Positions 1 to 64,000 of a stretch of 64,000 nt of DNA are shown one piece after another (position 1 is the first letter of the stretch; each line of letters opens with the position of its first letter). This stretch comes from Pseudonocardia sp. T1-2H. GTDB taxonomy: Bacteria; Actinomycetota; Actinomycetes; Mycobacteriales; Pseudonocardiaceae. Under the pieces are notes generated by a model that was not told where the DNA came from, did not search any database, and saw nothing but the letters and a program-made list of their open reading frames with translations. Both the position numbers and the translations under genes were made by a program. The stretch covers positions 3,410,001-3,474,000 of the forward strand of contig NZ_JBBPCL010000001.1 in NCBI RefSeq assembly GCF_038039215.1, read 5' to 3'.

Positions 1-1
1 C

Positions 2-220
2 GTCATGGCCGGCGAGTGCCTGGCCTGGGCGGTGGGGACCGGCCAGAACTCCGGCGTGTGGGGCGGGATGACCGAGGACGAGCGACGCCGGCTCCGGCAG
101 GGTGCGCTCCCGGGCACGGTGTCCGGCGGCGCTCGCGTGGACTTCCTGGTCAGGCGGCGAGCGCCTCGATCCGCGGGCGTGCGTTCGACCCCGACCCGGA
201 CCGTGCCCTCGACCCGGTAG
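2..220 (+). CDS. WhiB-family regulator, C-terminal part (cut by window edge)
   Basis: C-terminal piece of a WhiB-type iron-sulfur regulator whose start lies outside the window. The readable part begins with GECLAWAV, which supplies the last cluster-binding cysteine, followed by the family's GVWGG turn and a basic tail (ERRRLRQ). WhiB proteins carry a 4Fe-4S cluster and act on sigma factor and promoter DNA in actinobacteria. The roughly 35 residues after ALPG do not look family-like and may be a lineage-specific tail. The gene is convergent with hemC, 75 bases apart. The fragment does not show which WhiB subgroup it belongs to. Confidence 0.75.
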   Translation, partial: VMAGECLAWAVGTGQNSGVWGGMTEDERRRLRQGALPGTVSGGARVDFLVRRRAPRSAGVRSTPTRTVPSTR

Positions 221-295
221 CTGTGCGCCCCCGGACGGCATTCGTCCACCGGGGCCGCCGGTGCACGTGACGAGGCCTGATCGACCAGGCCGCTG

Positions 296-1297
296 TCACC
301 GGGGTGCGGATCCCACCTCGTCCTCGGCCCCGTGCGGCGTCCGGTCCATCAACTCGGCGGCGCCGTGCTGGAGCAACATGTGGGCCAGCCGGCGACCGAG
401 CGCGGCGCCGTCGCCGACCACGCCGGTCAGCTGCCCGCGGACCACCGCGGAGCCGTCCGGGGCCGCGATGACGCCCGAGAGGCGCAGCGCCGGTGCGGCT
501 CCGGGCTCGACGATCAACTCCGCCAATGCGCCGACCGGCGCGGTGCAGCCGGCGTCGAGCGCGGCCAGGAAGCCGCGTTCGGCGATCGTCACCACGCGGG
601 TGGGTACGTGGTCGAGGGCCGTGAGCTGGGCCGCCGTCGCCGGGTCGTCCGTGCGGCACTCGACGGCCAGCACCCCCTGCGCCGGTGCCGGCATCAGCAT
701 CGCCGGGTCGAGAGGCGTGGCGTCGGCATCGAGCAGTCCCAGCCTCGACAGCCCCGCCATCGCCAGGACGAGGGCGTCGACCTCGCCGTCGGCAAGCTTG
801 CGGAGCCGGGTGTCGACGTTGCCGCGTATCGGCACGATCTCCGGTCGCAGTCCGAGGGCGCGGAGCTGAGCGGCCCGCCGGGGTGACCCGGTTCCGATCC
901 GCACTCCGCGCGGCAGTGCGTCGAGGCTGGTCCCGCCCGGCCGGATCAGCGCGTCACGCGGGTCCTCGCGGACCGGGAACGCCGCCACCCGCACCCCCGG
1001 TACCGATGCTGTGGGCAGGTCCTTGCAGGAGTGCACGACCAGGTCGACGTCCCCGCGCAGCAACGCCTCGCGCAGAGCGGTGGTGAACACCCCGGTCGTG
1101 CCGAGCCGCTCGATCGGCGCGGTCGAGCCGTCCCCCGGCGTGCGGACCGTGACCAGGAAGACCGGCCGGCCGCACCGTTCACGCAGCTGCTCGGCGATCC
1201 GGCCGGACTGGGCCAGTGCGAGCGGACTGCCGCGGGTACCCAGCCGCAGCGGCCGCCGCTCCCAGGAGGCGGCGGGCCGCGCCAGGATCTCCGTCAC
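296..1297 (-). CDS. hemC: Porphobilinogen deaminase (hydroxymethylbilane synthase)
   Basis: Cytosolic haem-pathway enzyme that joins four porphobilinogen units into hydroxymethylbilane. The 333-residue product has the expected length. It shows the N-terminal RLGTRGSPLALAQS motif, the substrate-site HSCKDLP around residue 90, GTGSPRR near residue 136, and the dipyrromethane-cofactor cysteine at Cys251 in LDAGCTAPVG. The ATG overlaps the hemA stop by four bases (ATGA), so it is probably translationally coupled to hemA. In many actinobacteria hemD follows hemC; here the minus strand downstream holds only the convergent whiB piece, so hemD is not at this position. Confidence 0.96.
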   Translation of the reverse strand: MTEILARPAASWERRPLRLGTRGSPLALAQSGRIAEQLRERCGRPVFLVTVRTPGDGSTAPIERLGTTGVFTTALREALLRGDVDLVVHSCKDLPTASVPGVRVAAFPVREDPRDALIRPGGTSLDALPRGVRIGTGSPRRAAQLRALGLRPEIVPIRGNVDTRLRKLADGEVDALVLAMAGLSRLGLLDADATPLDPAMLMPAPAQGVLAVECRTDDPATAAQLTALDHVPTRVVTIAERGFLAALDAGCTAPVGALAELIVEPGAAPALRLSGVIAAPDGSAVVRGQLTGVVGDGAALGRRLAHMLLQHGAAELMDRTPHGAEDEVGSAPR

Positions 1298-2571
1298 GCC
1301 TTGGCCTCGCTCACACTGTGGTCGAACAGCTGTCGCAGCGCCTCGAGATAGACCGACCCCTCCGGATCGGTGGACAGCTGCTTGGCCCGGACCGTCGGCC
1401 GGTGCAGGAACTGGCGGACGATGCGATAGACGGTCGCCGCCGTCTCGGCCCGTTGGTGGTCGCTCAGGCCGGGCAGCCGACTGTGCATCCGGAGCAGTTC
1501 GACCTCGGCGAGCTGTCTGACGTGGGAATGCATCGCCCCGATGAAGGGGGCCGCCGCCGCCTGACTCTGCCGCTCGACGTACGAGGCGACCTCAGCAGCG
1601 ACGATGGCGCGGACCCGGGGGATCTCGTCCGGCACCTCTCGCTCCGCCAGGTGCCGCCCGAGCGCGTCGATGTCGACGAGTGTGACACCGGATAGCCGCC
1701 CCACGGCCGGTTCGACGTCGGGCGGCATGCCCAGGTCGAGCACGAACAACGGGCGGCCCGCGGCCCGCTCCCGGCTCGCTCGCACCTGCTCGGCGAGCAC
1801 CACGGGTACCGCGCACCCGGTGGCGGTGACCAGGAGATCGGAGTCGGCGAGCACAGCGGGGACGTCGACGGCCCGTAGAGCCGTCGCGTGCACGGCCGCG
1901 GCAGCTCCTGCAGCTCCCGCCTCGCTGCGGCTGGCCACCGACAGCTCTCCTACGCCGCCCTCGCGCAGGAGCCGTGCCGCGAGCCGGCCCACGGCGCCGG
2001 TCCCGAGGACCACGGCACGACGGGCGGCGAGCCCACCGAGGTGGGCATGAGCGAGCTCGATACCGGCACGGGCGAGTGAGATACCCGCGGTGCTGATCGT
2101 GGTCTCCGTGCGCGCCCGCTTGCTGGCTCGCAGGGCCGCGTCGATCAGGCCGGTGACGACGGGCCCGATGGCCCCCGCTTCGGCCGCAGCCCGGGCGGCG
2201 GCCTTGATCTGCGCGACGATCTGGTCCTCCCCGACGGCCATCGAGTCCAGCCCGCACGCGACCGAGAAGAGGTGCTCGACGGCCGAGGCCCCGACGCGGA
2301 CGCGGGCGATCCGCAGGATCTCGTCGACCGGGATCCGCCCGCGCGCGGCCGCCAGGTCGGCAACCGCCCGGGTCACCTGCTCGACCGGTCCCTGTGTGCC
2401 CGCGTAGACCTCGATCCGGTTGCAGGTGGACAGGACGAGCACCTCGTCGATGGCCGGCACGGCGTGCAGCCGGGCCACCACATCGCGAAGCTGCGTGGAC
2501 GGCACGACGAGCTTTTCGAGTACCTCGGCCGGAGCGATCCGGTGGGACAGGCCGATGTTCACAATCGTCAT
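1294..2571 (-). CDS. hemA: Glutamyl-tRNA reductase
   Basis: First committed enzyme of C5-pathway haem synthesis: NADPH-dependent reduction of glutamyl-tRNA to glutamate-1-semialdehyde. I chose the ATG at 2571 because the protein then begins MTIVNIGLSHR, the normal family N-terminus; an open frame continues 67 codons upstream but is not family-like. The 425-residue product carries the catalytic Cys50 in LSTCNRIEVY, a Rossmann GTGAVG motif, and the C-terminal dimerisation helices. No strong Shine-Dalgarno is visible before the start. It overlaps hemC by four bases and forms a two-gene unit with it. Confidence 0.95.
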   Translation of the reverse strand: MTIVNIGLSHRIAPAEVLEKLVVPSTQLRDVVARLHAVPAIDEVLVLSTCNRIEVYAGTQGPVEQVTRAVADLAAARGRIPVDEILRIARVRVGASAVEHLFSVACGLDSMAVGEDQIVAQIKAAARAAAEAGAIGPVVTGLIDAALRASKRARTETTISTAGISLARAGIELAHAHLGGLAARRAVVLGTGAVGRLAARLLREGGVGELSVASRSEAGAAGAAAAVHATALRAVDVPAVLADSDLLVTATGCAVPVVLAEQVRASRERAAGRPLFVLDLGMPPDVEPAVGRLSGVTLVDIDALGRHLAEREVPDEIPRVRAIVAAEVASYVERQSQAAAAPFIGAMHSHVRQLAEVELLRMHSRLPGLSDHQRAETAATVYRIVRQFLHRPTVRAKQLSTDPEGSVYLEALRQLFDHSVSEAKA

Positions 2572-2944
2572 CGCAGACAACCACTCAATCTGGGTTTCCC
2601 CACGTTCCGGTCGTGGCCCGATCGGGGCGTCCACGCCTGGGCAAGTGCAAATCGGGCCGCATTCAGAGTCGCGGTGCGATCGGCTCTCGTCTTCACGGCC
2701 AACGGCCGTTCTTGCTTCCCGTCCACTGCAAGGCGCCCCTGCCTGCTGGCAGGGATGTCGCGGTTCGGCCATTCGGGCGGGACGCCACTCAGCAGCACAC
2801 CCGGCCGGAACCCGGCCCTAGCTTGACCAGCTCGGGTGCGCCCTCGCCGATCGTGTTCCGGGCCCGCGCGATGTCCTCGTGGTGCTGCCGGCACGCCGAG
2901 TAACCGCCGTACCCCGTCGCCGGCATTCCCTGTGCATCGCTCGC
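2572..2944. other. Intergenic stretch upstream of hemA
   Basis: About 370 bases between hemA and the sulfite-oxidase relic. It must hold the hemA-hemC promoter, but I see no convincing -35/-10 pair or operator. Reading frames crossing it show no family resemblance. Confidence 0.4.
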
Positions 2945-3181
2945 TCACGCCACAGCCGGAATGTTCGCCGGGGATTCGACGCGGACGGGATGGGACAGCA
3001 CGGAATGGTGGAGGTAGCCCAGGTCATTCCACGACGTGGAGTCCGGTTGGGTGTTGCCCTGGTCATCGGTGGCGCGCACGCGGAGGGTGTGCTCGCCCGG
3101 TTCTGGATTCCAGCCGAACTGCCGGCGCACCCACGCCCCCGGCGTTTCCGGTGACGCGATCTGCGGCACCTTCAGGGCGTC
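2945..3181 (-). pseudogene. Relic of a sulfite-oxidase-type molybdoenzyme (C-terminal dimerisation domain)
   Basis: About 78 codons read like the extreme C-terminus of sulfite oxidase family molybdenum enzymes: a tryptophan-containing FGWNPEPG, then HTLRVRATDDQGN, and a closing GYLHHSVLSHPVRV strand. These match the Mo-co dimerisation domain, which follows the molybdopterin-binding domain in intact enzymes. Upstream of about 3181 the frame loses all resemblance and no molybdopterin domain is present, so about 300 residues are missing. It sits alone between hemA and a dehydrogenase gene. I read it as the remnant of a deleted gene and do not expect a functional product. Confidence 0.6.
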
Positions 3182-3434
3182 TCGGGTGTGACGCGGGTCT
3201 GACGACGTCCATGACTGCGAGAGTCGTCCTCTCGCGGGCACATGTCGTCGCGGCCACCGCCCATCTACGCTCCTGGTCAGCTGGCCTGCCTGCGTACCTG
3301 CCAGCGACGAGCAACCGACCGGGCGTCCGGTCGGTGCTGGTGCTCGACGCCTCAGCCTCACCGGCGCGGGACGACGTCCGGTGGCGCTGTCGCGGGGAAT
3401 CCACTCGGGCACCCCGCGGCGTTCGTCGCGGCAT

Positions 3435-4406
3435 TCAGCGGGGGCCGGCGGCGGGTTGCTGCTCGACGACGTCGAGGGCGCGGCGTGTGGCCTCGCGGAG
3501 TGTGGACACGCTGCGGTCGAGCGCGGCGCGTTCCTCCGCGGTCATCCGCGGCTGGTGCATCCGTAGTACGCCACCGGCGCCGAGCACGCTGACCAATGAC
3601 AGGGTGACGTCGAAGTCGGGGTTGTAGGCGGCGACCGGAAGGACGGCACGTTCGTCTCGCAGCACCGCCTCGACGAGGCGCGCGGAAACGGCGCCGATGC
3701 CGTACTGGCTGGCCCCGGTGCCCTCGATGATCGTGATGTTCGCGTACCGGATGCTCTCCTCGATGTCATGCCGCACCGCATCCAGGGGCTGCCCGTCAGC
3801 GCCGAGAAGCTCGAGTACAGGGATGCCACCCACCGCCGCGGACGACCACAGCAGCACTTCGGAGGTGCCGTGTTCGCCGACCACCATCGCCTGCACGTCC
3901 AACGGACGCACTCGTAGCCGATCGGCCAGGTGCACACGGAAACGCAGACTGTCGATCAGCGTGCCGGTGGAGAACACCCGGTCGTGGCCGGCCAGGTGAC
4001 GAGTGAGATCCGCGAGCGGGTCCGGTGGGTCGGTGACCACCATCAGCACAGCCTGTGGTGCGACCGAGACGACTCGCGGCACGACGTCGGCATAGACCGT
4101 CGCATTGGTGTCCAGCAGCCGCAGGCGGCCTTGCGCATCGGAGCGGTCGGTGGCGCCCCCGGCCTTCTCGTTGACTCCCGCAGTGATCACCACCAGTGCG
4201 GCGTCGACCAGATCCTGATACCCACCCGCGCGCACGTCCACAACCGGCGACAGCGGCGCTGCATAGCGCATGTCAGCAGCCACACCGGCCGCCCGTTCCG
4301 GAATCCGGTCCACCAGCACGATCTCCCGGCACGTCCCCCCGCGTTCGATCAGCGACAGCACCGTCGCCGCCCCGACCGCGCCCGCTCCGATCACACCGAC
4401 CTTCAC
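3435..4406 (-). CDS. L-lactate/malate dehydrogenase family protein
   Basis: NAD-dependent 2-hydroxyacid dehydrogenase of the LDH/MDH superfamily, 323 residues. The GTG at 4406 is preceded at nine bases by a perfect AGGAGG (4416-4421) and gives the family start [12 protein letters not shown]. Catalytic Asp152 and Arg155 (IDSLR) and His179 in GEHG are present, and the WSSA segment follows, as in L-lactate dehydrogenases. Two departures stand out: the usual NPVD is DPPD (Asn to Asp at about 126), and the segment after GEHG reads TSE instead of DSE. Substrate choice cannot be fixed. Its first 134 bases overlap the open end of the hemE frame. Confidence 0.85.
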
Positions 4407-5724
4407 GACGAACACCCTCCTCCCGAATTCGGACCCGCGCCCGTTGCGCCGTCCCGGACGGGCAGGCTGCAACCGCACCGGCTCTGGCACTCCTGCCCTG
4501 CACAGGGGACCGAGCACCGCCGGCCCCTGCGCTGCGGCCCTCGATCCGTCCACGCTGTGCCACGGGGGAGCCGGTCGAGCCGCCCCCGTCGGACTGCGGA
4601 TCCGTCTCGACCCGTTCGGCCCCCGTACCGCCATCGGGCTGGTCGTGGACCAGCCCGACCAACCGCGTGAGGATGTCCGGGTCGGTCTCCGGCAGCACGC
4701 CGTGCCCGAGGTTGAACACGTGCCCCGGCGTCCGGCGACCCTCCGACGCGATCCGCCGCACCTCGCTCTCGAGGGACCCGGCGTCGGCGAACAGCACCGC
4801 CGGATCCAGATTCCCCTGCACCGGGCGGGTCCCGCCGGCCCGCCGCGCGGCGACGTCCAGTGGGACCCGCCAGTCCACCCCGATGACGTCGGCCCCCGCC
4901 TCGCCCATCGCACCCAGCAGCTCCCCGGTGCCCACCCCGAAATGGATCCGCGGCACCCCGGCTTCGGCCAATCGGCCGAGCACCGACGCCGAATGCGGCA
5001 ACACGAACTCGCGGTAGTCGCGCTCGGACAGCGCTCCGGCCCACGAGTCGAACAGCTGCACCGCGTCCACCCCGGCGTCGACCTGCGCCTGCAGGAACGT
5101 GGAGGTGAGCTCGGCCAGCCTGCCCAGCAGCGCATGCCACACCTCAGGCGCCGAGCGCATCAAGGTCTTGGTGCGTTCATGGTTGCGGCTCGGGCCACCC
5201 TCGATCAGGTAGGAGGCCAGGGTGAACGGCGCCCCGGCGAAGCCGATCAGTGGCGTCTGACCCAGCTCGGCGAGCAACAGCGCGATCGCCTCGGTGACCG
5301 GGGCGACCTGCCCGGACTCGAGCCGGGGCAGCCGCTCCACATCGGCCGCGGTACGCACCGGACGCCCCACGACCGGGCCGGTGCCCGCCACGATGTCGAC
5401 GTCGACGCCCGCGACGTGAAGCGGGACCACGATGTCGCTGAACAGGATCGCCGCGTCGACCTCGTGCCGCCGCACCGGTTGCAGCGTGATCTCGCAGGTC
5501 AGGTCAGGAGTCAGGCAGGCCTGCAACATCCCGGTGCCGGCCCGGAGCGCGCGGTACTCCGGCAGCGACCGCCCGGCCTGCCGCATGAACCACACCGGCA
5601 GATGCGCGGGCCGCTGCCCACGGGCTGCCGCCAGGAAGGGCGCCGACCTCAGGTCACGCCGAGCGCCCGGAGAGCCGGCGGGCCCGGGGGGTACGGCGGG
5701 GACGTGGTTCGACAGTGCGGTCAC
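4273..5724 (-). CDS. hemE: Uroporphyrinogen decarboxylase with a run-on C-terminus
   Basis: Removes the four acetate carboxyls of uroporphyrinogen III to give coproporphyrinogen III. Both family signatures are visible: [16 protein letters not shown] near residue 43 and [16 protein letters not shown] near residue 170. The GTG start overlaps the stop of the upstream zinc-ribbon gene (GTGA). The core ends at about residue 370, the normal family length, but no stop occurs; the frame runs another 110 or so Gly/Arg-rich residues and covers the first 134 bases of the dehydrogenase gene. Either the native stop was lost or the tail is real; no alternative frame gives a tidy ending. Confidence 0.92.
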
Positions 5725-5882
5725 GACTCCGGTCCACCCCGCTCGATCAACACCGTGGGTCGAGCTGTCACGGTGACCTCACCCCCGCAGTTCCAGCAGT
5801 TCGGCTCGGTCTCGGGGTCTCGCCCTTCGACCTCGCAGGCCCGGCAGATCCAATGCGCGAGGACCTGGAATCTCACAGCCAT
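5721..5882 (-). CDS. Small double-CxxC zinc-ribbon protein coupled to hemE
   Basis: A 53-residue ORF. It starts [13 protein letters not shown] and has Cys13/Cys16 and Cys29/Cys32 in two CxxC pairs 12 residues apart (CRAC and CWNC), the layout of a rubredoxin-like or zinc-ribbon knuckle. Its TGA overlaps the hemE GTG (GTGA), so the two are almost certainly cotranslated. The start is preceded only by a weak purine run. The function is unknown; a structural zinc site is the simplest reading, and a metal-delivery or regulatory role in haem synthesis is possible. An iron-binding rubredoxin-like fold cannot be excluded. Confidence 0.75.
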
Positions 5883-5915
5883 CTCTCTTCGGTATCGGCA
5901 GCCGTAGCGAGGACC

Positions 5916-6185
5916 TCACGCCGCCTCGACGAGCAACGCCCGGCCGGACGCGGTGAGCCGCGCCGGTCCGGGCTGCGGGCCGGCGGCGGCGATCAACCCG
6001 GCACTCGTCAACCGCGGGGCGACGAACTGATCACAGCAACACAAACCGTCAACGGTCAGCGACCCGCCGCTCGCCCCCGACATCTGGCACCGACCGGCGG
6101 CCACAGCCCGCAGGACGGCGAGGTCCCGCCGGCTCAGCGCGACGGACAGCGCCGCCGCCGGGGCCGCTGCCCCGTCCTCGGCCAT
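5916..6185 (-). CDS. Small winged-helix-like hypothetical protein
   Basis: An 89-residue product from the ATG at 6185; the same frame is open to 6296 but the extra residues look like noise. The body SRRDLAVLRAVAAGRC, a cysteine cluster LCCCDQ, and a closing LTASGRALL resemble a compact winged helix with a cysteine-rich insertion, a pattern I associate with uncharacterised actinobacterial proteins. It lies 33 bases upstream of the zinc-ribbon gene on the same strand, so the likely operon is this gene, the zinc ribbon, hemE and the dehydrogenase. The closely spaced cysteines could hold a metal. No function can be assigned. Confidence 0.6.
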   Translation of the reverse strand: MAEDGAAAPAAALSVALSRRDLAVLRAVAAGRCQMSGASGGSLTVDGLCCCDQFVAPRLTSAGLIAAAGPQPGPARLTASGRALLVEAA

Positions 6186-6491
6186 GCCGTCGGCACGCCC
6201 CGGGCTCGGCTCGTACTCCGACCCGACTCGCTCCGCATGCGGTCGGGCCGCTGCAGTACGCGTCAGGCTCCTGCGATGTGCGCCTGTCGTCGTCATTCCT
6301 ACTCGCCTGTTCCCGTTGATCGTCGTGGCGCGATTTCAGGTCACCCGGCTACATGCGCTCGGCGCAGAAGTCATGTCCGACGAAACGTGTATGAGAATCT
6401 GCGGTGCACACGCCGTCACTCGCGCCCCGACACGCCGAATCGACGCGGTCGACGCGGGCGTGGCCGGGCCGTCGCCCTACCCCCGGCCCCG
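6186..6491. other. Intergenic stretch upstream of the hemE operon
   Basis: About 300 bases between two minus-strand genes, expected to carry the promoter of the hemE operon. The part near 6300-6410 is less GC-rich than its surroundings, which fits a promoter. No repeat or operator is evident. Confidence 0.35.
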
Positions 6492-6767
6492 TCAGGCAGC
6501 AGCGCTCAGCTGAGGGTTCAGCAACAGCCACAGTCGGCGATCGAGCAGCAGGTCGACGTCGGCCCAGAGCTCTTGAACGAGCTCCGGGAACCGCGGGGGC
6601 GTGGCCTCGATCTGCCTGTACAACCGGCCGATGTGCTGGTCCAGCGCGCAGAGGTCCGGGCACGGGTACGACGTGCCTCGGCCGCCGATCACCGTGGTGA
6701 GATCCACGTTCTGGGTGCCGCGGTCCGACTCCGGCTCGGAACTCCAGTTGATCATCCAGTTCATCAT
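6492..6767 (-). CDS. Small hypothetical protein
   Basis: A 91-residue product starting MMNWMINWSS. The start is supported by a GAGGA Shine-Dalgarno five to six bases upstream; the frame stays open far upstream but the extension has no coding character. The N-terminal third is polar, followed by a CPDLCAL segment with a CxxxC pair and an amphipathic helix ending in LLLDRRLWLLLNPQL. It has no signal peptide and no recognisable domain. A short inverted repeat (TCTCGG/CCGAGA) lies upstream at 6820-6839. The product is unknown; I am fairly confident that it is translated. Confidence 0.55.
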   Translation of the reverse strand: MMNWMINWSSEPESDRGTQNVDLTTVIGGRGTSYPCPDLCALDQHIGRLYRQIEATPPRFPELVQELWADVDLLLDRRLWLLLNPQLSAAA

Positions 6768-7271
6768 GCGATCCTCAAGTTGGGTCAGGGTGGGGCACGA
6801 TCGGCCGATCAGCCCTACCTCTCGGTCTCTCTGCCGAGACCCCTGGGCGCAGACCTCTCGTGCCGACGGCTCGGTCGAAGCCCCACGCGAAGGGCTGTGC
6901 GATCGGCCTTGCTTCACGGGAACAGCGTCGCGGCCCCGCCCCACCGCGCGCATCACCGCCAGCGTCCCTCGCTCTCTGGTGCTGGCTGGAGTCCTCGGAG
7001 TCCTGCTGGCAGTAGTGGCTGACCGGTCACAGAACCCGACCTCGACCAGCTGCTTCCTCATCGCCCGACGAATGGAGATCCTCGAGGTGCAGCTGGCCGG
7101 TAAGCGGAGACTCCAACGGGCCGGAAGCGCGGATTCGCACTGGCGGGGACGACACGCACACCGTCCACGGCGACGCTCGACGAGATCGGAAGTCCTCGCG
7201 GCGGAGTACCAGGCCGTTGACGCGGCTCTGCGCCGGCGCCTCGTCGCCAGGCCGTCCCGAAGGAGGATTCG
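6768..7271. other. Gene-free stretch before the relaxase-like gene
   Basis: About 500 bases with no convincing gene. It contains the inverted repeat at 6820-6839 and ends with AGGAGG at 7261-7266 serving the TTG start at 7272. Reading frames here are Arg-rich and look random. It may be eroded sequence at the edge of a mobile region. Confidence 0.35.
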
Positions 7272-8015
7272 TTGCCTGACATCGCCTACGACCCGGGGAC
7301 GACGGCCGGGGGGCGGGGCCCGGGCGGCCCGAAGACCCCGCTTCCGCCGCCTCCGCCGTCGGGACTGCAGCACTACACCGCCGCGTCCGACACCGAGCTC
7401 CGCGAGATGCGGCAGGCGTGGCGCCGCGAGCAGACCTGGGCTCCGTACTACGTGGCCGAGGAGATCGCTGATGCCCGCCTGGTCGCCGAGGGATACCGCC
7501 ACGACGCGGTGTTGTGGCGGGCCGAAGCCGATCTGCTGCCCGAGGGGTCGTCGGAGCGCGAGCAGGCCGAGCGCGACATCGCAGGCGTCGAGCAGCTGGC
7601 TACTGAGTACAGCGCGCGGGTTGAGCAGCTGGCGGCCGTGCACGCCGCCCGCGGCGAGTGGGCCGAGGCGGCCCGGCTGCGCGATCAGCTCGCCGGCGAC
7701 GAGCTGCAGCGTCGGGGTCTCCCCCGCGACATCCAGCCGGTCGCGGGCGAGCAGGCCGAGCTGTTCGAGGTTGTCGACGCCGACGAGGCCACGGTCGACA
7801 CCGCGGCGGTGCGCAAGGACCGAGACCAGCTGTCGCTCGACCTGAACTTGGGCGGCGGCCACGACGAGCCCGTGCAGGTGATCCGGACGCCCGCCGAGAG
7901 CGGGGCGGTCGAGCCCGAGGCCGAGGTGGCGGGCACCGAGCTCGTCATCGACGAGAACCAGACCGCGCTGTTCACGGTCCAGCCCTCCCCCACCGACGTC
8001 GCGGCCGCTGCGTAG
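7272..8015 (+). CDS. Protein resembling the C-terminal region of a MobF-type relaxase
   Basis: A 247-residue product from a TTG start with AGGAGG five bases upstream. After a Pro/Gly-rich head it is a long charged helical region (EIADARLVAEG, then EYSARVEQLAAVHAARGEW), which resembles the helical tail that follows the helicase part of actinobacterial TrwC/MobF relaxases. No HUH relaxase site or helicase motif is present. The strong ribosome site suggests the piece is expressed as its own protein, but it may also be the detached end of a conjugation gene. Similar helical sequence continues after the stop in another frame. The family assignment is tentative. Confidence 0.45.
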   Translation: MPDIAYDPGTTAGGRGPGGPKTPLPPPPPSGLQHYTAASDTELREMRQAWRREQTWAPYYVAEEIADARLVAEGYRHDAVLWRAEADLLPEGSSEREQAERDIAGVEQLATEYSARVEQLAAVHAARGEWAEAARLRDQLAGDELQRRGLPRDIQPVAGEQAELFEVVDADEATVDTAAVRKDRDQLSLDLNLGGGHDEPVQVIRTPAESGAVEPEAEVAGTELVIDENQTALFTVQPSPTDVAAAA

Positions 8016-8016
8016 C

Positions 8017-8313
8017 GGCGAGAAGCCGGGCGGCACTGCGCAGGTCGAGTCCGGTGACCAGCAGCCGGTGACCCTCGGCGAGGCCCGGCGCCAGGTCAAG
8101 ATCCTCGCCGCCCTGCGCGCCGAGATCGCCGCACGCACCGAGAACCACGAGGCGGTCCGCGGCTGGCAGCACGACCGCGACGTCACAGACCAGCAGGTCG
8201 AGGCGGAGCGGGTCCGGCGCGACCAGGCCGAACGCCACGGCCACCGCAGCGAGCGCCAGCAGGGCGTCGACCTCAACCGCGGCCCGGAACTCAGCCGAGG
8301 CCTAGGCCGGTAG
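8017..8313 (+). pseudogene. Frame-shifted continuation of the relaxase-like gene
   Basis: After the stop at 8015 the +1 frame continues without interruption in the same style: EARRQVKILAALRAE, then a charged helical run to a stop at 8313. That motif is again typical of the last part of large actinobacterial mobilisation proteins. A one-base change near 8011 would join the two parts into one protein of about 345 residues. No separate ribosome site is evident for the second part. I read the pair as one broken gene; a programmed frameshift is possible but nothing specific supports it. Confidence 0.45.
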
Positions 8314-8452
8314 AACCCCTTCTGCTGGTCAGATCTGGAGGGGGCGCGAGGCTGGGCAGCAGCGACTGTCGAGCCTCAGCGAAGTGCGGTCGTCTGAATG
8401 AAGGTGCGGGACCAGTCGGTCGGCTCGCGCCGGGCTAGGGTGGGTTCTGCCG

Positions 8453-8485
8453 GTCGGGCACCCCCGTCCGAGCGAGGTGCCCGAC
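8453..8485. repeat. 10-bp inverted repeat
   Basis: GTCGGGCACC at 8453-8462 is mirrored perfectly by GGTGCCCGAC at 8476-8485 across a 13-base loop. It lies between the relaxase-like remnant and the DUF202 pair, 56 bases before the first DUF202 start. It could end the upstream transcript or act as a leader structure. Confidence 0.5.
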
Positions 8486-8540
8486 TCGCGGTGGTCGAGG
8501 AGGCGAAGGCCGCCGTCGGGTCCGGTGTGCTGGAGGCTCT

Positions 8541-8921
8541 GTGAGACTCATGAACCCAGCCGATCGGGAACGACATCATGAGCGGGCTAGCGAGGAGCAG
8601 GAGCCGGACTACCGGTTCACGCTCGCCAACGAACGGACCTTCCTCGCTTGGATTCGCACCGCGCTTGCCCTGATCGCCGGCGGCGTCGCTGTCGTCCAGT
8701 TGGTTCCGGAGTTCGGAGTTCCGGGAGGGCGGCACGCCCTCGGCGTGTTGCTCACGGCTGGGGGTGGTGTTCTGGCGGCTCTGGCGCTCCGCCGCTGGCA
8801 ACGTGTACAAGCCGCGATGCGCCGGGATGTCGACCTGCCATCAACCCGGCTTCCGGCACTGCTCGGCATCACCCTCCTGGCCGTGGCGATCCTGGTGCTT
8901 GTCGTCCTTCTGGTCCCGTAG
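8541..8921 (+). CDS. DUF202 (YidH-like) membrane protein
   Basis: A 126-residue inner-membrane protein. After a polar head it has the family signature FTLANERTFLAWIRTALALIAGG, shown here by ANERTFLAWIRTALAL near residue 28, followed by three hydrophobic segments at about residues 43-60, 66-82 and 105-125. GGAGG sits four bases before the GTG at 8541; an ATG three codons later is an alternative start. The function of DUF202 proteins is unsettled. It is followed after 15 bases by a second DUF202 gene, and the two probably form a heteromeric or duplicated unit. Confidence 0.85.
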   Translation: MRLMNPADRERHHERASEEQEPDYRFTLANERTFLAWIRTALALIAGGVAVVQLVPEFGVPGGRHALGVLLTAGGGVLAALALRRWQRVQAAMRRDVDLPSTRLPALLGITLLAVAILVLVVLLVP

Positions 8922-8936
8922 CCACAGGGGCGTGAC

Positions 8937-9272
8937 GTGCCTCGTGAACCCCAGGACAAGCCTGGACTGCAAGCTGAACGAACCGAGCTGTCGTGGGAAC
9001 GCAGCGCAATCGGATTCCTTGCCAGCAGCGCGATCCTGCTGTTCCGGCAGACAGGCCCACTCGCAGTCGGACGAACTCTCCTGGCCGCCACGGCGGTGTT
9101 GCTGGCGTTGCTCGTCCTGGGGCTCGGCCGCAGGCGGGGGCGGCGGACCAGAGCAATCCGTGTCATCGCGGGCAAGAGGATCGTGTCCGACGCCCGGATC
9201 GAGGTGCTCCTGATCGGCTGGGCCGTGGCCGGCTTCGCGACGGCCACCATCATCCTGCTACTCCTGCTGTAG
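8937..9272 (+). CDS. Second DUF202-like membrane protein
   Basis: A 111-residue protein starting at GTG 8937, 15 bases after the first DUF202 gene. It has a shorter version of the same pattern: ERTELSWERSAIGFLASSA replaces the NERTFLAW core, followed by membrane segments at roughly residues 23-38, 43-62 and 89-110. The tandem arrangement of a YidH-like and a shorter YidG-like protein is common in bacteria. Both are probably cotranscribed with the downstream formylglycine-generating enzyme gene, although 135 bases separate them. The role is unknown. Confidence 0.8.
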   Translation: MPREPQDKPGLQAERTELSWERSAIGFLASSAILLFRQTGPLAVGRTLLAATAVLLALLVLGLGRRRGRRTRAIRVIAGKRIVSDARIEVLLIGWAVAGFATATIILLLLL

Positions 9273-9407
9273 CGGCGCTGAGCCCATGCTGTCGATCTAC
9301 GCTGCGGCCGATTCCACCTCTCGGGGGTGAGGCACGCACCATCCGACGCGGCCAGGATCTCTGGCCAGATCAGGGCCGCGGAAGAGACCGAACGCAGGAG
9401 TGACGAG

Positions 9408-10343
9408 ATGCAGGGGACGTCGCCCGGCTCACAGGACCCGGGCTTGGCCGGGGCGATGCAGCCCACGGCCCCGACGATCCTGCTTCGCGGCGGGGAGTTC
9501 CTCATGGGAACCGACCACCCAGCGGGCGGACCCGCCGACGGGGAAGGCCCGGTGCATCGGGTTCGGCTCAGCTCCTTCCGGATCGATCCGTACGCGGTCA
9601 CCAACGCCCGGTTCGCGAGCTTCGTCGCGGCCACCGGTCATGTCACCGATGCCGAGCGTTACGGCTGGTCGTTCGTGTTCGGTGGGTTTCTTCCCGCGGC
9701 CTTCCCGCCGACCCGGGCCGCCGCGCCCGCCCCCTGGTGGCGGCAGGTCCACGGCGCGGACTGGAACCACCCGCAGGGCCCGCACTCGGACCTGGACGGA
9801 CGCGAGGACCACCCCGTCGTGCACGTCTCCTGGAACGACGCGATGGCCTTCTGCGCATGGGACGGCACGCGCCTGCCCACCGAAGCCGAGTGGGAGTACG
9901 CCGCCCGCGGTGGTCTGGTCGGCCAGCCCTTCCCGTGGGGCAGCGTGCTCGAACCCGGCGGCCGGCACCGGATGAACGTGTTCCAGGGCCGCTTCCCGGC
10001 CGAGAACACCTGCGCCGACGGCTATGCCGGGACCGCACCGGTCGACGCCTACCCACCCAACGGCTTCGGCCTGCACAACGTCACCGGCAACGTCTGGGAG
10101 TGGTGCGCCGACTGGTTCGACCCCCACTACTACGCCCACAGCCCCCTGTGTGATCCGGCCGGACCGGACCGTGGCACCCACCGGGTGATGCGCGGAGGCT
10201 CCTACCTGTGTCACGCCTCCTACTGCAGCCGCTACCGGGTCGACGCCCGCAGCGCCAGCGAACCCGACAGCTCCACCGGCAACACCGGCTTCCGCGTCGT
10301 ACAGGACCGTCCGGCGTCGAACCGCGCTGTCGCACATCCGTAG
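9408..10343 (+). CDS. Formylglycine-generating enzyme (sulfatase-maturing, SUMF1 type)
   Basis: Copper-dependent oxidase that converts the cysteine of a CxPxR sulfatase motif to formylglycine. The ATG at 9408 has AGGAG seven bases upstream and gives 311 residues. The FGE fold is read from GGEFLMGTD, HPVVHVSWNDAMAFC, LPTEAEWEYAARGG, NVTGNVWEWCADW and the final GGSYLCHASYC. The two active-site cysteines, Cys268 and Cys273, keep the five-residue spacing seen in bacterial FGE, so the protein should be active. Its probable client is the arylsulfatase 5 kb downstream, which has a perfect CSPTR motif. Confidence 0.93.
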   Translation: MQGTSPGSQDPGLAGAMQPTAPTILLRGGEFLMGTDHPAGGPADGEGPVHRVRLSSFRIDPYAVTNARFASFVAATGHVTDAERYGWSFVFGGFLPAAFPPTRAAAPAPWWRQVHGADWNHPQGPHSDLDGREDHPVVHVSWNDAMAFCAWDGTRLPTEAEWEYAARGGLVGQPFPWGSVLEPGGRHRMNVFQGRFPAENTCADGYAGTAPVDAYPPNGFGLHNVTGNVWEWCADWFDPHYYAHSPLCDPAGPDRGTHRVMRGGSYLCHASYCSRYRVDARSASEPDSSTGNTGFRVVQDRPASNRAVAHP

Positions 10344-10471
10344 CAGTGGACTGCGTTGATCACCTGGCGGTGATTCCGCCACCGTTCGCCGCGACCACCG
10401 ACTGCCGGCGGCATCGGTGCGATCTGCGAACCGCCCGGACGGTTTGTGCTCAACTGTAATGCCGCAAGAAT

Positions 10472-10816
10472 TCAGGCGGGGGCTTGGCCTTGGGGTCCTC
10501 CTGATGTCGGTGATGCTTGGGTGCGCGTCTTCTGCCGACTTGATCGGCGCTGATAGCCGATCAGGTGCCCGAAGATGGCGCCGAGGATTACGGCTACGGC
10601 AATCACCTGCCCCAGGGAGGAGTGGGTGGTGAAGAAGATCCAATGGACCGTTTGGGATTCGGAGTTACTCAGCGCCCAGGCGATCACATGGGTGCCCACA
10701 ACGATGGCCGTGAACAGCCACCAGTACTGACGGCAGAACGCGAGCGCGCGGTGCGTCGGCCTTGGTGCTTGATCACTCGCACCCGGCGCCGCTGCGGTCC
10801 CGTTGACTGAGTTCAT
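10472..10816 (-). CDS. LapA-domain (DUF1049) membrane protein
   Basis: A 114-residue two-helix membrane protein. A first membrane segment lies near residues 32-49 and a second near 68-88, followed by a basic cytoplasmic tail (GYQRRSSRQK). The loop SQTVHWIFFTTHSSLG with the second helix matches the lipopolysaccharide-assembly protein A domain found widely, also in Gram-positive bacteria, where the role is unclear. The ATG at 10816 is preceded by a GGAGGGAGAGGG purine tract. It is convergent with the FGE gene. Confidence 0.75.
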   Translation of the reverse strand: MNSVNGTAAAPGASDQAPRPTHRALAFCRQYWWLFTAIVVGTHVIAWALSNSESQTVHWIFFTTHSSLGQVIAVAVILGAIFGHLIGYQRRSSRQKTRTQASPTSGGPQGQAPA

Positions 10817-11180
10817 CTGCCCTCTCCCTCCGCTCTGCGGCTCCTGACAGGGGTGCTACGACGTCGTGGCCGAGCAGTTGGAGGTCCGTGATCGCGACCG
10901 GGGTCGCGGCGCCGGTGGCCGCCATCGGGTCTGAACACCAGCCAGACCAGGTCACGGTCAGGAGCACGTTCGAGCTCTCCTAGGTCCGCCGAAGGGGGCT
11001 ACGGTGTCACGGCGGTCGCCGCGCTGGCGATGGCGCCGGCGCCTCTCATCTCGGGGCGTGGGCACCACCTACCGACGCGGGGTACGGGCCGCAGCCGCCC
11101 GAAGCCGGGTGCCGGCGTTGGTAGGGATCGTGCAGCGCTCATGGGGAAGCAGTGGTGAGCTGTCGGTAGTGGGCCGCGCC
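10817..11180. other. Intergenic stretch, no gene seen
   Basis: About 360 bases between two minus-strand genes. The first part must contain the LapA gene promoter. No conserved ORF, repeat or RNA signature was recognised. Confidence 0.35.
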
Positions 11181-11867
11181 TCAGCCGAGGATGCTGACCG
11201 CGCGAGATACGACGAGGGCGAGTAAGAGAAACGAGGCGAGGGCCTGAACCAGCATCAGTCCCTTCACGCGCCGGCTTAGCGGCATCGTGTCGGTGGGACT
11301 CAATGATGTCGAGTTGGTGAACGAAACGTAGAGATAGTCGAAGAACTCCGGGCGCCATCCCTTGCTCAGGCGTTCATCGGTGTTCTGGGGGAATTGAAAG
11401 TCCGGCCGTTGGTTCTCGGAACGGGCTCGGGCGCGTGGGCCTCCGCGGTCCAGCTCCCAAAAGCACAATCCGAACAGTACGATGTTCGTCGCCCAGACCA
11501 CGAGCCCCGACAGGATCAGTGAACGGCCGTCTGCTTCGCCGCCGAGCACGAGGAAGTGCGCGAGGCGCACGACCGCCACACCGTTCGCCACGGCGAGCAG
11601 TGAAATCAGCGCGGCTTGCAGGTGACGGTGGGCGGGCGTCTCGTCGCGGGGATCGCGTGGGGTGGTGATGATGAGCGAAAGGAGCAGTAGGGCCTCAAGT
11701 CCGAGGATTCCCCACCGAGTGGGGATCAGGTTGTCCAAGAGCAGCAGGAGGTTGAGCGCCAGTACCGCCGCTACCGAGATCTGCGCGGGCAGGTAGACGT
11801 TGCTCGTGCTGAACCTGCCGGGCGCGGCCGCTCGCGCTTGCATCAGGTGTTCGGCCTCCTGCGCCAT
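11181..11867 (-). CDS. Four-TM membrane protein (DUF1345-like, ion-channel-like C-terminus)
   Basis: A 228-residue integral membrane protein. Its ATG at 11867 shares one base with the stop of the upstream TRIC-type gene (TGATG), so translation is coupled. Hydrophobic segments lie near residues 30-46, 50-64, 85-105, 119-139 and 206-226. The stretch FFDYLYVSFTNSTSLSPTDT before the last helix has the look of the pore or filter region of small channel-like proteins such as DUF1345. Coupling to a cation-channel gene supports a role in ion movement, but no substrate can be named. Confidence 0.65.
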   Translation of the reverse strand: MAQEAEHLMQARAAAPGRFSTSNVYLPAQISVAAVLALNLLLLLDNLIPTRWGILGLEALLLLSLIITTPRDPRDETPAHRHLQAALISLLAVANGVAVVRLAHFLVLGGEADGRSLILSGLVVWATNIVLFGLCFWELDRGGPRARARSENQRPDFQFPQNTDERLSKGWRPEFFDYLYVSFTNSTSLSPTDTMPLSRRVKGLMLVQALASFLLLALVVSRAVSILG

Positions 11868-12658
11868 CAAGGCTTGCGCAGCTGCGGATCCGGGGGATCG
11901 GCAGTGGGGTGAGCCCGCGCTGTTCCCGCTGCGTCGTCGAGGGCGTGGGAGCTTCTCCCGGCGGGGGCCGTGGCATGAGCCGCCTCCGGTGGCTCCCACG
12001 GTTCGGGCTCCTCCCATTTGTAGTGCAGCGCCAGGATGCGGAAGGTGAAGCCCACGGCAACCGCGATGAGGGTCGCCGGCCAGATCGAGAGCCCCGCGTA
12101 CCAGAGCGGCAGGTAGACGGCGCTGGTGAGGAGGGCGGTCCCGACGAACCACTCGCCCCGGAGGAAGTGCTTCGGAGTCATGCCCGAGGTGATGTCGATC
12201 AAGAAGCGACCCGTGGTGGCCCCGGTTACACCGACGGCCAGGGCGACGATCGGCGGCAGGCCGGCCTCCAGCGACTTGTAGGCCCCGAGTGCGGCGAACC
12301 AGGGCAGCGAGAAGGCAGCCATGAACCGGAACATGCCTTCGCGCACCTTCTGGCCGGTGTGGTAGTTGAGGTAGAGCGCGAGCACGGCCGCGAGGGTGGC
12401 GAAGACGACGTAGTACGGGCTCTGAAGCGGATCGGGCACCGTGTTGAGCAGGATGTCGCGCATGACTCCGCCCCCGATGCCACCGAAGATCGCGAGTATC
12501 ACGATCCCGACCCGGGTGTAGTGGCGGTAGTGGGTGGGCCGCCGGGCCAGGAGGGCGCCGTTGAACGCGTTCGTCGTGGCCGCGATCAGGTCGATGATGA
12601 AGAAGCTCCCGAGTGCCGGTGTCAGGTTTTTCAGGATCGCGTCCCAGAGGCTTCCCAT
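11867..12658 (-). CDS. TRIC-type (UPF0126/YadS) cation channel family protein
   Basis: A 263-residue membrane protein of the prokaryotic trimeric intracellular cation channel family. It has the duplicated three-helix layout with the glycine-rich motif IFGGIGGGVMRDILL near residue 57 and the second-half counterpart VTGATTGRFLIDIT near residue 143; the two GGxxRD/GGxxxR-like loops line the pore in this family. A roughly 45-residue polar tail is extra. The product ends one base into the start of the downstream membrane protein. It lies divergent from the response regulator at 12929. Confidence 0.88.
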   Translation of the reverse strand: MGSLWDAILKNLTPALGSFFIIDLIAATTNAFNGALLARRPTHYRHYTRVGIVILAIFGGIGGGVMRDILLNTVPDPLQSPYYVVFATLAAVLALYLNYHTGQKVREGMFRFMAAFSLPWFAALGAYKSLEAGLPPIVALAVGVTGATTGRFLIDITSGMTPKHFLRGEWFVGTALLTSAVYLPLWYAGLSIWPATLIAVAVGFTFRILALHYKWEEPEPWEPPEAAHATAPAGRSSHALDDAAGTARAHPTADPPDPQLRKP

Positions 12659-12742
12659 GTCATCTGCTCCGTACGATCGACCGTGCGCCGCAAGCTCATG
12701 TGTTCATCGGCCGTGTCGGTGGTTCGCTGGGTAGGTGATCGC

Positions 12743-12813
12743 CTCGGCGTGCCGAGCCACCCCGGTGTCCTGCGTGGCTTGCCACGCAGGGAGCCTGACC
12801 GAGCGTGGCTCGG
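12743..12813. repeat. Cluster of three stem-loops
   Basis: Three perfect inverted repeats follow one another: CTCGGC/GCCGAG (12743-12756), CCTGCGTGG/CCACGCAGG with a CTTG loop (12769-12790), and CCGAGC/GCTCGG (12799-12813). They occupy the gap between the divergent channel and response-regulator genes. They could be a structured leader or regulator sites. Confidence 0.5.
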
Positions 12814-12916
12814 GCGACAATGGGGCGGGCACGTGTGCTGCCGGGGAGCGGGCCTTACTTCTTACGGGGCCCTCCTAGGCTCCGATCGGTCCGCTCGCCC
12901 TGACCCGCGGGGCGCC

Positions 12917-12929
12917 TATGCTCGCCTCG
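12917..12929 (+). promoter_or_regulatory. Possible leaderless promoter (-10) of the response regulator
   Basis: TATGCT at 12917-12922 lies exactly six bases before the GTG start, and no Shine-Dalgarno is present. Transcription would begin at the start codon itself, as is common in actinobacteria. The -35 is weak. Confidence 0.4.
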
Positions 12930-13621
12930 TGGCCACTCGGGTGGTGCTGGCCGACGACAGCCTCATCGTTCGTGAGGGGCTGGAGCGATTGCTGGCCGCC
13001 TGCGAGGAGGTGAAGGTGGTCGACTCGTGCGGGGACGGTGGCTCCCTCCGCGCGGCGATCCGCCAGCACGACCCGGACGTCGTCGTCACCGACATCCGCA
13101 TGCCACCGTCCAATACCGACGAAGGCATCCAGCTCGCGGCAGAGCTACGCGAGACCGCCCCGAAGATCGGCGTCGTCGTCCTGAGCCAGTACACGCAGGC
13201 TGCCTACGTGATGCGCCTGTTCGAGAGTGGCTCCAGCGGCAGGGCTTATCTGCTCAAGGACCGCGTGCACGACCGCGAGGAGCTCTTCCGGGCCATCGCG
13301 ACGGTGGCCGATGGGGGGTCGGCGATCGATGCGAAGGTGGTCGAGGTGCTGGTCGAGGCTCGCGCCAGGGCGCACCGCTCCCCGCTCACCGAGCTGACCG
13401 CGCGTGAGGTCGAGGTCCTGCGGGCGATCGCCGAGGGGAAGAGCAACGCGGCGATCGCCGAGGAACTGGCGCTGACCAAACACGCCGTGGAGAAGCACAT
13501 CAACTCGATCTTCCTCAAGCTGGGCCTCGCGTCCTCGCCGATGGCCGACAGCGTCAGCAAGCGGGTCAAGGCGGCCCTGCTCTTCCTCGCCGAGTCCGAC
13601 GTGCCGGCCGGGGACGCCTAG
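12929..13621 (+). CDS. NarL/FixJ-type response regulator
   Basis: DNA-binding response regulator, 230 residues. The receiver domain has the acidic pair in VVLADDS, the phosphoacceptor Asp55 in VVVTDIRMP, and the conserved lysine in YLLKD. A LuxR-type helix-turn-helix follows, with LTAREVEVLRAIAEGKSN and the recognition region KHAVEKHINSIFLKL. I chose the GTG at 12929, which fits the family start and a leaderless promoter. No kinase is adjacent; the histidine kinase at 18977 is the nearest candidate partner. The next gene is a stand-alone receiver, which could share or buffer phosphate. Confidence 0.92.
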   Translation: MATRVVLADDSLIVREGLERLLAACEEVKVVDSCGDGGSLRAAIRQHDPDVVVTDIRMPPSNTDEGIQLAAELRETAPKIGVVVLSQYTQAAYVMRLFESGSSGRAYLLKDRVHDREELFRAIATVADGGSAIDAKVVEVLVEARARAHRSPLTELTAREVEVLRAIAEGKSNAAIAEELALTKHAVEKHINSIFLKLGLASSPMADSVSKRVKAALLFLAESDVPAGDA

Positions 13622-13689
13622 CACCCCGAAGACCAGGGGTGCGTGCACGCTGGTCCCCTGACCTCCCCCACTGCGACCCTTCGGTGGTG

Positions 13690-14064
13690 GTGCGCGTGCT
13701 CACCGTCGACGACTATCCGCCCTTCCTCGAGATGGCCCACGCCCTTCTGGTCGCCACCCCAGGTTTCGAGCCGACCGCGGAGGTCGGGTCGGGGGAGGAG
13801 GGCCTGGCCGCGATCCGTGAGGAGGTCCCCGACCTGGTGCTCGTGGACGTACACCTACCGGGGATGGACGGCATCGAGCTCACGCGCAGGATCAGGGCCA
13901 GCGAGCGCGCACCCGTCGTCGTTCTGATCTCGACCGAGGATCCCAGCCGGCTCCCCGCCGCGGCCCGAAGCTGCGGCGCGGCCGCAGTGATCAGCAAACA
14001 CGAACTCGCGCCCGCGCGCCTGCGCCAACTGTGGCAGGCGCACGGGCAGCCGGTAGCGGAATAG
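13690..14064 (+). CDS. Stand-alone receiver-domain response regulator
   Basis: A single receiver domain of about 124 residues with no output domain. It opens RVLTVDDYPPF, has Asp53 in LVLVDVHLPGMD, and the conserved lysine in AAVISKHE. Several in-frame GTG codons occur (13684, 13687, 13690) and the frame is open to 13639; I chose 13690 by family alignment, without a clear ribosome site. It lies 68 bases after the NarL-type regulator and is probably cotranscribed. Such proteins work by protein contacts or as phosphate sinks. Confidence 0.8.
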   Translation: MRVLTVDDYPPFLEMAHALLVATPGFEPTAEVGSGEEGLAAIREEVPDLVLVDVHLPGMDGIELTRRIRASERAPVVVLISTEDPSRLPAAARSCGAAAVISKHELAPARLRQLWQAHGQPVAE

Positions 14065-14230
14065 TCAACCCTCGGTCCCTCGCCGCGCCCCGCAGGACGC
14101 CAGATCGGGTTCGGCGCGGCGGCCCGAGAGGCCCCCTGATGATCACATGCCCCTGGCGAGCCTGGCCGAAGGGCTTGACGGGGACCTGCCCCCGGTCCGC
14201 AGCGGGCTCAGGAGCAGTCGGGCTCGAAGC

Positions 14231-14656
14231 TCAGCGAGGTGAGCGCCGAAGGAACAGACGGGCTCTCGTTGCGGGCCGCGCCCGAAGCGCGTGGGGGGCC
14301 AGAGCCGCCGCGGCACCGGCGTGGAACACGACGACCGGCCACAGGAGCACCCCGTCCGCGGCCTCCGAGGCGCCGGCAGCGCCCAGAATCGCTGCCGTCG
14401 AGGCGTTGTAGCTGGTGAAGGCGCAGACCACGCCTCTTGTCGGCGGTTCGCCGTCCGCTAGCAGGCCCGCCACGCCGAGAGCGACCAGCGCGCCTCCAAA
14501 GACCCTTCCGATGAGCGCCAGCCGCTCGGCAGCCGGAGGTCCGATCAGCAGCTTGATCACCACAGAGGGAACCGCGAGGAGCGCCAGGCCCGTGCCGAAC
14601 TCGAGGCCTGCGCTGAGCCGCACCATCGCCGCACCGAGCTGATCTTCCTCCCTCAT
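14231..14656 (-). CDS. Four-TM hypothetical membrane protein
   Basis: A 141-residue membrane protein with hydrophobic segments near residues 17-39, 45-66, 75-98 and 100-122, and a short basic C-terminus. The ATG at 14656 has AAAGGA eight bases upstream. No catalytic motif is visible; the repeated small-residue helices (GLALLAVPSVV, GGALVALGVAGLL) suggest a compact bundle. It is convergent with the receiver-domain gene and separated by about 165 bases. The family was not recognised. Confidence 0.65.
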   Translation of the reverse strand: MREEDQLGAAMVRLSAGLEFGTGLALLAVPSVVIKLLIGPPAAERLALIGRVFGGALVALGVAGLLADGEPPTRGVVCAFTSYNASTAAILGAAGASEAADGVLLWPVVVFHAGAAAALAPHALRARPATRARLFLRRSPR

Positions 14657-15347
14657 CAGGCAATCCTTTACAGGGTGGGTGCCGGTGGATGGGACCGGTC
14701 ATCGGCCCGACCCCGGACCGGCAGCGGGGCATCCAGCCTGGCGATGGCGAGGCTCCCGCGCCATCCTGCCTGCACGTGGACGTGCCATCCTGCCTGCACG
14801 TCGACGTGAGGGGGGCCCGCTTTCCACCGGCCACCGGAACTGCGCCCCGCGCGGGGCGCGCTCACGGAGATCGCGGCCGTGGCCAAAGCCCTGTGAACGC
14901 GTCGGCGGCGAGATAGTCGGGGCGCTTGTAGATCGACAGGGCTTCCACGTCTGGCCCCGCCACCTCGGCATCGCCGTGCGCCCCCTGCGCGGCTGTAGCT
15001 GAGTTGCCCAAGGCACTCCCCGCCATGCCGAAGGTTGTGGGGTGCCGCAGTGCGCCATCGAGCATGCTCGTCGATCGGGGTGGTGTGCGCACATCCGTGG
15101 GTGGTGGAGTACGCACCACCGGAAGGATGCCGTCCGCATCATGGCGGATCCGTCGTGGACCTGCGAGCGTTGCTGGCCGTCCCACATCGCGCCTGGAGAT
15201 CCACCAGACCGCCAGAAAATTCGCTTAGACGACGGAGGGCCCCAGGGGTGCGACGTCTTTACGGACGGGGTCTCTTGGGGCGCCTACTAGGCGACGGAAT
15301 CGCTCGATCCAGGCGACGATAGCGTAGGGGAAGCGAGGACAAGGACC
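14657..15347. other. Long gene-poor stretch before the sulfatase
   Basis: About 690 bases. It holds a 24-base tandem duplication at 14761-14808 and, near its end, the sulfatase promoter and a GAGGACAAGGACC leader. Short frames on both strands show no family resemblance. It may contain decayed coding sequence. Confidence 0.4.
14761..14808. repeat. 24-bp tandem duplication
   Basis: A 24-base unit beginning CCATCCTGCCTGCACGT at 14761 is repeated immediately at 14785 with one mismatch (G to C at position 18). It looks like a slippage product in non-coding DNA. Confidence 0.7.
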
Positions 15348-17754
15348 ATGAGTGGTGAATCAGTTGACCGCACCGTTCTACCCATCCGTCGTCCGCCGTT
15401 CAGCGGCGTCGTGAGCAGAACTCTCGAGGGCTCGAAGCCGGATTGGGAGCACTCCAAGAACGTCAGGGCGCCTGACGGCGCCCCGAACGTCCTGCTCGTC
15501 CTGATCGACGACGCCGGCTTCGGCAACCCGGCCACGTTCGGCGGCCCCATCGACACGCCCAACTACACGCGAATGGCGGAGGGCGGGCTTCGGTACAACC
15601 GATTTCACGTGACGGCTGTCTGCTCGCCGACCAGGTCTGCCCTGCTGACGTCCCGGAACCAGCACCGGGTGGGATTCGGCCTGGTGAGCGAATTCTCGGG
15701 GCCGTTCCCCGGCTATAATGCGACCATCCCGCGGGATTGCACGCCGTTCCCGCGTGTCCTGCAGGAGAACGGCTACCTGACGGGCGCGTTCGGCAAGTGG
15801 CATCTGTCCCCGGACGACCAGACCGGTGCGTCCGGGCCGTTCAACCGCCGGCCGAACGCGCTCGGATTCGATTATTTCTGGGGCTTCCTCGGCGGCGAGG
15901 TGGGCCAGTTCGATCCGCTGATCACCGAGAATCAGTCGGTTGCGGGCGTGCCCGAGGGGAAGGACGGCGAGTCGTACTATTTCCCGGACGACATGGCCGA
16001 GAAGACGATCGCCTGGCTTCACGCCGTGCACGCCGAGGATGCCGAGAAGCCATGGTTCGTCTACTACTCGACGGGGTGTAGCCACGCACCCCACCACGTT
16101 CCCCAGAGATGGGCCGACAAATACAAGGGGAGGTTCGACCAGGGCTGGGACACCCTCCGCGAGGAGACCTTCGCTCGGCAGAAGATGCTGGGCGTGGTGC
16201 CGGCCGACGCCGAGCTGTCGTCGCGAGACGACGCGTTCCCGGCCTGGGAGTCTCTCGACGAGACGAGCAAGCGCCTGTTCGCCCGCCAGATGGAGGTCTA
16301 CGCCGGCTACTCCGAGAACGCCGACTGGAACGTGGGCCGCGTCCTCGGTGCGATCGAGGAGATGGGGAAGCGAGAACACGCTGGTGATCTGGATCTGGGG
16401 CGACAACGGTGCCAGCTTGGAGGGCACGCTCACCGGGACGTTCAACGAGCTCACGTCGCTGAACGGCATCCCGCTCACGGCGGATCAGCAGCTCGGGCTC
16501 GTGCTGAAGCACGGGGGGCTCGAGGCGTGGGGCAGCGACATGATGGCTCCCCACTACTCCTGCGGCTGGGCGTGGGCGAGCAACTGCCCGTTCAACTGGG
16601 GCAAGCAGGTCGCATCGCATCTCGGCGGTACGCGCGACCCGATGGTTGTCCACTGGCCGGGCCACGTCCGCGACACGGGTGCTGTGCGCAGCCACTTCAC
16701 GCACGTGATCGACGTGGGCCCGACGATCCTGGAGGTGGCGGGGATTCCGCAGCCGACGAGGGTCGACGGCATCGAGCAGGAGCCGATGCACGGCTTCACT
16801 TTCGCCGACTCGATCTCCGATCCGGACGCGGAGGAACGGCACACGCAGCAGTACTTCGAGGCGCTCGGGAATCGGGGGATGTACAAGGACGGCTGGTGGC
16901 TGGCGCAGCGGCTCCCGAGGGTCCCGTGGACGTTCGACCCGGAGACGATGAAGAAGTACGCGCCGGGCGTCTGGGACCCGGACACCGACCCGGTCGAGCT
17001 GTACTACCTGCCCGACGACTTCGCACAGGCACGCAACCTCGCGGAGGAGCGTCCGGACAAGGTCAAGGAGCTGCGGGAGCTGTTCTGGGTCGAGGCCGAG
17101 AAGTACCAGGTGCTGCCGCTGCTCGGGGGGCTGAGCTCGTTCTTCGGGATCGTGGCGCCGCGCCCGCGGCAGACGACGTTCACCTACCACGCCGACGTCC
17201 AGAACATCTCCGCCGGGATGATCCCTGGGATCTACAACCGCTCCTACACGATCAGGGTCGATCTCGTGATCCCGGAGGGCGGTGCCGAAGGTGTGATCGT
17301 GGCCAATGCCGATCACCTCGGCGGCTTCGCGCTGTTCGTCCAGGACGGCAAGGTCAAGCACACCTACTCGTTCCTGGGTGTGCAGGAGTACCGCCAGGAG
17401 GCAGAGGAACCGCTCCCGACCGGGGAGGTGACGGTGGAGATGGTCTTCGCCGCCGACGCGCCGAAGCCCGCGACCGGGGGAGAGGTGACGCTGCTGGTCA
17501 ACGGCCGGCGCGTCGGCTCCGGACGGATGGAGCACACCGTGCCGAAGCGCTTCACCGGCTACGCGGGCATGGACATCGGTCGCGATAACGGCCTGCCGGT
17601 CGACCGCAGCTACGCACACAGGTCACCGTTCGCCTTCACCGGCGAGATCAAGCAGGTCGTCTTCGACATCGCGCCGAACCTGAGCGAAGAGGACGCGCAA
17701 GCGCTCCACGAGCACGCACAACAGGCGCTCGCGGCCCACGGGGCGAACGCTTAG
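15348..17754 (+). pseudogene. Arylsulfatase, frameshifted near 16370
   Basis: Type I sulfatase (alkaline phosphatase superfamily), about 800 residues if restored. The first frame carries NVLLVLIDDAGFG (metal site), the formylglycine motif CSPTRSALLTSR with Cys92, and GKWHLSPDD. Near 16370 the reading shifts by one base; the new frame continues at ENTLVIWIWGDNGASLEG (DNG metal ligands) and runs to a stop at 17754 with a C-terminal beta-sandwich. The CSPTR site is a perfect substrate for the FGE encoded at 9408. As written the gene gives only the N-terminal 345 or so residues. The next gene follows after 27 bases. Confidence 0.85.
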
Positions 17755-17781
17755 ATACACCGCCCTGCGAAAGGTAGGACG

Positions 17782-18216
17782 ATGAATGACAAACCGCTGG
17801 ACGTGCTGATCGCCGTCTACCTGATCCCAGATCTCGCACAACAGGACTTCGACAGGCTCGTGACGCTCGTCCAGGACGAGGTCATCGCCGGCAACAGCGT
17901 CGTACTGGTCAGCAAGGATGCCGACGGCGAAATCCACGTGAGCGAGGCGGGTGACGACACGGGCAAGCGCCTCAAGGTGGCCCGCAAGGCCATCAGGCAC
18001 CTCGTCGCAAAGAAGATGGGCGACGAGCTCGACCAGCAACTGCCTCCGGGTTCGGCCGGAGTGGTCGCCGTCTACGACCACGCCGACGCCGACGCCGACG
18101 CCGTCGACAAGGCCCTCCTCAACGCGACCAGGAAGTCAACCAGCCAGATCGACAAGGCCGGCGCCAAGCAGCTGAAGGAGGGTCTGACCGAGGCCGGGAC
18201 GGGACTGTCGGGCTGA
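17782..18216 (+). CDS. DUF1269-like hypothetical protein
   Basis: A 144-residue soluble protein; the ATG at 17782 has an AAAGGTAGG ribosome site. The N-terminal LDVLIAVYLIPDLAQQDFD and VLVSKDADGEIHVSEAGDD resemble the ferredoxin-like half of DUF1269 proteins, but the glycine-rich membrane hairpin typical of that family is missing. The middle shows GSAGVVAVYDHADADADAV. It follows the sulfatase by 27 bases and is likely in the same operon. Role unknown; association with sulfatases cannot be interpreted from sequence. Confidence 0.65.
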   Translation: MNDKPLDVLIAVYLIPDLAQQDFDRLVTLVQDEVIAGNSVVLVSKDADGEIHVSEAGDDTGKRLKVARKAIRHLVAKKMGDELDQQLPPGSAGVVAVYDHADADADAVDKALLNATRKSTSQIDKAGAKQLKEGLTEAGTGLSG

Positions 18217-18976
18217 TGTGGCCCACGAACGCCTGATCGAAACGACGAGCATAGGCGCAGCCGTTGTTTGGCGCTGGTGAGCCGTAGCTGGACGGAAACC
18301 CTGGTCCGCTCCGGTGACGGGGGCGGAGCGGGCCGGGCACAGCACCCTCTGAATCGATCTTCGCTCGTGATTGTTGATCTCGGATTGGTTGTTCGCGATC
18401 GCGGGCGTGATGACGTATCGGCCTGCTCTGCGGCCAGTCGCCCGAGCCGGGGGTACGGACCGCCCTGCCGCACTACGCCGCTCCGCCCGCGACCAGCAGA
18501 TGCCGGGGATGGGCTTGGCCAAGAGCCAGCGCAGAGTAGTGCCCATGCACCCGGATCTGGCCGACTTCGACGGCGCGGAGGGGTGCTGTTTATCGGTCAG
18601 CGCAGAAGAGAGGTCGGCATACTCGCACTGAACGCCGCCACGATTCCAGCGGGCGGCCTCCTGCCCGTGGACGGTGACGGCCGCCGGCATGGTCAACGCT
18701 GCGACCTCTATGCGGTCGACGCTGATCCCGCCAGCCGCGCACTCGGCGGTGCGAGGCAGTAGTAGGCGGTGCCGTAGTTGCCGGTCGGTGGGGCGGGGTG
18801 TCCCCACATCCAGCAGGGTCTGACACGGGCGTTCGGCCAAGACGGCGTCGGCGGTCGACGCGGGGCTTCACGTCGCTACGGCCTCACCTAGTCACCTAGT
18901 AGGGGTGATGCCGGGCCGTCCGTGGACCGGTGTGCTGGACCGCGGCTGCAGCTGGGACGGTGGAAGAAGCCCTGCG
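18217..18976. other. Long gene-poor stretch before the histidine kinase
   Basis: About 760 bases. Open frames on both strands (for example 18268-18762 and 18136-18840) lack family features. A direct repeat of TCACCTAG occurs at about 18885-18898 just before the kinase. The rest may be decayed sequence. Confidence 0.4.
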
Positions 18977-20782
18977 ATGGCACTGAACGCGCACAAGCCG
19001 GGCGCGGCCTTCCCGGAGGTGATCGGCCCGACGGCCCTCGGCGCGGCGGGCCTGGCCTTATCGGCCTCGTCGGCCTGGATCGCGCTGGCAAACCACGGTG
19101 CCCCGAACGCGGCTCCCGCCGCCCTGGTCGACTCCGTCACGGTGGCGATCCTCGTCGGCGTCGGGCTGTTCGCCTGGGAGCGCGACCCTGCGAGCCGGTT
19201 CGGCGTCATGCTGGTCGCCGCCGGGTTCGGGTCGTTCCTGGCCTCGCTGAGCGCTTCGGGTGTCCCCCTCCTCTACAGCGTCGGTCGGGTCTCGTTCTGG
19301 ATACTCCAGCCGCTCCTGATCTACCTGTTCCTCGCCTACCCCTCGGGGCGGCTGGCTACCAGGCCGGAGCGAGCAGTCGTTGCGATTGCGGCGGCCACGG
19401 TTGTTGTGCTCTATCTGCCGACGGCGACGCTCGTGCACGACTACCCGCTGCTGCCCGCCTACTGTTCCGAGGCGTGTCCCCGCAACGTTTTTCAGGTGGT
19501 CGGGGCAGAGCCCGACGTTGTCGGCTCGCTCGTCATCCCGGGGCGGGAGTTGATCACGATCGGGATCTACGTGGCGACAGCTTTCCTCTTGCTCGATCGG
19601 CTGCGCGCAACACGGCTGATGCGCCATAGCCTTACACCGGTACTCGCGGCGGTGATCCTGCACAGCTTGGCGCTGGCCGCTGGCATTGTGGCTCGTCGCA
19701 TCGGGGCGGGCGCCGCCGTCGAGGCCTTGGTCTGGATCGCCCTGCTCACGAATCCGGTGGCCGCGCTGGGATTCCTGGTCGGGTTACTGCGCTGGCGCGT
19801 CTATGCGGCGCGCGTCTTCGAGCGTCTCGGGCACGCCCGCGATGAACCCTCCGATCCCGAGCAGGTCCGCGGTCGGCTCGCGGAGGCGCTGGGCGATTCC
19901 AGTCTTGAGCTCTACTACACCGGCGACGGCGAGTCGCAGACGTGGCACGATCACGCCGGCCGCCCAGTGGTCTTGCCGAGCGCCCCGGAACGTTGCGTGG
20001 TCAACGTTGACGATCAGGGAGACGTGATCGCTGCCATCGTCTGCGATCCGGCGCTGAACGATCAGCGCTGCATCGTCGAGGCGGCGGGCTCCTGGGCCGC
20101 AGCACGTCTGGTGAGAAGGCGCCTCACCACCGCGCTCGCCGCGTCGCTTCGCAGCGTCGAGGCCTCGCGACGCCGACTGGCCGTCGCGGCGGCGAGCGAG
20201 CGGCGGCGGATCGAGCGCAACCTCCACGACGGTGCCCAGCAGCAGCTCGTGATGGTGCGGATCGGGCTGGCCCTGGTGGAAGAAGAGATTGCCCGGAACC
20301 CCGAACGGGGCGCCGAGCTCCTGCGGGAGTTGGCCCCTCGCATCGATTCGGTAATCGATGAGGTCCGCTCGATCGCGCGCGGCATCTACCCATCGCTGCT
20401 CGCCGATGCCGGGCTTGCCGAGGCCCTGCGGGACATCGCCCGCTTCGGCCAGCCGCCGATCATGTTCGACGCACAAGCCCTGCAGAGATACCCCCTCGAG
20501 ATCGAAGCCGCGGTCTACTTCTGCTGCGTGGAGGCCCTTCAGAACGTCACCAAGCACGCGCATGCCTCCGCGGTCTCCATGGAGCTCGCGGGCAATGATG
20601 GCGAACTTCACTTCGAGGTCAGCGACAATGGGAGCGGATTCGTGGTCGGCAACGGCACCGGCGGCGCCGGGCTGACCAACATGCGGGACCGCATCGCAGC
20701 CATCGGAGGTTCACTGGCGATCGACTCCTGGCCCGGCCGCGGAACGACTGTCAGGGGCAGGGTCCCGATCAAGCCGCGCTGA
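18977..20782 (+). CDS. Membrane sensor histidine kinase (HisKA_3 type)
   Basis: Sensor kinase of the NarX/DesK class, 601 residues from the ATG at 18977; an upstream GTG-ATG at 18905 is an alternative start. The N-terminal 290 residues hold about eight hydrophobic segments. A variable GAF-like region precedes the dimerisation motif ERRRIERNLHDGAQQQ, whose histidine is the phosphorylation site. The ATPase domain shows CVEALQNVTKHA (N box), SDNGSGF (G1) and GGAGLTNMRDR (G2). Kinases of this class pair with LuxR-type regulators, so the orphan regulator at 12929 is a plausible partner, but no regulator is adjacent. Confidence 0.92.
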   Translation: MALNAHKPGAAFPEVIGPTALGAAGLALSASSAWIALANHGAPNAAPAALVDSVTVAILVGVGLFAWERDPASRFGVMLVAAGFGSFLASLSASGVPLLYSVGRVSFWILQPLLIYLFLAYPSGRLATRPERAVVAIAAATVVVLYLPTATLVHDYPLLPAYCSEACPRNVFQVVGAEPDVVGSLVIPGRELITIGIYVATAFLLLDRLRATRLMRHSLTPVLAAVILHSLALAAGIVARRIGAGAAVEALVWIALLTNPVAALGFLVGLLRWRVYAARVFERLGHARDEPSDPEQVRGRLAEALGDSSLELYYTGDGESQTWHDHAGRPVVLPSAPERCVVNVDDQGDVIAAIVCDPALNDQRCIVEAAGSWAAARLVRRRLTTALAASLRSVEASRRRLAVAAASERRRIERNLHDGAQQQLVMVRIGLALVEEEIARNPERGAELLRELAPRIDSVIDEVRSIARGIYPSLLADAGLAEALRDIARFGQPPIMFDAQALQRYPLEIEAAVYFCCVEALQNVTKHAHASAVSMELAGNDGELHFEVSDNGSGFVVGNGTGGAGLTNMRDRIAAIGGSLAIDSWPGRGTTVRGRVPIKPR

Positions 20783-21077
20783 CCGCGATGCGTCGACCAG
20801 TCCGGTGCAGCCGTTAGCAGCGCGAAGCAACTTCGTGTCGATACGTGAGACGTTCGTCTGCTACTGCCATCAGCAGGTGCTGCTGGTGCATCCAGCGTGG
20901 CGAGGAGGCCTGGCGACCAAGCCGGGGCTCCTCGCCACCGGCCCGGCGTGGCTCAGCCGGCTCACCGGCCTCGAGCGGGGGTGCATGATGACGCGGGGAC
21001 GGAATCGGACAGAGACGGTCCGTACCGGCAGGGGCGCAGCGCCCGAAATTTGCTCGACATGCCGAATTCAGCGTCCA
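20783..21077. other. Intergenic stretch between convergent genes
   Basis: About 295 bases between the kinase and the relaxase-like gene, which point toward each other. The unshifted frame of the relaxase-like gene continues through here to 20962 but without coding character. Confidence 0.35.
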
Positions 21078-21765
21078 TTAGCGGTCGCGGTAGCGCAGCC
21101 AGGGCCGGACCTGCTCGCGAACGATCCACCTGATGCCGTCGTGCCTGGGGGTGCCGCAGATCAGGCGGGGGTACTCCGCGATGAGGTCGGGGGAACACGG
21201 TGCCCAGCTCGGAGTACCCCGCGTCATCGGATGGTGCGAACGGCACGTTCAGGCTGGCTCGTAGGGACTGCTGAAGGGCGTCCTTGTAGGTGATCTCGAC
21301 CAGGGACAGCAGCTGGGTGCGGAGGTTGTGCAGATCGACCGGCCAGTGCTGGCCGTCCTGTTCGGTGATGCCTTCGGGGCCGATGTAGATGTGATCGTGC
21401 AGGCGGGCGACGTCGCCCTGCCACTCGCCCTTCCAGCTGGCCTGTGGGTGCAAGACCGCGGTGAGGTAGAGCCGGCCGGGTGTGAACACCCCGACGCTGC
21501 GGCCGCTGGGCAGCCGCGCGTGATAGCCGACCTTGAGCATCACGTTCTCGCGCAGGCAGCGGAGTGCTGCCTGCCGCGCCTCGGCCCAGGCCGTGTCGAT
21601 CGCCTCGACGTACTTCGGCTGGTCCTCGAGGATCCCGGCGAGGTAGAGGATGCCGATGCTGGTCGGCGTATCCAGGTACAGCTCGGCCGCCCCGAACGGC
21701 GGTCGCTCGGTGTCGGGATCGAACAGGGGCAGCGCGGGAAGCGGGGTGGCGTGCTTGGTCGTCAT
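21078..21765 (-). pseudogene. Short relaxase-like (TrwC N-terminal-type) protein, frameshifted near the end
   Basis: From the ATG at 21765, behind a GGGAGGG ribosome site, about 190 residues read well. The order AELYLDTPTSIGILYLAG, a helical region AEARQAALRCLRE, and a histidine pair in ARLHDHIYIGPEG parallels the HUH core of MobF/TrwC relaxases, where that histidine cluster binds metal. Near 21195 the frame breaks in a C run; one base restores PDLIAEYPRLICGT and a stop at 21078. As written the frame instead continues to 20962. A replication or mobilisation role is suggested, with modest confidence. A strong terminator lies upstream at 21849-21879. Confidence 0.5.
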
Positions 21766-21848
21766 TGTCGCCCTCCCCCACCGGGCCGTTGTGGCCCGTT
21801 GCGGCTGATGGTACGGACGGGACCGACAAAACCGGGTCCGCACAACGA

Positions 21849-21879
21849 GCAGGCCCCCGACCGTTGGTCGGGGGCCTGC
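21849..21879 (-). terminator. Strong hairpin terminator
   Basis: A perfect 14-base stem (GCAGGCCCCCGACC with its complement) around a three-base loop. It lies 20 bases downstream of the small minus-strand gene ending at 21899 and upstream of the relaxase-like gene, so it most likely ends the former transcript. Confidence 0.8.
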
Positions 21880-21898
21880 GGTGTCGTCTAGGCGGTTG

Positions 21899-22186
21899 TT
21901 ACGGGGCTGCGGTGGGTGGGGTGGCGGTCGAGGTCTGCTGTTCGCGGGTGCGCCGCCACTGCAGGTCCTCCTGGACGGCCTGCTCGTAGAAGCCCCACCA
22001 GTGCCGGGGTTCGGCGAGCTGTCGGCGCGCGGTCCGGATCACCCCGTCCCAGTTGTGCCCGGCGGGCGGGGAGACCAGGGGCCGGCTCCACCGCCGGCGC
22101 GGCCCTGATCGGTGGCCTCGGACCGCCGCCCTACTGCTCACCGCCGCCGTTCGCCCTGCTGCTGGCCATGATTCAGGTGGTGGCAC
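21899..22186 (-). CDS. Small hypothetical protein upstream of a terminator
   Basis: A frame of at most 95 residues ending at 21899, just before a strong hairpin terminator, which supports it as a real transcript end. The C-terminal 50 residues (VIRTARRQLAEPRHWW, then YEQAVQEDLQWRRTREQ) look like a genuine amphipathic helical domain, while the first 40 residues look random, so the true start may be internal or the gene truncated. It precedes the relaxase-like gene on the same strand and may belong to the same mobile region. Family unknown. Confidence 0.4.
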   Translation of the reverse strand: MPPPESWPAAGRTAAVSSRAAVRGHRSGPRRRWSRPLVSPPAGHNWDGVIRTARRQLAEPRHWWGFYEQAVQEDLQWRRTREQQTSTATPPTAAP

Positions 22187-22268
22187 ATGCGGCTGAATGG
22201 GCGCTCAGCCCGTCGATCTCGGCGGCCACCTCGCGGTCTGCGATCGTCACCCGTCGAGCATTCGGCAG

Positions 22269-22925
22269 TCACGCTTCCCCGCTGGGTGCCGCATCGCCGT
22301 CGGACGATTCATCACGGCCTAGCCGAGCCTCGGCGCGTCGGCTCAGGTAATGCGTGACCAGCAGGGCGCCGACCACCAGGACGAGTGCCCCGAGGGTCCC
22401 GGTCAGGCCCAGAGCACCTTCGGCACGGCCGTAGGCGGCACCCAGGAGATAACCGGCGCCGGCGACGCCGACGCCCCAGAGCGTCGCGCCCGCCACAATG
22501 AACGCGACGAAACGCCGGTACGGGAGGCCACTGGCGCCCGCGATCGACGGAACAAGGGTGCGCAGGAACGCGGCCCAGCGACCGAGCACGACCGCTAGCC
22601 CGCCGAACCGCCGGACGAAAGCCCGAGCCTCGCCCAGGCGCCGCGCCGCACGGCCGGAGATACGGGAGAACAGTGCCGGTCCGAGACGAGCCCCCACTGC
22701 GTATCCGACACTGTCGCCGGTGATCGCGCCCAGTACCGCAGCCGCCATCACAGCGACCAGCGGCACCCGGCCTTCGTGCGCGAGCACACCGGCGATCAAC
22801 ACCGCGGTCTCCCCCGGAACGACGAGGCCCAGCAGCGTGGAGGCCGCCAACGCCGGAACCACGAATGCCGCCAGGAGCAGCGCCCACGGCGGTGCCGCCG
22901 CCAACTCTTTCAAGAGGGTGCTCAC
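22269..22925 (-). CDS. DedA-family membrane protein
   Basis: A 218-residue DedA/SNARE-associated family membrane protein. The hallmark re-entrant segments are visible: GLVVPGETAVLIAG near residue 33 and the conserved GRWAAFLRTLVPSIAGASG near residue 116, followed by the final helices. DedA proteins act in membrane-lipid flipping and drug or proton homeostasis. It starts at ATG 22925 and is not coupled to neighbours; a GlxA fragment on the other strand lies upstream. The function in this organism is not evident from context. Confidence 0.9.
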   Translation of the reverse strand: MSTLLKELAAAPPWALLLAAFVVPALAASTLLGLVVPGETAVLIAGVLAHEGRVPLVAVMAAAVLGAITGDSVGYAVGARLGPALFSRISGRAARRLGEARAFVRRFGGLAVVLGRWAAFLRTLVPSIAGASGLPYRRFVAFIVAGATLWGVGVAGAGYLLGAAYGRAEGALGLTGTLGALVLVVGALLVTHYLSRRAEARLGRDESSDGDAAPSGEA

Positions 22926-23160
22926 CGGTCCCCACCCTCCTCGGCGGGACGAACGGGCCCACCCATCCCGGCGGCCACCATGTCCAGTGCGCGGGCCGTA
23001 GACGGGCTGCCCGCCGAGCCGTCAGTCACCGCTCCAGCATCACCGCGACGCGCTGTTACGTCTCCACGGCCAGCTTCAGGCCGATGCCCCCACTCGCCCG
23101 AACGTCGAGTACCGGCAAGCCGGAAGAGGACGGACGAAAGCGCCGTCCACACTTCTCGGC

Positions 23161-23361
23161 CGGCGCACCGGGGCATTCATCCTCGTCGCGGCCGGGCTGC
23201 TCGACGGCCGCCGTGCCACCACGCACTGGCGTCACATCGGCGTCCTGAGCAGAGGCTATCCGGACATCACTGTGGAGCCCGACGCGATCTTCGTCCGCGA
23301 CGGCACGATGTTCATCTCAGCGGGCGTGACGGCGGGCAGTCGCACCTCTCCCCCACCCTGA
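23161..23361 (+). pseudogene. Fragment of a GlxA-type regulator (DJ-1/PfpI domain)
   Basis: About 66 codons read like the middle of a GlxA-family transcriptional regulator: TGAFILVAAGLLDGRRATTHW, here shown as GAFILVAAGLLDGRRATTHW, then a YPDITVEPDAIFVRDG segment and ISAGVTAG before an early stop. In intact proteins this part of the DJ-1/PfpI-like domain is followed by an AraC helix-turn-helix, which is absent. No upstream domain or start is recognisable. It is a clear relic that lies between the DedA and manganese-efflux genes. Confidence 0.7.
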
Positions 23362-23403
23362 GCGGCCCCCGCCCGCGGACCTCGGCGGATGGCGCGGTGC
23401 GGT

Positions 23404-23952
23404 CTAGAAGACGTTCTCGGCTTCCAGTACCAGCACGACGGCCATGAGGATGAGCGCTATGCCGCTCAGGAGATCGGAGCGGATTCGGATGAGGCCGGCG
23501 GCGGCTCGCCCCAGGTGCAACCCGACGAACGTCATCAGGGCTGTGATGGCAGCGAAGACCGCTGCCGAGAGCACCGGCGAGAACCCGATCAGTCCCAAGC
23601 TCGTGCCGGCGAGGAGATTGTCGAAGCTCAGCGAGAGGGGGATGCCGAACAGCATCCACGGATGGTCGATCTCCTCCTCCGGCGTTGCGGTCCTCAGGGA
23701 GCGGACGAGCAGGTACGCACCGTATACACCCAGCACGGCCGGCCCCACATAGTCTGCGATCGGGCCGATCGCCTGGCCGAAGTAGCGCCCGAGCACGACG
23801 CCCGTCAGCGGCGCCACGCCGTCCCAGAGCCCGAAGGTCAGGGCGACCTGGACGGCACGGCGTCGGCTGAACGGAATCGTCCCGAGCGCGATCGAGGCCC
23901 GGAAGTTGTCCAAGCTGAGGGTGAATCCGAGGACGAGAAGCTCGGGGATCAT
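23404..23952 (-). CDS. MntP-type manganese efflux family protein
   Basis: A 182-residue, six-helix membrane protein with the internal duplication of the MntP/YebN family. The two metal-site helices are seen as LGFTLSLDNFRASIALG near residue 7 and IPLSLSFDNLLAGTSLG near residue 104, each with an Asp-Asn pair. MntP exports Mn(II). It is the last gene of the stretch downstream of the pqq genes on the same strand, 153 bases after pqqE, so cotranscription is possible. No yybP-type manganese riboswitch was recognised upstream. The substrate is inferred from family. Confidence 0.8.
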   Translation of the reverse strand: MIPELLVLGFTLSLDNFRASIALGTIPFSRRRAVQVALTFGLWDGVAPLTGVVLGRYFGQAIGPIADYVGPAVLGVYGAYLLVRSLRTATPEEEIDHPWMLFGIPLSLSFDNLLAGTSLGLIGFSPVLSAAVFAAITALMTFVGLHLGRAAAGLIRIRSDLLSGIALILMAVVLVLEAENVF

Positions 23953-24105
23953 GTGACCACCGGTTGCGGCAACGGAGTCTCGCCGTGTCGACGATCTTCT
24001 CCCCTCGTCATCTCCACCCTCCAGTCCGTGGCTTCCGGATCGAATCCGTCGGCGGCTATGTGGTCCCTCGCGCCGACGCCGGTTCGGCGACGTCCAAACG
24101 ACCGG

Positions 24106-25188
24106 TCAGGCCCGATGTGGACGAGGGACGAGCACTTCTTCACCTGGCCTGGTCCCCTCGTTGGCAGACCGCACGGTCTCGGCGACGATCTCGTGGTCCG
24201 GCGACAGATGGCAGACCGGATCGGTGCGGGCGGCGTCGCCGGTGAGCTGGAACGCCTGGCAGCGGCACCCACCGAAGTCGATCTCACGGCGGTCGCAGCT
24301 CCGGCACGGATCCGGCATCCAGGTGGTGCCGCGGAATCGCTGGAAGAGCGGCGATTCCGTCCAGATCCGCGCCAGGGAGTCCTCGCGCACACTCGCGCGC
24401 GGGAGGGGAAGCGCGTGCGCGGCGGGACAGGGCAGGACATCGCCGTTGGGCGTCACGGTGAGCTGTCGCGTCCCCCACCCACCCATGCAGGGCTTGGGGT
24501 AGCGGCTGTAGTAGTCGGGGAGGACATAGATGACGTCCATCTGTCCGGCCAGGCGCCTACGCGCGGCGCGCACGACCGCGTCCGCCCGCTCGAGCTGCAC
24601 CCTGCTGGGCAGGAGCATGTCGCGGTTGCGCAACGCCCAGCCGTAGTACTGGGTGTTGGCCAACTCGACACGGTCGGCCTCCAACTCCTCGGCCAGGCCG
24701 AGGATGTCGGCGATCTTGTCGATGTTCTGCCGGTGGAGGACGACGTTCACCGTGAGCGGCCAGCCCAGCTCCTTCACGACGCGTGCCGCCTCGATCTTGC
24801 GCCGGAAGGACGGGATCCCGGCGATCCGATCCGAGACGATCGGCTCGTCGGCCTGGATGCTGATCTGGACGTGATCGAGCCCGGCCGCCCTGAGCTCTTC
24901 CGCGCGGCGCCGGGACAGTCCGATCGCGCTCGTGACGAGGTTCGTGTACAGGCCGAGTGCACCGGCGGTCCGCACGATCTCCACCAGGTCACGGCGCAGG
25001 AGCGGCTCACCGCCGGACAAGTGGCATTGCAGGACGCCCAGCTGCTGGGCCTCGGCCAGCACCCGTTGCCACTCCGCCGTGGCCAGCTCGTCGCGGTAGT
25101 CGGCGAGGTTGAGCGGGTTGGAGCAGTACGCACAGGACAGGGGGCAGCTGTAGGTGAGCTCGGCCAACAATCCGAAGGGTCTATCCAT
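24106..25188 (-). CDS. pqqE: PqqA peptide cyclase (radical SAM)
   Basis: Radical-SAM enzyme that forms the carbon-carbon bond between Glu and Tyr of PqqA, the first step of PQQ synthesis. The 360-residue product has the SAM cluster motif CxxxCxxC at Cys15, Cys19 and Cys22, the GGEPLLRRDL motif near residue 59, and a C-terminal SPASM region with several cysteines (PCRSCDRREIDFGGCRC). It overlaps pqqD by eight bases. The order pqqA-B-C-D-E matches the classical operon; no protease gene pqqF is visible in the window. Confidence 0.95.
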   Translation of the reverse strand: MDRPFGLLAELTYSCPLSCAYCSNPLNLADYRDELATAEWQRVLAEAQQLGVLQCHLSGGEPLLRRDLVEIVRTAGALGLYTNLVTSAIGLSRRRAEELRAAGLDHVQISIQADEPIVSDRIAGIPSFRRKIEAARVVKELGWPLTVNVVLHRQNIDKIADILGLAEELEADRVELANTQYYGWALRNRDMLLPSRVQLERADAVVRAARRRLAGQMDVIYVLPDYYSRYPKPCMGGWGTRQLTVTPNGDVLPCPAAHALPLPRASVREDSLARIWTESPLFQRFRGTTWMPDPCRSCDRREIDFGGCRCQAFQLTGDAARTDPVCHLSPDHEIVAETVRSANEGTRPGEEVLVPRPHRA

Positions 25189-25462
25189 CGCTGATCTCCA
25201 CGCACCTCTTGGCGACGAGGCGGGCGAGGAAGTGCTGCACCTCGTCGTCGACCACCCGGTTGTAGCGACCGTGCAGCTCCTCCTCGATCTCGGCCACCGT
25301 CCGCTGCCCGTCGCACAGGCCGAGGATGTCCGCGCCCGTCCGGTTCAGGAGCACGACGGATTCCGGCTGCAGCAGCACGTGTTGCTCGCGCGTCCGGTCG
25401 AACGTCAACCGGACGTGGCGCGCGAGCCGGGGACGGCTCGACGCCGGCACCGATGTCGTCAT
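25181..25462 (-). CDS. pqqD: PQQ biosynthesis chaperone PqqD
   Basis: A 93-residue peptide chaperone of the RRE fold that presents PqqA to PqqE. I chose the ATG at 25462, which has GAGG five bases upstream and gives the usual length; an ATG at 25480 is possible. Family features are HVLLQPESVVLLNRTGADIL and the C-terminal helical part ending LARLVAKRCVEI. It lies between pqqC, whose stop is 23 bases upstream, and pqqE, which it overlaps. Confidence 0.92.
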   Translation of the reverse strand: MTTSVPASSRPRLARHVRLTFDRTREQHVLLQPESVVLLNRTGADILGLCDGQRTVAEIEEELHGRYNRVVDDEVQHFLARLVAKRCVEISDG

Positions 25463-25485
25463 TGCTGCCTCGACCCCCATCGCGA

Positions 25486-26175
25486 TCACTCGGGATAGGC
25501 CCGGTCGATGGCGTCCATCATGCTCCAGAGCACATCGCACTTGAACGACAGCGCCGCCACGGCGCGCGCCTGTTGCTCACCCGACCGGCAGTGCTCGGTC
25601 ACCACCTGCAGCGCGTGTTCGGAGTCTCGGGGAGCCTGCTCCAGGCGGGACCGGAAGTACGTGAGGCCGTCCCGGTCGATCCAGGGATAGCAACGCTCGA
25701 ACGCGACGAGGCGTTCCGACATCAGATCCGGGGCGAAGAGCTCGGTCAACGATGACGCCACCGCCTCCACCCACGGCCGGGTGCGGGCGAACGTGACATA
25801 GGCGTCGACGGCGAACCGCACGCCGGGGACGAGGTGCCGTCCGTCGCTCACCTCGTCGCGGGTCAGCCCCACCGCCTCGCCCAGGCGCAGCCACGCTTCG
25901 ATGCCGCCTTGCCCGTTCGCCGTGCCGTCGTGGTCGACGATGCGGCGGATCCAGCGTCGTCGCACCTCGAGGTCGGGACAGTTGGCGAGGATCGCGGCGT
26001 CCTTGCGGGGGATGTTCTCCTGGTAGTAGAAGCGGTTGGCCACCCACCCCCGGATCTGCCGGCGGCTCAGCCGACCGTCGTTCATCCTCAGGTGGAAGGG
26101 GTGCTGGTCGTGGTAGCGCTGCGACTGGGAGCGCAGCGCGTCGACGAAGCCGTCGGTCCGTGTCGATGTCGTCAT
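25486..26175 (-). CDS. pqqC: Pyrroloquinoline-quinone synthase PqqC
   Basis: Cofactor-free oxidase for the final ring closure and eight-electron oxidation to PQQ. From the ATG at 26175 it is 229 residues, close to family length. Characteristic stretches are [35 protein letters not shown] and RRIVDHDG, with the His/Tyr/Arg residues of the active cavity. It starts seven bases after the pqqB stop. An in-frame extension to 26226 overlaps pqqB and is not family-like. Confidence 0.95.
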
Positions 26176-26182
26176 GGCGGTT

Positions 26183-27073
26183 CTAGACCCGTACCTCGAG
26201 CCCGTCTGTGGCCACTTCCATTCCACGCTCCTCGACGAGGCGCCGCTCCGGCGCGTCCTCCAGCAGGATCGGGTTGGTGTTGTTGATGTGCACGTAGATC
26301 CTCCGCTCGATGGGCAGCGACGAGAGTTGTTCGAGGCTGCCGTGGGGGCCGTCGATCGGCAGGTGCCCCATCTCGCGGGCCGTCTTGCCGGCCAGGCCGA
26401 GCCTGATCAACTCGTCGTCGTGCCAGCACGTCCCGTCGACGAGCAGGCAGGCGCAGTCGTCCAGCTGCTCGCGCACCGTCGAGAGCTCCTGCACGCCCGG
26501 CAGGTACACCGCGGCCCGGCCGCTGCGCTCGTCCGTCAGGCGGTAGCCCACGACCCGTCCCTCCTCCCTCACCCGTCCGAAGCGGGTCCGCTTGGTCGTG
26601 GGGACGTCGAAGGCCCGGTACGACAGGCCGTCGCCCAGGGACACGTCGGTTCCCGGAACGACCGGTCGCCACTCGACCGGGCAGTAGCGTTCGAGCGTCG
26701 TGAGCACCGCCGACCCCTCGCACAACGTCTCGCGCACCGCGGGGGTGGCGTGGAGCTCGAGCGCACGCCCCTCGCGCAGCAACAGCAGGCCGAGCGTGTG
26801 GTCGAGCTCGGCGTCGGTGAGCAGCACCGCTTCCAGCGGCGTCGCTCTGCCGTCGCGCGGATGCAGCGCGGGGAAGGCCTCGATCTGCGCACGGATGTCG
26901 GGGGACGCGTTGAGCAGGAACCATCGCCGTCCGTCGGCGCTCACCGCGAGCGACGACTGCGTGCGGGGGCGGCAGGGCCGGGAGCCCTCGCGTACCGCAC
27001 GGCATGTCGGGCAACTGCAGTTCCATTGCGGAAAGCCGCCGCCTGCTGCCGCTCCGAGCACCCGCAGCCACAC
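26183..27073 (-). CDS. pqqB: PQQ biosynthesis protein PqqB (metallo-beta-lactamase fold)
   Basis: A 296-residue iron/zinc hydrolase-fold protein proposed to hydroxylate the cross-linked Glu-Tyr intermediate. The GTG at 27073 gives the family start [20 protein letters not shown] cysteine set for structural zinc (NCSCPTC) follows, then the metal-site region [12 protein letters not shown] and a late VHINNTNP segment. It lies 64 bases after pqqA, and a strong hairpin sits in that gap. An in-frame extension to 27130 runs into the hairpin and is not family-like. Confidence 0.94.
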
Positions 27074-27098
27074 CCTGGCACTCCGTCCCGGACAGTGG

Positions 27099-27128
27099 AG
27101 GCGCCGGACCCTCGTCCGGCGCCTCCCC
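27099..27128 (-). promoter_or_regulatory. Hairpin between pqqA and pqqB (attenuator or processing site)
   Basis: A perfect 13-base stem, GGAGGCGCCGGAC with its complement, and a CCTC loop, placed nine bases after the pqqA stop and 25 bases before pqqB. Such a structure would let pqqA mRNA end or be stabilised here, giving far more precursor peptide than enzymes. Confidence 0.75.
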
Positions 27129-27136
27129 ACGTCCCG

Positions 27137-27232
27137 CTAGTCCTCCATCCGGGCGACGTACATCGTCACCTCGGGTGCGACTCCGATCTCGTCGAACTCC
27201 GGTGTCTCCCACACGGCGAGCTGAGACTCCAT
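27137..27232 (-). CDS. pqqA: PQQ precursor peptide PqqA
   Basis: A 31-residue precursor. The cross-linked residues are Glu21 and Tyr25 in EVTMYVARMED, with the conserved three-residue spacing; the N-terminal ESQLAVWETPEFDEI is the leader recognised by PqqD. A perfect AGGAGGTGA ribosome site precedes the ATG, the strongest in the neighbourhood, consistent with high expression. It sits 47 bases after the PQQ alcohol dehydrogenase gene and before the hairpin that separates it from pqqB. Confidence 0.95.
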   Translation of the reverse strand: MESQLAVWETPEFDEIGVAPEVTMYVARMED

Positions 27233-27279
27233 GGATTCACCTCCTCTCTGCCAGATTCCAGCAGGCTCCCGTCACGGCA

Positions 27280-28980
27280 CTACGACGATTCCGGGAGGGC
27301 GAAGACGATCAGCGCGCTTCCGTGGCCGGCCCCGAGCATTCCCGGTAGGAACCCCTCGGACCATGCGCCCCATCCGACCGGCACCGCGATGTACTGCCGT
27401 CCGTCGACCATGTAGGTCGTCGGGCTGCTGTGGTGGCCGCTTCCGCACTGGAACTGCCACAGCTGCTCCCCGGTGCGGGCGTCGAGCGCGTTGAGCTCAC
27501 CTGAGGGTTCACCGGCGAACACCAGGTCGCCCCCCGTGGCCAGCACCGAGGCGCACATCGGAAGCTCGTTACGCCAGCGCCACTTCTCCTCGCCCGTCGC
27601 ATCGAACGCGCTGATGGACCCGGTCATGTCCTCGATGTCCACCTGAACGCCCGCGCCCCAGTACGGGATGCTCTCCTTGAACTCCCGGCGCCGCCGGGTC
27701 GCCGTTGCCCCGACATCCTGGACCGGGACGTAGAAGAGCCCGGTCTTCGGGCTGTAGGCCGCGTGGGTCCATTCCTTGGCGCCGGCCGGCCCCGGATAGA
27801 AGTGGACCGGTTCTCCCTCCTTGTCGGGGTATACCTTGGCCGTCACCTGGCCGTCCCTCGTGATCGCCCCCCAGGTGATCCGGTCCACGAAGGGGGTGAT
27901 CTGGACCAACTCACCGTTCGTGCGATCGAGGACGAAGAAGTAGCCGTTCTTGTCGAAGTGCCCGAGCAGTTTGCGCCCGTCCGACTCGAACAGGATGCAC
28001 TCCGCAATGCTGTCGTAGTCCCACACATCGTGCGGGGTGCACTGGTAGTGCCAGCGAATCTGGCCGGCGTCGACGTCGACGGCGATGATGCTGTCGGTGT
28101 AGAGGTTGTCGCCCTCGCGGACGCCTCCGTCGAAGTCGGGCGCCGGGTTGCCGGTGCCCACGTACAGCAGGTTCGTCTCCGGGTCGAAGGTGCCGGTGAG
28201 CCAGCAGTTCGCGCCACCACGCGCCCAGGCCTCGCCGTCGGCGGGCCAGGTCTCGGAGCCGGGCTCCCCGGGCTTCGGCACCGTGTAGCAGCGCCAGACA
28301 TGCTCTCCGGAGTCGAGGTCGAATGCGTCGAGGTGGCCGCGCACCCCGAACTCCCCGCCGGAGCTTCCGATGATGACCATGTTCTTCACGATCAGCGGAG
28401 CGACCGTGGCGCTCTCCCCGGCCCGCACATCTCCGTTGGTCTTGTCCCAGACGCGCTTGCCGGTGGTGGCGTCGAGCGCGAGCAGGTGGGCGTTCGGGGT
28501 GACGACGAAGACCTTTCCCTTGGCCACGGCGACCCCGCGGTTCACGTTCCCGCAGCACAGCGACACGTCGAAGGGGGTCGCGTGCTTGTAGCGCCAGATC
28601 TCCTTCCCGGTGCGGGCGTCGAGCGCCCAGACCCAGCCGTCCCAGCCGGAGAGGAACATGATCCCGTTGACGATGATCGGGGCGGCCTCGAACGAGTAGG
28701 TCGACGCGCCCGCGATCATGCCGGTCGTGCCGGCCTGGAAGATCCAGGCGGGGCCGATGCGCTTGACGTTCTCCGTATTGATCTGGTCCAACGGGCTGTA
28801 CCGCTGCCCGTCGTAGGCGCCGTAGTAGGTGAGCCAGTTCTCGGGCTCCGAGCGGGCGTCGAGAATGCGCTCGTAGGTGACGTCGCGGACCACCGGCGGC
28901 GCGGTCTCCCCTCCCGGGGACTTACCGCTCAGAGTTCCCTGGTCGACGGCCTCGCCCGCATCCACGTATTCAACGGTCAT
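27280..28980 (-). CDS. PQQ-dependent alcohol dehydrogenase (methanol/ethanol family)
   Basis: Eight-bladed propeller quinoprotein, 566 residues. Family features include the vicinal disulfide Cys142-Cys143 in LCCGNVNRG, tryptophan-docking repeats such as ALDARTGKEIWRY, metal ligands Glu210 and Asn278, and the catalytic Asp321 in HDVWDYDS. Asp323, two residues on, is the extra acidic ligand typical of lanthanide-dependent enzymes of the XoxF and PedH kinds. No signal peptide is visible (start MTVEYVDAGEAVDQG), which is odd for a normally exported enzyme. It is the second gene of the operon that continues into pqqABCDE. Confidence 0.92.
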   Translation of the reverse strand: MTVEYVDAGEAVDQGTLSGKSPGGETAPPVVRDVTYERILDARSEPENWLTYYGAYDGQRYSPLDQINTENVKRIGPAWIFQAGTTGMIAGASTYSFEAAPIIVNGIMFLSGWDGWVWALDARTGKEIWRYKHATPFDVSLCCGNVNRGVAVAKGKVFVVTPNAHLLALDATTGKRVWDKTNGDVRAGESATVAPLIVKNMVIIGSSGGEFGVRGHLDAFDLDSGEHVWRCYTVPKPGEPGSETWPADGEAWARGGANCWLTGTFDPETNLLYVGTGNPAPDFDGGVREGDNLYTDSIIAVDVDAGQIRWHYQCTPHDVWDYDSIAECILFESDGRKLLGHFDKNGYFFVLDRTNGELVQITPFVDRITWGAITRDGQVTAKVYPDKEGEPVHFYPGPAGAKEWTHAAYSPKTGLFYVPVQDVGATATRRRREFKESIPYWGAGVQVDIEDMTGSISAFDATGEEKWRWRNELPMCASVLATGGDLVFAGEPSGELNALDARTGEQLWQFQCGSGHHSSPTTYMVDGRQYIAVPVGWGAWSEGFLPGMLGAGHGSALIVFALPESS

Positions 28981-28993
28981 TGCCTACTCCTTT

Positions 28994-29455
28994 CTAGGGC
29001 CGAGGCTGGTCGGGACGGTCGAGGCGAGCCTCCGGCGGAACGTCCCCCAGCACGACGATGGCCCCGGTCAGTCCTCGGCCTTCGTCGTTGCCCGTCGGCG
29101 AGCTGAACCAGTAGTAGCCCGGGCCGTCGAGGTTGAGGGCCGCCCTTCCTCGCGAATGGTTCACCAACCAGATGAATTTCCTGTCGCCATTGCTCGGCAA
29201 GAGCGCACAGTGCGTGTTCTGATCATCGTTGATGAGCTCGAGCTGAATATCACCCCCATGGGGCATGACCACGATCGAGGGATCCCAGCTCAGCTCATCA
29301 GGCCGGATCCGGATTGTCGCCTCCATTCGGCCATCGGCCCTCTCCGTGGCCTGCCCAATGCTTCCGGTCCCCAGCACCCGACCCAGAGCCGCCTTGTTCT
29401 GCGTGTCCAACCCGATCTTGTTCAGCAGGTCGGCCCGCTCCTGTGCGGTCGTCAT
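28994..29455 (-). CDS. Cupredoxin-like PQQ-associated protein
   Basis: A 153-residue beta-sandwich protein, first gene of the PQQ operon, 13 bases before the dehydrogenase. GGAGGTGAAG precedes its ATG. Strand patterns MEATIRIRPDELSW, IQLELINDDQNTHCALL, and GPGYYWFSSPTGNDEGRG fit a cupredoxin fold and resemble a mycobacterial protein family (MSMEG_3727 type) found beside PQQ dehydrogenases. The classic type-1 copper cluster CxxxHxxxM is missing at the C-terminus. It also lacks a signal peptide. It may be a redox partner or assembly factor; which one is not settled by sequence. Confidence 0.75.
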   Translation of the reverse strand: MTTAQERADLLNKIGLDTQNKAALGRVLGTGSIGQATERADGRMEATIRIRPDELSWDPSIVVMPHGGDIQLELINDDQNTHCALLPSNGDRKFIWLVNHSRGRAALNLDGPGYYWFSSPTGNDEGRGLTGAIVVLGDVPPEARLDRPDQPRP

Positions 29456-29485
29456 CGGAGCTTCACCTCCTCATCTCGAATCCCT

Positions 29486-29529
29486 GTATCCTTTTCCGTT
29501 CCGCCCCGGTATCCCCGTATCCTTTTCCG
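29486..29529 (-). repeat. Iterated GGATAC elements in the PQQ operon leader
   Basis: The 13-base sequence GTATCCTTTTCCG (minus strand CGGAAAAGGATAC) occurs at 29486-29498 and 29517-29529, 31 bases apart, with a further GGGGATAC between them. They lie 31 to 74 bases before the first start codon, suitable for an activator or for leader RNA control. Confidence 0.55.
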
Positions 29530-29875
29530 CTTGGCACGGGAAACATCCGGTTGACCCAAGAAACGCCCCGGTCGACCGATCCCCCGCATTGCCACAACAC
29601 AGCAGGCAGTAGCGAACTCGGACGCTCGACCTGGAAGGTAGCTCACGAGCCCGCAGCCTCGCCGCTCATCAGCAGCGACCCGATACACCTGCTGACTCAT
29701 TCTTCGAGTTGGGCCCGAAACGTTCCGGGTCGACCAGATCCGGCCGAGTGACGACCCTCGGGACGTACTCCCACTTCAACTCCCTCGTCTCAGTGTGATC
29801 ACGTACACCTGGCTGTGATTGCGGCAGCATATTGGCATGAGACGACATCCCATCGAACCAATTGCGTGGTCCGAT

Positions 29876-29901
29876 GCCTGATTACAAATCTGTAATCGGG
29901 C
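29876..29901. promoter_or_regulatory. Inverted repeat, operator- or terminator-like
   Basis: GCCTGATTACA and TGTAATCGGGC form 11-base arms with one mismatch around AATC. The AT-rich core in GC-rich DNA suggests a regulator site; it also lies 196 bases downstream of katG, but no T-tract follows. Confidence 0.45.
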
Positions 29902-30096
29902 AGGACTCTACGCCGGATGAATCACGCCGACAAGGGTGAGCGCCAATGCGGGCCGGCCTATGCCGTTCGTACGCCACAAGCTACCGTTCGTACCCGATAC
30001 GCCACCGTTACCAGGAACAAGACTGCACCACGCCTGATCAACACCGGCTGACCGGTCACGACGCCCCTCCCGACATCTGAGCGCCCGAGGAGAGGA

Positions 30097-33796
<3,700 letters not shown>

Positions 33797-34117
33797 CCCC
33801 AACACCGGACCGCAGGCGACCGGTCTGCGCCGGTGGTCGCTCGTCACGGCGAGACCGACGGCGGCCCGAGCACCGTTCGCTGCTCCGGCGCTCCTTGCCG
33901 GAAGCGCCACGGACAGCACCGCCTGCTGCTGTGTGTACCCCTCTCTGGGCTGGGTCTGCAAGTGTTCCCCTCCTACTCCGCCCCGTGTCCGGCGGTTCCA
34001 CCCACGCCTCGGCGCAATCCGGTGCGGCCGCTCGGCCGACCTCCACACCCGCGCCACCCTCCGACCGACTCCCCCCGCCGCGTCTCGGCGAATCGGAGGC
34101 CGCGGACAATCGACGCC
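33797..34117. other. Divergent intergenic region
   Basis: About 320 bases between the LytTR regulator and the YkvA-like gene, which diverge. It must hold two promoters, but no clear operator was seen. Confidence 0.35.
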
Positions 34118-34567
34118 GTGGACTGGTGGCAGACGCTGATCGCGACGTGCGGTGGGCTGCTGATCCTCTGGCTGGGCCTGCTCGGCGCGCTCTGGCTCAC
34201 CGGACGCCGCACCCATGACCCGACCAGCTGGCAGGAGGGGCTGCGACTGCTGCCCGATGTGATCCGGCTGCTGCGGCGCCTGGCTGCCGACCCCGACCTA
34301 CCCCGCGGCGTCCGGGTGCGGCTCGGGCTGCTGCTCGGCTACCTGCTCCTGCCCTTCGATCTGGTCCCCGACTTCATCCCGGTCCTGGGCTACGCCGACG
34401 ACGCCATCGTCGTCGCCCTCGCTCTGCGGGCCGTCGTCCGCCGCGCCGGCCCGGACGCCCTGGCCCGCCACTGGCCCGGCACCCCCGCCGGGCTCGCCAC
34501 TCTGCACCGGCTCGCCCGCCTCCCCGCTCCCGATGCGCCGGGCACGAGCAACGGCGGGACGCGGTGA
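34118..34567 (+). CDS. YkvA-family (DUF1232) membrane protein
   Basis: A 149-residue protein from the GTG at 34118. One N-terminal transmembrane helix (LIATCGGLLILWLGLLGALWL) is followed by the DUF1232 core: VRLGLLLGYLLLPFDLVPDFIPVLGYADD, of which the key residues are PFDLVPDFIPVLGYADD at about residues 86-102. This motif defines the YkvA family, of unknown function. The tail is Pro/Ala-rich. It stands alone, convergent with the DoxX gene 75 bases on. Confidence 0.8.
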   Translation: MDWWQTLIATCGGLLILWLGLLGALWLTGRRTHDPTSWQEGLRLLPDVIRLLRRLAADPDLPRGVRVRLGLLLGYLLLPFDLVPDFIPVLGYADDAIVVALALRAVVRRAGPDALARHWPGTPAGLATLHRLARLPAPDAPGTSNGGTR

Positions 34568-34642
34568 GCCGGCCGGCCCCCCGGTCGCCCGCGCCCGCGG
34601 AGCGTCGGGTCGACCAGCCGGACGGCCGTCGCGGTCCGCAGC

Positions 34643-35260
34643 TCAGCAGCCGGACGACGCCGATCCCGTGCGAGGATCCGGAGCGGGTGCGGAACTCGCT
34701 GCCGGAGTGGCCGGGCTGTCTGCTGCGGCCTGCGCGGCCGGCGCGGCTTGCCGAGCTGCGACCGCGCGGCGCCGACGCTGCACGAGTACCGCCGAGAGCA
34801 CCGAGGACGCCAGCAGGCCGGCTCCCGCCATCCACGGCCGGTTCAGCCGGTTCCCGATGGCCGCGTCGAGCGACCAGTCCCCCGGCCCCGTCAGGGACAG
34901 CGCAGCCGACGACAAGCCGAGCAGCGCGGGGTACTCGTACCCGCCGCTGGCGGCGAAGAAGCCGTTGGGGGCGTGAACCGACGCCGCCGCGATCATCGTG
35001 CCCGCGGCCACCGAACCGGCGACAGGAGTAGCCAGCCCGAGCCCGATCAGGGTGCCCCCGCCCGCCTCGGCGACCCCCGCGGCCATCGCGTTGGCGCGAC
35101 CCGGCTTGAACCCCATCTGATCGAAGGCGCCCGCGGTTCCTTCGATCCCGGGCCCACCGAACCATCCGAACAGCTTCTGCGCCCCATGAGCGAACAGCAC
35201 TCCCCCGACGCCGGCGCGCAGCGTCAGCAGACCGAGATTGTGCGCTGGCGTGAACCCCAT
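34643..35260 (-). CDS. DoxX-family membrane protein
   Basis: A 205-residue membrane protein of the DoxX family. ATG 35260 lies nine bases after AAGGG and gives the start MGFTPAHNLGLLTLRAGVG. The conserved HGAQKLFGWFGGPG motif is near residue 25, followed by GTAGAFDQMGF and three more hydrophobic segments; a basic, Ala/Pro-rich tail of about 50 residues is extra. DoxX relatives are linked to thiol-oxidative stress in actinobacteria, where they associate with superoxide dismutase. The local context does not add to this. Confidence 0.85.
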   Translation of the reverse strand: MGFTPAHNLGLLTLRAGVGGVLFAHGAQKLFGWFGGPGIEGTAGAFDQMGFKPGRANAMAAGVAEAGGGTLIGLGLATPVAGSVAAGTMIAAASVHAPNGFFAASGGYEYPALLGLSSAALSLTGPGDWSLDAAIGNRLNRPWMAGAGLLASSVLSAVLVQRRRRAVAARQAAPAAQAAADSPATPAASSAPAPDPRTGSASSGC

Positions 35261-35632
35261 GGCATGCATCCCTTCCCGTCGCTTCGCTGAGCGGGTTGCC
35301 CACACCGCAACCAAACATGCCGCTGATCTGCGCCGGGTTGAACGGAGTCGCTTCTGCTCGGACCGGCCGAACACGCTCGCCCCTACCAGCGCCGGCGACA
35401 CGCGTTCGTGCTTGTCGACGCCTCGGCAATCGGTAGGTGTCGTTCCACGACGCTCCAGGTCCGCGTCGCGCAGGGGAAGGCACGGCGACGCCGCGGAGGT
35501 CGATCGGGACCGGGCGGCTTCGCTCGCGCGTTCGGCGTCCACACTCGTCCCGTCTCGAAGTGAGACGGCGCTTCGTTCTCCCCGTCCCACGCGGGACGCT
35601 TGATCGCCCGGACCCCGACCGGCGGAGGGGCG
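35261..35632. other. Divergent intergenic region
   Basis: About 370 bases between the DoxX gene and the hydrolase/luciferase-like gene. It carries both promoters; no repeat or RNA element was recognised. Confidence 0.35.
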
Positions 35633-36817
35633 ATGACGGCGCACGACCACCGATCCACCGACGTCGACGGCCTTCCCATGCTCGCCCGCTGGGGCGCCGA
35701 GCATCCCGCGGCACCGCTCGTCGTCGCCCTGCACGGGAACGGCACGAGCGAGCATTCGATGATCGAGATCGCGCCGTGGCTGCCGCACGGGCCTGTCGCC
35801 TATGTCGCCGTCCGGGGGCCGATCCAACAGGGCACGGGGTTCTGCTGGTTCACCACGACGGTCGACGGGCGCCCCGGACCCTCGAGTCTCGCCGCGACGT
35901 GCACCTGGTTCCTCGACTGGCTCGACACCGAAGGAGACCCCGAGCGGCCGGTGATACTCCTGGGGTTCCGAGACGGCGTGACCCTCGCCGGAGCCCTGCT
36001 GCTCCGTGCCCCGCACCGCTTCGCGGGCGGCATGCTCATCTACGGCGCGCTACCGGCCGATTCCGCGACCCGGGCCAACCGCGGCCGGCTCGCCGGCATG
36101 CCGGTGTTCCTCGCGCACGGCGACGACGACCCCCGCACACCGCCGGAGCTGCTCGCCCGTACCTGGAACTGGCTGACGAGCGCGAGCGGCGCCCCGGTGT
36201 GGGCCACGCGCGACGCCGGGGGCCGACAGCTGGCCGGATCGGTCGTCGGCGACGCCGGGACCTGGCTGGCGGACCGGCTCGACTTCCTGCGCGCCCACGG
36301 GGAGAACCCGCTGCCCGACGGCGACGAACCTCGCTGGCCGGCCCTGCCCGGCGACGGCAGGCTCCCCGCTCGCGCCGGGGATCCGCCCACGACCACGTCG
36401 GGAATCCCGCAGCACCAGACCTCGCAGAACGCCCCTGCGCACCTGCAGGACAGGCTCTGGCGTCGCCTTGCCGCTCTTGACGGAGTACGCACGGCGCCCG
36501 CGACCGTGGGGGTCGCGGGCACCCGGTCGCTGCTGGTCGACCGCGGCGCGACGGCCGGCCCGGATCGCGCCTTCCTCCTCCCCGACCTCGGCGAGTTCGC
36601 GCACCAGCACCCGGAAGCCGACGGCAGCCTGCACCTCGTCCTCCCCGACGGACTCGCCTACGACGGTCTGGCCAAGGGCTGGGCCGTCGCCCACCCGCTC
36701 GCCGGAGTGCGGCTGAGCCCGGGCATGGTGCTGGTACCCGGCCCACGCGACCTCGCCGAGCTGGAGATCGTGGCCGGGATCGTGGAGGCGTCGCACGGCT
36801 ACGCGTGCGGACGCTGA
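35633..36817 (+). CDS. Esterase-like domain fused to a luciferase-like (DUF5519) domain
   Basis: A 394-residue two-domain protein; GGAGGGG precedes the ATG. Residues 1-250 follow the carboxylesterase/phospholipase fold: oxyanion-loop LHGNGTSEHSM, the elbow LLGFRDG, and the acid-site region AHGDDDPRTP. The elbow has Arg113 where the family has the nucleophilic Ser (GFSxG), and the usual catalytic His site reads GGRQL, so hydrolysis is unlikely. Residues 255-394 match a luciferase-like DUF5519 domain with PDLGEFAHQHPEADGSLHL and GWAVAHPLAG. The fused domains suggest a sensing or binding role. Confidence 0.75.
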   Translation: MTAHDHRSTDVDGLPMLARWGAEHPAAPLVVALHGNGTSEHSMIEIAPWLPHGPVAYVAVRGPIQQGTGFCWFTTTVDGRPGPSSLAATCTWFLDWLDTEGDPERPVILLGFRDGVTLAGALLLRAPHRFAGGMLIYGALPADSATRANRGRLAGMPVFLAHGDDDPRTPPELLARTWNWLTSASGAPVWATRDAGGRQLAGSVVGDAGTWLADRLDFLRAHGENPLPDGDEPRWPALPGDGRLPARAGDPPTTTSGIPQHQTSQNAPAHLQDRLWRRLAALDGVRTAPATVGVAGTRSLLVDRGATAGPDRAFLLPDLGEFAHQHPEADGSLHLVLPDGLAYDGLAKGWAVAHPLAGVRLSPGMVLVPGPRDLAELEIVAGIVEASHGYACGR

Positions 36818-36896
36818 GCCGGCGACCACCGGACACCGTTCATCTGCGGGTCGACGGAGAAGCTCCCCGACGCCGGGTCCGGGAACCCTCGCGCCT

Positions 36897-38753
<1,857 letters not shown>

Positions 38754-38782
38754 GAGGCGGGACCTGCGGAGGAGAGGCGGGC

Positions 38783-39958
38783 TCAGTGGGCGGGCAGGAT
38801 CCGGCCGCGGACCTCGCCGAAACCGATCCGGCCGCCCCCGGCACCCGGGGCCGTCCCGGTGATGACGACCTCGTCGCCGTCGAGCAGGAAGCTCCGCTCC
38901 TCGCCCTTGACCGTGATCGGCTCCTTCCCGCCCCAGGTGAGCTCCAGGAACGCGCCCCGCTGACCCTTCTCCGGCCCGGAGATCGTGCCGGAACCGTAGA
39001 GGTCACCCGTGCGCGACGACGCGCCGTTGACGGTCATGTGGGCGAGCATCTGCGCCGGGGACCAGTACATCTCCCGGTAGGGCGGCCGGCTGACCTCCTC
39101 GCCGTTCCACTCCACGACCAGCTCGACGTCCAGCCCCCACGGGCCGGTCTCCCGCAGGTAGGGCAGCGGCTCGGGATCGGACTGCCCCGGCAACGGGATC
39201 CGCGCTGCCTCCAGCGCCAGGATCGGCACGACCCACGGCGAGATCGACGTCGCGAAGCTCTTGCCCAGGTTCGGGCCCAGCGGCACGTACTCCCAAGCCT
39301 GGATGTCGCGGGCCGACCAGTCGTTGAGTAGGACGGCGCCGAAGACGTGCCGCGCGAAGTCGTCGACCGGGATCGGGGCGTTCAGCGGGGTCCCGGTCCC
39401 GACGATGAACCCGAGCTCCGCCTCGATGTCCAGCCGCGCGCTCGGCCCGAACGACGGCGCCGCGTCCATCGGGGCCTTGCGCTGCCCGCTCGGCCGCACC
39501 ACGTCCGTCCCGGAGACGACCACTGTGCCGGCCCGGCCGTGGTAGCCGACGGGCAGGTGCTTCCAGTTGGGCAGCAGCGGCTCGGCGTCGGGGCGGAACA
39601 GCCGCCCGACGTTCGACGCGTGGTGCTCCGAGGCGTAGAAGTCCACGTAGTCCGCGACGTCGATCGGCAGGTGCGTCGTCACGTCCCGCACCGCGTGCAC
39701 CGCGCCGTCCGGCACGTCACCGGCCACCAGTGCGGCGACCTGCTCCCGGACCTGCACCCAGCGGTCGAACCCCTGGGCCATGAACGGGTTCAGGGTGGGC
39801 TCGGCGAAGACCTCGTCGCCCAGCGCCGCGGCCAGGTCGACCACGGAGTCGCCGACCCGCACGCCGACGCGCGGGGAGCCACCGGCGACGGAGAAGACGC
39901 CGTAGGGCAGGTTGTCCACCCCGAACGGCGAACCGTCGGGGACCTCGATCGCGGTCAT
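38783..39958 (-). CDS. fahA: Fumarylacetoacetase
   Basis: Final enzyme of homogentisate breakdown; it hydrolyses fumarylacetoacetate to fumarate and acetoacetate. The 391-residue product has the N-terminal SH3-like part and the catalytic domain with DFYASEHHASNVGRLFRP, LPVGYHGRAGTVVVSG, and the metal-binding ELGFIVGTG and LLNDWSARDIQAWEY segments. GAGGAGAA precedes the ATG, which overlaps the stop of the upstream unknown gene by four bases (ATGA). It is the last gene of the operon. Confidence 0.96.
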   Translation of the reverse strand: MTAIEVPDGSPFGVDNLPYGVFSVAGGSPRVGVRVGDSVVDLAAALGDEVFAEPTLNPFMAQGFDRWVQVREQVAALVAGDVPDGAVHAVRDVTTHLPIDVADYVDFYASEHHASNVGRLFRPDAEPLLPNWKHLPVGYHGRAGTVVVSGTDVVRPSGQRKAPMDAAPSFGPSARLDIEAELGFIVGTGTPLNAPIPVDDFARHVFGAVLLNDWSARDIQAWEYVPLGPNLGKSFATSISPWVVPILALEAARIPLPGQSDPEPLPYLRETGPWGLDVELVVEWNGEEVSRPPYREMYWSPAQMLAHMTVNGASSRTGDLYGSGTISGPEKGQRGAFLELTWGGKEPITVKGEERSFLLDGDEVVITGTAPGAGGGRIGFGEVRGRILPAH

Positions 39959-40769
39959 GATTCTCCTCGGGGGCGGTCGACCAGGCCGAGGTCGACCAGC
40001 TCGGTCAGCGGGTCGGTGATGCTGCAGGTCCCGAACGACAGGAACCGCGCGCGGGCGGCGGCGACGCGCTCCTCCCCCAGTTCCCGCACGCCGGCGGCGA
40101 CGACGGCGCCGTCCCGCTCCGCGAGCAACGCCCGGACGTCGGCGTCGTCGGCGCCCCGGGCGACGGCATCGGTGGCCAGCAGCAGGTTGAGGAACCCGTG
40201 CTGCTCGAACCCGGTCTCCGGATCGGTGTTGCGCAGCGCGTGGTGCAGCCCGGCCGTGGCCTTGAACGCCACCCCGCCCTCGACGGCGGCGCGGATCGCC
40301 GCGGCCAGCTCGGCGCGGCGAGGAGCTCGTCCGCCGACATGCCCGCGGGGACGGCCACCTCCAAGGCCCGCAGCGACGCCGGGAGCGCCGACACGCGGTC
40401 GAGCACGCCCGCGATCCCCGCGGGGCCGTCGGGGAGCGTCACCGCGATCGGCAGCGCGCCACGTCCCGTACCCCGGGCGGCGGCCACCCGCGGCGACGCG
40501 CCGCCGTCACCGTCGGCACCGACCGCGCCGTCGGCGTGTCCGAGCACCGCGCCGAGCTCCTCGAGTGCCGACGCCGCGACGACCAGCGGCCCGAGGAGAC
40601 CGCCGAACCACGACCCCTCGTACTCGCGGTGCCCCGCCACCGCCTCCGGGAGCGGCGCCAGCCCCGGCGGGAAGACCGCGGCATCGTCGAGCAACCCCAG
40701 GACGACCGCCGGGAGACCCCGGCTCGGCGCACTCCGGGACCCGACTCGCGGGGATTCGGAGGTGGTCAC
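39955..40769 (-). pseudogene. Unknown protein between hmgA and fahA, frameshifted
   Basis: About 271 residues if restored. The GTG at 40769 overlaps the hmgA stop (GTGA) and the stop at 39955 overlaps the fahA start (ATGA), so the gene is tightly built into the operon. The first part reads LLDDAAVFPPGLAPLPEAV and GPLVVAASALEEL; near 40320 the frame breaks, and the other frame continues AELAAAIRAAVEGGVAFKATAG and ends DPLTELVDLGLVDRP. Strand-helix alternation suggests a TIM-barrel-like enzyme, but I recognise no family. Its position makes it a candidate for the missing maleylacetoacetate isomerase step, which is inference only. Confidence 0.7.
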
Positions 40770-41962
40770 GAGGCGGGTCCGCGGCCGGACCAGCTCCAGG
40801 CGTAGGTGCCGTCGTCGACCGCGCGGCCGCCTTCGCCGAGCTCCAGCGGGCGGAAGGTGTCGACCATGACGGCGAGCTCGTCGAAGAACTCGGCGCCGAT
40901 CGAGCGCTCCATCGCGCCGGGCTGCGGGCCGTGGCTGTGTCCGCCCGGGTGCACGCTGATCGAGCCCTGGCCGATGCCGGAGCCCTTGCGGGCCTCGTAG
41001 TTCCCGCCGCAGTAGAACATGATCTCGTCGGAGTCCACGTTGGCGTGGTAGTACGGCACCGGGATCGACAGCGGGTGGTAGTCGACCTTGCGGGGCACGA
41101 AGTTGCAGATCACGAGGTTGTCCGCCTCGAAGACCTGGTGTGCGGGCGGGGGCTGGTGCACCCGCCCGGTGATCGGCTCGAAGTCGGCGATGTTGAACCT
41201 GTACGGGTAGAGGCAGCCGTCCCAGCCGACGACGTCGAACGGGTGCGTCGGCACCACGTACCGGGTCCCCGTGATCCCCGTGCTGCCGCGGTGCTTGACC
41301 AGGACCTCGACATCGGTGTCCTCGACGAGCAGCGGCTCGGTCGGCCCGTGCAGGTCCCGTTCGCAGTAGGGGGCGTGCTCCAGCAGCTGCCCGTAGCGGG
41401 ACAGGTAGCGCTTGGGCGGGGCGATGTGGGAGTTCGCCTCGATGGCGTAGAGCCGCAGCGGGTCGCTGCCGGTGGGGATCCAGCGGTGCGTGGTGGCGCG
41501 GGGCAGGATCACGTAGTCGCCCTGCCGGGCGTCGAGCGCACCGAAGACCGTCTCGACGACCGCGGTGCCCGACTCGACGTAGACGCACTCGTCGCCGACG
41601 GCGTTGCGGTAGAGCGGGCTGGCCTCCCCGGCGACGACGTAGGAGATCCGGACGTCGGCGTTGCCGAGGACGAGGCGCCGGCCGGTGACCGCGTCGGCGG
41701 CCTTCCAGTCCTCGCCGAACAGGTCGTGCAGCTTGAGGTGCCGCGGCACCAGCGGGGCGTTCGGCGTGGTGGCGACGTCGCCGAGCTCCCACACGGTCGC
41801 GTCGACGATGGCCGAGGGGACGCCGCGGTGGTAGAGCAGCGAGGAGTCCGAGGAGAACCCCTCCTCGCCCATCAGCTCCTCGTAGTAGAGCCCGCCCTCG
41901 GGAGTGCGGTGCTGGGTGTGCCGCTTGGGCGGGATCTCACCGGCTCGCCTGTAGTGCGCCAT
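40766..41962 (-). CDS. hmgA: Homogentisate 1,2-dioxygenase
   Basis: Iron-dependent ring-cleaving dioxygenase that converts homogentisate to maleylacetoacetate. The 398-residue product from the ATG at 41962 starts MAHYRRAGEIPPKRH, as actinobacterial members do. Cupin features and iron ligands lie in GPTEPLLVEDTD, FNIADFEPITGRVHQPPPAH and YYHANVDSDEIMFYCGG, and the conserved SISVHPGGHSHGPQPG closes the site. It overlaps the end of the FAD hydroxylase gene by 26 bases and the next gene by four, so the operon is translationally compact. Confidence 0.95.
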   Translation of the reverse strand: MAHYRRAGEIPPKRHTQHRTPEGGLYYEELMGEEGFSSDSSLLYHRGVPSAIVDATVWELGDVATTPNAPLVPRHLKLHDLFGEDWKAADAVTGRRLVLGNADVRISYVVAGEASPLYRNAVGDECVYVESGTAVVETVFGALDARQGDYVILPRATTHRWIPTGSDPLRLYAIEANSHIAPPKRYLSRYGQLLEHAPYCERDLHGPTEPLLVEDTDVEVLVKHRGSTGITGTRYVVPTHPFDVVGWDGCLYPYRFNIADFEPITGRVHQPPPAHQVFEADNLVICNFVPRKVDYHPLSIPVPYYHANVDSDEIMFYCGGNYEARKGSGIGQGSISVHPGGHSHGPQPGAMERSIGAEFFDELAVMVDTFRPLELGEGGRAVDDGTYAWSWSGRGPAS

Positions 41963-43583
41963 CGGGGCTCTCCTCCTTCGGTGACGGGTGCGCGGCGGCA
42001 CGGTGCAGCGCCGCGGTGATCTCTTCGATGGTCGGGTCGGTGAGGACCGCGGCGATGTGCGCGTCGGGCCGGACGACCCACACCTCGCCGGGGTGCGCGT
42101 CCAGCGCCTCGGTGAGGATTCCGTCCGGATCGAGTTCCGCGAGGGCCAGGACCCGGACCGGGCCCGGCACTGCCCCGGCGGCGTCCCGCACGGCGACAGC
42201 GTCGACAGCACCGGCCGTGAGCAGCAGGAAACCGTCGCGGGCCAGCTCTCGGGCCCGGCCCCGCCCGCCGCCGGGCATGGTGACGGGGGCATCGGGCAGC
42301 AGCACGCCCGGCCCGGCCGCCGGCGACTGCCCGCGTGGCGGTCGACCGGCGAAGGGCCGCTCGACGCTCGGCGTGGTCAAGGCGGAGCCGACGTACCAGA
42401 ACGGTTCGGCGAGCCGCCCGGAATCCACCCGGTCCCTGCTCCGCGGGTCCGTGGCGGCGGCCGCGAGGATCTCGGCGCGGTGCCGGGCCTGCCGCTCGGT
42501 CCGGGGGACGAGGAAGTCCATGGTCGCGGTGGTGACGGCGATGTTCTCCGCCGCCGCGGCGTGCCGCTCGGTGTGGTAGCTGTCCAGCAGGGCCTCAGGT
42601 GCCCAGCCGTGGCCGACGTAGGCGATCTTCCAGGCGGCGTTCTCGGCGTCCGCCACCCCCGAGTTCAGGCCCCGGGCACCGAAGGGCGAGACCAGGTGCG
42701 CCGCGTCCCCGGCGATCAGGACCCGGCCGCACCGCATCCGGTCCACACAGCGGGAGTGGAACCGGTAGACCGACTTCCACACGATCTCGTAGTCGGCATC
42801 ACCGATGATCTGCCGGATCCGCGCGTCCAGCGCGCCCGAGGCGACCTCGGCGTCGAGGTCGTAGCCGGCGGGGACCTGCCAGTCGATCCGGAACGTCGAG
42901 TCCGGGCACGGGTGGATCAACACCTGACGCCCCGGGTTCCACTCCGGGTCGAAGTAGAAGCGCCGCTCGCCGGCCCAGCCAGGCAGATCCGCCCGTATGT
43001 CGCAGATCAGGAACCGGTCGTCGAAGGTGTGCCCGTCGAAGGAGACACCGAGCAGGCGGCGCAGCTCATCGCTGCGGGCCCCACCGCACGCCACCAGGTA
43101 GGGCGCCCGGAACTCGACAGGGCCCGCCGCGGTCTCACAGCGGACCGTGACACCGTCGTCGTCCTGCGCGACGTCGACGACTCGATGGCCCCAGCGCAGG
43201 TCGACCAGCGCCTCGCGGACGATCAGCTCGTCGAGGATCTCCTCGCTGCGGGTCTGGGAGATGTTGACGAACGGCGGGAACGCCGGACGGCCCGGCTCGG
43301 CGAACTCGTAGCTGAACAGCTCCGCATCGCGGTGGAAGGTCCGCGCGGTGGTCCAGGTGACGCCCTCGGCGGCGATCCGGGCGCCGGCGCCGACGGACTC
43401 CCACACGTCGAGCACGTCGCGTTGCTGGCAGATGGCCTTCGACCCGACCGGGTCCCGCTCGGGGCGCCGGTCGAGCACCACCGTCGGCACACCCCAGCGG
43501 GCCAGCAGCAGTGCGGTGGTCTGCCCGACCGGGCCGGCGCCGAGCACGGCTACCGGACCATGGGGCCAGGATGTGGAGGACAT
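41937..43583 (-). CDS. FAD-dependent aromatic hydroxylase (MhpA-like)
   Basis: Class A flavoprotein monooxygenase, 548 residues. The FAD-binding GxGxxG is VLGAGPVGQTTALL, the DG-type motif appears near YLVACGGARSDELRR, and the second FAD site is RVLIAGDAAHLVSPFGARGLN. A C-terminal thioredoxin-like region follows. The family hydroxylates phenolic acids using NAD(P)H. In an operon with homogentisate dioxygenase it could make homogentisate from a hydroxyphenylacetate, or prepare a related ring; the substrate is inferred from context only. It lies 43 bases after the metallo-beta-lactamase-fold gene. Confidence 0.85.
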   Translation of the reverse strand: MSSTSWPHGPVAVLGAGPVGQTTALLLARWGVPTVVLDRRPERDPVGSKAICQQRDVLDVWESVGAGARIAAEGVTWTTARTFHRDAELFSYEFAEPGRPAFPPFVNISQTRSEEILDELIVREALVDLRWGHRVVDVAQDDDGVTVRCETAAGPVEFRAPYLVACGGARSDELRRLLGVSFDGHTFDDRFLICDIRADLPGWAGERRFYFDPEWNPGRQVLIHPCPDSTFRIDWQVPAGYDLDAEVASGALDARIRQIIGDADYEIVWKSVYRFHSRCVDRMRCGRVLIAGDAAHLVSPFGARGLNSGVADAENAAWKIAYVGHGWAPEALLDSYHTERHAAAAENIAVTTATMDFLVPRTERQARHRAEILAAAATDPRSRDRVDSGRLAEPFWYVGSALTTPSVERPFAGRPPRGQSPAAGPGVLLPDAPVTMPGGGRGRARELARDGFLLLTAGAVDAVAVRDAAGAVPGPVRVLALAELDPDGILTEALDAHPGEVWVVRPDAHIAAVLTDPTIEEITAALHRAAAHPSPKEESPDGALQASR

Positions 43584-43626
43584 CTCCGGGGCTCCCGTCG
43601 TCGCGAGTTGCTCGGGTCGGACCGGG

Positions 43627-44586
43627 TCAGCTCTGCAGCTGGGCCCAGACCTCCTGGTCGCGCTCGGCGGTCCAGATGACCGGGCGCTCGATGCCCGAGA
43701 GCTCGTCCCAGACCCGGGACACGTCGAACGGCAGGCAGTGCTCGAAGATCGGCCAGCTGCCGAAGTCCTCGACCAGGGCCGCGTGGGTGGCCTCGAAGGC
43801 CTCCTTCAGCGTGCCGCCGCGCTGCTGCACCGCGCCGACCTCACGCAGCATCGTGTCCAGGAACCCGCGGGTCTTCGCGATCGCCGCGTCAACCTGCGCG
43901 CGGCCCTTGCTGACGTCCCCGCGCCCACCGACGAGCTGCTCCGCCCCCAGCGCAGCCAGCCGATCCAGGGTGGAGGACGTCCACTCCCGGTGGAACGCAT
44001 CCCCGGTGTAGAGCGCGGCCTCGGCCTCCACCAGATCCCCGGCGAAGAGGATCCGGTGCCGGGGCAGCCAGGCCACGATGTCGCCCTCGGTGTGCCCGCG
44101 GCCGTGGTACTGCAGCACCAGATCCCCCCGGCCCCCGCCGAGGTCGATGGTGAGCCGGTCGGAGAACGTCAACGTCGGCCAGGTCAGCCCCGGCACCGAG
44201 TCCGCGGCCTCGGCCAGCCGCGGCATCCGCGCGAACTCGCTCGCCCAGTCCTGCTTGCCGCGCTCCTCCACCAACGCCCGGGTGTTCTCGTGGGAGACGA
44301 TCACCTCGGCGTCGAACGCGCTCGCCCCGAGCACCCGGACCGCGTGGTAGTGGCTCAGCACCAGGTAACGGACCGGCTTGTCGGTGTACTCGCGCAGCTT
44401 CTTCAGCCACTTCGCCGCCGCGACCGGGGTCGCGAGGGCCTCGAAACAGACGAGGAAATCCTCGCCCTCGATCGCCCCGATGTTCGGGTCACCCTCGGCG
44501 GTGAGGGCATAGACGCCGTCGGCGAGGACCTCGAGGGTCTGCTCCTTGGGCGCGGTGTCGGCGGACGAGGCGAACGGTTTAGCCAT
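43627..44586 (-). CDS. Metallo-beta-lactamase-fold protein with altered metal motif
   Basis: A 319-residue protein with GGAGG before its ATG. It has the MBL fold layout: DGVYALTAEGDPNIGAIEG, the metal-site strand LVLSHYHAVRVLGAS, RGHTEGDIVAWLP and ILFAGDLVEAEA. The classical HxHxDH is HYHAVR here, so the Asp-His pair of the second metal site is replaced by Val-Arg, while the GHTEGD and GDL ligands remain. A one-metal or non-hydrolytic role is likely. Position between an aromatic-acid transporter and a hydroxylase ties it to aromatic catabolism. Confidence 0.8.
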   Translation of the reverse strand: MAKPFASSADTAPKEQTLEVLADGVYALTAEGDPNIGAIEGEDFLVCFEALATPVAAAKWLKKLREYTDKPVRYLVLSHYHAVRVLGASAFDAEVIVSHENTRALVEERGKQDWASEFARMPRLAEAADSVPGLTWPTLTFSDRLTIDLGGGRGDLVLQYHGRGHTEGDIVAWLPRHRILFAGDLVEAEAALYTGDAFHREWTSSTLDRLAALGAEQLVGGRGDVSKGRAQVDAAIAKTRGFLDTMLREVGAVQQRGGTLKEAFEATHAALVEDFGSWPIFEHCLPFDVSRVWDELSGIERPVIWTAERDQEVWAQLQS

Positions 44587-44618
44587 GGTTTCCTCCGTGA
44601 GAACCGGTTCGACGACGA

Positions 44619-45992
44619 TCAGTGGCCGGCCGGGGCCGACCCGATGACGAAGGCCTCCCGCTCGGCCGCGGAGCGCTCGCGCAGGGCGAGAACGGCGGCG
44701 AGGGTGACCAGGCAGGCGAGCAGCATGTAGGCCGAGACCGACAACGACGTGCCGGTCAGCCCGATCAGCCAGGTGGCCAGCAGCGGTGCGAAGCCGCCGC
44801 CCAGGATCGCGCCGAAGGCGTAGGCGAACGAGACCCCGCTGTAGCGGACCCCGGCCGGGAACAGCTCGGCGTAGGCGGCGGCCTGCGGCCCGTAGGTGAG
44901 GCCCAGTCCGAAGGCCATCACGATCACCGCGACCAGCATCAGCGGGATCGAGCGGGTGTCGAACAGCAGGAAGAACGGGAAGGCCCACACCGCCATCGCG
45001 AGCGTGCCGATCAGGTACGTCCGGCGGCGCCCGATCCGGTCGGACCAGCGGCCGGCGAGCAGCGTGAACACACCCCACGCGACGGCGCCGACCATCCCGA
45101 CGAACAGCATCGTCGTGCTCGACAGCTTCAGCGTGCGGGTGCCGTAGGAGTTGATGAAGGCGATGAGGATGTAGCCGATCATGTTGTTCGCGATGAACAG
45201 GCCGATCGCGACGACGAGCTCGCGGCGGTTGGAGCGCAGGACCTCGGCGAGCGGCGCGGAGCGGCGGGCGCGGCGGCGGCGCAGCTCGGTGAACACCGGG
45301 CTCTCCGCCACGCGGGACCGCACGAAGAACCCGACGGCGATCAGGACGACGCTGAGCAGGAACGGGATCCGCCAGCCCCACGCCGCGAACTGCTCGTCCG
45401 TCGTCAGGGCCGAGACGGTGAAGAACACCAGGTTCGCCAGCAGCAGGCCGATCGGCACGCCGATCTGCGGGAACGACCCGAAGTATCCGCGGCGCCCCGG
45501 CGGGGCGTGTTCGACGGACATCAGTGCGGCGCCGCCCCACTCGCCGCCGGCGGAGAGGCCCTGCAGCAGGCGCAGGACGACGAGCAGGATCGGCGCGGCC
45601 ACGCCGATCGAGGCGTAGCCGGGGAGCAGGCCGACGCCGATCGTCGAGATGCCCATCAGCAGCAGGGTCGCGACGAGGATCGACTTGCGGCCGAAGCGGT
45701 CCCCGAGGTGCCCGGCGACGATCCCGCCGATCGGCCGCGCCACGAAGCTCACGCCCAGGGTGGCGAAGGAGGCCAGCAGGGCGGTCGAGCCGTCGAGCGC
45801 CGGGAAGAAGAGCTTGCCGAACACCAGGCTCGCGGCCGAGGCGTAGATGAAGAAGTCGTACCACTCGATCGTCGTGCCGACCAGGCTCGCGCCGACGACG
45901 CGGCGGATCTGGGCGGCGTCGGGGGCCGCCGTGGAAGCCGGACCGGTGGCCCCGGCCTCGACCGACGGACCGGCGTCAGGGGTTTGCGTCAT
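44619..45992 (-). CDS. MFS transporter of the metabolite:H+ symporter family
   Basis: A 457-residue, 12-helix transporter. Signatures of the MHS subfamily (ShiA, ProP, aromatic acids) include TTIEWYDFFIYASAA in helix 1, the loop GHLGDRFGRKSIL and LRLLQGLSAGGEWGGAA, with the second-half loop GRWSDRIGRRRTYL. It is the first gene of the homogentisate operon and should bring in an aromatic acid used by the hydroxylase or dioxygenase. Two candidate MarR sites lie in the 178 bases upstream. It ends 32 bases before the MBL-fold gene. Confidence 0.9.
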   Translation of the reverse strand: MTQTPDAGPSVEAGATGPASTAAPDAAQIRRVVGASLVGTTIEWYDFFIYASAASLVFGKLFFPALDGSTALLASFATLGVSFVARPIGGIVAGHLGDRFGRKSILVATLLLMGISTIGVGLLPGYASIGVAAPILLVVLRLLQGLSAGGEWGGAALMSVEHAPPGRRGYFGSFPQIGVPIGLLLANLVFFTVSALTTDEQFAAWGWRIPFLLSVVLIAVGFFVRSRVAESPVFTELRRRRARRSAPLAEVLRSNRRELVVAIGLFIANNMIGYILIAFINSYGTRTLKLSSTTMLFVGMVGAVAWGVFTLLAGRWSDRIGRRRTYLIGTLAMAVWAFPFFLLFDTRSIPLMLVAVIVMAFGLGLTYGPQAAAYAELFPAGVRYSGVSFAYAFGAILGGGFAPLLATWLIGLTGTSLSVSAYMLLACLVTLAAVLALRERSAAEREAFVIGSAPAGH

Positions 45993-46049
45993 CGGAAATC
46001 CCTTCCCAACTCTGGGTGTCGCGGGCCTCCACCGTCGACTGTACGACGA

Positions 46050-46061
46050 TCAAAGGTTTGA
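46050..46061. promoter_or_regulatory. Palindromic regulator site 1 (TCAAAGGTTTGA)
   Basis: A perfect 5-2-5 palindrome, 57 bases upstream of the transporter start and just downstream of the marR gene. It is followed by a CTACCG/CGGTAG hairpin (46062-46079). A MarR dimer site is the simplest reading. Confidence 0.5.
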
Positions 46062-46108
46062 CTACCGAAGGAACGGTAGCGCTCCGGACTCACGAAAACC
46101 AGAACTAG

Positions 46109-46120
46109 TCAAAGATTTTA
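46109..46120. promoter_or_regulatory. Regulator site 2 (TCAAAGATTTTA)
   Basis: A degenerate second copy of the palindrome, 59 bases from the first and preceded by the same AG (AGTCAAA). A pair of sites spaced this way fits repression of the transporter operon. Confidence 0.4.
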
Positions 46121-46170
46121 TTGGCGGACTCGAGACTGCGAGCCCCTGAGGCGGGGGCGCGATCGCGCCC

Positions 46171-46716
46171 TCAGGAGCGCCGGCTGATCCACTCCTGGCC
46201 TTGCGCCGCCCGCGCGAGCTTCGTCAACACGCCGTTGAGCGTGGCGAGCTCGTCCTCGGTGACCAGCGAGGCCCACCTCGCCTCACGCTCGTTGTGCGCC
46301 CGGAACGTCGTCTCCAGCGCGTCGGCTCCGCGCTCGGTGAGCGAGAGGATGACGGCCCGCCGATCGCGCTCGTCCGACCGTCGGGCGAGCAGGCCCGACG
46401 CGCTGAGCGTCTTCGTCAGGCTCGAGACCGCGGCGCGGCTCATCCCGGAGAGGTGGGCGACCTGACGGGACTCGTGTGGCCCGGCGACCCAGAGGGTGAA
46501 CAGCAGACGGAACGCCGACCAGCTCCAGCCCGCCGGCCGGTGCACGGTGGATTCGAGGTCGTAGACGATCGAGCTCGACACGCGGTGCAGGAGCAGCACC
46601 ATCTGCATGGCGGAGCGGTCGATGCCCGGGAGCCGCTCGGCGGTGGTGTCGACCGCGACCTCGGCGAAGGAGAGGAAATCGGTGGCCGCGCTGTCGCCGT
46701 CGGCGGGATGACCCAT
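46171..46716 (-). CDS. MarR-family regulator
   Basis: A 181-residue regulator. The winged helix is visible in QVAHLSGMSRAAVSSLTKTL and LLARRSDERDRRAVILSLTERG, flanked by helical dimerisation regions. It lies 178 bases upstream of the aromatic transporter operon, on the same strand, and is its probable local repressor, released by an aromatic ligand. The ATG at 46716 has no ribosome site; a TACGAT hexamer six bases before it suggests a leaderless transcript. Confidence 0.88.
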   Translation of the reverse strand: MGHPADGDSAATDFLSFAEVAVDTTAERLPGIDRSAMQMVLLLHRVSSSIVYDLESTVHRPAGWSWSAFRLLFTLWVAGPHESRQVAHLSGMSRAAVSSLTKTLSASGLLARRSDERDRRAVILSLTERGADALETTFRAHNEREARWASLVTEDELATLNGVLTKLARAAQGQEWISRRS

Positions 46717-46728
46717 CCCCTGATCGTA
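46717..46728 (-). promoter_or_regulatory. Leaderless promoter (-10) of marR
   Basis: On the minus strand TACGAT (46728-46723) is followed by six bases and the ATG. A TGTCAACAG element just upstream resembles half of the MarR site and could allow autoregulation. Confidence 0.45.
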
Positions 46729-47045
46729 AAACTGTTGACAGCCGCAGCGCTCGCCACGGCCAGGGTTGCCGGCGTCGGCCGCGGCTCCCAGCGCCGCGAC
46801 GTTCCACCTGCCGAAAGCCGACCCCGCGGTGGTCGCGCAGGACGAGGCGACGCGCCACGAGATCCCGGCGGGTGTCGAGGCGGCCGTCCCCGCCCACGTG
46901 CCGGCGACCCTGGGCATCGACGTCCCGGTACTGGTGAACGGACGGTTCGACAAACCCTTCTGCGCCCGGGGCGGTGGCGGATCGACCACCGACCGCACGA
47001 CGCGGGGCCGCCCGCGGGTGGGACGACCGCTGCGGTCCGCGCTCG
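46729..47045. other. Intergenic stretch, no gene seen
   Basis: About 320 bases between the DUF1918 gene and marR. Open frames exist on both strands but show no domain or ribosome site. Confidence 0.35.
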
Positions 47046-47240
47046 TCAGGCCGAGTCGGCGGCGGACTCGACGTGGGCGTTCGGGCCGGGGAAGTACACC
47101 GACTCGTGCCCGTCCTGCCAGCGCACCTGGTAGTGCTCGGTCTCCCCCTCGCCGAGGACCTCGACGACCTCCCCCCGGCGGCGCGCAACGTCCAAGGTCT
47201 GCGTGTCGATGATGATGTGGTCACCGCGCTTGGCATGCAT
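47046..47240 (-). CDS. DUF1918 small protein
   Basis: A 64-residue protein from the ATG at 47240, with GAGGGG nine bases upstream. It has the complete DUF1918 pattern: MHAKRGDHIIIDTQTLD, then RRGEVVEVLGEG, and HYQVRWQDGHESVYFPGPN, an SH3-like small barrel common in actinobacteria. The frame is open to 47366 but the extra residues are not family-like. Function unknown; the fold suggests nucleic-acid or protein contact. Confidence 0.88.
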   Translation of the reverse strand: MHAKRGDHIIIDTQTLDVARRRGEVVEVLGEGETEHYQVRWQDGHESVYFPGPNAHVESAADSA

Positions 47241-47683
47241 CAGGGACCCCTCCACACGGTCGGCGAGCCTCCAGGATGGCGCACCGCGCGCGTCCGGGTC
47301 AGTCCCAATTTCAGGAGGCGGCGGCGCGCGATCGCCGAGGACCAGGGCACGGCCCGCCCCTGCCACGCGGCTGTACGGGCCAACCGGTCACCGCACCGGC
47401 AGTGTTCGACGCGTCGGACCAGTTCTGAGGAGCCCTATGACGTGGTTCACTTGACCCCGGGGCGAGGACACGGGGGACGGCCATGGACGGGGCACCGGTC
47501 CGGGGCGACAGGAGCCGCACGGCGCGGCACGGACAGCACGCCGGACGAAGAACGGCGTCTCCGTCGGTCTGAACGACGACGGCAGGACAGCACTGGATCC
47601 ATCGCCAATCATGGGCCGCACGTGCCGACGCACGTCGCGGCCCCCGGTGACGTCGTTAGCTAGTCCTCTGAGGATGGCCTGTA
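47241..47683. other. Intergenic stretch before the wall-synthesis locus
   Basis: About 440 bases between divergent genes. It ends with GAGGA about eight bases before the ATG at 47684. No operator, repeat or short gene was recognised. Confidence 0.35.
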
Positions 47684-48949
47684 ATGGTGCTGTTCGGTTC
47701 ACGTGATGGTGGAGCACCCACGACGACCCGCGACCGGCCCCGACCACCGCAGGAGCGCCGGGAGGTCGTGGTCCCGCCGCACGGGGAGCAGCCGGTCCGC
47801 CTCGGTCTCCCCCGGCTGCTCGAGATCGCCGGGATCACTCCCGCTCAGGCCCTCGCGCTGGGCGCCGACGTGCTGGCCGGGCTGGAGTCCAGACACGCGG
47901 CCGGAGGGGACGGGCTGTCCCCGAAGGACGTCCACGTCGGACCGGACGGCCGGGCCCGGCTGGCCGATCGGGCGCAGGTGGCCGATCGGGCGCAGGTGGC
48001 CGATCGGGCGCAGGTGGCCGATTGGGCGCAGGTGGACGGACACCTCCCGGGGACGGAGGAACCCGACCTCACTGCCGCCGCGACGTTGCTCGACGACCTG
48101 GGCGGGGCCGCCCGGCGGACGGCCCGGCACCCCGACGCGCGAGCGGTCGAGCGGCTGGCCGCGCTGGACGCGGCCGTCGTCGAAGCGACCCGGCCGGGCG
48201 GCAGCATCGCGGCGGTCGCGGCGGGGTTGCGCGACGCCGACGCCTCCGGCGGTACCGCGGCCCGGGCCGAGCTCGCCCGGCTGGTCGCCGCCGCACACGG
48301 CCGGGTCGCCGGTCCGGCGCCCGGGGCAGCCGGCACCGCACCCCGGCCGTCGGCGCCGCCCGCCCCCGCCGCAGGCCGGGCTCCGCGGGGCCTCGCACGC
48401 TCCGTCGCCGCCCGAACGTGGAAGTGGGCCGTCTCGCTCCTCGTGCTCGTCACGGTGATCGCGATCGAGTTCGCGTTCCTGCGCGACCAGATCGCCCGGG
48501 ACATCGCGGCGCTCTTCGAGGCCGGCGGCCACGGCTCGACGACGTCGGACGCCTCCGCCGGGGAGCCGGCCCCGATCGTCGCCCCGGCCCCGCCCACCGC
48601 GGGCGCCGTCACCGCCGTCGACCTGCGGACGATGGGCCCCTGCGCTCCCGGCCAGGCCTGCGAGGCGCGGGTGCAGGTCCGGCTACGCCCCGGATCCGAG
48701 CCGCAGACCGTGGACTGGTCCTTCCACGTCGTCGACCGCTGCACCGGCGCGGTCGTGGTCCTTCCGGGCGGGACGGTCACGGTCCCGCCGAACGGCGATC
48801 GCGCCGACGCGGTCGACGCGCTCGCCCTGCCACCCGGGGACGCGCTCGCCGTGCTGGCCCTGACGGGCGCGCCCGACACGGCGGCCAGCGCGCCGGTGTC
48901 CGTCCCGGCGCAGGGCTCGTGCACGGTTCCTGCCGAACCGTCCCGCTGA
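47684..48949 (+). CDS. One-TM protein upstream of the RodA-PBP fusion
   Basis: A 421-residue bitopic membrane protein. The cytoplasmic part (residues 1-245) has a helical region PRLLEIAGITPAQALALGAD, a segment PKDVHVGPDGRARLAD reminiscent of a kinase catalytic-loop surface, and an in-frame hexapeptide repeat ADRAQV. One transmembrane helix lies near residues 246-264 (WAVSLLVLVTVIAIEFAFL). The outer part has two cysteines in PCAPGQACEARVQVRLRPG and looks like a beta domain. It ends 20 bases before the fusion gene, so it is probably a cofactor of that enzyme; the family was not recognised. Confidence 0.75.
   Translation: MVLFGSRDGGAPTTTRDRPRPPQERREVVVPPHGEQPVRLGLPRLLEIAGITPAQALALGADVLAGLESRHAAGGDGLSPKDVHVGPDGRARLADRAQVADRAQVADRAQVADWAQVDGHLPGTEEPDLTAAATLLDDLGGAARRTARHPDARAVERLAALDAAVVEATRPGGSIAAVAAGLRDADASGGTAARAELARLVAAAHGRVAGPAPGAAGTAPRPSAPPAPAAGRAPRGLARSVAARTWKWAVSLLVLVTVIAIEFAFLRDQIARDIAALFEAGGHGSTTSDASAGEPAPIVAPAPPTAGAVTAVDLRTMGPCAPGQACEARVQVRLRPGSEPQTVDWSFHVVDRCTGAVVVLPGGTVTVPPNGDRADAVDALALPPGDALAVLALTGAPDTAASAPVSVPAQGSCTVPAEPSR
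47962..48033 (+). repeat. Four in-frame 18-bp repeats
   Basis: GGCCGATCGGGCGCAGGT is repeated four times head to tail, the last copy with one change, encoding ADRAQV three times and ADWAQV once. Near identity at DNA level indicates recent slippage expansion and a length-variable linker. Confidence 0.85.
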
Positions 48950-48969
48950 CCGCTCGAGGGGGCGATGGT

Positions 48970-51915
48970 GTGCTGATCGTGGAGAGTGGTGGTTCGCCGG
49001 GAACGCCGCACGAGCCCCCGCCGAACGAGAGGCTGCGGCGCAAGGACTCCGGCGGCATCGCCTTCGACGTGCTGGCTATCCTCGCCGCGCTCGTCCTGGT
49101 CGGGCTCGGACTGGCCAACCTCGAGGCGGTCGAGGGACCGGCCACGGCGGCCCGGCAGGCGGCGGTCGGCGCCGTCGGGATCGTCCTCGTGGGGGTCCTG
49201 TGGCGGTTCCGGGTGGGGTTGCTGGTCGTCCTCGGCTGGGTCACCTACCTCCTCGCCGTGCTGCTGCTCGGCGCCGTGCTGGTCATCGGCCTCTCGGCGA
49301 ACGGCGCCACCCGGTGGATCGGCATCGGAGGGTTCACGTTCCAGCCCTCCGAACTGGCCAAGCTCGGGCTGCTGCTCGTGCTCGCCGCGGTCCTCGGTTC
49401 GGACCGCGCCCCGTGGCAGCGCTTCGTGTTCGCGATCGGGCTCGCGCTGGTGCCGATCGGGCTCACGCTGCTCCAGCCGGACCTCAGCACCACGACCCTG
49501 CTGGCCGTGCTCACGGTCGCGATGCTGATCATCGGCCGGGTGCCGGCGCGCTTCCTGCTGCCCATGTTCGCGGCCGCCGCCGTGGCGACGCCGCTGGTCA
49601 TCGGGATGTTACGGCCCTACCAGGTAGAGCGGCTCGGCAGCTTCCTCGTCGGCGCGCACGTGTCTCCCACGGGCGCGGGCTGGGCGGTGCAGCAGGCGCG
49701 GATCGCCCTGGGCTCGGGGTCGCTCTTCGGTCGCTCGGGCGAGCCGCTGACCGACCTGCTGGCCCAGTACCTGCCCGAGCGGGAGTCCGACCTCGCGCTG
49801 GCCAGCGTCGTCGAACAGTTCGGTCTGGTCGCGGGCGGCCTCGTCGTCGTGGCGGCGATCGTGCTGGTGTGGCGGATCGCGCTGGCCAGCCGGGCGCCCC
49901 GCACGCCGCACGGGGCCCTCGTCGGCGGCGGTCTGGCGGTCCTGCTCGGGGTGGAGATCATCGTGTCGCTGGGAGGCAACCTCGGGTTGCTGCCGCTGGC
50001 CGGGGTGCCGTTCCCGCTGCTCAGCATCGGGGGGACGGCGCTTCTGGTGCACCTCGTGGCGCTCGGGGTCGTCCTCGGGGTGCGCCGGGACGGGGCGCGT
50101 CGGCGGCTGTGGGCGGTGCCGCGCTGGCGCGCCAGGCCCCGGCTGGTGCGGGCGACCGCGGTGGCGCTGACCGGGCTGCTCGTGGCGTTCGGGCTCTACG
50201 GCTGGAACGTGCAGGCCGCCGAGGGCGCGGCCCTGACCGCGGCGGGGCAGGTGCAGATGACGCGCTGCATCCGGCTCCCCGCCCAACGCGGGATGATCAC
50301 CGATCGGCACGGCGCCCCGCTCGCCACCGGCACCGCCGGCTCCGCCGCCGGGATCGACCAGGTCGTCGCCGTGCCCGCCCTGCTGCGGTCCCGACCCGAC
50401 GACGTCGCCCGGCTCGCCGCGCTCACCGCGCAGCCGGTCGACGCGGTGCGCGCCGCCCTCGACGGCGTGCCCGCGACCACCCTCGCGCTCCGGGTGGCCG
50501 ACGTCCCCCGGGCCACCGGGAACGCGGTCGCCGCGGCCGGAATCAACGGCGTGCTGGTCGTGCCGGAGCCGCGGCGGTCCTACCCGACGGGCCCTCTCCT
50601 CGGCCCGGTCCTCGGGTTCGCGGGGGTGGCCACGCCCGCCGACCTCGAGCGGTGGCCCGACCTGCCCCCGGGCGAGATCGTCGGCCGCGCGGGCCTGGAG
50701 CAGCAGTACGACGCGGTCCTGCGCGGGACGAACGGCCAGCAGTGCGTGTACGTCACGCCGTCGGGCGTACCGGTGGCGATGGGCGCGCGCACGGAGCCGG
50801 TGCCGGGCGCGAACCTGAGGCTGTCGCTGGATCTGGGGCTGCAGCAGCAGCTGACCAGCAGCCTCGAGACGGCGCTGCGGGGCCAGCGGAGCCCGAGCGC
50901 GATCGGCGCGGCCGTCGCGATGGACCCGCGCGACGGCCAGGTCCTCGCGATCGCGAGCCTGCCCTCCTACGACAACAACGTCTACGGTCCGCCGATCGAC
51001 CCGGCCGGGCTGCAGGCCGCCGAGGCGGCACCGGGGCACCCCATGATCGAGCACGTGACCCAGGCCGCCGTGCCGCCGGGATCGACGTTCAAGCTGGTCG
51101 TGGGCGCGGCCGATGTCGCGCATCCGGTGTTCCGGCCCGAGCAGGTGATCCCCACCGGGGCGAGCTTCACCCTCGGCGACCACACGTTCGGCAACTGGCA
51201 GCCGATGGGCCCGATGGACCTCGTCCAGTCCCTCGCCTGGTCGAACGACGTGTACTTCTACAAGCTGGCCAACGCGCTGGGGCCCGATCCGATCATCGAC
51301 GCCGCCCACGCGCTCGGGGTGGGCTCCCCGACCGGGATCGACCTGCCCGCGGAGTCGGCGGGCTACCTCGGCACCCCCCGGTCGGTGCACGAGGGCGGCG
51401 GCGTCTGGTACGGCGGCTCGACGGTGATCCTCGGCATCGGGCAGGGCTACCTGCAGGTCACGCCGTTGCAGAACGCCCGGTGGACGGCCGGCGTCGCCAC
51501 CGGCCGGCTCGTCACCCCGCGGCTGGGCCTGGCCACCGGCACCGGTGGCGGCGCGTTCACCTCCCTGCCCGCCACCGCGTCGACCCCGATCCCGTTCGCC
51601 GGCGCCCTCGGCCCGGTCCGCGACGGGATGCGGGCGGCCGTGACCGGGGGGACCGCCACCCGGCTCGCGGGCCTGCCCGTCCCGGTGGGGGCGAAGTCCG
51701 GGACCGCGGAGGACGGGAGCCTGTCCGCCGACAGCTACGACAACTGGATGACCGCCGCCGCGCCGATGCCGGACCCGGGCGTGGTCATGACGGCGCTGGT
51801 CCAGGGCCCCGGCAAGGGCGCCAACAACGCAGGGATCGTGGTCGCGGACGGACTGCGCTACTACCTCGACCACCAGGCCGACGTGCTCGCGACCCCGCCG
51901 GTGCAGTCGCCGTAG
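48970..51915 (+). CDS. RodA/FtsW (SEDS) glycosyltransferase fused to a class B penicillin-binding protein
   Basis: A 981-residue fusion that joins peptidoglycan polymerisation and cross-linking in one chain. Residues about 25-395 are a polytopic SEDS domain, with WIGIGGFTFQPSELAKLG and the catalytic Asp274 in LPERESDLALAS. One further helix (about 398-415) leads into an extracytoplasmic transpeptidase: the PBP dimerisation region with RGMITDRHGAPLA, Ser705-x-x-Lys708 (PPGSTFKLV), Ser758-Asn-Asp760 and KSGT at 909-912. The SxD second motif is PBP2-like. GTG 48970 has AGGGGG seven bases upstream. All key residues are present, so both activities are expected. Confidence 0.93.
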   Translation: MLIVESGGSPGTPHEPPPNERLRRKDSGGIAFDVLAILAALVLVGLGLANLEAVEGPATAARQAAVGAVGIVLVGVLWRFRVGLLVVLGWVTYLLAVLLLGAVLVIGLSANGATRWIGIGGFTFQPSELAKLGLLLVLAAVLGSDRAPWQRFVFAIGLALVPIGLTLLQPDLSTTTLLAVLTVAMLIIGRVPARFLLPMFAAAAVATPLVIGMLRPYQVERLGSFLVGAHVSPTGAGWAVQQARIALGSGSLFGRSGEPLTDLLAQYLPERESDLALASVVEQFGLVAGGLVVVAAIVLVWRIALASRAPRTPHGALVGGGLAVLLGVEIIVSLGGNLGLLPLAGVPFPLLSIGGTALLVHLVALGVVLGVRRDGARRRLWAVPRWRARPRLVRATAVALTGLLVAFGLYGWNVQAAEGAALTAAGQVQMTRCIRLPAQRGMITDRHGAPLATGTAGSAAGIDQVVAVPALLRSRPDDVARLAALTAQPVDAVRAALDGVPATTLALRVADVPRATGNAVAAAGINGVLVVPEPRRSYPTGPLLGPVLGFAGVATPADLERWPDLPPGEIVGRAGLEQQYDAVLRGTNGQQCVYVTPSGVPVAMGARTEPVPGANLRLSLDLGLQQQLTSSLETALRGQRSPSAIGAAVAMDPRDGQVLAIASLPSYDNNVYGPPIDPAGLQAAEAAPGHPMIEHVTQAAVPPGSTFKLVVGAADVAHPVFRPEQVIPTGASFTLGDHTFGNWQPMGPMDLVQSLAWSNDVYFYKLANALGPDPIIDAAHALGVGSPTGIDLPAESAGYLGTPRSVHEGGGVWYGGSTVILGIGQGYLQVTPLQNARWTAGVATGRLVTPRLGLATGTGGGAFTSLPATASTPIPFAGALGPVRDGMRAAVTGGTATRLAGLPVPVGAKSGTAEDGSLSADSYDNWMTAAAPMPDPGVVMTALVQGPGKGANNAGIVVADGLRYYLDHQADVLATPPVQSP

Positions 51916-51924
51916 GCGCGGCGC

Positions 51925-52920
51925 TCAGCTGCGGCCGTAGGCCTCCAGCACGCCCGGGCTCCGCAGGCACCGCGCGGCACCCTCGGCGACGCAGGTCAGC
52001 GGGTTCTCGGCCCGTTTCACCGGCAGGCCGAACGCCCGCTCGAGGCCCTGGTCGAACCCGCTGGTGAGGGCGGCCCCGCCGAATATCAGGATTCCGTCGG
52101 CCAGCACGTCGCCGGCGGCCTGCGGCGGCAGGTCGTCCAGGCACCCCGCGAGCGTCCGGACGATCGTGTCGGTGATCGGCCGCAGGACCTCCGCGATCTC
52201 CGCGACCGGGATCGTCTCGAGCCGCGGGCGGCCCGACCCGATGTCCCGCCCGTGCACGACGAGGCTGGGCTCGACGTCGAAACCGGCCTGGACCTTGACC
52301 TCCTCGGCCGCCTGCTCGCCCACGACGAGCTGGTGGTGTTCGCGCAGGTGCTGGTGGACCGCGACCGTCATCTCGTCGCCGGCGACCCGGCAGGACCGGG
52401 AGGCGAGCACGCCGCCGAAACAGAACGCCGTCGCCTCCGCGGTACCCCCTCCTACGTCGACGACCATGTGGACACGCCGCTCCAGCGGGTCGATCCCACA
52501 GCCGACCGCGCCGGCGATGGACTCGTCGAGCACCGTCGTGCCGCTCATGCCGGCCTCGTCCGCAGCCTCCAGCAGCGCACGCCGTTCCAGCGTCGTGGCA
52601 CCGCTGGGCACGCCGATGACCACCCGGCCCCTGCCCCGCAGCCAGGGGCGCCGCGCGATCCGGCGGAGGACGGCCTGCAGGTAGAGCTGCGCCGTCTCCA
52701 GGTCGACGATCACGCCGTCGTGCAGGGGCCGCATCGCGGTCAACCCCACGGGTGCCCGCCCGATCAGCTCCGACGCCTCCCGGCCGATCGCCACGATCCG
52801 CCCGCGACGGGCGCGCGCGCCGCGCAGCAGGAGTACCGACGGCTCGTCGAACAGGATGCCGTCGTCGGCGTGGCACACGACGGTGTTCGCGGTGCCGAGA
52901 TCGATCCCGAGATCGGCCAC
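51925..52920 (-). CDS. MreB-like actin-family protein
   Basis: A 331-residue bacterial actin homologue, start GTG 52920 behind GGGGGAGGA. ATP-binding motifs are clear: phosphate 1 LGIDLGTANTVV, phosphate 2 VVDVGGGTAEATAF, the connecting IGVPSGATTLERRALLEAA, and the adenosine motif ILIFGGAALTSGFD. MreB proteins polymerise under the membrane and guide the RodA-PBP2 machinery. The gene is convergent with the fusion gene, ten bases apart. Many polar-growing actinobacteria lack MreB, so the protein may serve a special wall, for example in spores. Confidence 0.88.
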   Translation of the reverse strand: MADLGIDLGTANTVVCHADDGILFDEPSVLLLRGARARRGRIVAIGREASELIGRAPVGLTAMRPLHDGVIVDLETAQLYLQAVLRRIARRPWLRGRGRVVIGVPSGATTLERRALLEAADEAGMSGTTVLDESIAGAVGCGIDPLERRVHMVVDVGGGTAEATAFCFGGVLASRSCRVAGDEMTVAVHQHLREHHQLVVGEQAAEEVKVQAGFDVEPSLVVHGRDIGSGRPRLETIPVAEIAEVLRPITDTIVRTLAGCLDDLPPQAAGDVLADGILIFGGAALTSGFDQGLERAFGLPVKRAENPLTCVAEGAARCLRSPGVLEAYGRS

Positions 52921-53352
52921 AGATCCTCCCCCAGCACCAGCGTCGCCCCGAGAACCGGGAGTGCCAGTCTGCTGGTGCGGCGGGAGCCGGTCCAGCAACT
53001 CGGCCTCGTTCGCCGACGCATCCTCCTTTCGGTCGCGTCGACAGGCCCTTATGGGAGGACCTCTCCCGCCCCGGATGCCGTACGCCTCGGCCATACCGAC
53101 GGGACGTGCATTCATGTCCTGGGCCATTCGGTTGCGCGCCATTGATCGCGGCCTCGGCGAATCGTGCGCGATCCGCTGGGCCCGACTCCACCGAGAAGCA
53201 CGGAAGGACGCCGCCGGACCGTGTATCCGGATGAACGGCGGGTACCACCCGAACGGCTCGAGCTGATCGAGGAGCGGACCACGCGATCAGGAGCGGGTGG
53301 CGACGCAACGCACCTCTGCGCTGCGTGCGCCGTTCCCGAGGAGAGGATGGCA
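52921..53352. other. Divergent intergenic region
   Basis: About 430 bases between the MreB-like and DUF2254 genes. A purine-rich AAAGGAGG on the minus strand near 53025 is followed at once by an ATG whose frame overlaps the MreB-like start out of phase; it is too close to be used. No other element was seen. Confidence 0.35.
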
Positions 53353-54666
53353 ATGCTGTCACTGCGCCTGCGTCACCGCCTGCTGGCGAGCCTGTGGCTC
53401 GTCCCCCTGCTGTGCGTGCTGGCCTCGATCGGGCTCTCCCTGGTCACGGTGGCGATCGACCGGGCCTTCGAGGACCGCTTGATCCCGATGGCGATCACCG
53501 GTACCTCGGACGCGGTCAGAACCATCCTGAGCACCATCGCGTCGACCATGGTCACGCTGACGACGCTCGTCCTGACGGTCACCACCGTGGCCATCCAACT
53601 CGCCATGGGGCAGTTCTCGCCGCGAATCGTGCGGGCGCTGCTCCAGGACCGGTCCAGCCAGCTCGCCTACGGACTGTTCGCCTCCACCTTCACCTTCGCG
53701 ATACTGGCGTTGCGCGAGGTGGGGGCCGTCGGCGGCAACACCGTCCCCGGGCTGACCGTCCTGGTCGCCTACCTGCTGATGCTGGGCAGCGTCGCCACCC
53801 TCTTCCTCTACATCCACCACTCCGGCAACGCCCTGCGCGCCGCCGGGCTGATCGACCTGGTCGGCGACGAGCTCCATGCGCAACTCGACCGGGAGTACCC
53901 CGCCGACCGCCCCCGGTCCGCCCCGCCCGACGTCGTACTCAGCGCCGAGGCCGGAACCGTGATCGAGGTCGACCATCCCCGGCTGGTCGCGGTCGCCCGG
54001 GACGCCGGCTGCGTGCTCGAACTGGTCCCGATGATGGGCGATTACGTGCCCTTCGACGCGCCGCTGTTCCGGATCGACGGCGACCCGGGGCGTCTGGACG
54101 GCGATCACGTCGCCGGGCTCGTCGTCCTCGCGGCCGAACGAACCCACGAGGACGACCCGGCCTACGGCTTCCGCAAGCTCGTCGACATCGCCGAGCGCAG
54201 CGTCGCGCAGCCCTTCAACGACCCGACGACCGCCATCATGGTGATCAACCGGCTGCACGACTGCCTGCGCCAGCTCGCCGGCCGGCGCTTCCCGTCCGGG
54301 CGCCACTGCGACGCCGACGGCGACGTGCGGCTCATCGAGCGCACCCTCGGCTGGGAGGGCTACGTCCGGCTCGCGTTCGACGAACTCCGGCTCGCCGGAG
54401 CCGCCTCACCGCAGGTGCCGCGGCGCCTGCGGGCCGCGTTGGAGGACCTCAAGACCGTCGCCCCGCCGGACCGGCACCCGCCCCTGGACCGGCAGCTGGA
54501 CCTCCTCGCCGCCGGGGTCGCCCGCGGGTTCGACGACGGCGACGACCGGCGCGCCGCGCTCGTCCCCGATCAGCAAGGGATCGGATCCGGGCCCGACGTC
54601 GAGGACGGCCGCGCGCCCACGTCGTCCGGCGACCTGGCGTCGACAGCCCGCGGCCGCCACGACTGA
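53353..54666 (+). CDS. DUF2254 membrane protein
   Basis: A 437-residue membrane protein. ATG 53353 is six bases after GGAGAGG; an ATG two codons upstream touches the ribosome site and is less likely. Four hydrophobic segments lie near residues 10-30, 60-85, 105-120 and 134-155, with the conserved TLTTLVLTVTTVAIQLAMGQFSPR shown here by VAIQLAMGQFSPRIVRA. The large cytoplasmic part has YGFRKLVDIAERSVAQPFNDPTTA-type sequence (AERSVAQPFNDPTTA). This family is widespread and uncharacterised. Confidence 0.88.
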   Translation: MLSLRLRHRLLASLWLVPLLCVLASIGLSLVTVAIDRAFEDRLIPMAITGTSDAVRTILSTIASTMVTLTTLVLTVTTVAIQLAMGQFSPRIVRALLQDRSSQLAYGLFASTFTFAILALREVGAVGGNTVPGLTVLVAYLLMLGSVATLFLYIHHSGNALRAAGLIDLVGDELHAQLDREYPADRPRSAPPDVVLSAEAGTVIEVDHPRLVAVARDAGCVLELVPMMGDYVPFDAPLFRIDGDPGRLDGDHVAGLVVLAAERTHEDDPAYGFRKLVDIAERSVAQPFNDPTTAIMVINRLHDCLRQLAGRRFPSGRHCDADGDVRLIERTLGWEGYVRLAFDELRLAGAASPQVPRRLRAALEDLKTVAPPDRHPPLDRQLDLLAAGVARGFDDGDDRRAALVPDQQGIGSGPDVEDGRAPTSSGDLASTARGRHD

Positions 54667-54713
54667 CGCCGCGCCGGGCTCCACCGGAAATCAGCCCCGC
54701 GCGAGCGAGAGCG

Positions 54714-55637
54714 TCACGCCATCGAGCCGCTGTCGCGCGCCGCGTGGAGCCGGGTGAGTGTCTCGACCGTGGCGGCGAGGCCGTCGACGAGCACGACGGG
54801 CGGTGCGAGCCCGGCCGACGTCCATCCGGGGCCCGCCGCGACCAGATCCGCCGGGCAGCGGATGGAGTCGAAGACCGAGGGATCGGTCACGTCCGGCGTC
54901 AGGGCCAGGACCGCCAGGACGGCGCGGGCGGCGCGGGTCGCGGTGTCTCTCAGGGTCGGAGCCGGCGTCCGGGCACCGAGGAGCGTGCTGACGATTCCTG
55001 CCGCGTCGAGTGCGGCGGCCGCCGCGACCAGGGGCAGCTCGTGCTGCTCCTCGGGCGCGCACGCGAGCAGGACCGCCGGCCCCGTCGATCCCGCCGGGTC
55101 GACGGGCTGAACGGCGCGGGTGAGCTCGACCGTGGCGATATGGGAGATCAGGTGCTCCACGGCGATGCCGTGGGCCAGGTCCGCCCACCGGCCGCCGATC
55201 GCGGACAGGACCGGGCGGAGCACGTTCTCCCACGTCGCCTCGACCGAGGTGCACGCGAGGTGGTCGGCCAGTAGCCGGCGGACCGCGGGCCCGTCGAGGT
55301 CCAGCGCGGCGGCCCCGAGCCGATGCGCGACCGGGTCGACCTCGGGAGGCAGGCCGAGCGTCTGCGGTGAGGCTGCGAGCACCGTCCGCGCGGCCGCGGC
55401 GGTGGGGATGCCTTGGTCGACGAGCCGCCGAACAGCCTGCAGCCGTTCGAGGTCCGCCCAGGTGTAGCGGCGATGGCCGCCCGCCGAGCGGTGCGTGGGC
55501 CCCAACCCGTAACGCGCCTGCCACATGCGCAGCGTCGTGACGGTGAGCCCGGTCCGCGCCGCCACCTCCGATATCGGGAGCCCGGCCGAGGACGGAAGCG
55601 GCGGTGTCGAATCGGCGGGGTGCACGTCTCCGGCCAC
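54714..55637 (-). CDS. MerR regulator with a B12-photoreceptor-like (CarH/LitR) domain
   Basis: A 307-residue regulator; the GTG at 55637 has GAGGAG five bases upstream. The MerR helix-turn-helix is ISEVAARTGLTVTTLRMWQARYG with GGHRRYTWADLERL, here at residues 22-67. The C-terminal part resembles a cobalamin-binding domain: the W-x9-EH signature of CarH photoreceptors is kept (Trp151, Glu161-His162), and the lower-ligand motif ExHxxG appears as EQHELP with His199 present but Gly changed to Pro. Light-dependent, B12-based control is therefore possible. It diverges from the STAS-PucR gene. Confidence 0.8.
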   Translation of the reverse strand: MAGDVHPADSTPPLPSSAGLPISEVAARTGLTVTTLRMWQARYGLGPTHRSAGGHRRYTWADLERLQAVRRLVDQGIPTAAAARTVLAASPQTLGLPPEVDPVAHRLGAAALDLDGPAVRRLLADHLACTSVEATWENVLRPVLSAIGGRWADLAHGIAVEHLISHIATVELTRAVQPVDPAGSTGPAVLLACAPEEQHELPLVAAAAALDAAGIVSTLLGARTPAPTLRDTATRAARAVLAVLALTPDVTDPSVFDSIRCPADLVAAGPGWTSAGLAPPVVLVDGLAATVETLTRLHAARDSGSMA

Positions 55638-56005
55638 GTGAACTCCTCTGTTTCTCCGCTGGCCCGGATGGAGCATCGCAGCCAATCATCGAGCGTGGCC
55701 GGCCGCTTCCGCCAGGTGGCATATTTCGTCGACGTAACCTCCACAAAGCGGCCGTCGTCGGGCTACCGTCCCCTCGGAACAGCGTCTCGCCCCGACTGCA
55801 GGAACGACCATGCAGCACTTCTCGGGCGCGCTCCACCGAAGTTCGGGAAGGACGACCATGTGCACGGGAAACGGACTCCCCCGACGGCCGGCGCCGCCGC
55901 CTCCTCCGTCCGCTCCCCCGTCCCCGGCGCGCCACGCGCCGACCCCGTAAATCGTCCGGCGGCGCCCGAAGACGTCGGAGCCGAACCTCCGGGAGGGGAC
56001 CCAGG
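55638..56005. other. Divergent region between the MerR and STAS-PucR genes
   Basis: About 370 bases. It contains the short proline-rich ORF at 55858-55950 and both promoters. The segment 55715-55735 is locally AT-richer. No clear CarH-type operator was identified. Confidence 0.4.
55858..55950 (+). CDS. Short polyproline upstream ORF
   Basis: A 30-residue ORF with GGAAGGA six bases before its ATG. The peptide has a PAPPPPPSAPPSP run, the type that slows ribosomes without elongation factor P. It ends 55 bases before the STAS-PucR start, so it may be a leader peptide that tunes expression of that gene. It is supported by position and ribosome site only. Confidence 0.35.
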   Translation: MCTGNGLPRRPAPPPPPSAPPSPARHAPTP

Positions 56006-56716
56006 ATGGCGGACTCGGTCGAGATGGTGATCCAGCAGGCCCACGGCTACATCGTGGTGCAGCTGATCGGCGTGCTGTCGATGCACACCATCGCGGCCAC
56101 CCGCACCGCACTGGTGGAACTGCTCGACGGCCCGGGCTGCGTGGTGGCCGACCTCTCCCGCCTGGAGCTGCGCCACCCCGGCTGCGTGGCCGTCTTCGCC
56201 GCCGCCGCCACACAGGCCGGCGGCTGGCCACTGGCCAGGCTCGCCCTGATCGGTGCCGATCCGAGGATGCTCAGCCACCTGTCGTCTCCAGGCGTCGGGC
56301 CGGCCGTCCCCGTCGCCGAGACTCTCGGAGCCGCACTCGCCATGACCGACCAGCCACCGGACCGTGCCCGAACCTCCTCCACCGGTCCGGCCGGGGACCA
56401 GCACGCCTCGCGCTTCGCCACGCTCGCGCAGACGAACCCGGACGGGGCCCGGTTCGTCCAGGACTGGCTCGGCGTGCTCATCGAGCACGACATGTTCGGC
56501 CGCCACGAGCTCGTCACCACCCTCTCGACGTTCCTCGAGCACGGCCGCGACTACACCGGCACGTCACGGGCTCTCGGGATCCACCCCAGCACGGCCCGCT
56601 ACCGCATCTACCGGATCGCCCAGCTCACCCGATTCGACCTGCACGACTCGGAGACCCTCCTGAACCTGCACGCCGCGATCCGGCTCTTCACGCGGTCCTC
56701 GGACGAGCCGTTCTGA
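56006..56716 (+). CDS. STAS-domain regulator with PucR-type helix-turn-helix
   Basis: A 236-residue protein; GGGAGGGG precedes the ATG at 56006. Residues 1-115 look like a STAS domain of the anti-sigma antagonist kind (VEMVIQQAHGYIVVQLIG, VVADLSRLELRHPGCVAVF), although the usual phosphorylated Ser is not obvious. Residues 145-230 form a PucR C-terminal helix-turn-helix with TTLSTFLEHGRDYTGTSRAL, then HPSTARYRIYRI. The pairing puts a partner-switching input on a DNA-binding output. It is convergent with the DUF5995 gene. Confidence 0.78.
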   Translation: MADSVEMVIQQAHGYIVVQLIGVLSMHTIAATRTALVELLDGPGCVVADLSRLELRHPGCVAVFAAAATQAGGWPLARLALIGADPRMLSHLSSPGVGPAVPVAETLGAALAMTDQPPDRARTSSTGPAGDQHASRFATLAQTNPDGARFVQDWLGVLIEHDMFGRHELVTTLSTFLEHGRDYTGTSRALGIHPSTARYRIYRIAQLTRFDLHDSETLLNLHAAIRLFTRSSDEPF

Positions 56717-56723
56717 GGCGGGG

Positions 56724-57488
56724 TCAGGGCAGGCCGCGCGCGCTGAGCAGCAGCCAGCCCAGGAACCGGGCGCTGTCGTCGAGGCGCTGACGCTCCTCCT
56801 CGACGGCCTCGGGGTACCCCACCGGATCGCCGTGGTGTTCCCAGACCCGCTCGGCGGCCTCCCACGCGAGGGACCGGGTGACGCGGACGAGCAGGTCGGA
56901 GGCCGCGTTGCCGAACCGGTCGAGGATCCCGCCCTCCTCGGTCTCGGCGAGGAACGCGCCGAAGTCCTCACGCAGGTCGTCCATCTCCTCGGCGAAGATG
57001 TCGTTGACCAGGTCGTAGTCGTACCTCCGGTCCGCGGTCGGCGGGTAGGTCCTCCAGGTCTCGAGCAGGGCGAACGTCAGGTCGAAGTTGACGTGCGCAT
57101 TCACCCCGGCGGCCGCGAAGTTGGGGTGCCCGACGGCCTGGTCGTCGCGGCGGTCGAACAGCACCGTCCAGCAGCGGGGCGTGTCCGGGGCCCCGGTCGC
57201 GTACTTCTGGATCGCCGCGAGGTAGCGCCGGGCGAACTCCAGGTCGAGCAGGGTGAGGAAGGCCGGATCGCGGAACTCCCGCTTCTCCCGCCTGCCCTCG
57301 ACGGTCTCCAGGATGTTCTTGGTGATGGTGCAGTAGAGCCGGGAGAAGCAGGAGATCCCGTCGATCTGCGGCTGCACGAGGTCCGCGGCCGCGGTGTCCC
57401 TGATCGCGGCGAGCCGCTCGACCACATCCTTGATCGTCTCGACCTCGGTGCAGAACTCCGCCAGGTCCTTCGCGCCTTCTCGGGCCAC
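56724..57488 (-). CDS. DUF5995 family protein
   Basis: A 254-residue soluble protein from the GTG at 57488, with GGGGAG upstream. Family stretches are DTAAADLVQPQIDGISCFSRLYCTIT (key part GISCFSRLYCTIT) and GHPNFAAAGVNAHVNFDL, the latter rich in possible metal ligands (His, Asn, Asp), followed by a long helical second half. The family is common in actinobacteria and also occurs in bacteroidetes; its function is unknown. The gene ends eight bases from the convergent STAS-PucR gene. Confidence 0.75.
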   Translation of the reverse strand: MAREGAKDLAEFCTEVETIKDVVERLAAIRDTAAADLVQPQIDGISCFSRLYCTITKNILETVEGRREKREFRDPAFLTLLDLEFARRYLAAIQKYATGAPDTPRCWTVLFDRRDDQAVGHPNFAAAGVNAHVNFDLTFALLETWRTYPPTADRRYDYDLVNDIFAEEMDDLREDFGAFLAETEEGGILDRFGNAASDLLVRVTRSLAWEAAERVWEHHGDPVGYPEAVEEERQRLDDSARFLGWLLLSARGLP

Positions 57489-57576
57489 CGTCCGTGCTCC
57501 CCCGCCTCGTCCACGTCGTCCACTGAGGAGAGCACGGAGAGAGCGGTTCGGATACCCCGGTCCCGTCCCGCGGGGA

Positions 57577-58473
57577 TCAGCCGACGTACTCGGAGACGAG
57601 GACGAGATCGGGCAGGAGCGACTGGTACTCGGCGTGGGTGCGGTGCTCGGTGGTGCGCCAGCGGCCTCCGTCGACGGTCCGCATCGTCTCCCGGTACCCG
57701 GGGACGCCGGGGAAGCCGACGTTGTCGGCCACCACGACGGAGCCGGGACGGAGCCAGCCGGCGGCTTCGATGCGTTCCAGATCGGGCAGGTAGGCGTTCT
57801 TGTCGTGGTCGAGGAAGAGCAGGTCGAGCGCGCCGGGGCCGAGGCCGTGCTCGTCACGGAGCGTCCGGAGCGTCGCGCCGCCGTCGCCGAGCGTCCCGAC
57901 GATCACGCTCACGCGGTCGGCGACGCCGGCATGGCGCCAGATGCTGCGGGCGACGGCCGCGTTGGCGGGGCTGAACTCGACGGAGCAGACCGTGGCCGAG
58001 GGCATCGCGCGGGCGATCCGCAGGGCGCTGTACCCGCAGTAGGTGCCGAGCTCCAGGACCAGCCGGGGCCGGGCACGGCGGACCGCGGCGTCCAGGATCT
58101 CGCCCTTCTCGTCGCCGATATTGATCATGAAAGTGCGGGTGTGGCAGAACTCGTCGACGGCGCGGATCGCGTCGTCGACGTCGCCGGCGCGGGCGGTGGC
58201 GAGGACGTGGTCGGCGAGCGCCTGTTCGCGGCCGTCGCCGACCTGCCACTCCCGCAGCAGGCGCCTCGACCCGAGCACGAGCCGCAGGAAGGACCACCGC
58301 AGGAAGGGCACCGGCTTGCCCGCCGCGTCGTTGACGGCGACGGCGGCGCCCGCGGCTGCGGTGGCCCAGAGGATCCTGCGCAGGGACGCGGGCACGTTCA
58401 CCCCGCTCGCGGCGGCTCCCGCGCCGACGGCGAGTGCTGCCGACGCCAGGAGTGAGCGGCGGTTCCGCAGCAT
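57577..58473 (-). CDS. Membrane-anchored O-methyltransferase
   Basis: SAM-dependent catechol O-methyltransferase-like protein of 298 residues. The N-terminal 50 residues contain a hydrophobic Ala-rich anchor (LLASAALAVGAGAAASG and LWATAAAGAAVAV). The catalytic domain has the SAM motif LVLELGTYCGYSALRIA, the acidic VCSVEFSP, and LLFLDHDKNAYLPDL with the metal-binding Asp-His-Asp region and VVADNVGFPG. A diphenolic substrate and a divalent metal are expected from the family. It stands alone, divergent from the secreted AMIN-like gene. Confidence 0.85.
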   Translation of the reverse strand: MLRNRRSLLASAALAVGAGAAASGVNVPASLRRILWATAAAGAAVAVNDAAGKPVPFLRWSFLRLVLGSRRLLREWQVGDGREQALADHVLATARAGDVDDAIRAVDEFCHTRTFMINIGDEKGEILDAAVRRARPRLVLELGTYCGYSALRIARAMPSATVCSVEFSPANAAVARSIWRHAGVADRVSVIVGTLGDGGATLRTLRDEHGLGPGALDLLFLDHDKNAYLPDLERIEAAGWLRPGSVVVADNVGFPGVPGYRETMRTVDGGRWRTTEHRTHAEYQSLLPDLVLVSEYVG

Positions 58474-58593
58474 CGACGATCCCCTCTCCTCACCGCGGAC
58501 GTCCGGCGGCCCGACGTCGCAACCTCGTGCGCTTTGTGACGTCTATCACTACGTGGCCGGATGTGCCACCGCCGCGAGAGGACCGCCGCCGCC

Positions 58594-59151
58594 ATGACCA
58601 CGATCGCCCGACTACTCGTCGCCTCGCTCCTCGCGCTCACCGGCGCGCTCGCCTTAAGCGCCCCCGCCGCCGCGGCGCCCGCCTGCGACCCGGCCGTCGG
58701 GTCGCAGCCGAGGACGGCGGCGCCGATGAGCACCTCACCGCTGGTCGCGATCCGTACCGGACACGACCGGTGCTGGGACCGGGTCGTCTTCCAGGTCGCC
58801 GGCTCCGTCGGCGCCGGGTGGGACGTGCGGTACGTGGACACCGTCGTCCAGGACGGGTCGGGCGCCCCGCTGGCCGTGCCCGGGGGTGCGCGGCTGTCGG
58901 TGGTGCTGCACCACCCGTCGACCGACGAGCAGGGCGCACCGACCTATCCGGCCCGGATCGGGCCGGTCGCGAACGTCGTCGGCTATCCGACGCTGCGCAG
59001 CGTCGTCCTCGGGGGGTCGTTCGAGGGGTACACGACCTTCGGCGTCGGGGTCCGCGCGCGCCTGCCCTTCCGCGTCTTCACCCTCGCCGGGCCTGCTGGC
59101 GACACGCGCATCGTGCTCGACGTCGCGCACGGATGGGACGCGCGCCGCTGA
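58594..59151 (+). CDS. Secreted AMIN-like domain protein
   Basis: A 185-residue exported protein. The ATG at 58594 begins a clear signal peptide (MTTIARLLVASLLALTGALA, AXA-type cleavage after about residue 28). The mature part has one AMIN-like beta domain: VAIRTGHDRCWDRVVFQVAG, then GAGWDVRYVDTV, and the closing DTRIVLDVAHGW, as in the actinobacterial AMIN-like (lipo)protein family thought to bind the cell wall. Cys in the mature part could form a disulfide. An upstream ATG at 58561 would add a poor leader. Confidence 0.8.
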   Translation: MTTIARLLVASLLALTGALALSAPAAAAPACDPAVGSQPRTAAPMSTSPLVAIRTGHDRCWDRVVFQVAGSVGAGWDVRYVDTVVQDGSGAPLAVPGGARLSVVLHHPSTDEQGAPTYPARIGPVANVVGYPTLRSVVLGGSFEGYTTFGVGVRARLPFRVFTLAGPAGDTRIVLDVAHGWDARR

Positions 59152-59203
59152 CGTCCACCGCGTTCGGTGGCCGGCCCACGCGCCACCCGGCCATGTTCCG
59201 TCC

Positions 59204-60087
59204 TCAGAAACGGGCCTCGCGGGTGTCCGGCGACAGCCCGAGGAACGCGCCGCGCCGATCGTCCAGCCAGCGTTCCAGCGGACGGGGGACTCGCCGGTCA
59301 GCGTCGGCGCATCGTCGGTGACCGCGGCGCAGGCCCCACCGCGCACCCACTCGAACAGCTCGACCATGCCCTCGGCCTGCCACTCCGAGAAGCCCGCGGC
59401 GAACATCGCGGAGCTGGCCTCGTCCGGGGTGATGTCGACGTACTCGACCTGGCGGGCGAACACCGCCGAGATCCGTGCGGCGACATCGGCGTAGCTCAAC
59501 GCCTCCGGCCCGCCGATCACGTAGACGTCGTCCGCTCCGTCGAGGGTGAGCGCGCGTGCCGCCACCGCGGCGACGTCGGCGGCTGCTATGAACGCCACCC
59601 GGCCGTCCCCCGCCGGCGCCGACACCACGCCCTGCTCGCGGATCGTGTCCGTCGCCGTCAGCAGGTTCTCCATGTACAGGTTCGGCGCGACGTAGGTGAC
59701 CGGCAGGTCCATGGCGTCGAGGTGCGCGGCGACCTGACGGTGGTTGCGCATGAACCGCACGGTGCAGTCGGGGTCCTGGAACCCGTCGGCCGCGAGCTTG
59801 ACCAGGTGCGGGCGGTGCCCCGCCGCAAGGACCGCGTCGATGAAGGAGGTCTCGAGCTCGACCTGTTCCTCGCTCGACGGGCTCATCAGGAAGATCCGGT
59901 CGAACGTCCGCAGCACGTCCGGAGAGGGTGGGCCGTCCAGGGTGGCCACGATGTGGTCCGCCGCGGGGGGCAGGTCCAGGGCCTTCGCCTCCACGCGGAC
60001 CATGCCCGTGACCGGCTCACGGGCGTCCGTCAGCTCCTCCACCAGGCGATAGCCGACCTGGCCGGTGGCCCCGGTCACCAGGATCAT
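59204..60087 (-). pseudogene. NmrA-type NAD(P)-binding oxidoreductase, frameshifted near 59290
   Basis: About 294 residues if restored. ATG 60087, with GGAGG upstream, begins MILVTGATGQVGYRLVEEL, the Rossmann start of NmrA/azoreductase-like proteins; MSPSSEEQVELETSFIDAV and VTYVAPNLYMENLL follow. Near 59290 a run of five C breaks the frame; one added C restores RPLERWLDDRRGAFLG and a stop at 59204. As written the frame runs on to 58735. A homopolymer error or a recent mutation would both explain it. Family members reduce quinones or sense NADP. Confidence 0.8.
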
Positions 60088-60276
60088 GGTGCCTCCGACG
60101 TCGAGGGCCGCAGCGCTGTACCCGACGACGATCGCGGACCGCGCCCGTCCGCGCGTGGGCCTGCCGGGCGCATCCGGGGATGTCGCATTCGGCCCGGTGG
60201 GCGGACGTGCGGGGACGGAAGGGCGCCCGGCCCGGCCGAGGTGTCGACGACACGAGGCGGGGGTACCCCGCGCGCG

Positions 60277-61650
60277 ATGAGCACGAACGCACTCCCCGAA
60301 GACACGTCGCCCCTGGTCGAACGGTTCCGGTTCGGTGAGCTCCTCGGGGTGGGAGCGACCGCCGAGGTGTACCGGGCCGTCGAGCGCGCCACCGGCCGGC
60401 AGGTCGCCATCAAGCTGCTCAGCCGAGAACTGATGCTCATGCACGGGTTGCCGCCCCGGTATGGCGAGGACGCCACCGTGGCCCGGCTCGACCATCCCGG
60501 CCTGGTCGCGGTCCACGAGACCGGGTACGACCGCGGCCGGTTCTACCTGATCATGCAGCTCGTCGACGGCGAGACGCTGTACCAGCGCCTGCTGGGCGGG
60601 CCCGTTCCGGCTCCGCAGGTCACGGCGATCGGGACCTCGCTGGCCGACGCCCTGTCCTACATCCACGGGAAGGGCGTGATCCACCGCGATCTCAAGCCGG
60701 CCAACATCCTGCTCGACAGGCAGGGGCGCCCGTTCCTCACGGACTTCGGCGCGTCGCGACTCGTCGACGCGACCCGGATCACGGCCACCGGCGCGGCCGT
60801 CGGCACCCCCGCCTACATGGCGCCCGAGCAGATCCGCGGCGAGCACGTGGGGCCCGCCGCCGACATCTACGCGCTGGGACTCGTGCTGTTGGAGGCCGTG
60901 ACCGGACGCCGGGAGTACCCCGGCGGCCTCGTCGAGTCGGCCGTCTCCCGTCTGCACCGTCGCCCGGCGGTACCCGACGACCTGCCCGAACCGCTGCCCG
61001 CCGTGCTCCGCGCGATGACCGACGACGACCCCGCCGACCGGCCGACCGTGGCCGAAGTCCGGGACCGGCTCTCGTCGCGGGCGGTCCGGGAACCGGTGCC
61101 GCCCCGCAGCTCCCGCATGACCCCTCCGCGGCGCAGCTCCGTGCTCGTCGGAACGGCGGCCGCCGTCCTGATCGCCGCGGCGGGGCTCGGCACGATGGCG
61201 TTGCAGGCCCCGGCGCCCGCCACCACGACGGCCGGCGATCGGTCACCGGCCGGACCCGCCCCAACCGCGAACGGTGGCCTGTCGCCCGCCGCCGCGGCCG
61301 TCCCGCCTGTCGTGGCGCCGGCTCCCGTGGCCGTGCCGGCGGCTGCGGCCCGGGCGGCCGTCGTCGATCGGGCGGCCGTCGTCGACCAGGCGACCACTGA
61401 TCGGAGCGCCGTGATCGATCCGAGCGACTCGAGGCCCGGGCGTTCCGCTCCCGACGCGTCCTCGCCGGGAACGGATCGGGAGGAGGAACGGCGCGCCGGG
61501 TCGGCGGACGGAATGGAGGTGGTCGACTCCGGAGGCGATCATCCGCAAGCGGACCACCGGTCCGAGAAGGACGGACGGAACCGGAACGAGAACGGTAAAG
61601 GGGCGAAGGCCGAGAACGGGAATCGGGGCGACGGAAAGACGAAGGACTGA
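60277..61650 (+). CDS. Membrane Ser/Thr protein kinase
   Basis: A 457-residue eukaryotic-like kinase. Catalytic features: glycine loop GELLGVGATAEVY, Lys in VAIKLL, HRDLKPANILL, DFGASRLVD, and PAYMAPEQIRGE. After a Pro/Arg-rich linker there is one transmembrane helix (VLVGTAAAVLIAAAGLGTM, near residue 290) and an outer tail rich in Ala, Asp and Lys without a PASTA domain. The kinase domain and helix are standard for actinobacterial Pkn proteins; the missing sensor domain leaves the signal unknown. A hairpin terminator follows. Confidence 0.92.
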   Translation: MSTNALPEDTSPLVERFRFGELLGVGATAEVYRAVERATGRQVAIKLLSRELMLMHGLPPRYGEDATVARLDHPGLVAVHETGYDRGRFYLIMQLVDGETLYQRLLGGPVPAPQVTAIGTSLADALSYIHGKGVIHRDLKPANILLDRQGRPFLTDFGASRLVDATRITATGAAVGTPAYMAPEQIRGEHVGPAADIYALGLVLLEAVTGRREYPGGLVESAVSRLHRRPAVPDDLPEPLPAVLRAMTDDDPADRPTVAEVRDRLSSRAVREPVPPRSSRMTPPRRSSVLVGTAAAVLIAAAGLGTMALQAPAPATTTAGDRSPAGPAPTANGGLSPAAAAVPPVVAPAPVAVPAAAARAAVVDRAAVVDQATTDRSAVIDPSDSRPGRSAPDASSPGTDREEERRAGSADGMEVVDSGGDHPQADHRSEKDGRNRNENGKGAKAENGNRGDGKTKD

Positions 61651-61752
61651 CGTCGGCCACCCGTGCCCGATGTGACCCTTCCGGCGACCGCCCGCTTCGT
61701 GGACGCCTTCGCGGCGACAGCGCACTGCGTACCGAGAACTATCCGGCCGGCG

Positions 61753-61781
61753 ACCCGGGCCCTGGAGTACCGGGCCCGGGT
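61753..61781. terminator. Hairpin terminator
   Basis: ACCCGGGCCC and GGGCCCGGGT form a 10-base stem around nine bases, about 100 bases after the kinase gene and before the convergent small gene at 61916. Confidence 0.55.
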
Positions 61782-61915
61782 GTCCTCACCGCGGCCCACT
61801 CACCGTCACGCGTCGCCGTGACGTCTGCCCGAACTCGGCGTGCTCTCCTGGCCGGGAGGTCGGACGTCTCCCGGACCAGGAGGCTCGCTCGTCGTGCGAT
61901 CGGCCGGTCGGCCGG

Positions 61916-62146
61916 TCAGCCGGAGAGGCGGCGGGTCAGCATCTGCTTCGCCTGTTCGCCGCCCTTCCGGCTCTCCGCCTGCGCGCGCCGGAAGAACTCG
62001 GCGAGGTCGTTGTCGCCGTCGCGCTCGGCGTCCTGGATGTAGGTCTCGAGCCTGAGGGCGTTGCTCAAGCAGGCCTCGGTAAACCAGATCAGGTTGTAGT
62101 CCTTGTCCTTGGTGCCCGTGACCTGGCCCGTCTCGGTGGTAGACAC
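61916..62146 (-). CDS. Small conserved hypothetical protein
   Basis: A 76-residue protein; the GTG at 62146 has GAGGA nine bases upstream. The sequence YNLIWFTEACLSNALRLETY followed by ERDGDNDLAEFFRRAQAES and a basic C-terminus is almost entirely helical and looks strongly conserved. An open frame extends to 62263 without coding character. No function is known; a small helical regulator or structural protein is possible. It is located beside an anti-sigma-type ATPase gene on the same strand, 65 bases downstream of it. Confidence 0.75.
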   Translation of the reverse strand: MSTTETGQVTGTKDKDYNLIWFTEACLSNALRLETYIQDAERDGDNDLAEFFRRAQAESRKGGEQAKQMLTRRLSG

Positions 62147-62210
62147 AGCGTCGGGTCCTCTCTCCTCGCTTCTGCAACGGACAGGGACCGCATACCCGCT
62201 ATGACCCACG

Positions 62211-62660
62211 TCACACACCAGAAGAGCCCTGGTTGCCCGCTTCAGCCGAGGACGCGACCGCACCGATCGACGGAACCGGCCTACTGACCATGGTCACGAC
62301 CGTGCCGTGCCCGTCATGGCGGACGTTCACCCGCTCCATGCACCCGCGCACGACGACGAGACCGAAGCCGTTGCCACCCGTCTCCGAGCGCCATTCCCCC
62401 CAGTCCCGCACCGTGACCGCGACCCGCCGCCGGGACAACCCGAGGACCAGGCGGCCCACGACCTCGACATCCCCGGGAAAGCCGACCGGGTAGGCGTGCT
62501 GGACCGAGTTGGTGCACGCCTCGCTGACCGCCAGGATCACCTCGTCGCGCTCCCCCTCGGGCCATTGCAGCCCCTCCAACCACCTGCCGAGCCCGTACCT
62601 GAAGAACGTCAACTGCACGGGATCGGCGCTGAACCGGATGCTGTAGAAGTCCGCCGCCAC
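62211..62660 (-). CDS. Anti-sigma-factor-type ATP-binding protein
   Basis: A 149-residue GHKL ATPase domain of the RsbW/SpoIIAB kind. ATPase motifs: the N box EVILAVSEACTNSVQHAY, the G1-like VRDWGEW, and the G2-like GGNGFGLVVVRGCM. Such proteins bind a sigma factor or phosphorylate a STAS antagonist; the STAS-PucR protein at 56006 is a possible but distant partner. The GTG at 62660 gives VAADFYSIRFSADP; no strong ribosome site is visible. An open frame extends upstream to 62960 over the MarR relic and was not used. Confidence 0.82.
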   Translation of the reverse strand: MAADFYSIRFSADPVQLTFFRYGLGRWLEGLQWPEGERDEVILAVSEACTNSVQHAYPVGFPGDVEVVGRLVLGLSRRRVAVTVRDWGEWRSETGGNGFGLVVVRGCMERVNVRHDGHGTVVTMVSRPVPSIGAVASSAEAGNQGSSGV

Positions 62661-62671
62661 CCGACAAGGGT

Positions 62672-63188
62672 GACCCACCCGACGCGAGGAGCGCGACCGC
62701 TGGCTCGACGGCCCGCGCGGTCGGCCGGGGCCCGATCGCGCGCAGGAGGCGCCCGGCTCCGCACCTCGGACCCTCCGCACGCGCTTCCTCGTCCTTCTGT
62801 CCGCCTCGCCCGGACTCAGCCTGACCGAACTGGGCCGGCGGGTCGGCCTGAGCCGGCCGGCCGCCGCATGGTCGACTCCCTGCAGGTGGCGGACCTCGTG
62901 AACCGGCGCCAGGGCCCCGGGCGGGAGGTGAGCGTCCAGCCGACGCCCGCCGGTCGCCACGCCGCCTTCCGCCTCCTCACCGCCCGTGGAGAGCCGCTGG
63001 ATGAGCTCGCGTCCGTCCTCGACCAGGGCGAGCAGGACATCCTGGCCGAGCTGCTCGCCAAGCTCCTGACCCGCCTCTACACCCGCGTCCGCAGCTCGGA
63101 GCGGCTGTGCCGCCTGTGCGACCGCGCCGGCTGCGCGGCGAGTGCACCGTGCCCGGTCGGGAAGGCCGAGCGCGAACAGGGGCGCTGA
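62672..63188 (+). pseudogene. Broken MarR-family regulator
   Basis: The helix-turn-helix reads RFLVLLSASPGLSLTELGRRVGLSRPAA in one frame (shown by SLTELGRRVGLSRPAA), then the frame breaks near 62867 and continues MVDSLQVADLVNRRQGPGRE and PTPAGRHAAFRLL in another, ending at 63188 with a cysteine-rich tail (LCRLCDRAGCAASAPC). One base at 62867 would join the two. No start codon lies in the first frame between its upstream stop at 62673 and the domain, so the N-terminus is damaged too. It is followed by a truncated transporter start. Confidence 0.7.
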
Positions 63189-63192
63189 GGCG

Positions 63193-63262
63193 ATGGGCGC
63201 TCTGTTCGCACTCGCCTCGTCGATCAGCTACGGCCTGTCGGACTTCCTCGCCGCGCCGTACT
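63193..63262 (+). pseudogene. First codons of an EamA-type transporter (truncated)
   Basis: ATG 63193, five bases after the MarR stop and behind GAGG, begins MGALFALASSISYGLSDFLA, the usual first helix of EamA drug/metabolite transporters. After about residue 22 the similarity stops and the frame runs antisense into the SnoaL-like gene. MarR and EamA genes are often paired. A deletion has removed the rest of the gene. Confidence 0.65.
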
Positions 63263-63303
63263 CGGCCGTCTCCGACCGGCACCGGCGTGAGACATCGCCG
63301 CGG

Positions 63304-63729
63304 TCAGGCCGGGGTCACGCGGTTCCAGAGGTCGCTGAACTCGAGGGTGTCGAAGAAGGCGATGGCCTCCACGATCACGCCGTCCGCCAACCGCAGGTAC
63401 CAGGTGTAGGTGTTGCGGTACGGCAGGCCGTCCTGGGCACAACCGGCGGCGTCGAACAGGGCGATGACCCAGTCGCCGTCCGCGTAGACGGCACGGACGG
63501 TCGGGACGAGCGGCTCCGACAGCCGCGCGTTGAACGGCCCGATCACAGTGTCGAGGAACTCCTGCCGGCTGTCGTAGGTCCTCGAGACCGGGCTGTTCCC
63601 GACGACGGTCCAGCGGGCCTCGTCGGCCAGCAGGTCGAAGGGGCCCCCGCGGCCGGCCGCCCAGTCGTCGAAGGCCGCACGGACGACCTGCTTGTGGGTG
63701 TCCTCCTGGGCGAGGTTCCGCTCGGTCAT
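63304..63729 (-). CDS. SnoaL-like / NTF2-fold protein
   Basis: A 141-residue cone-shaped alpha+beta-barrel protein. Family stretches are VVRAAFDDWAAGRGGPFDLLADEARWTVVG near the start (shown by FDLLADEARWTVVG), EFLDTVIGPFNARL, and NTYTWYLRLADGVIVEAIAFFDTL at the end. Members include ketosteroid isomerases, polyketide cyclases and many of unknown role; the last strand with FFDTLEF is typical. Its own ATG is at 63729. The deletion that cut the EamA gene brought it next to the MarR relic. Confidence 0.85.
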   Translation of the reverse strand: MTERNLAQEDTHKQVVRAAFDDWAAGRGGPFDLLADEARWTVVGNSPVSRTYDSRQEFLDTVIGPFNARLSEPLVPTVRAVYADGDWVIALFDAAGCAQDGLPYRNTYTWYLRLADGVIVEAIAFFDTLEFSDLWNRVTPA

Positions 63730-63799
63730 GGCCCGTCCCTCCGTGGCACCGACGATGGCCGGACACTACCGTTCACCCACTCGACGAGGAGCCGACTCG

Positions 63800-64000
63800 A
63801 TGACGAGAGTCCACCCACCCTTCGATCTCGAACTGGCCGAGGCGCTCACGCTCGTCCACGAGGTGAACCCGCCGACGATCACCCCCGACCGTATCGGCGC
63901 GCTCCGGGCGATCTGCGACGAGTACCGCCTGCCGGAGGAGGCGCTGGCCGACGTCGAGGTCGACGAGTTCCCGGTGCCCGGCCCGGCCGGCGCCCCGGAC
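63800..64000 (+). CDS. Alpha/beta hydrolase, N-terminal part (cut by window edge)
   Basis: The first 67 codons of a gene that leaves the window. GAGGAG is eight bases before the ATG. MTRVHPPFDLELAEALTLVH and TPDRIGALRAICDEY followed by VDEFPVPGPAGAP match the cap helices and first strand of acetyl-esterase/lipase-type hydrolases (HSL family). Catalytic residues lie beyond the edge. It diverges from the SnoaL-like gene. Confidence 0.65.
   Translation, partial: MTRVHPPFDLELAEALTLVHEVNPPTITPDRIGALRAICDEYRLPEEALADVEVDEFPVPGPAGAPD

Follow-up and report, generated by a model that had tools for sequence, protein, structure and literature searches.

The Rod complex of Escherichia coli consists of MreB, MreC, MreD, RodZ, RodA and PBP2. 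Binding to MreB has been reported both for the cytoplasmic portion of PBP2 and for the C-terminal tail of RodA (PMC13327600), joining RodA to PBP2 through a linker in a synthetic fusion brings back rod shape for the most part (PMC6207328), and MreB together with an activated RodA-PBP2 has been described as a minimal elongasome (Zhan et al. 2026; PMC13327600). Leu61 of PBP2 lies at the hinge between the transmembrane (TM) segment and the periplasmic domain, and the L61R substitution switches on RodA-PBP2 and partially rescues cells that lack MreCD and RodZ (PMC13327600; PMC6207328). The roles of MreC, MreD and RodZ, as well as the question of how small an actin-guided wall synthase can be, have so far been approached through such bypass mutants. 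Among actinobacteria, mycobacteria and corynebacteria lack MreB according to earlier papers, which say so in nearly identical wording, and Streptomyces uses MreB for sporulation (PMC3296230, PMC4255298, PMC8262863). A natural SEDS-PBP fusion in a single open reading frame has already been mentioned as precedent for a construct, with the Rhodococcus RHA1 genome paper given as the reference (reference 18 in PMC10449877).

The present study concerns a stretch of 64,000 nucleotides (the window) from the soil actinobacterium Pseudonocardia sp. T1-2H, in which an earlier note, made from the sequence alone, had pointed out a RodA-PBP fusion gene. The analysis revealed that a TM partner, the fusion and an MreB constitute a conserved three-gene module, and the fusion looks like part of a unit resembling a naturally occurring form of the Rod complex that lacks MreC. 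A literature search, outside which most subscription papers fell, found no account of the three-gene module, the partner or the cysteine pair described below. All parts except the partner are of known kinds, and their combination appears to be new.

Architecture of the fusion and its neighbours

Table 1. Features of the module, with positions in the window.
Feature	Position	Strand	Details
Partner (P0002), 421-aa single-pass protein	47684..48949	+	ORF; AF2 mean pLDDT 81.9, pTM 0.50
Partner, predicted kinase C-lobe-like domain, residues 36-207	47789..48304	+	
18-bp tandem repeat within partner gene	47951..48035	+	local expansion; fewer copies in closest relative
Partner, TM segment, residues 248-266	48425..48481	+	hydropathy maximum; helix 240-282 in AF2 model
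Partner, Ig-like ectodomain (model), residues 305-415	48596..48928	+	four invariant cysteines
RodA-PBP2 fusion, 981 aa	48970..51915	+	single frame open for 981 codons from GTG; AF2 mean pLDDT 88.4, pTM 0.77
SEDS (RodA-type) polymerase domain, residues 37-373	49078..50088	+	PF01098 E 3.2e-59, 201 bits (cut-off 26.4)
Catalytic Asp274	49789..49791	+	aligned with E. coli RodA Asp262; 80/80 fusions
Linker, residues ~372-395, RodA C-tail to PBP2 N-terminus	50083..50154	+	presumed cytoplasmic from the topology of SEDS proteins and PBPs
Cys433, PBP hinge	50266..50268	+	aligned with E. coli PBP2 Leu61; 79/80 fusions
PBP dimerisation (pedestal) domain, residues 436-602	50275..50775	+	PF03717 E 9.9e-21
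Cys592, putative disulfide partner of Cys433	50743..50745	+	79/80 fusions
Transpeptidase domain, residues 646-953 (Ser705, Lys708, Ser758, Lys909)	50905..51828	+	PF00905 E 6.6e-46, motifs
Module MreB, 331 aa, convergent	51925..52920	-	PF06723 E 9.7e-87; 9 bp between its stop codon and that of the fusion

The natural fusion of RodA and a PBP in one 981-residue chain, as proposed in the earlier note, was confirmed by the open frame and by the Pfam SEDS, dimerisation and transpeptidase domains (Table 1), and comparison with E. coli RodA and PBP2 proved the note's catalytic residues (Asp274, Ser705, Ser758 and Lys909) correctly named. These residues and Lys708 occur without exception in 80/80 aligned fusions, the window's own included, and the motifs STFK (Ser705, Lys708), SND (Ser758) and KSGT (Lys909) correspond to STVK, SAD and KSGT of E. 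coli PBP2. The chain carries the SxxK, SxN/D and KTG/KSG motifs as well as the dimerisation domain that characterize class B PBPs. In NCBIfam, pbp2_mrdA and rodA_shape were the best models, both short of their cut-offs: TIGR03423 (PBP2/MrdA) ranked top of all models with 346.4 bits (cut-off 455 not reached), and the rodA model scored 220.9 bits versus 184.6 for ftsW, each below its own cut-off. The linker between the two halves measures 22-27 aa in the aligned fusions, with a net charge of +2 to +10 and Arg391 in 80/80. The database search returned 483 matches to the fusion, and all three domains were present in 120/120 among the matches listed, which, together with its recurrence across the genus (22/62 genomes), excludes a sequencing accident. 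A 777-aa protein (P0321) with SEDS, PBP_dimer_2 and transpeptidase domains may, by its domains, represent a second and independent kind of SEDS-PBP fusion, of PbpA type.

At the PBP hinge, Cys433 and Cys592 are both present in 79/80 fusions and both missing from the remaining one, and neither occurs in the 9 canonical class B PBPs aligned with the fusions; Cys433 comes after an invariant arginine (80/80). A disulfide between the two cysteines is what we infer from this co-conservation. Their joint loss is what such a bond predicts, but one loss is a single event.

The source genome (7.0 Mb) encodes three SEDS proteins and eight transpeptidase-domain proteins, the fusion being counted in both. 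One SEDS protein is FtsW by family score, and its gene lies about 7 kb away from that of an FtsI-like PBP. Another SEDS protein and a PBP are encoded as a pair of separate genes between FHA/phosphatase genes and a PASTA kinase gene (PknB), a locus that in actinobacteria corresponds to rodA-pbpA (PMC3296230). For the SEDS protein of this locus the ftsW model gives a better score than the rodA model, and its PbpA has a PBP_dimer_2 domain, whereas the fusion has a PBP2-type domain. The fusion is thus an added system: the one-chain arrangement emphasized earlier stands, but the cell has a further RodA-PBP besides it.

The convergent gene, previously called MreB-like, encodes a clear MreB (PF06723, 291 bits, cut-off 27) in which the actin-type phosphate motifs DLGTANT and DVGGGT are kept. 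Homology and a GGAGGA site place its start at GTG 52920, so that the protein has 331 rather than 405 aa. In NCBIfam it falls below the cut-offs, the nearest model being missed by 0.3 bits.

The partner upstream had been characterized as a repeat-containing protein with one TM segment. A single strong TM segment (approximately residues 248-266) is indeed present, but the repeats are incidental, the conserved parts being the predicted kinase-C-lobe-like and Ig-like domains. The partner is predicted, from its model, to combine a kinase-C-lobe-like domain, a TM helix and an Ig-like ectodomain, of which Cys320, Cys326, Cys353 and Cys413 are kept in 90/90 aligned sequences. The kinase-like domain is absent from the partner in 10 Pseudonocardia loci and is therefore not essential everywhere. 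The 18-bp repeat encodes repeated AQVADR-like units. In one Pseudonocardia subclade (L076-L078) a partner without the kinase-like domain accompanies a fast-evolving MreB, whose first phosphate motif reads DVGSGST in L078, and ten proteins of 650-722 aa (P0205-P0214) match the partner profile weakly and along only a portion of that profile.

Distribution, gene order and origin

The survey suggested in the earlier note, for SEDS and transpeptidase domains in one protein together with their neighbouring genes, found the fusion in 22/62 genomes of the genus, the source genome included (one copy is cut by a contig end and one is spread over two contigs), and in 17 genomes outside it, 5 among 394 of the class and 12 among 298 of the order, the source genome being excluded. 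Within the genus, a strong match to the module MreB (E 4e-84 or better) was obtained in precisely those 22 genomes, whereas the other 40, some of which are incomplete, gave 2e-6 or poorer, or none. Outside the genus, MreB (PF06723 < 1e-30) was found in 17/17 fusion-positive versus 0/36 fusion-negative genomes, the latter having been chosen from the same family and order and not drawn at random. With 22/22 versus 0/40 and 17/17 versus 0/36, the idea of a dedicated wall-synthesis locus with its own MreB is borne out, although the carriers are related and the counts are not independent trials.

Gene order was evaluated in 40 stretches, covering 38 of the 39 carrier genomes (all except G578; G052 was judged from its second contig). 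In all 38 the MreB gene is on the downstream side of the fusion, in convergent orientation in 34 and on the same strand in 4, so that the order is kept despite the flipped orientation. The gap between the two genes is below approximately 130 bp in 33 carriers, approximately 0.9-1.0 kb in 3 and 7-9 kb in 2; the last two are chromosome-type loci, and tight linkage is therefore not absolute. The partner ectodomain is encoded upstream of the fusion in 36/36 non-plasmid loci whose contig extends that far, a count that omits L068, L075, L085 and L111, where the contig ends short of the position, and that includes genomes identical or nearly so in the partner protein (G015 and G016; G020 and G059). 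Among the remaining genes of the window between 38 and 62 kb, none is shared beside the fusion by more than 4 other loci.

Several observations concern the surroundings of the module and related genes elsewhere. Genes for a DUF2254 membrane protein (53164-54666, + strand) and a DUF5995 protein (56724-57857, - strand) lie nearby and are not conserved beside the module. In G010, which has a full module elsewhere, a 100-aa piece resembling the module MreB (45%; L138:4689-5612) lies about 12 kb away from an isolated gene of the FtsW family. Fusion-negative Pseudonocardia loci (L134-L137, L139) contain extra stand-alone SEDS genes with 34-37% identity to the SEDS half of the fusion and no PBP, MreB or partner adjoining.

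In phylogenetic trees, the SEDS halves of the fusions (25 rows against 10 canonical ones) and their PBP halves (26 against 9) each formed one group with 100/100 support, and 19 module MreB rows formed a clade apart from 9 canonical MreB rows (100/100); these clades exclude the canonical mre-locus homologues of other actinobacteria. The fusion SEDS half falls on the RodA side, separated by a 100/99 branch from two FtsW rows, each of which scores above the FtsW cut-off; given the long branches of the canonical rows, its exact sister group is uncertain. These single clades make one origin of the fusion the most likely course, together with an MreB lineage of its own. A monophyletic grouping of the Pseudonocardia fusions, tested after earlier trees hinted at it, was rejected (p-AU 0.0006) because family f4 nests among them, and this nesting suggests transfer. 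The fusion is also found on Rhodococcus plasmids (3 records, 78-83% to the R. opacus query), two copies of which are 47-48% identical to the window's. Neither of the two plasmid loci examined (L087, L088) has an MreB near the fusion; in one, a short upstream gene resembles the partner ectodomain (E 4e-8), and in the other no partner was detected. In the plasmid collection there was no close relative of the module MreB, the best-ranked having 38.5% identity and none exceeding 60%. Both plasmids are large, and the fusion lies near arsenic genes in one and near copper and other metal genes in the other.

Proposed mechanism and competing explanations

The gene fusion, the invariant catalytic residues, the co-occurrence and co-location of MreB and partner, the apparently single origin and the lack of detectable MreC in the genus are most readily read as a self-sufficient peptidoglycan synthase guided by MreB, related to the Rod complex but reduced and operating in the absence of MreC, and we assign this reading a probability of roughly 0.68. 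Against it stand the 4/17 carriers outside the genus that also have MreC, the two Rhodococcus plasmid loci with no MreB close by, the two loci where MreB is 7-9 kb distant, and the partners that lack the kinase-like domain. Every step of the mechanism beyond gene content is one that we infer. The fusion, presumably active in the cell, would polymerise with its RodA half and cross-link with its PBP2 half, and the three products would form a physical complex. Since the cytoplasmic part of PBP2 and the RodA C-tail bind MreB in E. coli and a synthetic RodA-linker-PBP2 works there, the linker, which unites these two ends, is proposed as the site where the module's own MreB filament likely docks. 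The cysteine pair is situated at the hinge that in E. coli PBP2 has to change before RodA is turned on and probably locks or gates the active state, and the partner, kinase-C-lobe-like inside and Ig-like outside, may stand in for an adaptor or activator of the MreC/RodZ type. A more far-reaching version, which we hold only tentatively and consider rather doubtful as a whole, sees here a natural minimal elongasome: both MreB-binding ends would be held in one linker, the hinge disulfide would replace MreC-driven switching, and the TM partner would replace RodZ/MreC by coupling the inner actin filament, through a kinase-C-lobe scaffold, to the outer synthase, through the Ig-like domain. Such a unit would spread among polar-growing actinobacteria and add a second, actin-guided mode of growth.

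Where in the life cycle such a synthase would act is a separate matter, and developmental rather than vegetative use has, in our estimate, somewhat less than an even chance. It would fit a genome that keeps its ordinary rodA-pbpA (FHA/PknB locus) and an FtsW with FtsI-like PBP, and a module dispensable enough not to be found in 40/62 genomes of the genus, some of them incomplete; it would also fit the role of Streptomyces MreB in sporulation (PMC3296230, PMC4255298) and the annotation of MreB in all Geodermatophilaceae genomes of one study, bacteria that bud (PMC9686282). No further window gene, developmental or other, belongs to the conserved module, which speaks against such use. The Rhodococcus carriers, moreover, are not known as spore formers.

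Two further explanations would remove either the missing components or the MreB from the picture, and both are improbable. An ordinary Rod complex with no part truly missing, its MreC, MreD and RodZ being too divergent to be recognised, gains from the fact that MreD is short and hydrophobic and from the searches having relied on one Pfam profile for MreC and one profile for RodZ; the RodZ-type HTH_25 domain was not found in the source genome at E 1e-6, a threshold stricter than the Pfam cut-off at which weaker members could be missed, and at this threshold it occurred in 4/62 genomes of the genus, one of them a carrier. The MreC profile, however, was positive in 8/14 control genomes and in 4/17 carriers outside the genus (in three of which MreC adjoins a second MreB of canonical type), yet in 0/62 within the genus, and the conservation of just three genes at the locus and the Ig-like fold of the partner ectodomain in its model likewise disagree with mere divergence. 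That the fusion is instead a mobile backup synthase working without MreB, the latter being a fellow-travelling neighbour, is similarly unlikely: the plasmid copies without MreB nearby and the rejected monophyly, with f4 nested and transfer suggested, agree with it, but MreB was found in 39/39 carrier genomes tested (22 in the genus, 17 outside) and stays adjacent even where its orientation is flipped.

Relation to described systems

If the reading as a reduced, MreB-guided synthase is right, the module may represent, in a naturally pared-down form, the machinery that gives many rod-like bacteria their shape. It seems to be a naturally solved case of the questions addressed with E. coli mutants, having three genes, a fixed synthase and a hinge cysteine pair, and may be easier to purify and image. 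The MreB-less picture of the polar-growing relatives of mycobacteria is also qualified, as some carriers (probably Rhodococcus) have a dedicated MreB with its own synthase.

The module shares with the E. coli Rod complex an MreB-family filament protein, a RodA-type SEDS protein and a PBP2-type class B PBP with the same catalytic motifs, and differs from it in that RodA and PBP2 form one chain, MreC is not found in the genus, a new single-pass partner is present, MreB belongs to a separate clade and the hinge carries a cysteine pair. The mre cluster and spore wall synthesizing complex of Streptomyces likewise combine an MreB from actinobacteria with a dedicated RodA (Sfr) and PBP2, which are separate there, unlike the single chain of the module. 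For the partner, the KIND domain (kinase non-catalytic C-lobe) of Spire offers a parallel, as a C-lobe of the kinase fold occurring alone beside an actin system, although here the domain is a predicted candidate. The Streptomyces complex includes MreC (PMC4416010), whereas none was found in the genus studied here. The Rhodococcus fusions belong to the same family as the window's, but the passage that refers to such a fusion brings in neither MreB nor a partner (PMC10449877). The minimal elongasome mutants of E. coli (MreB with activated RodA-PBP2) consist of the same core parts and also lack MreC, but they are a laboratory mutational bypass of MreCD and RodZ (PMC13327600), whereas the module occurs in nature as a conserved set of genes and includes an additional partner.
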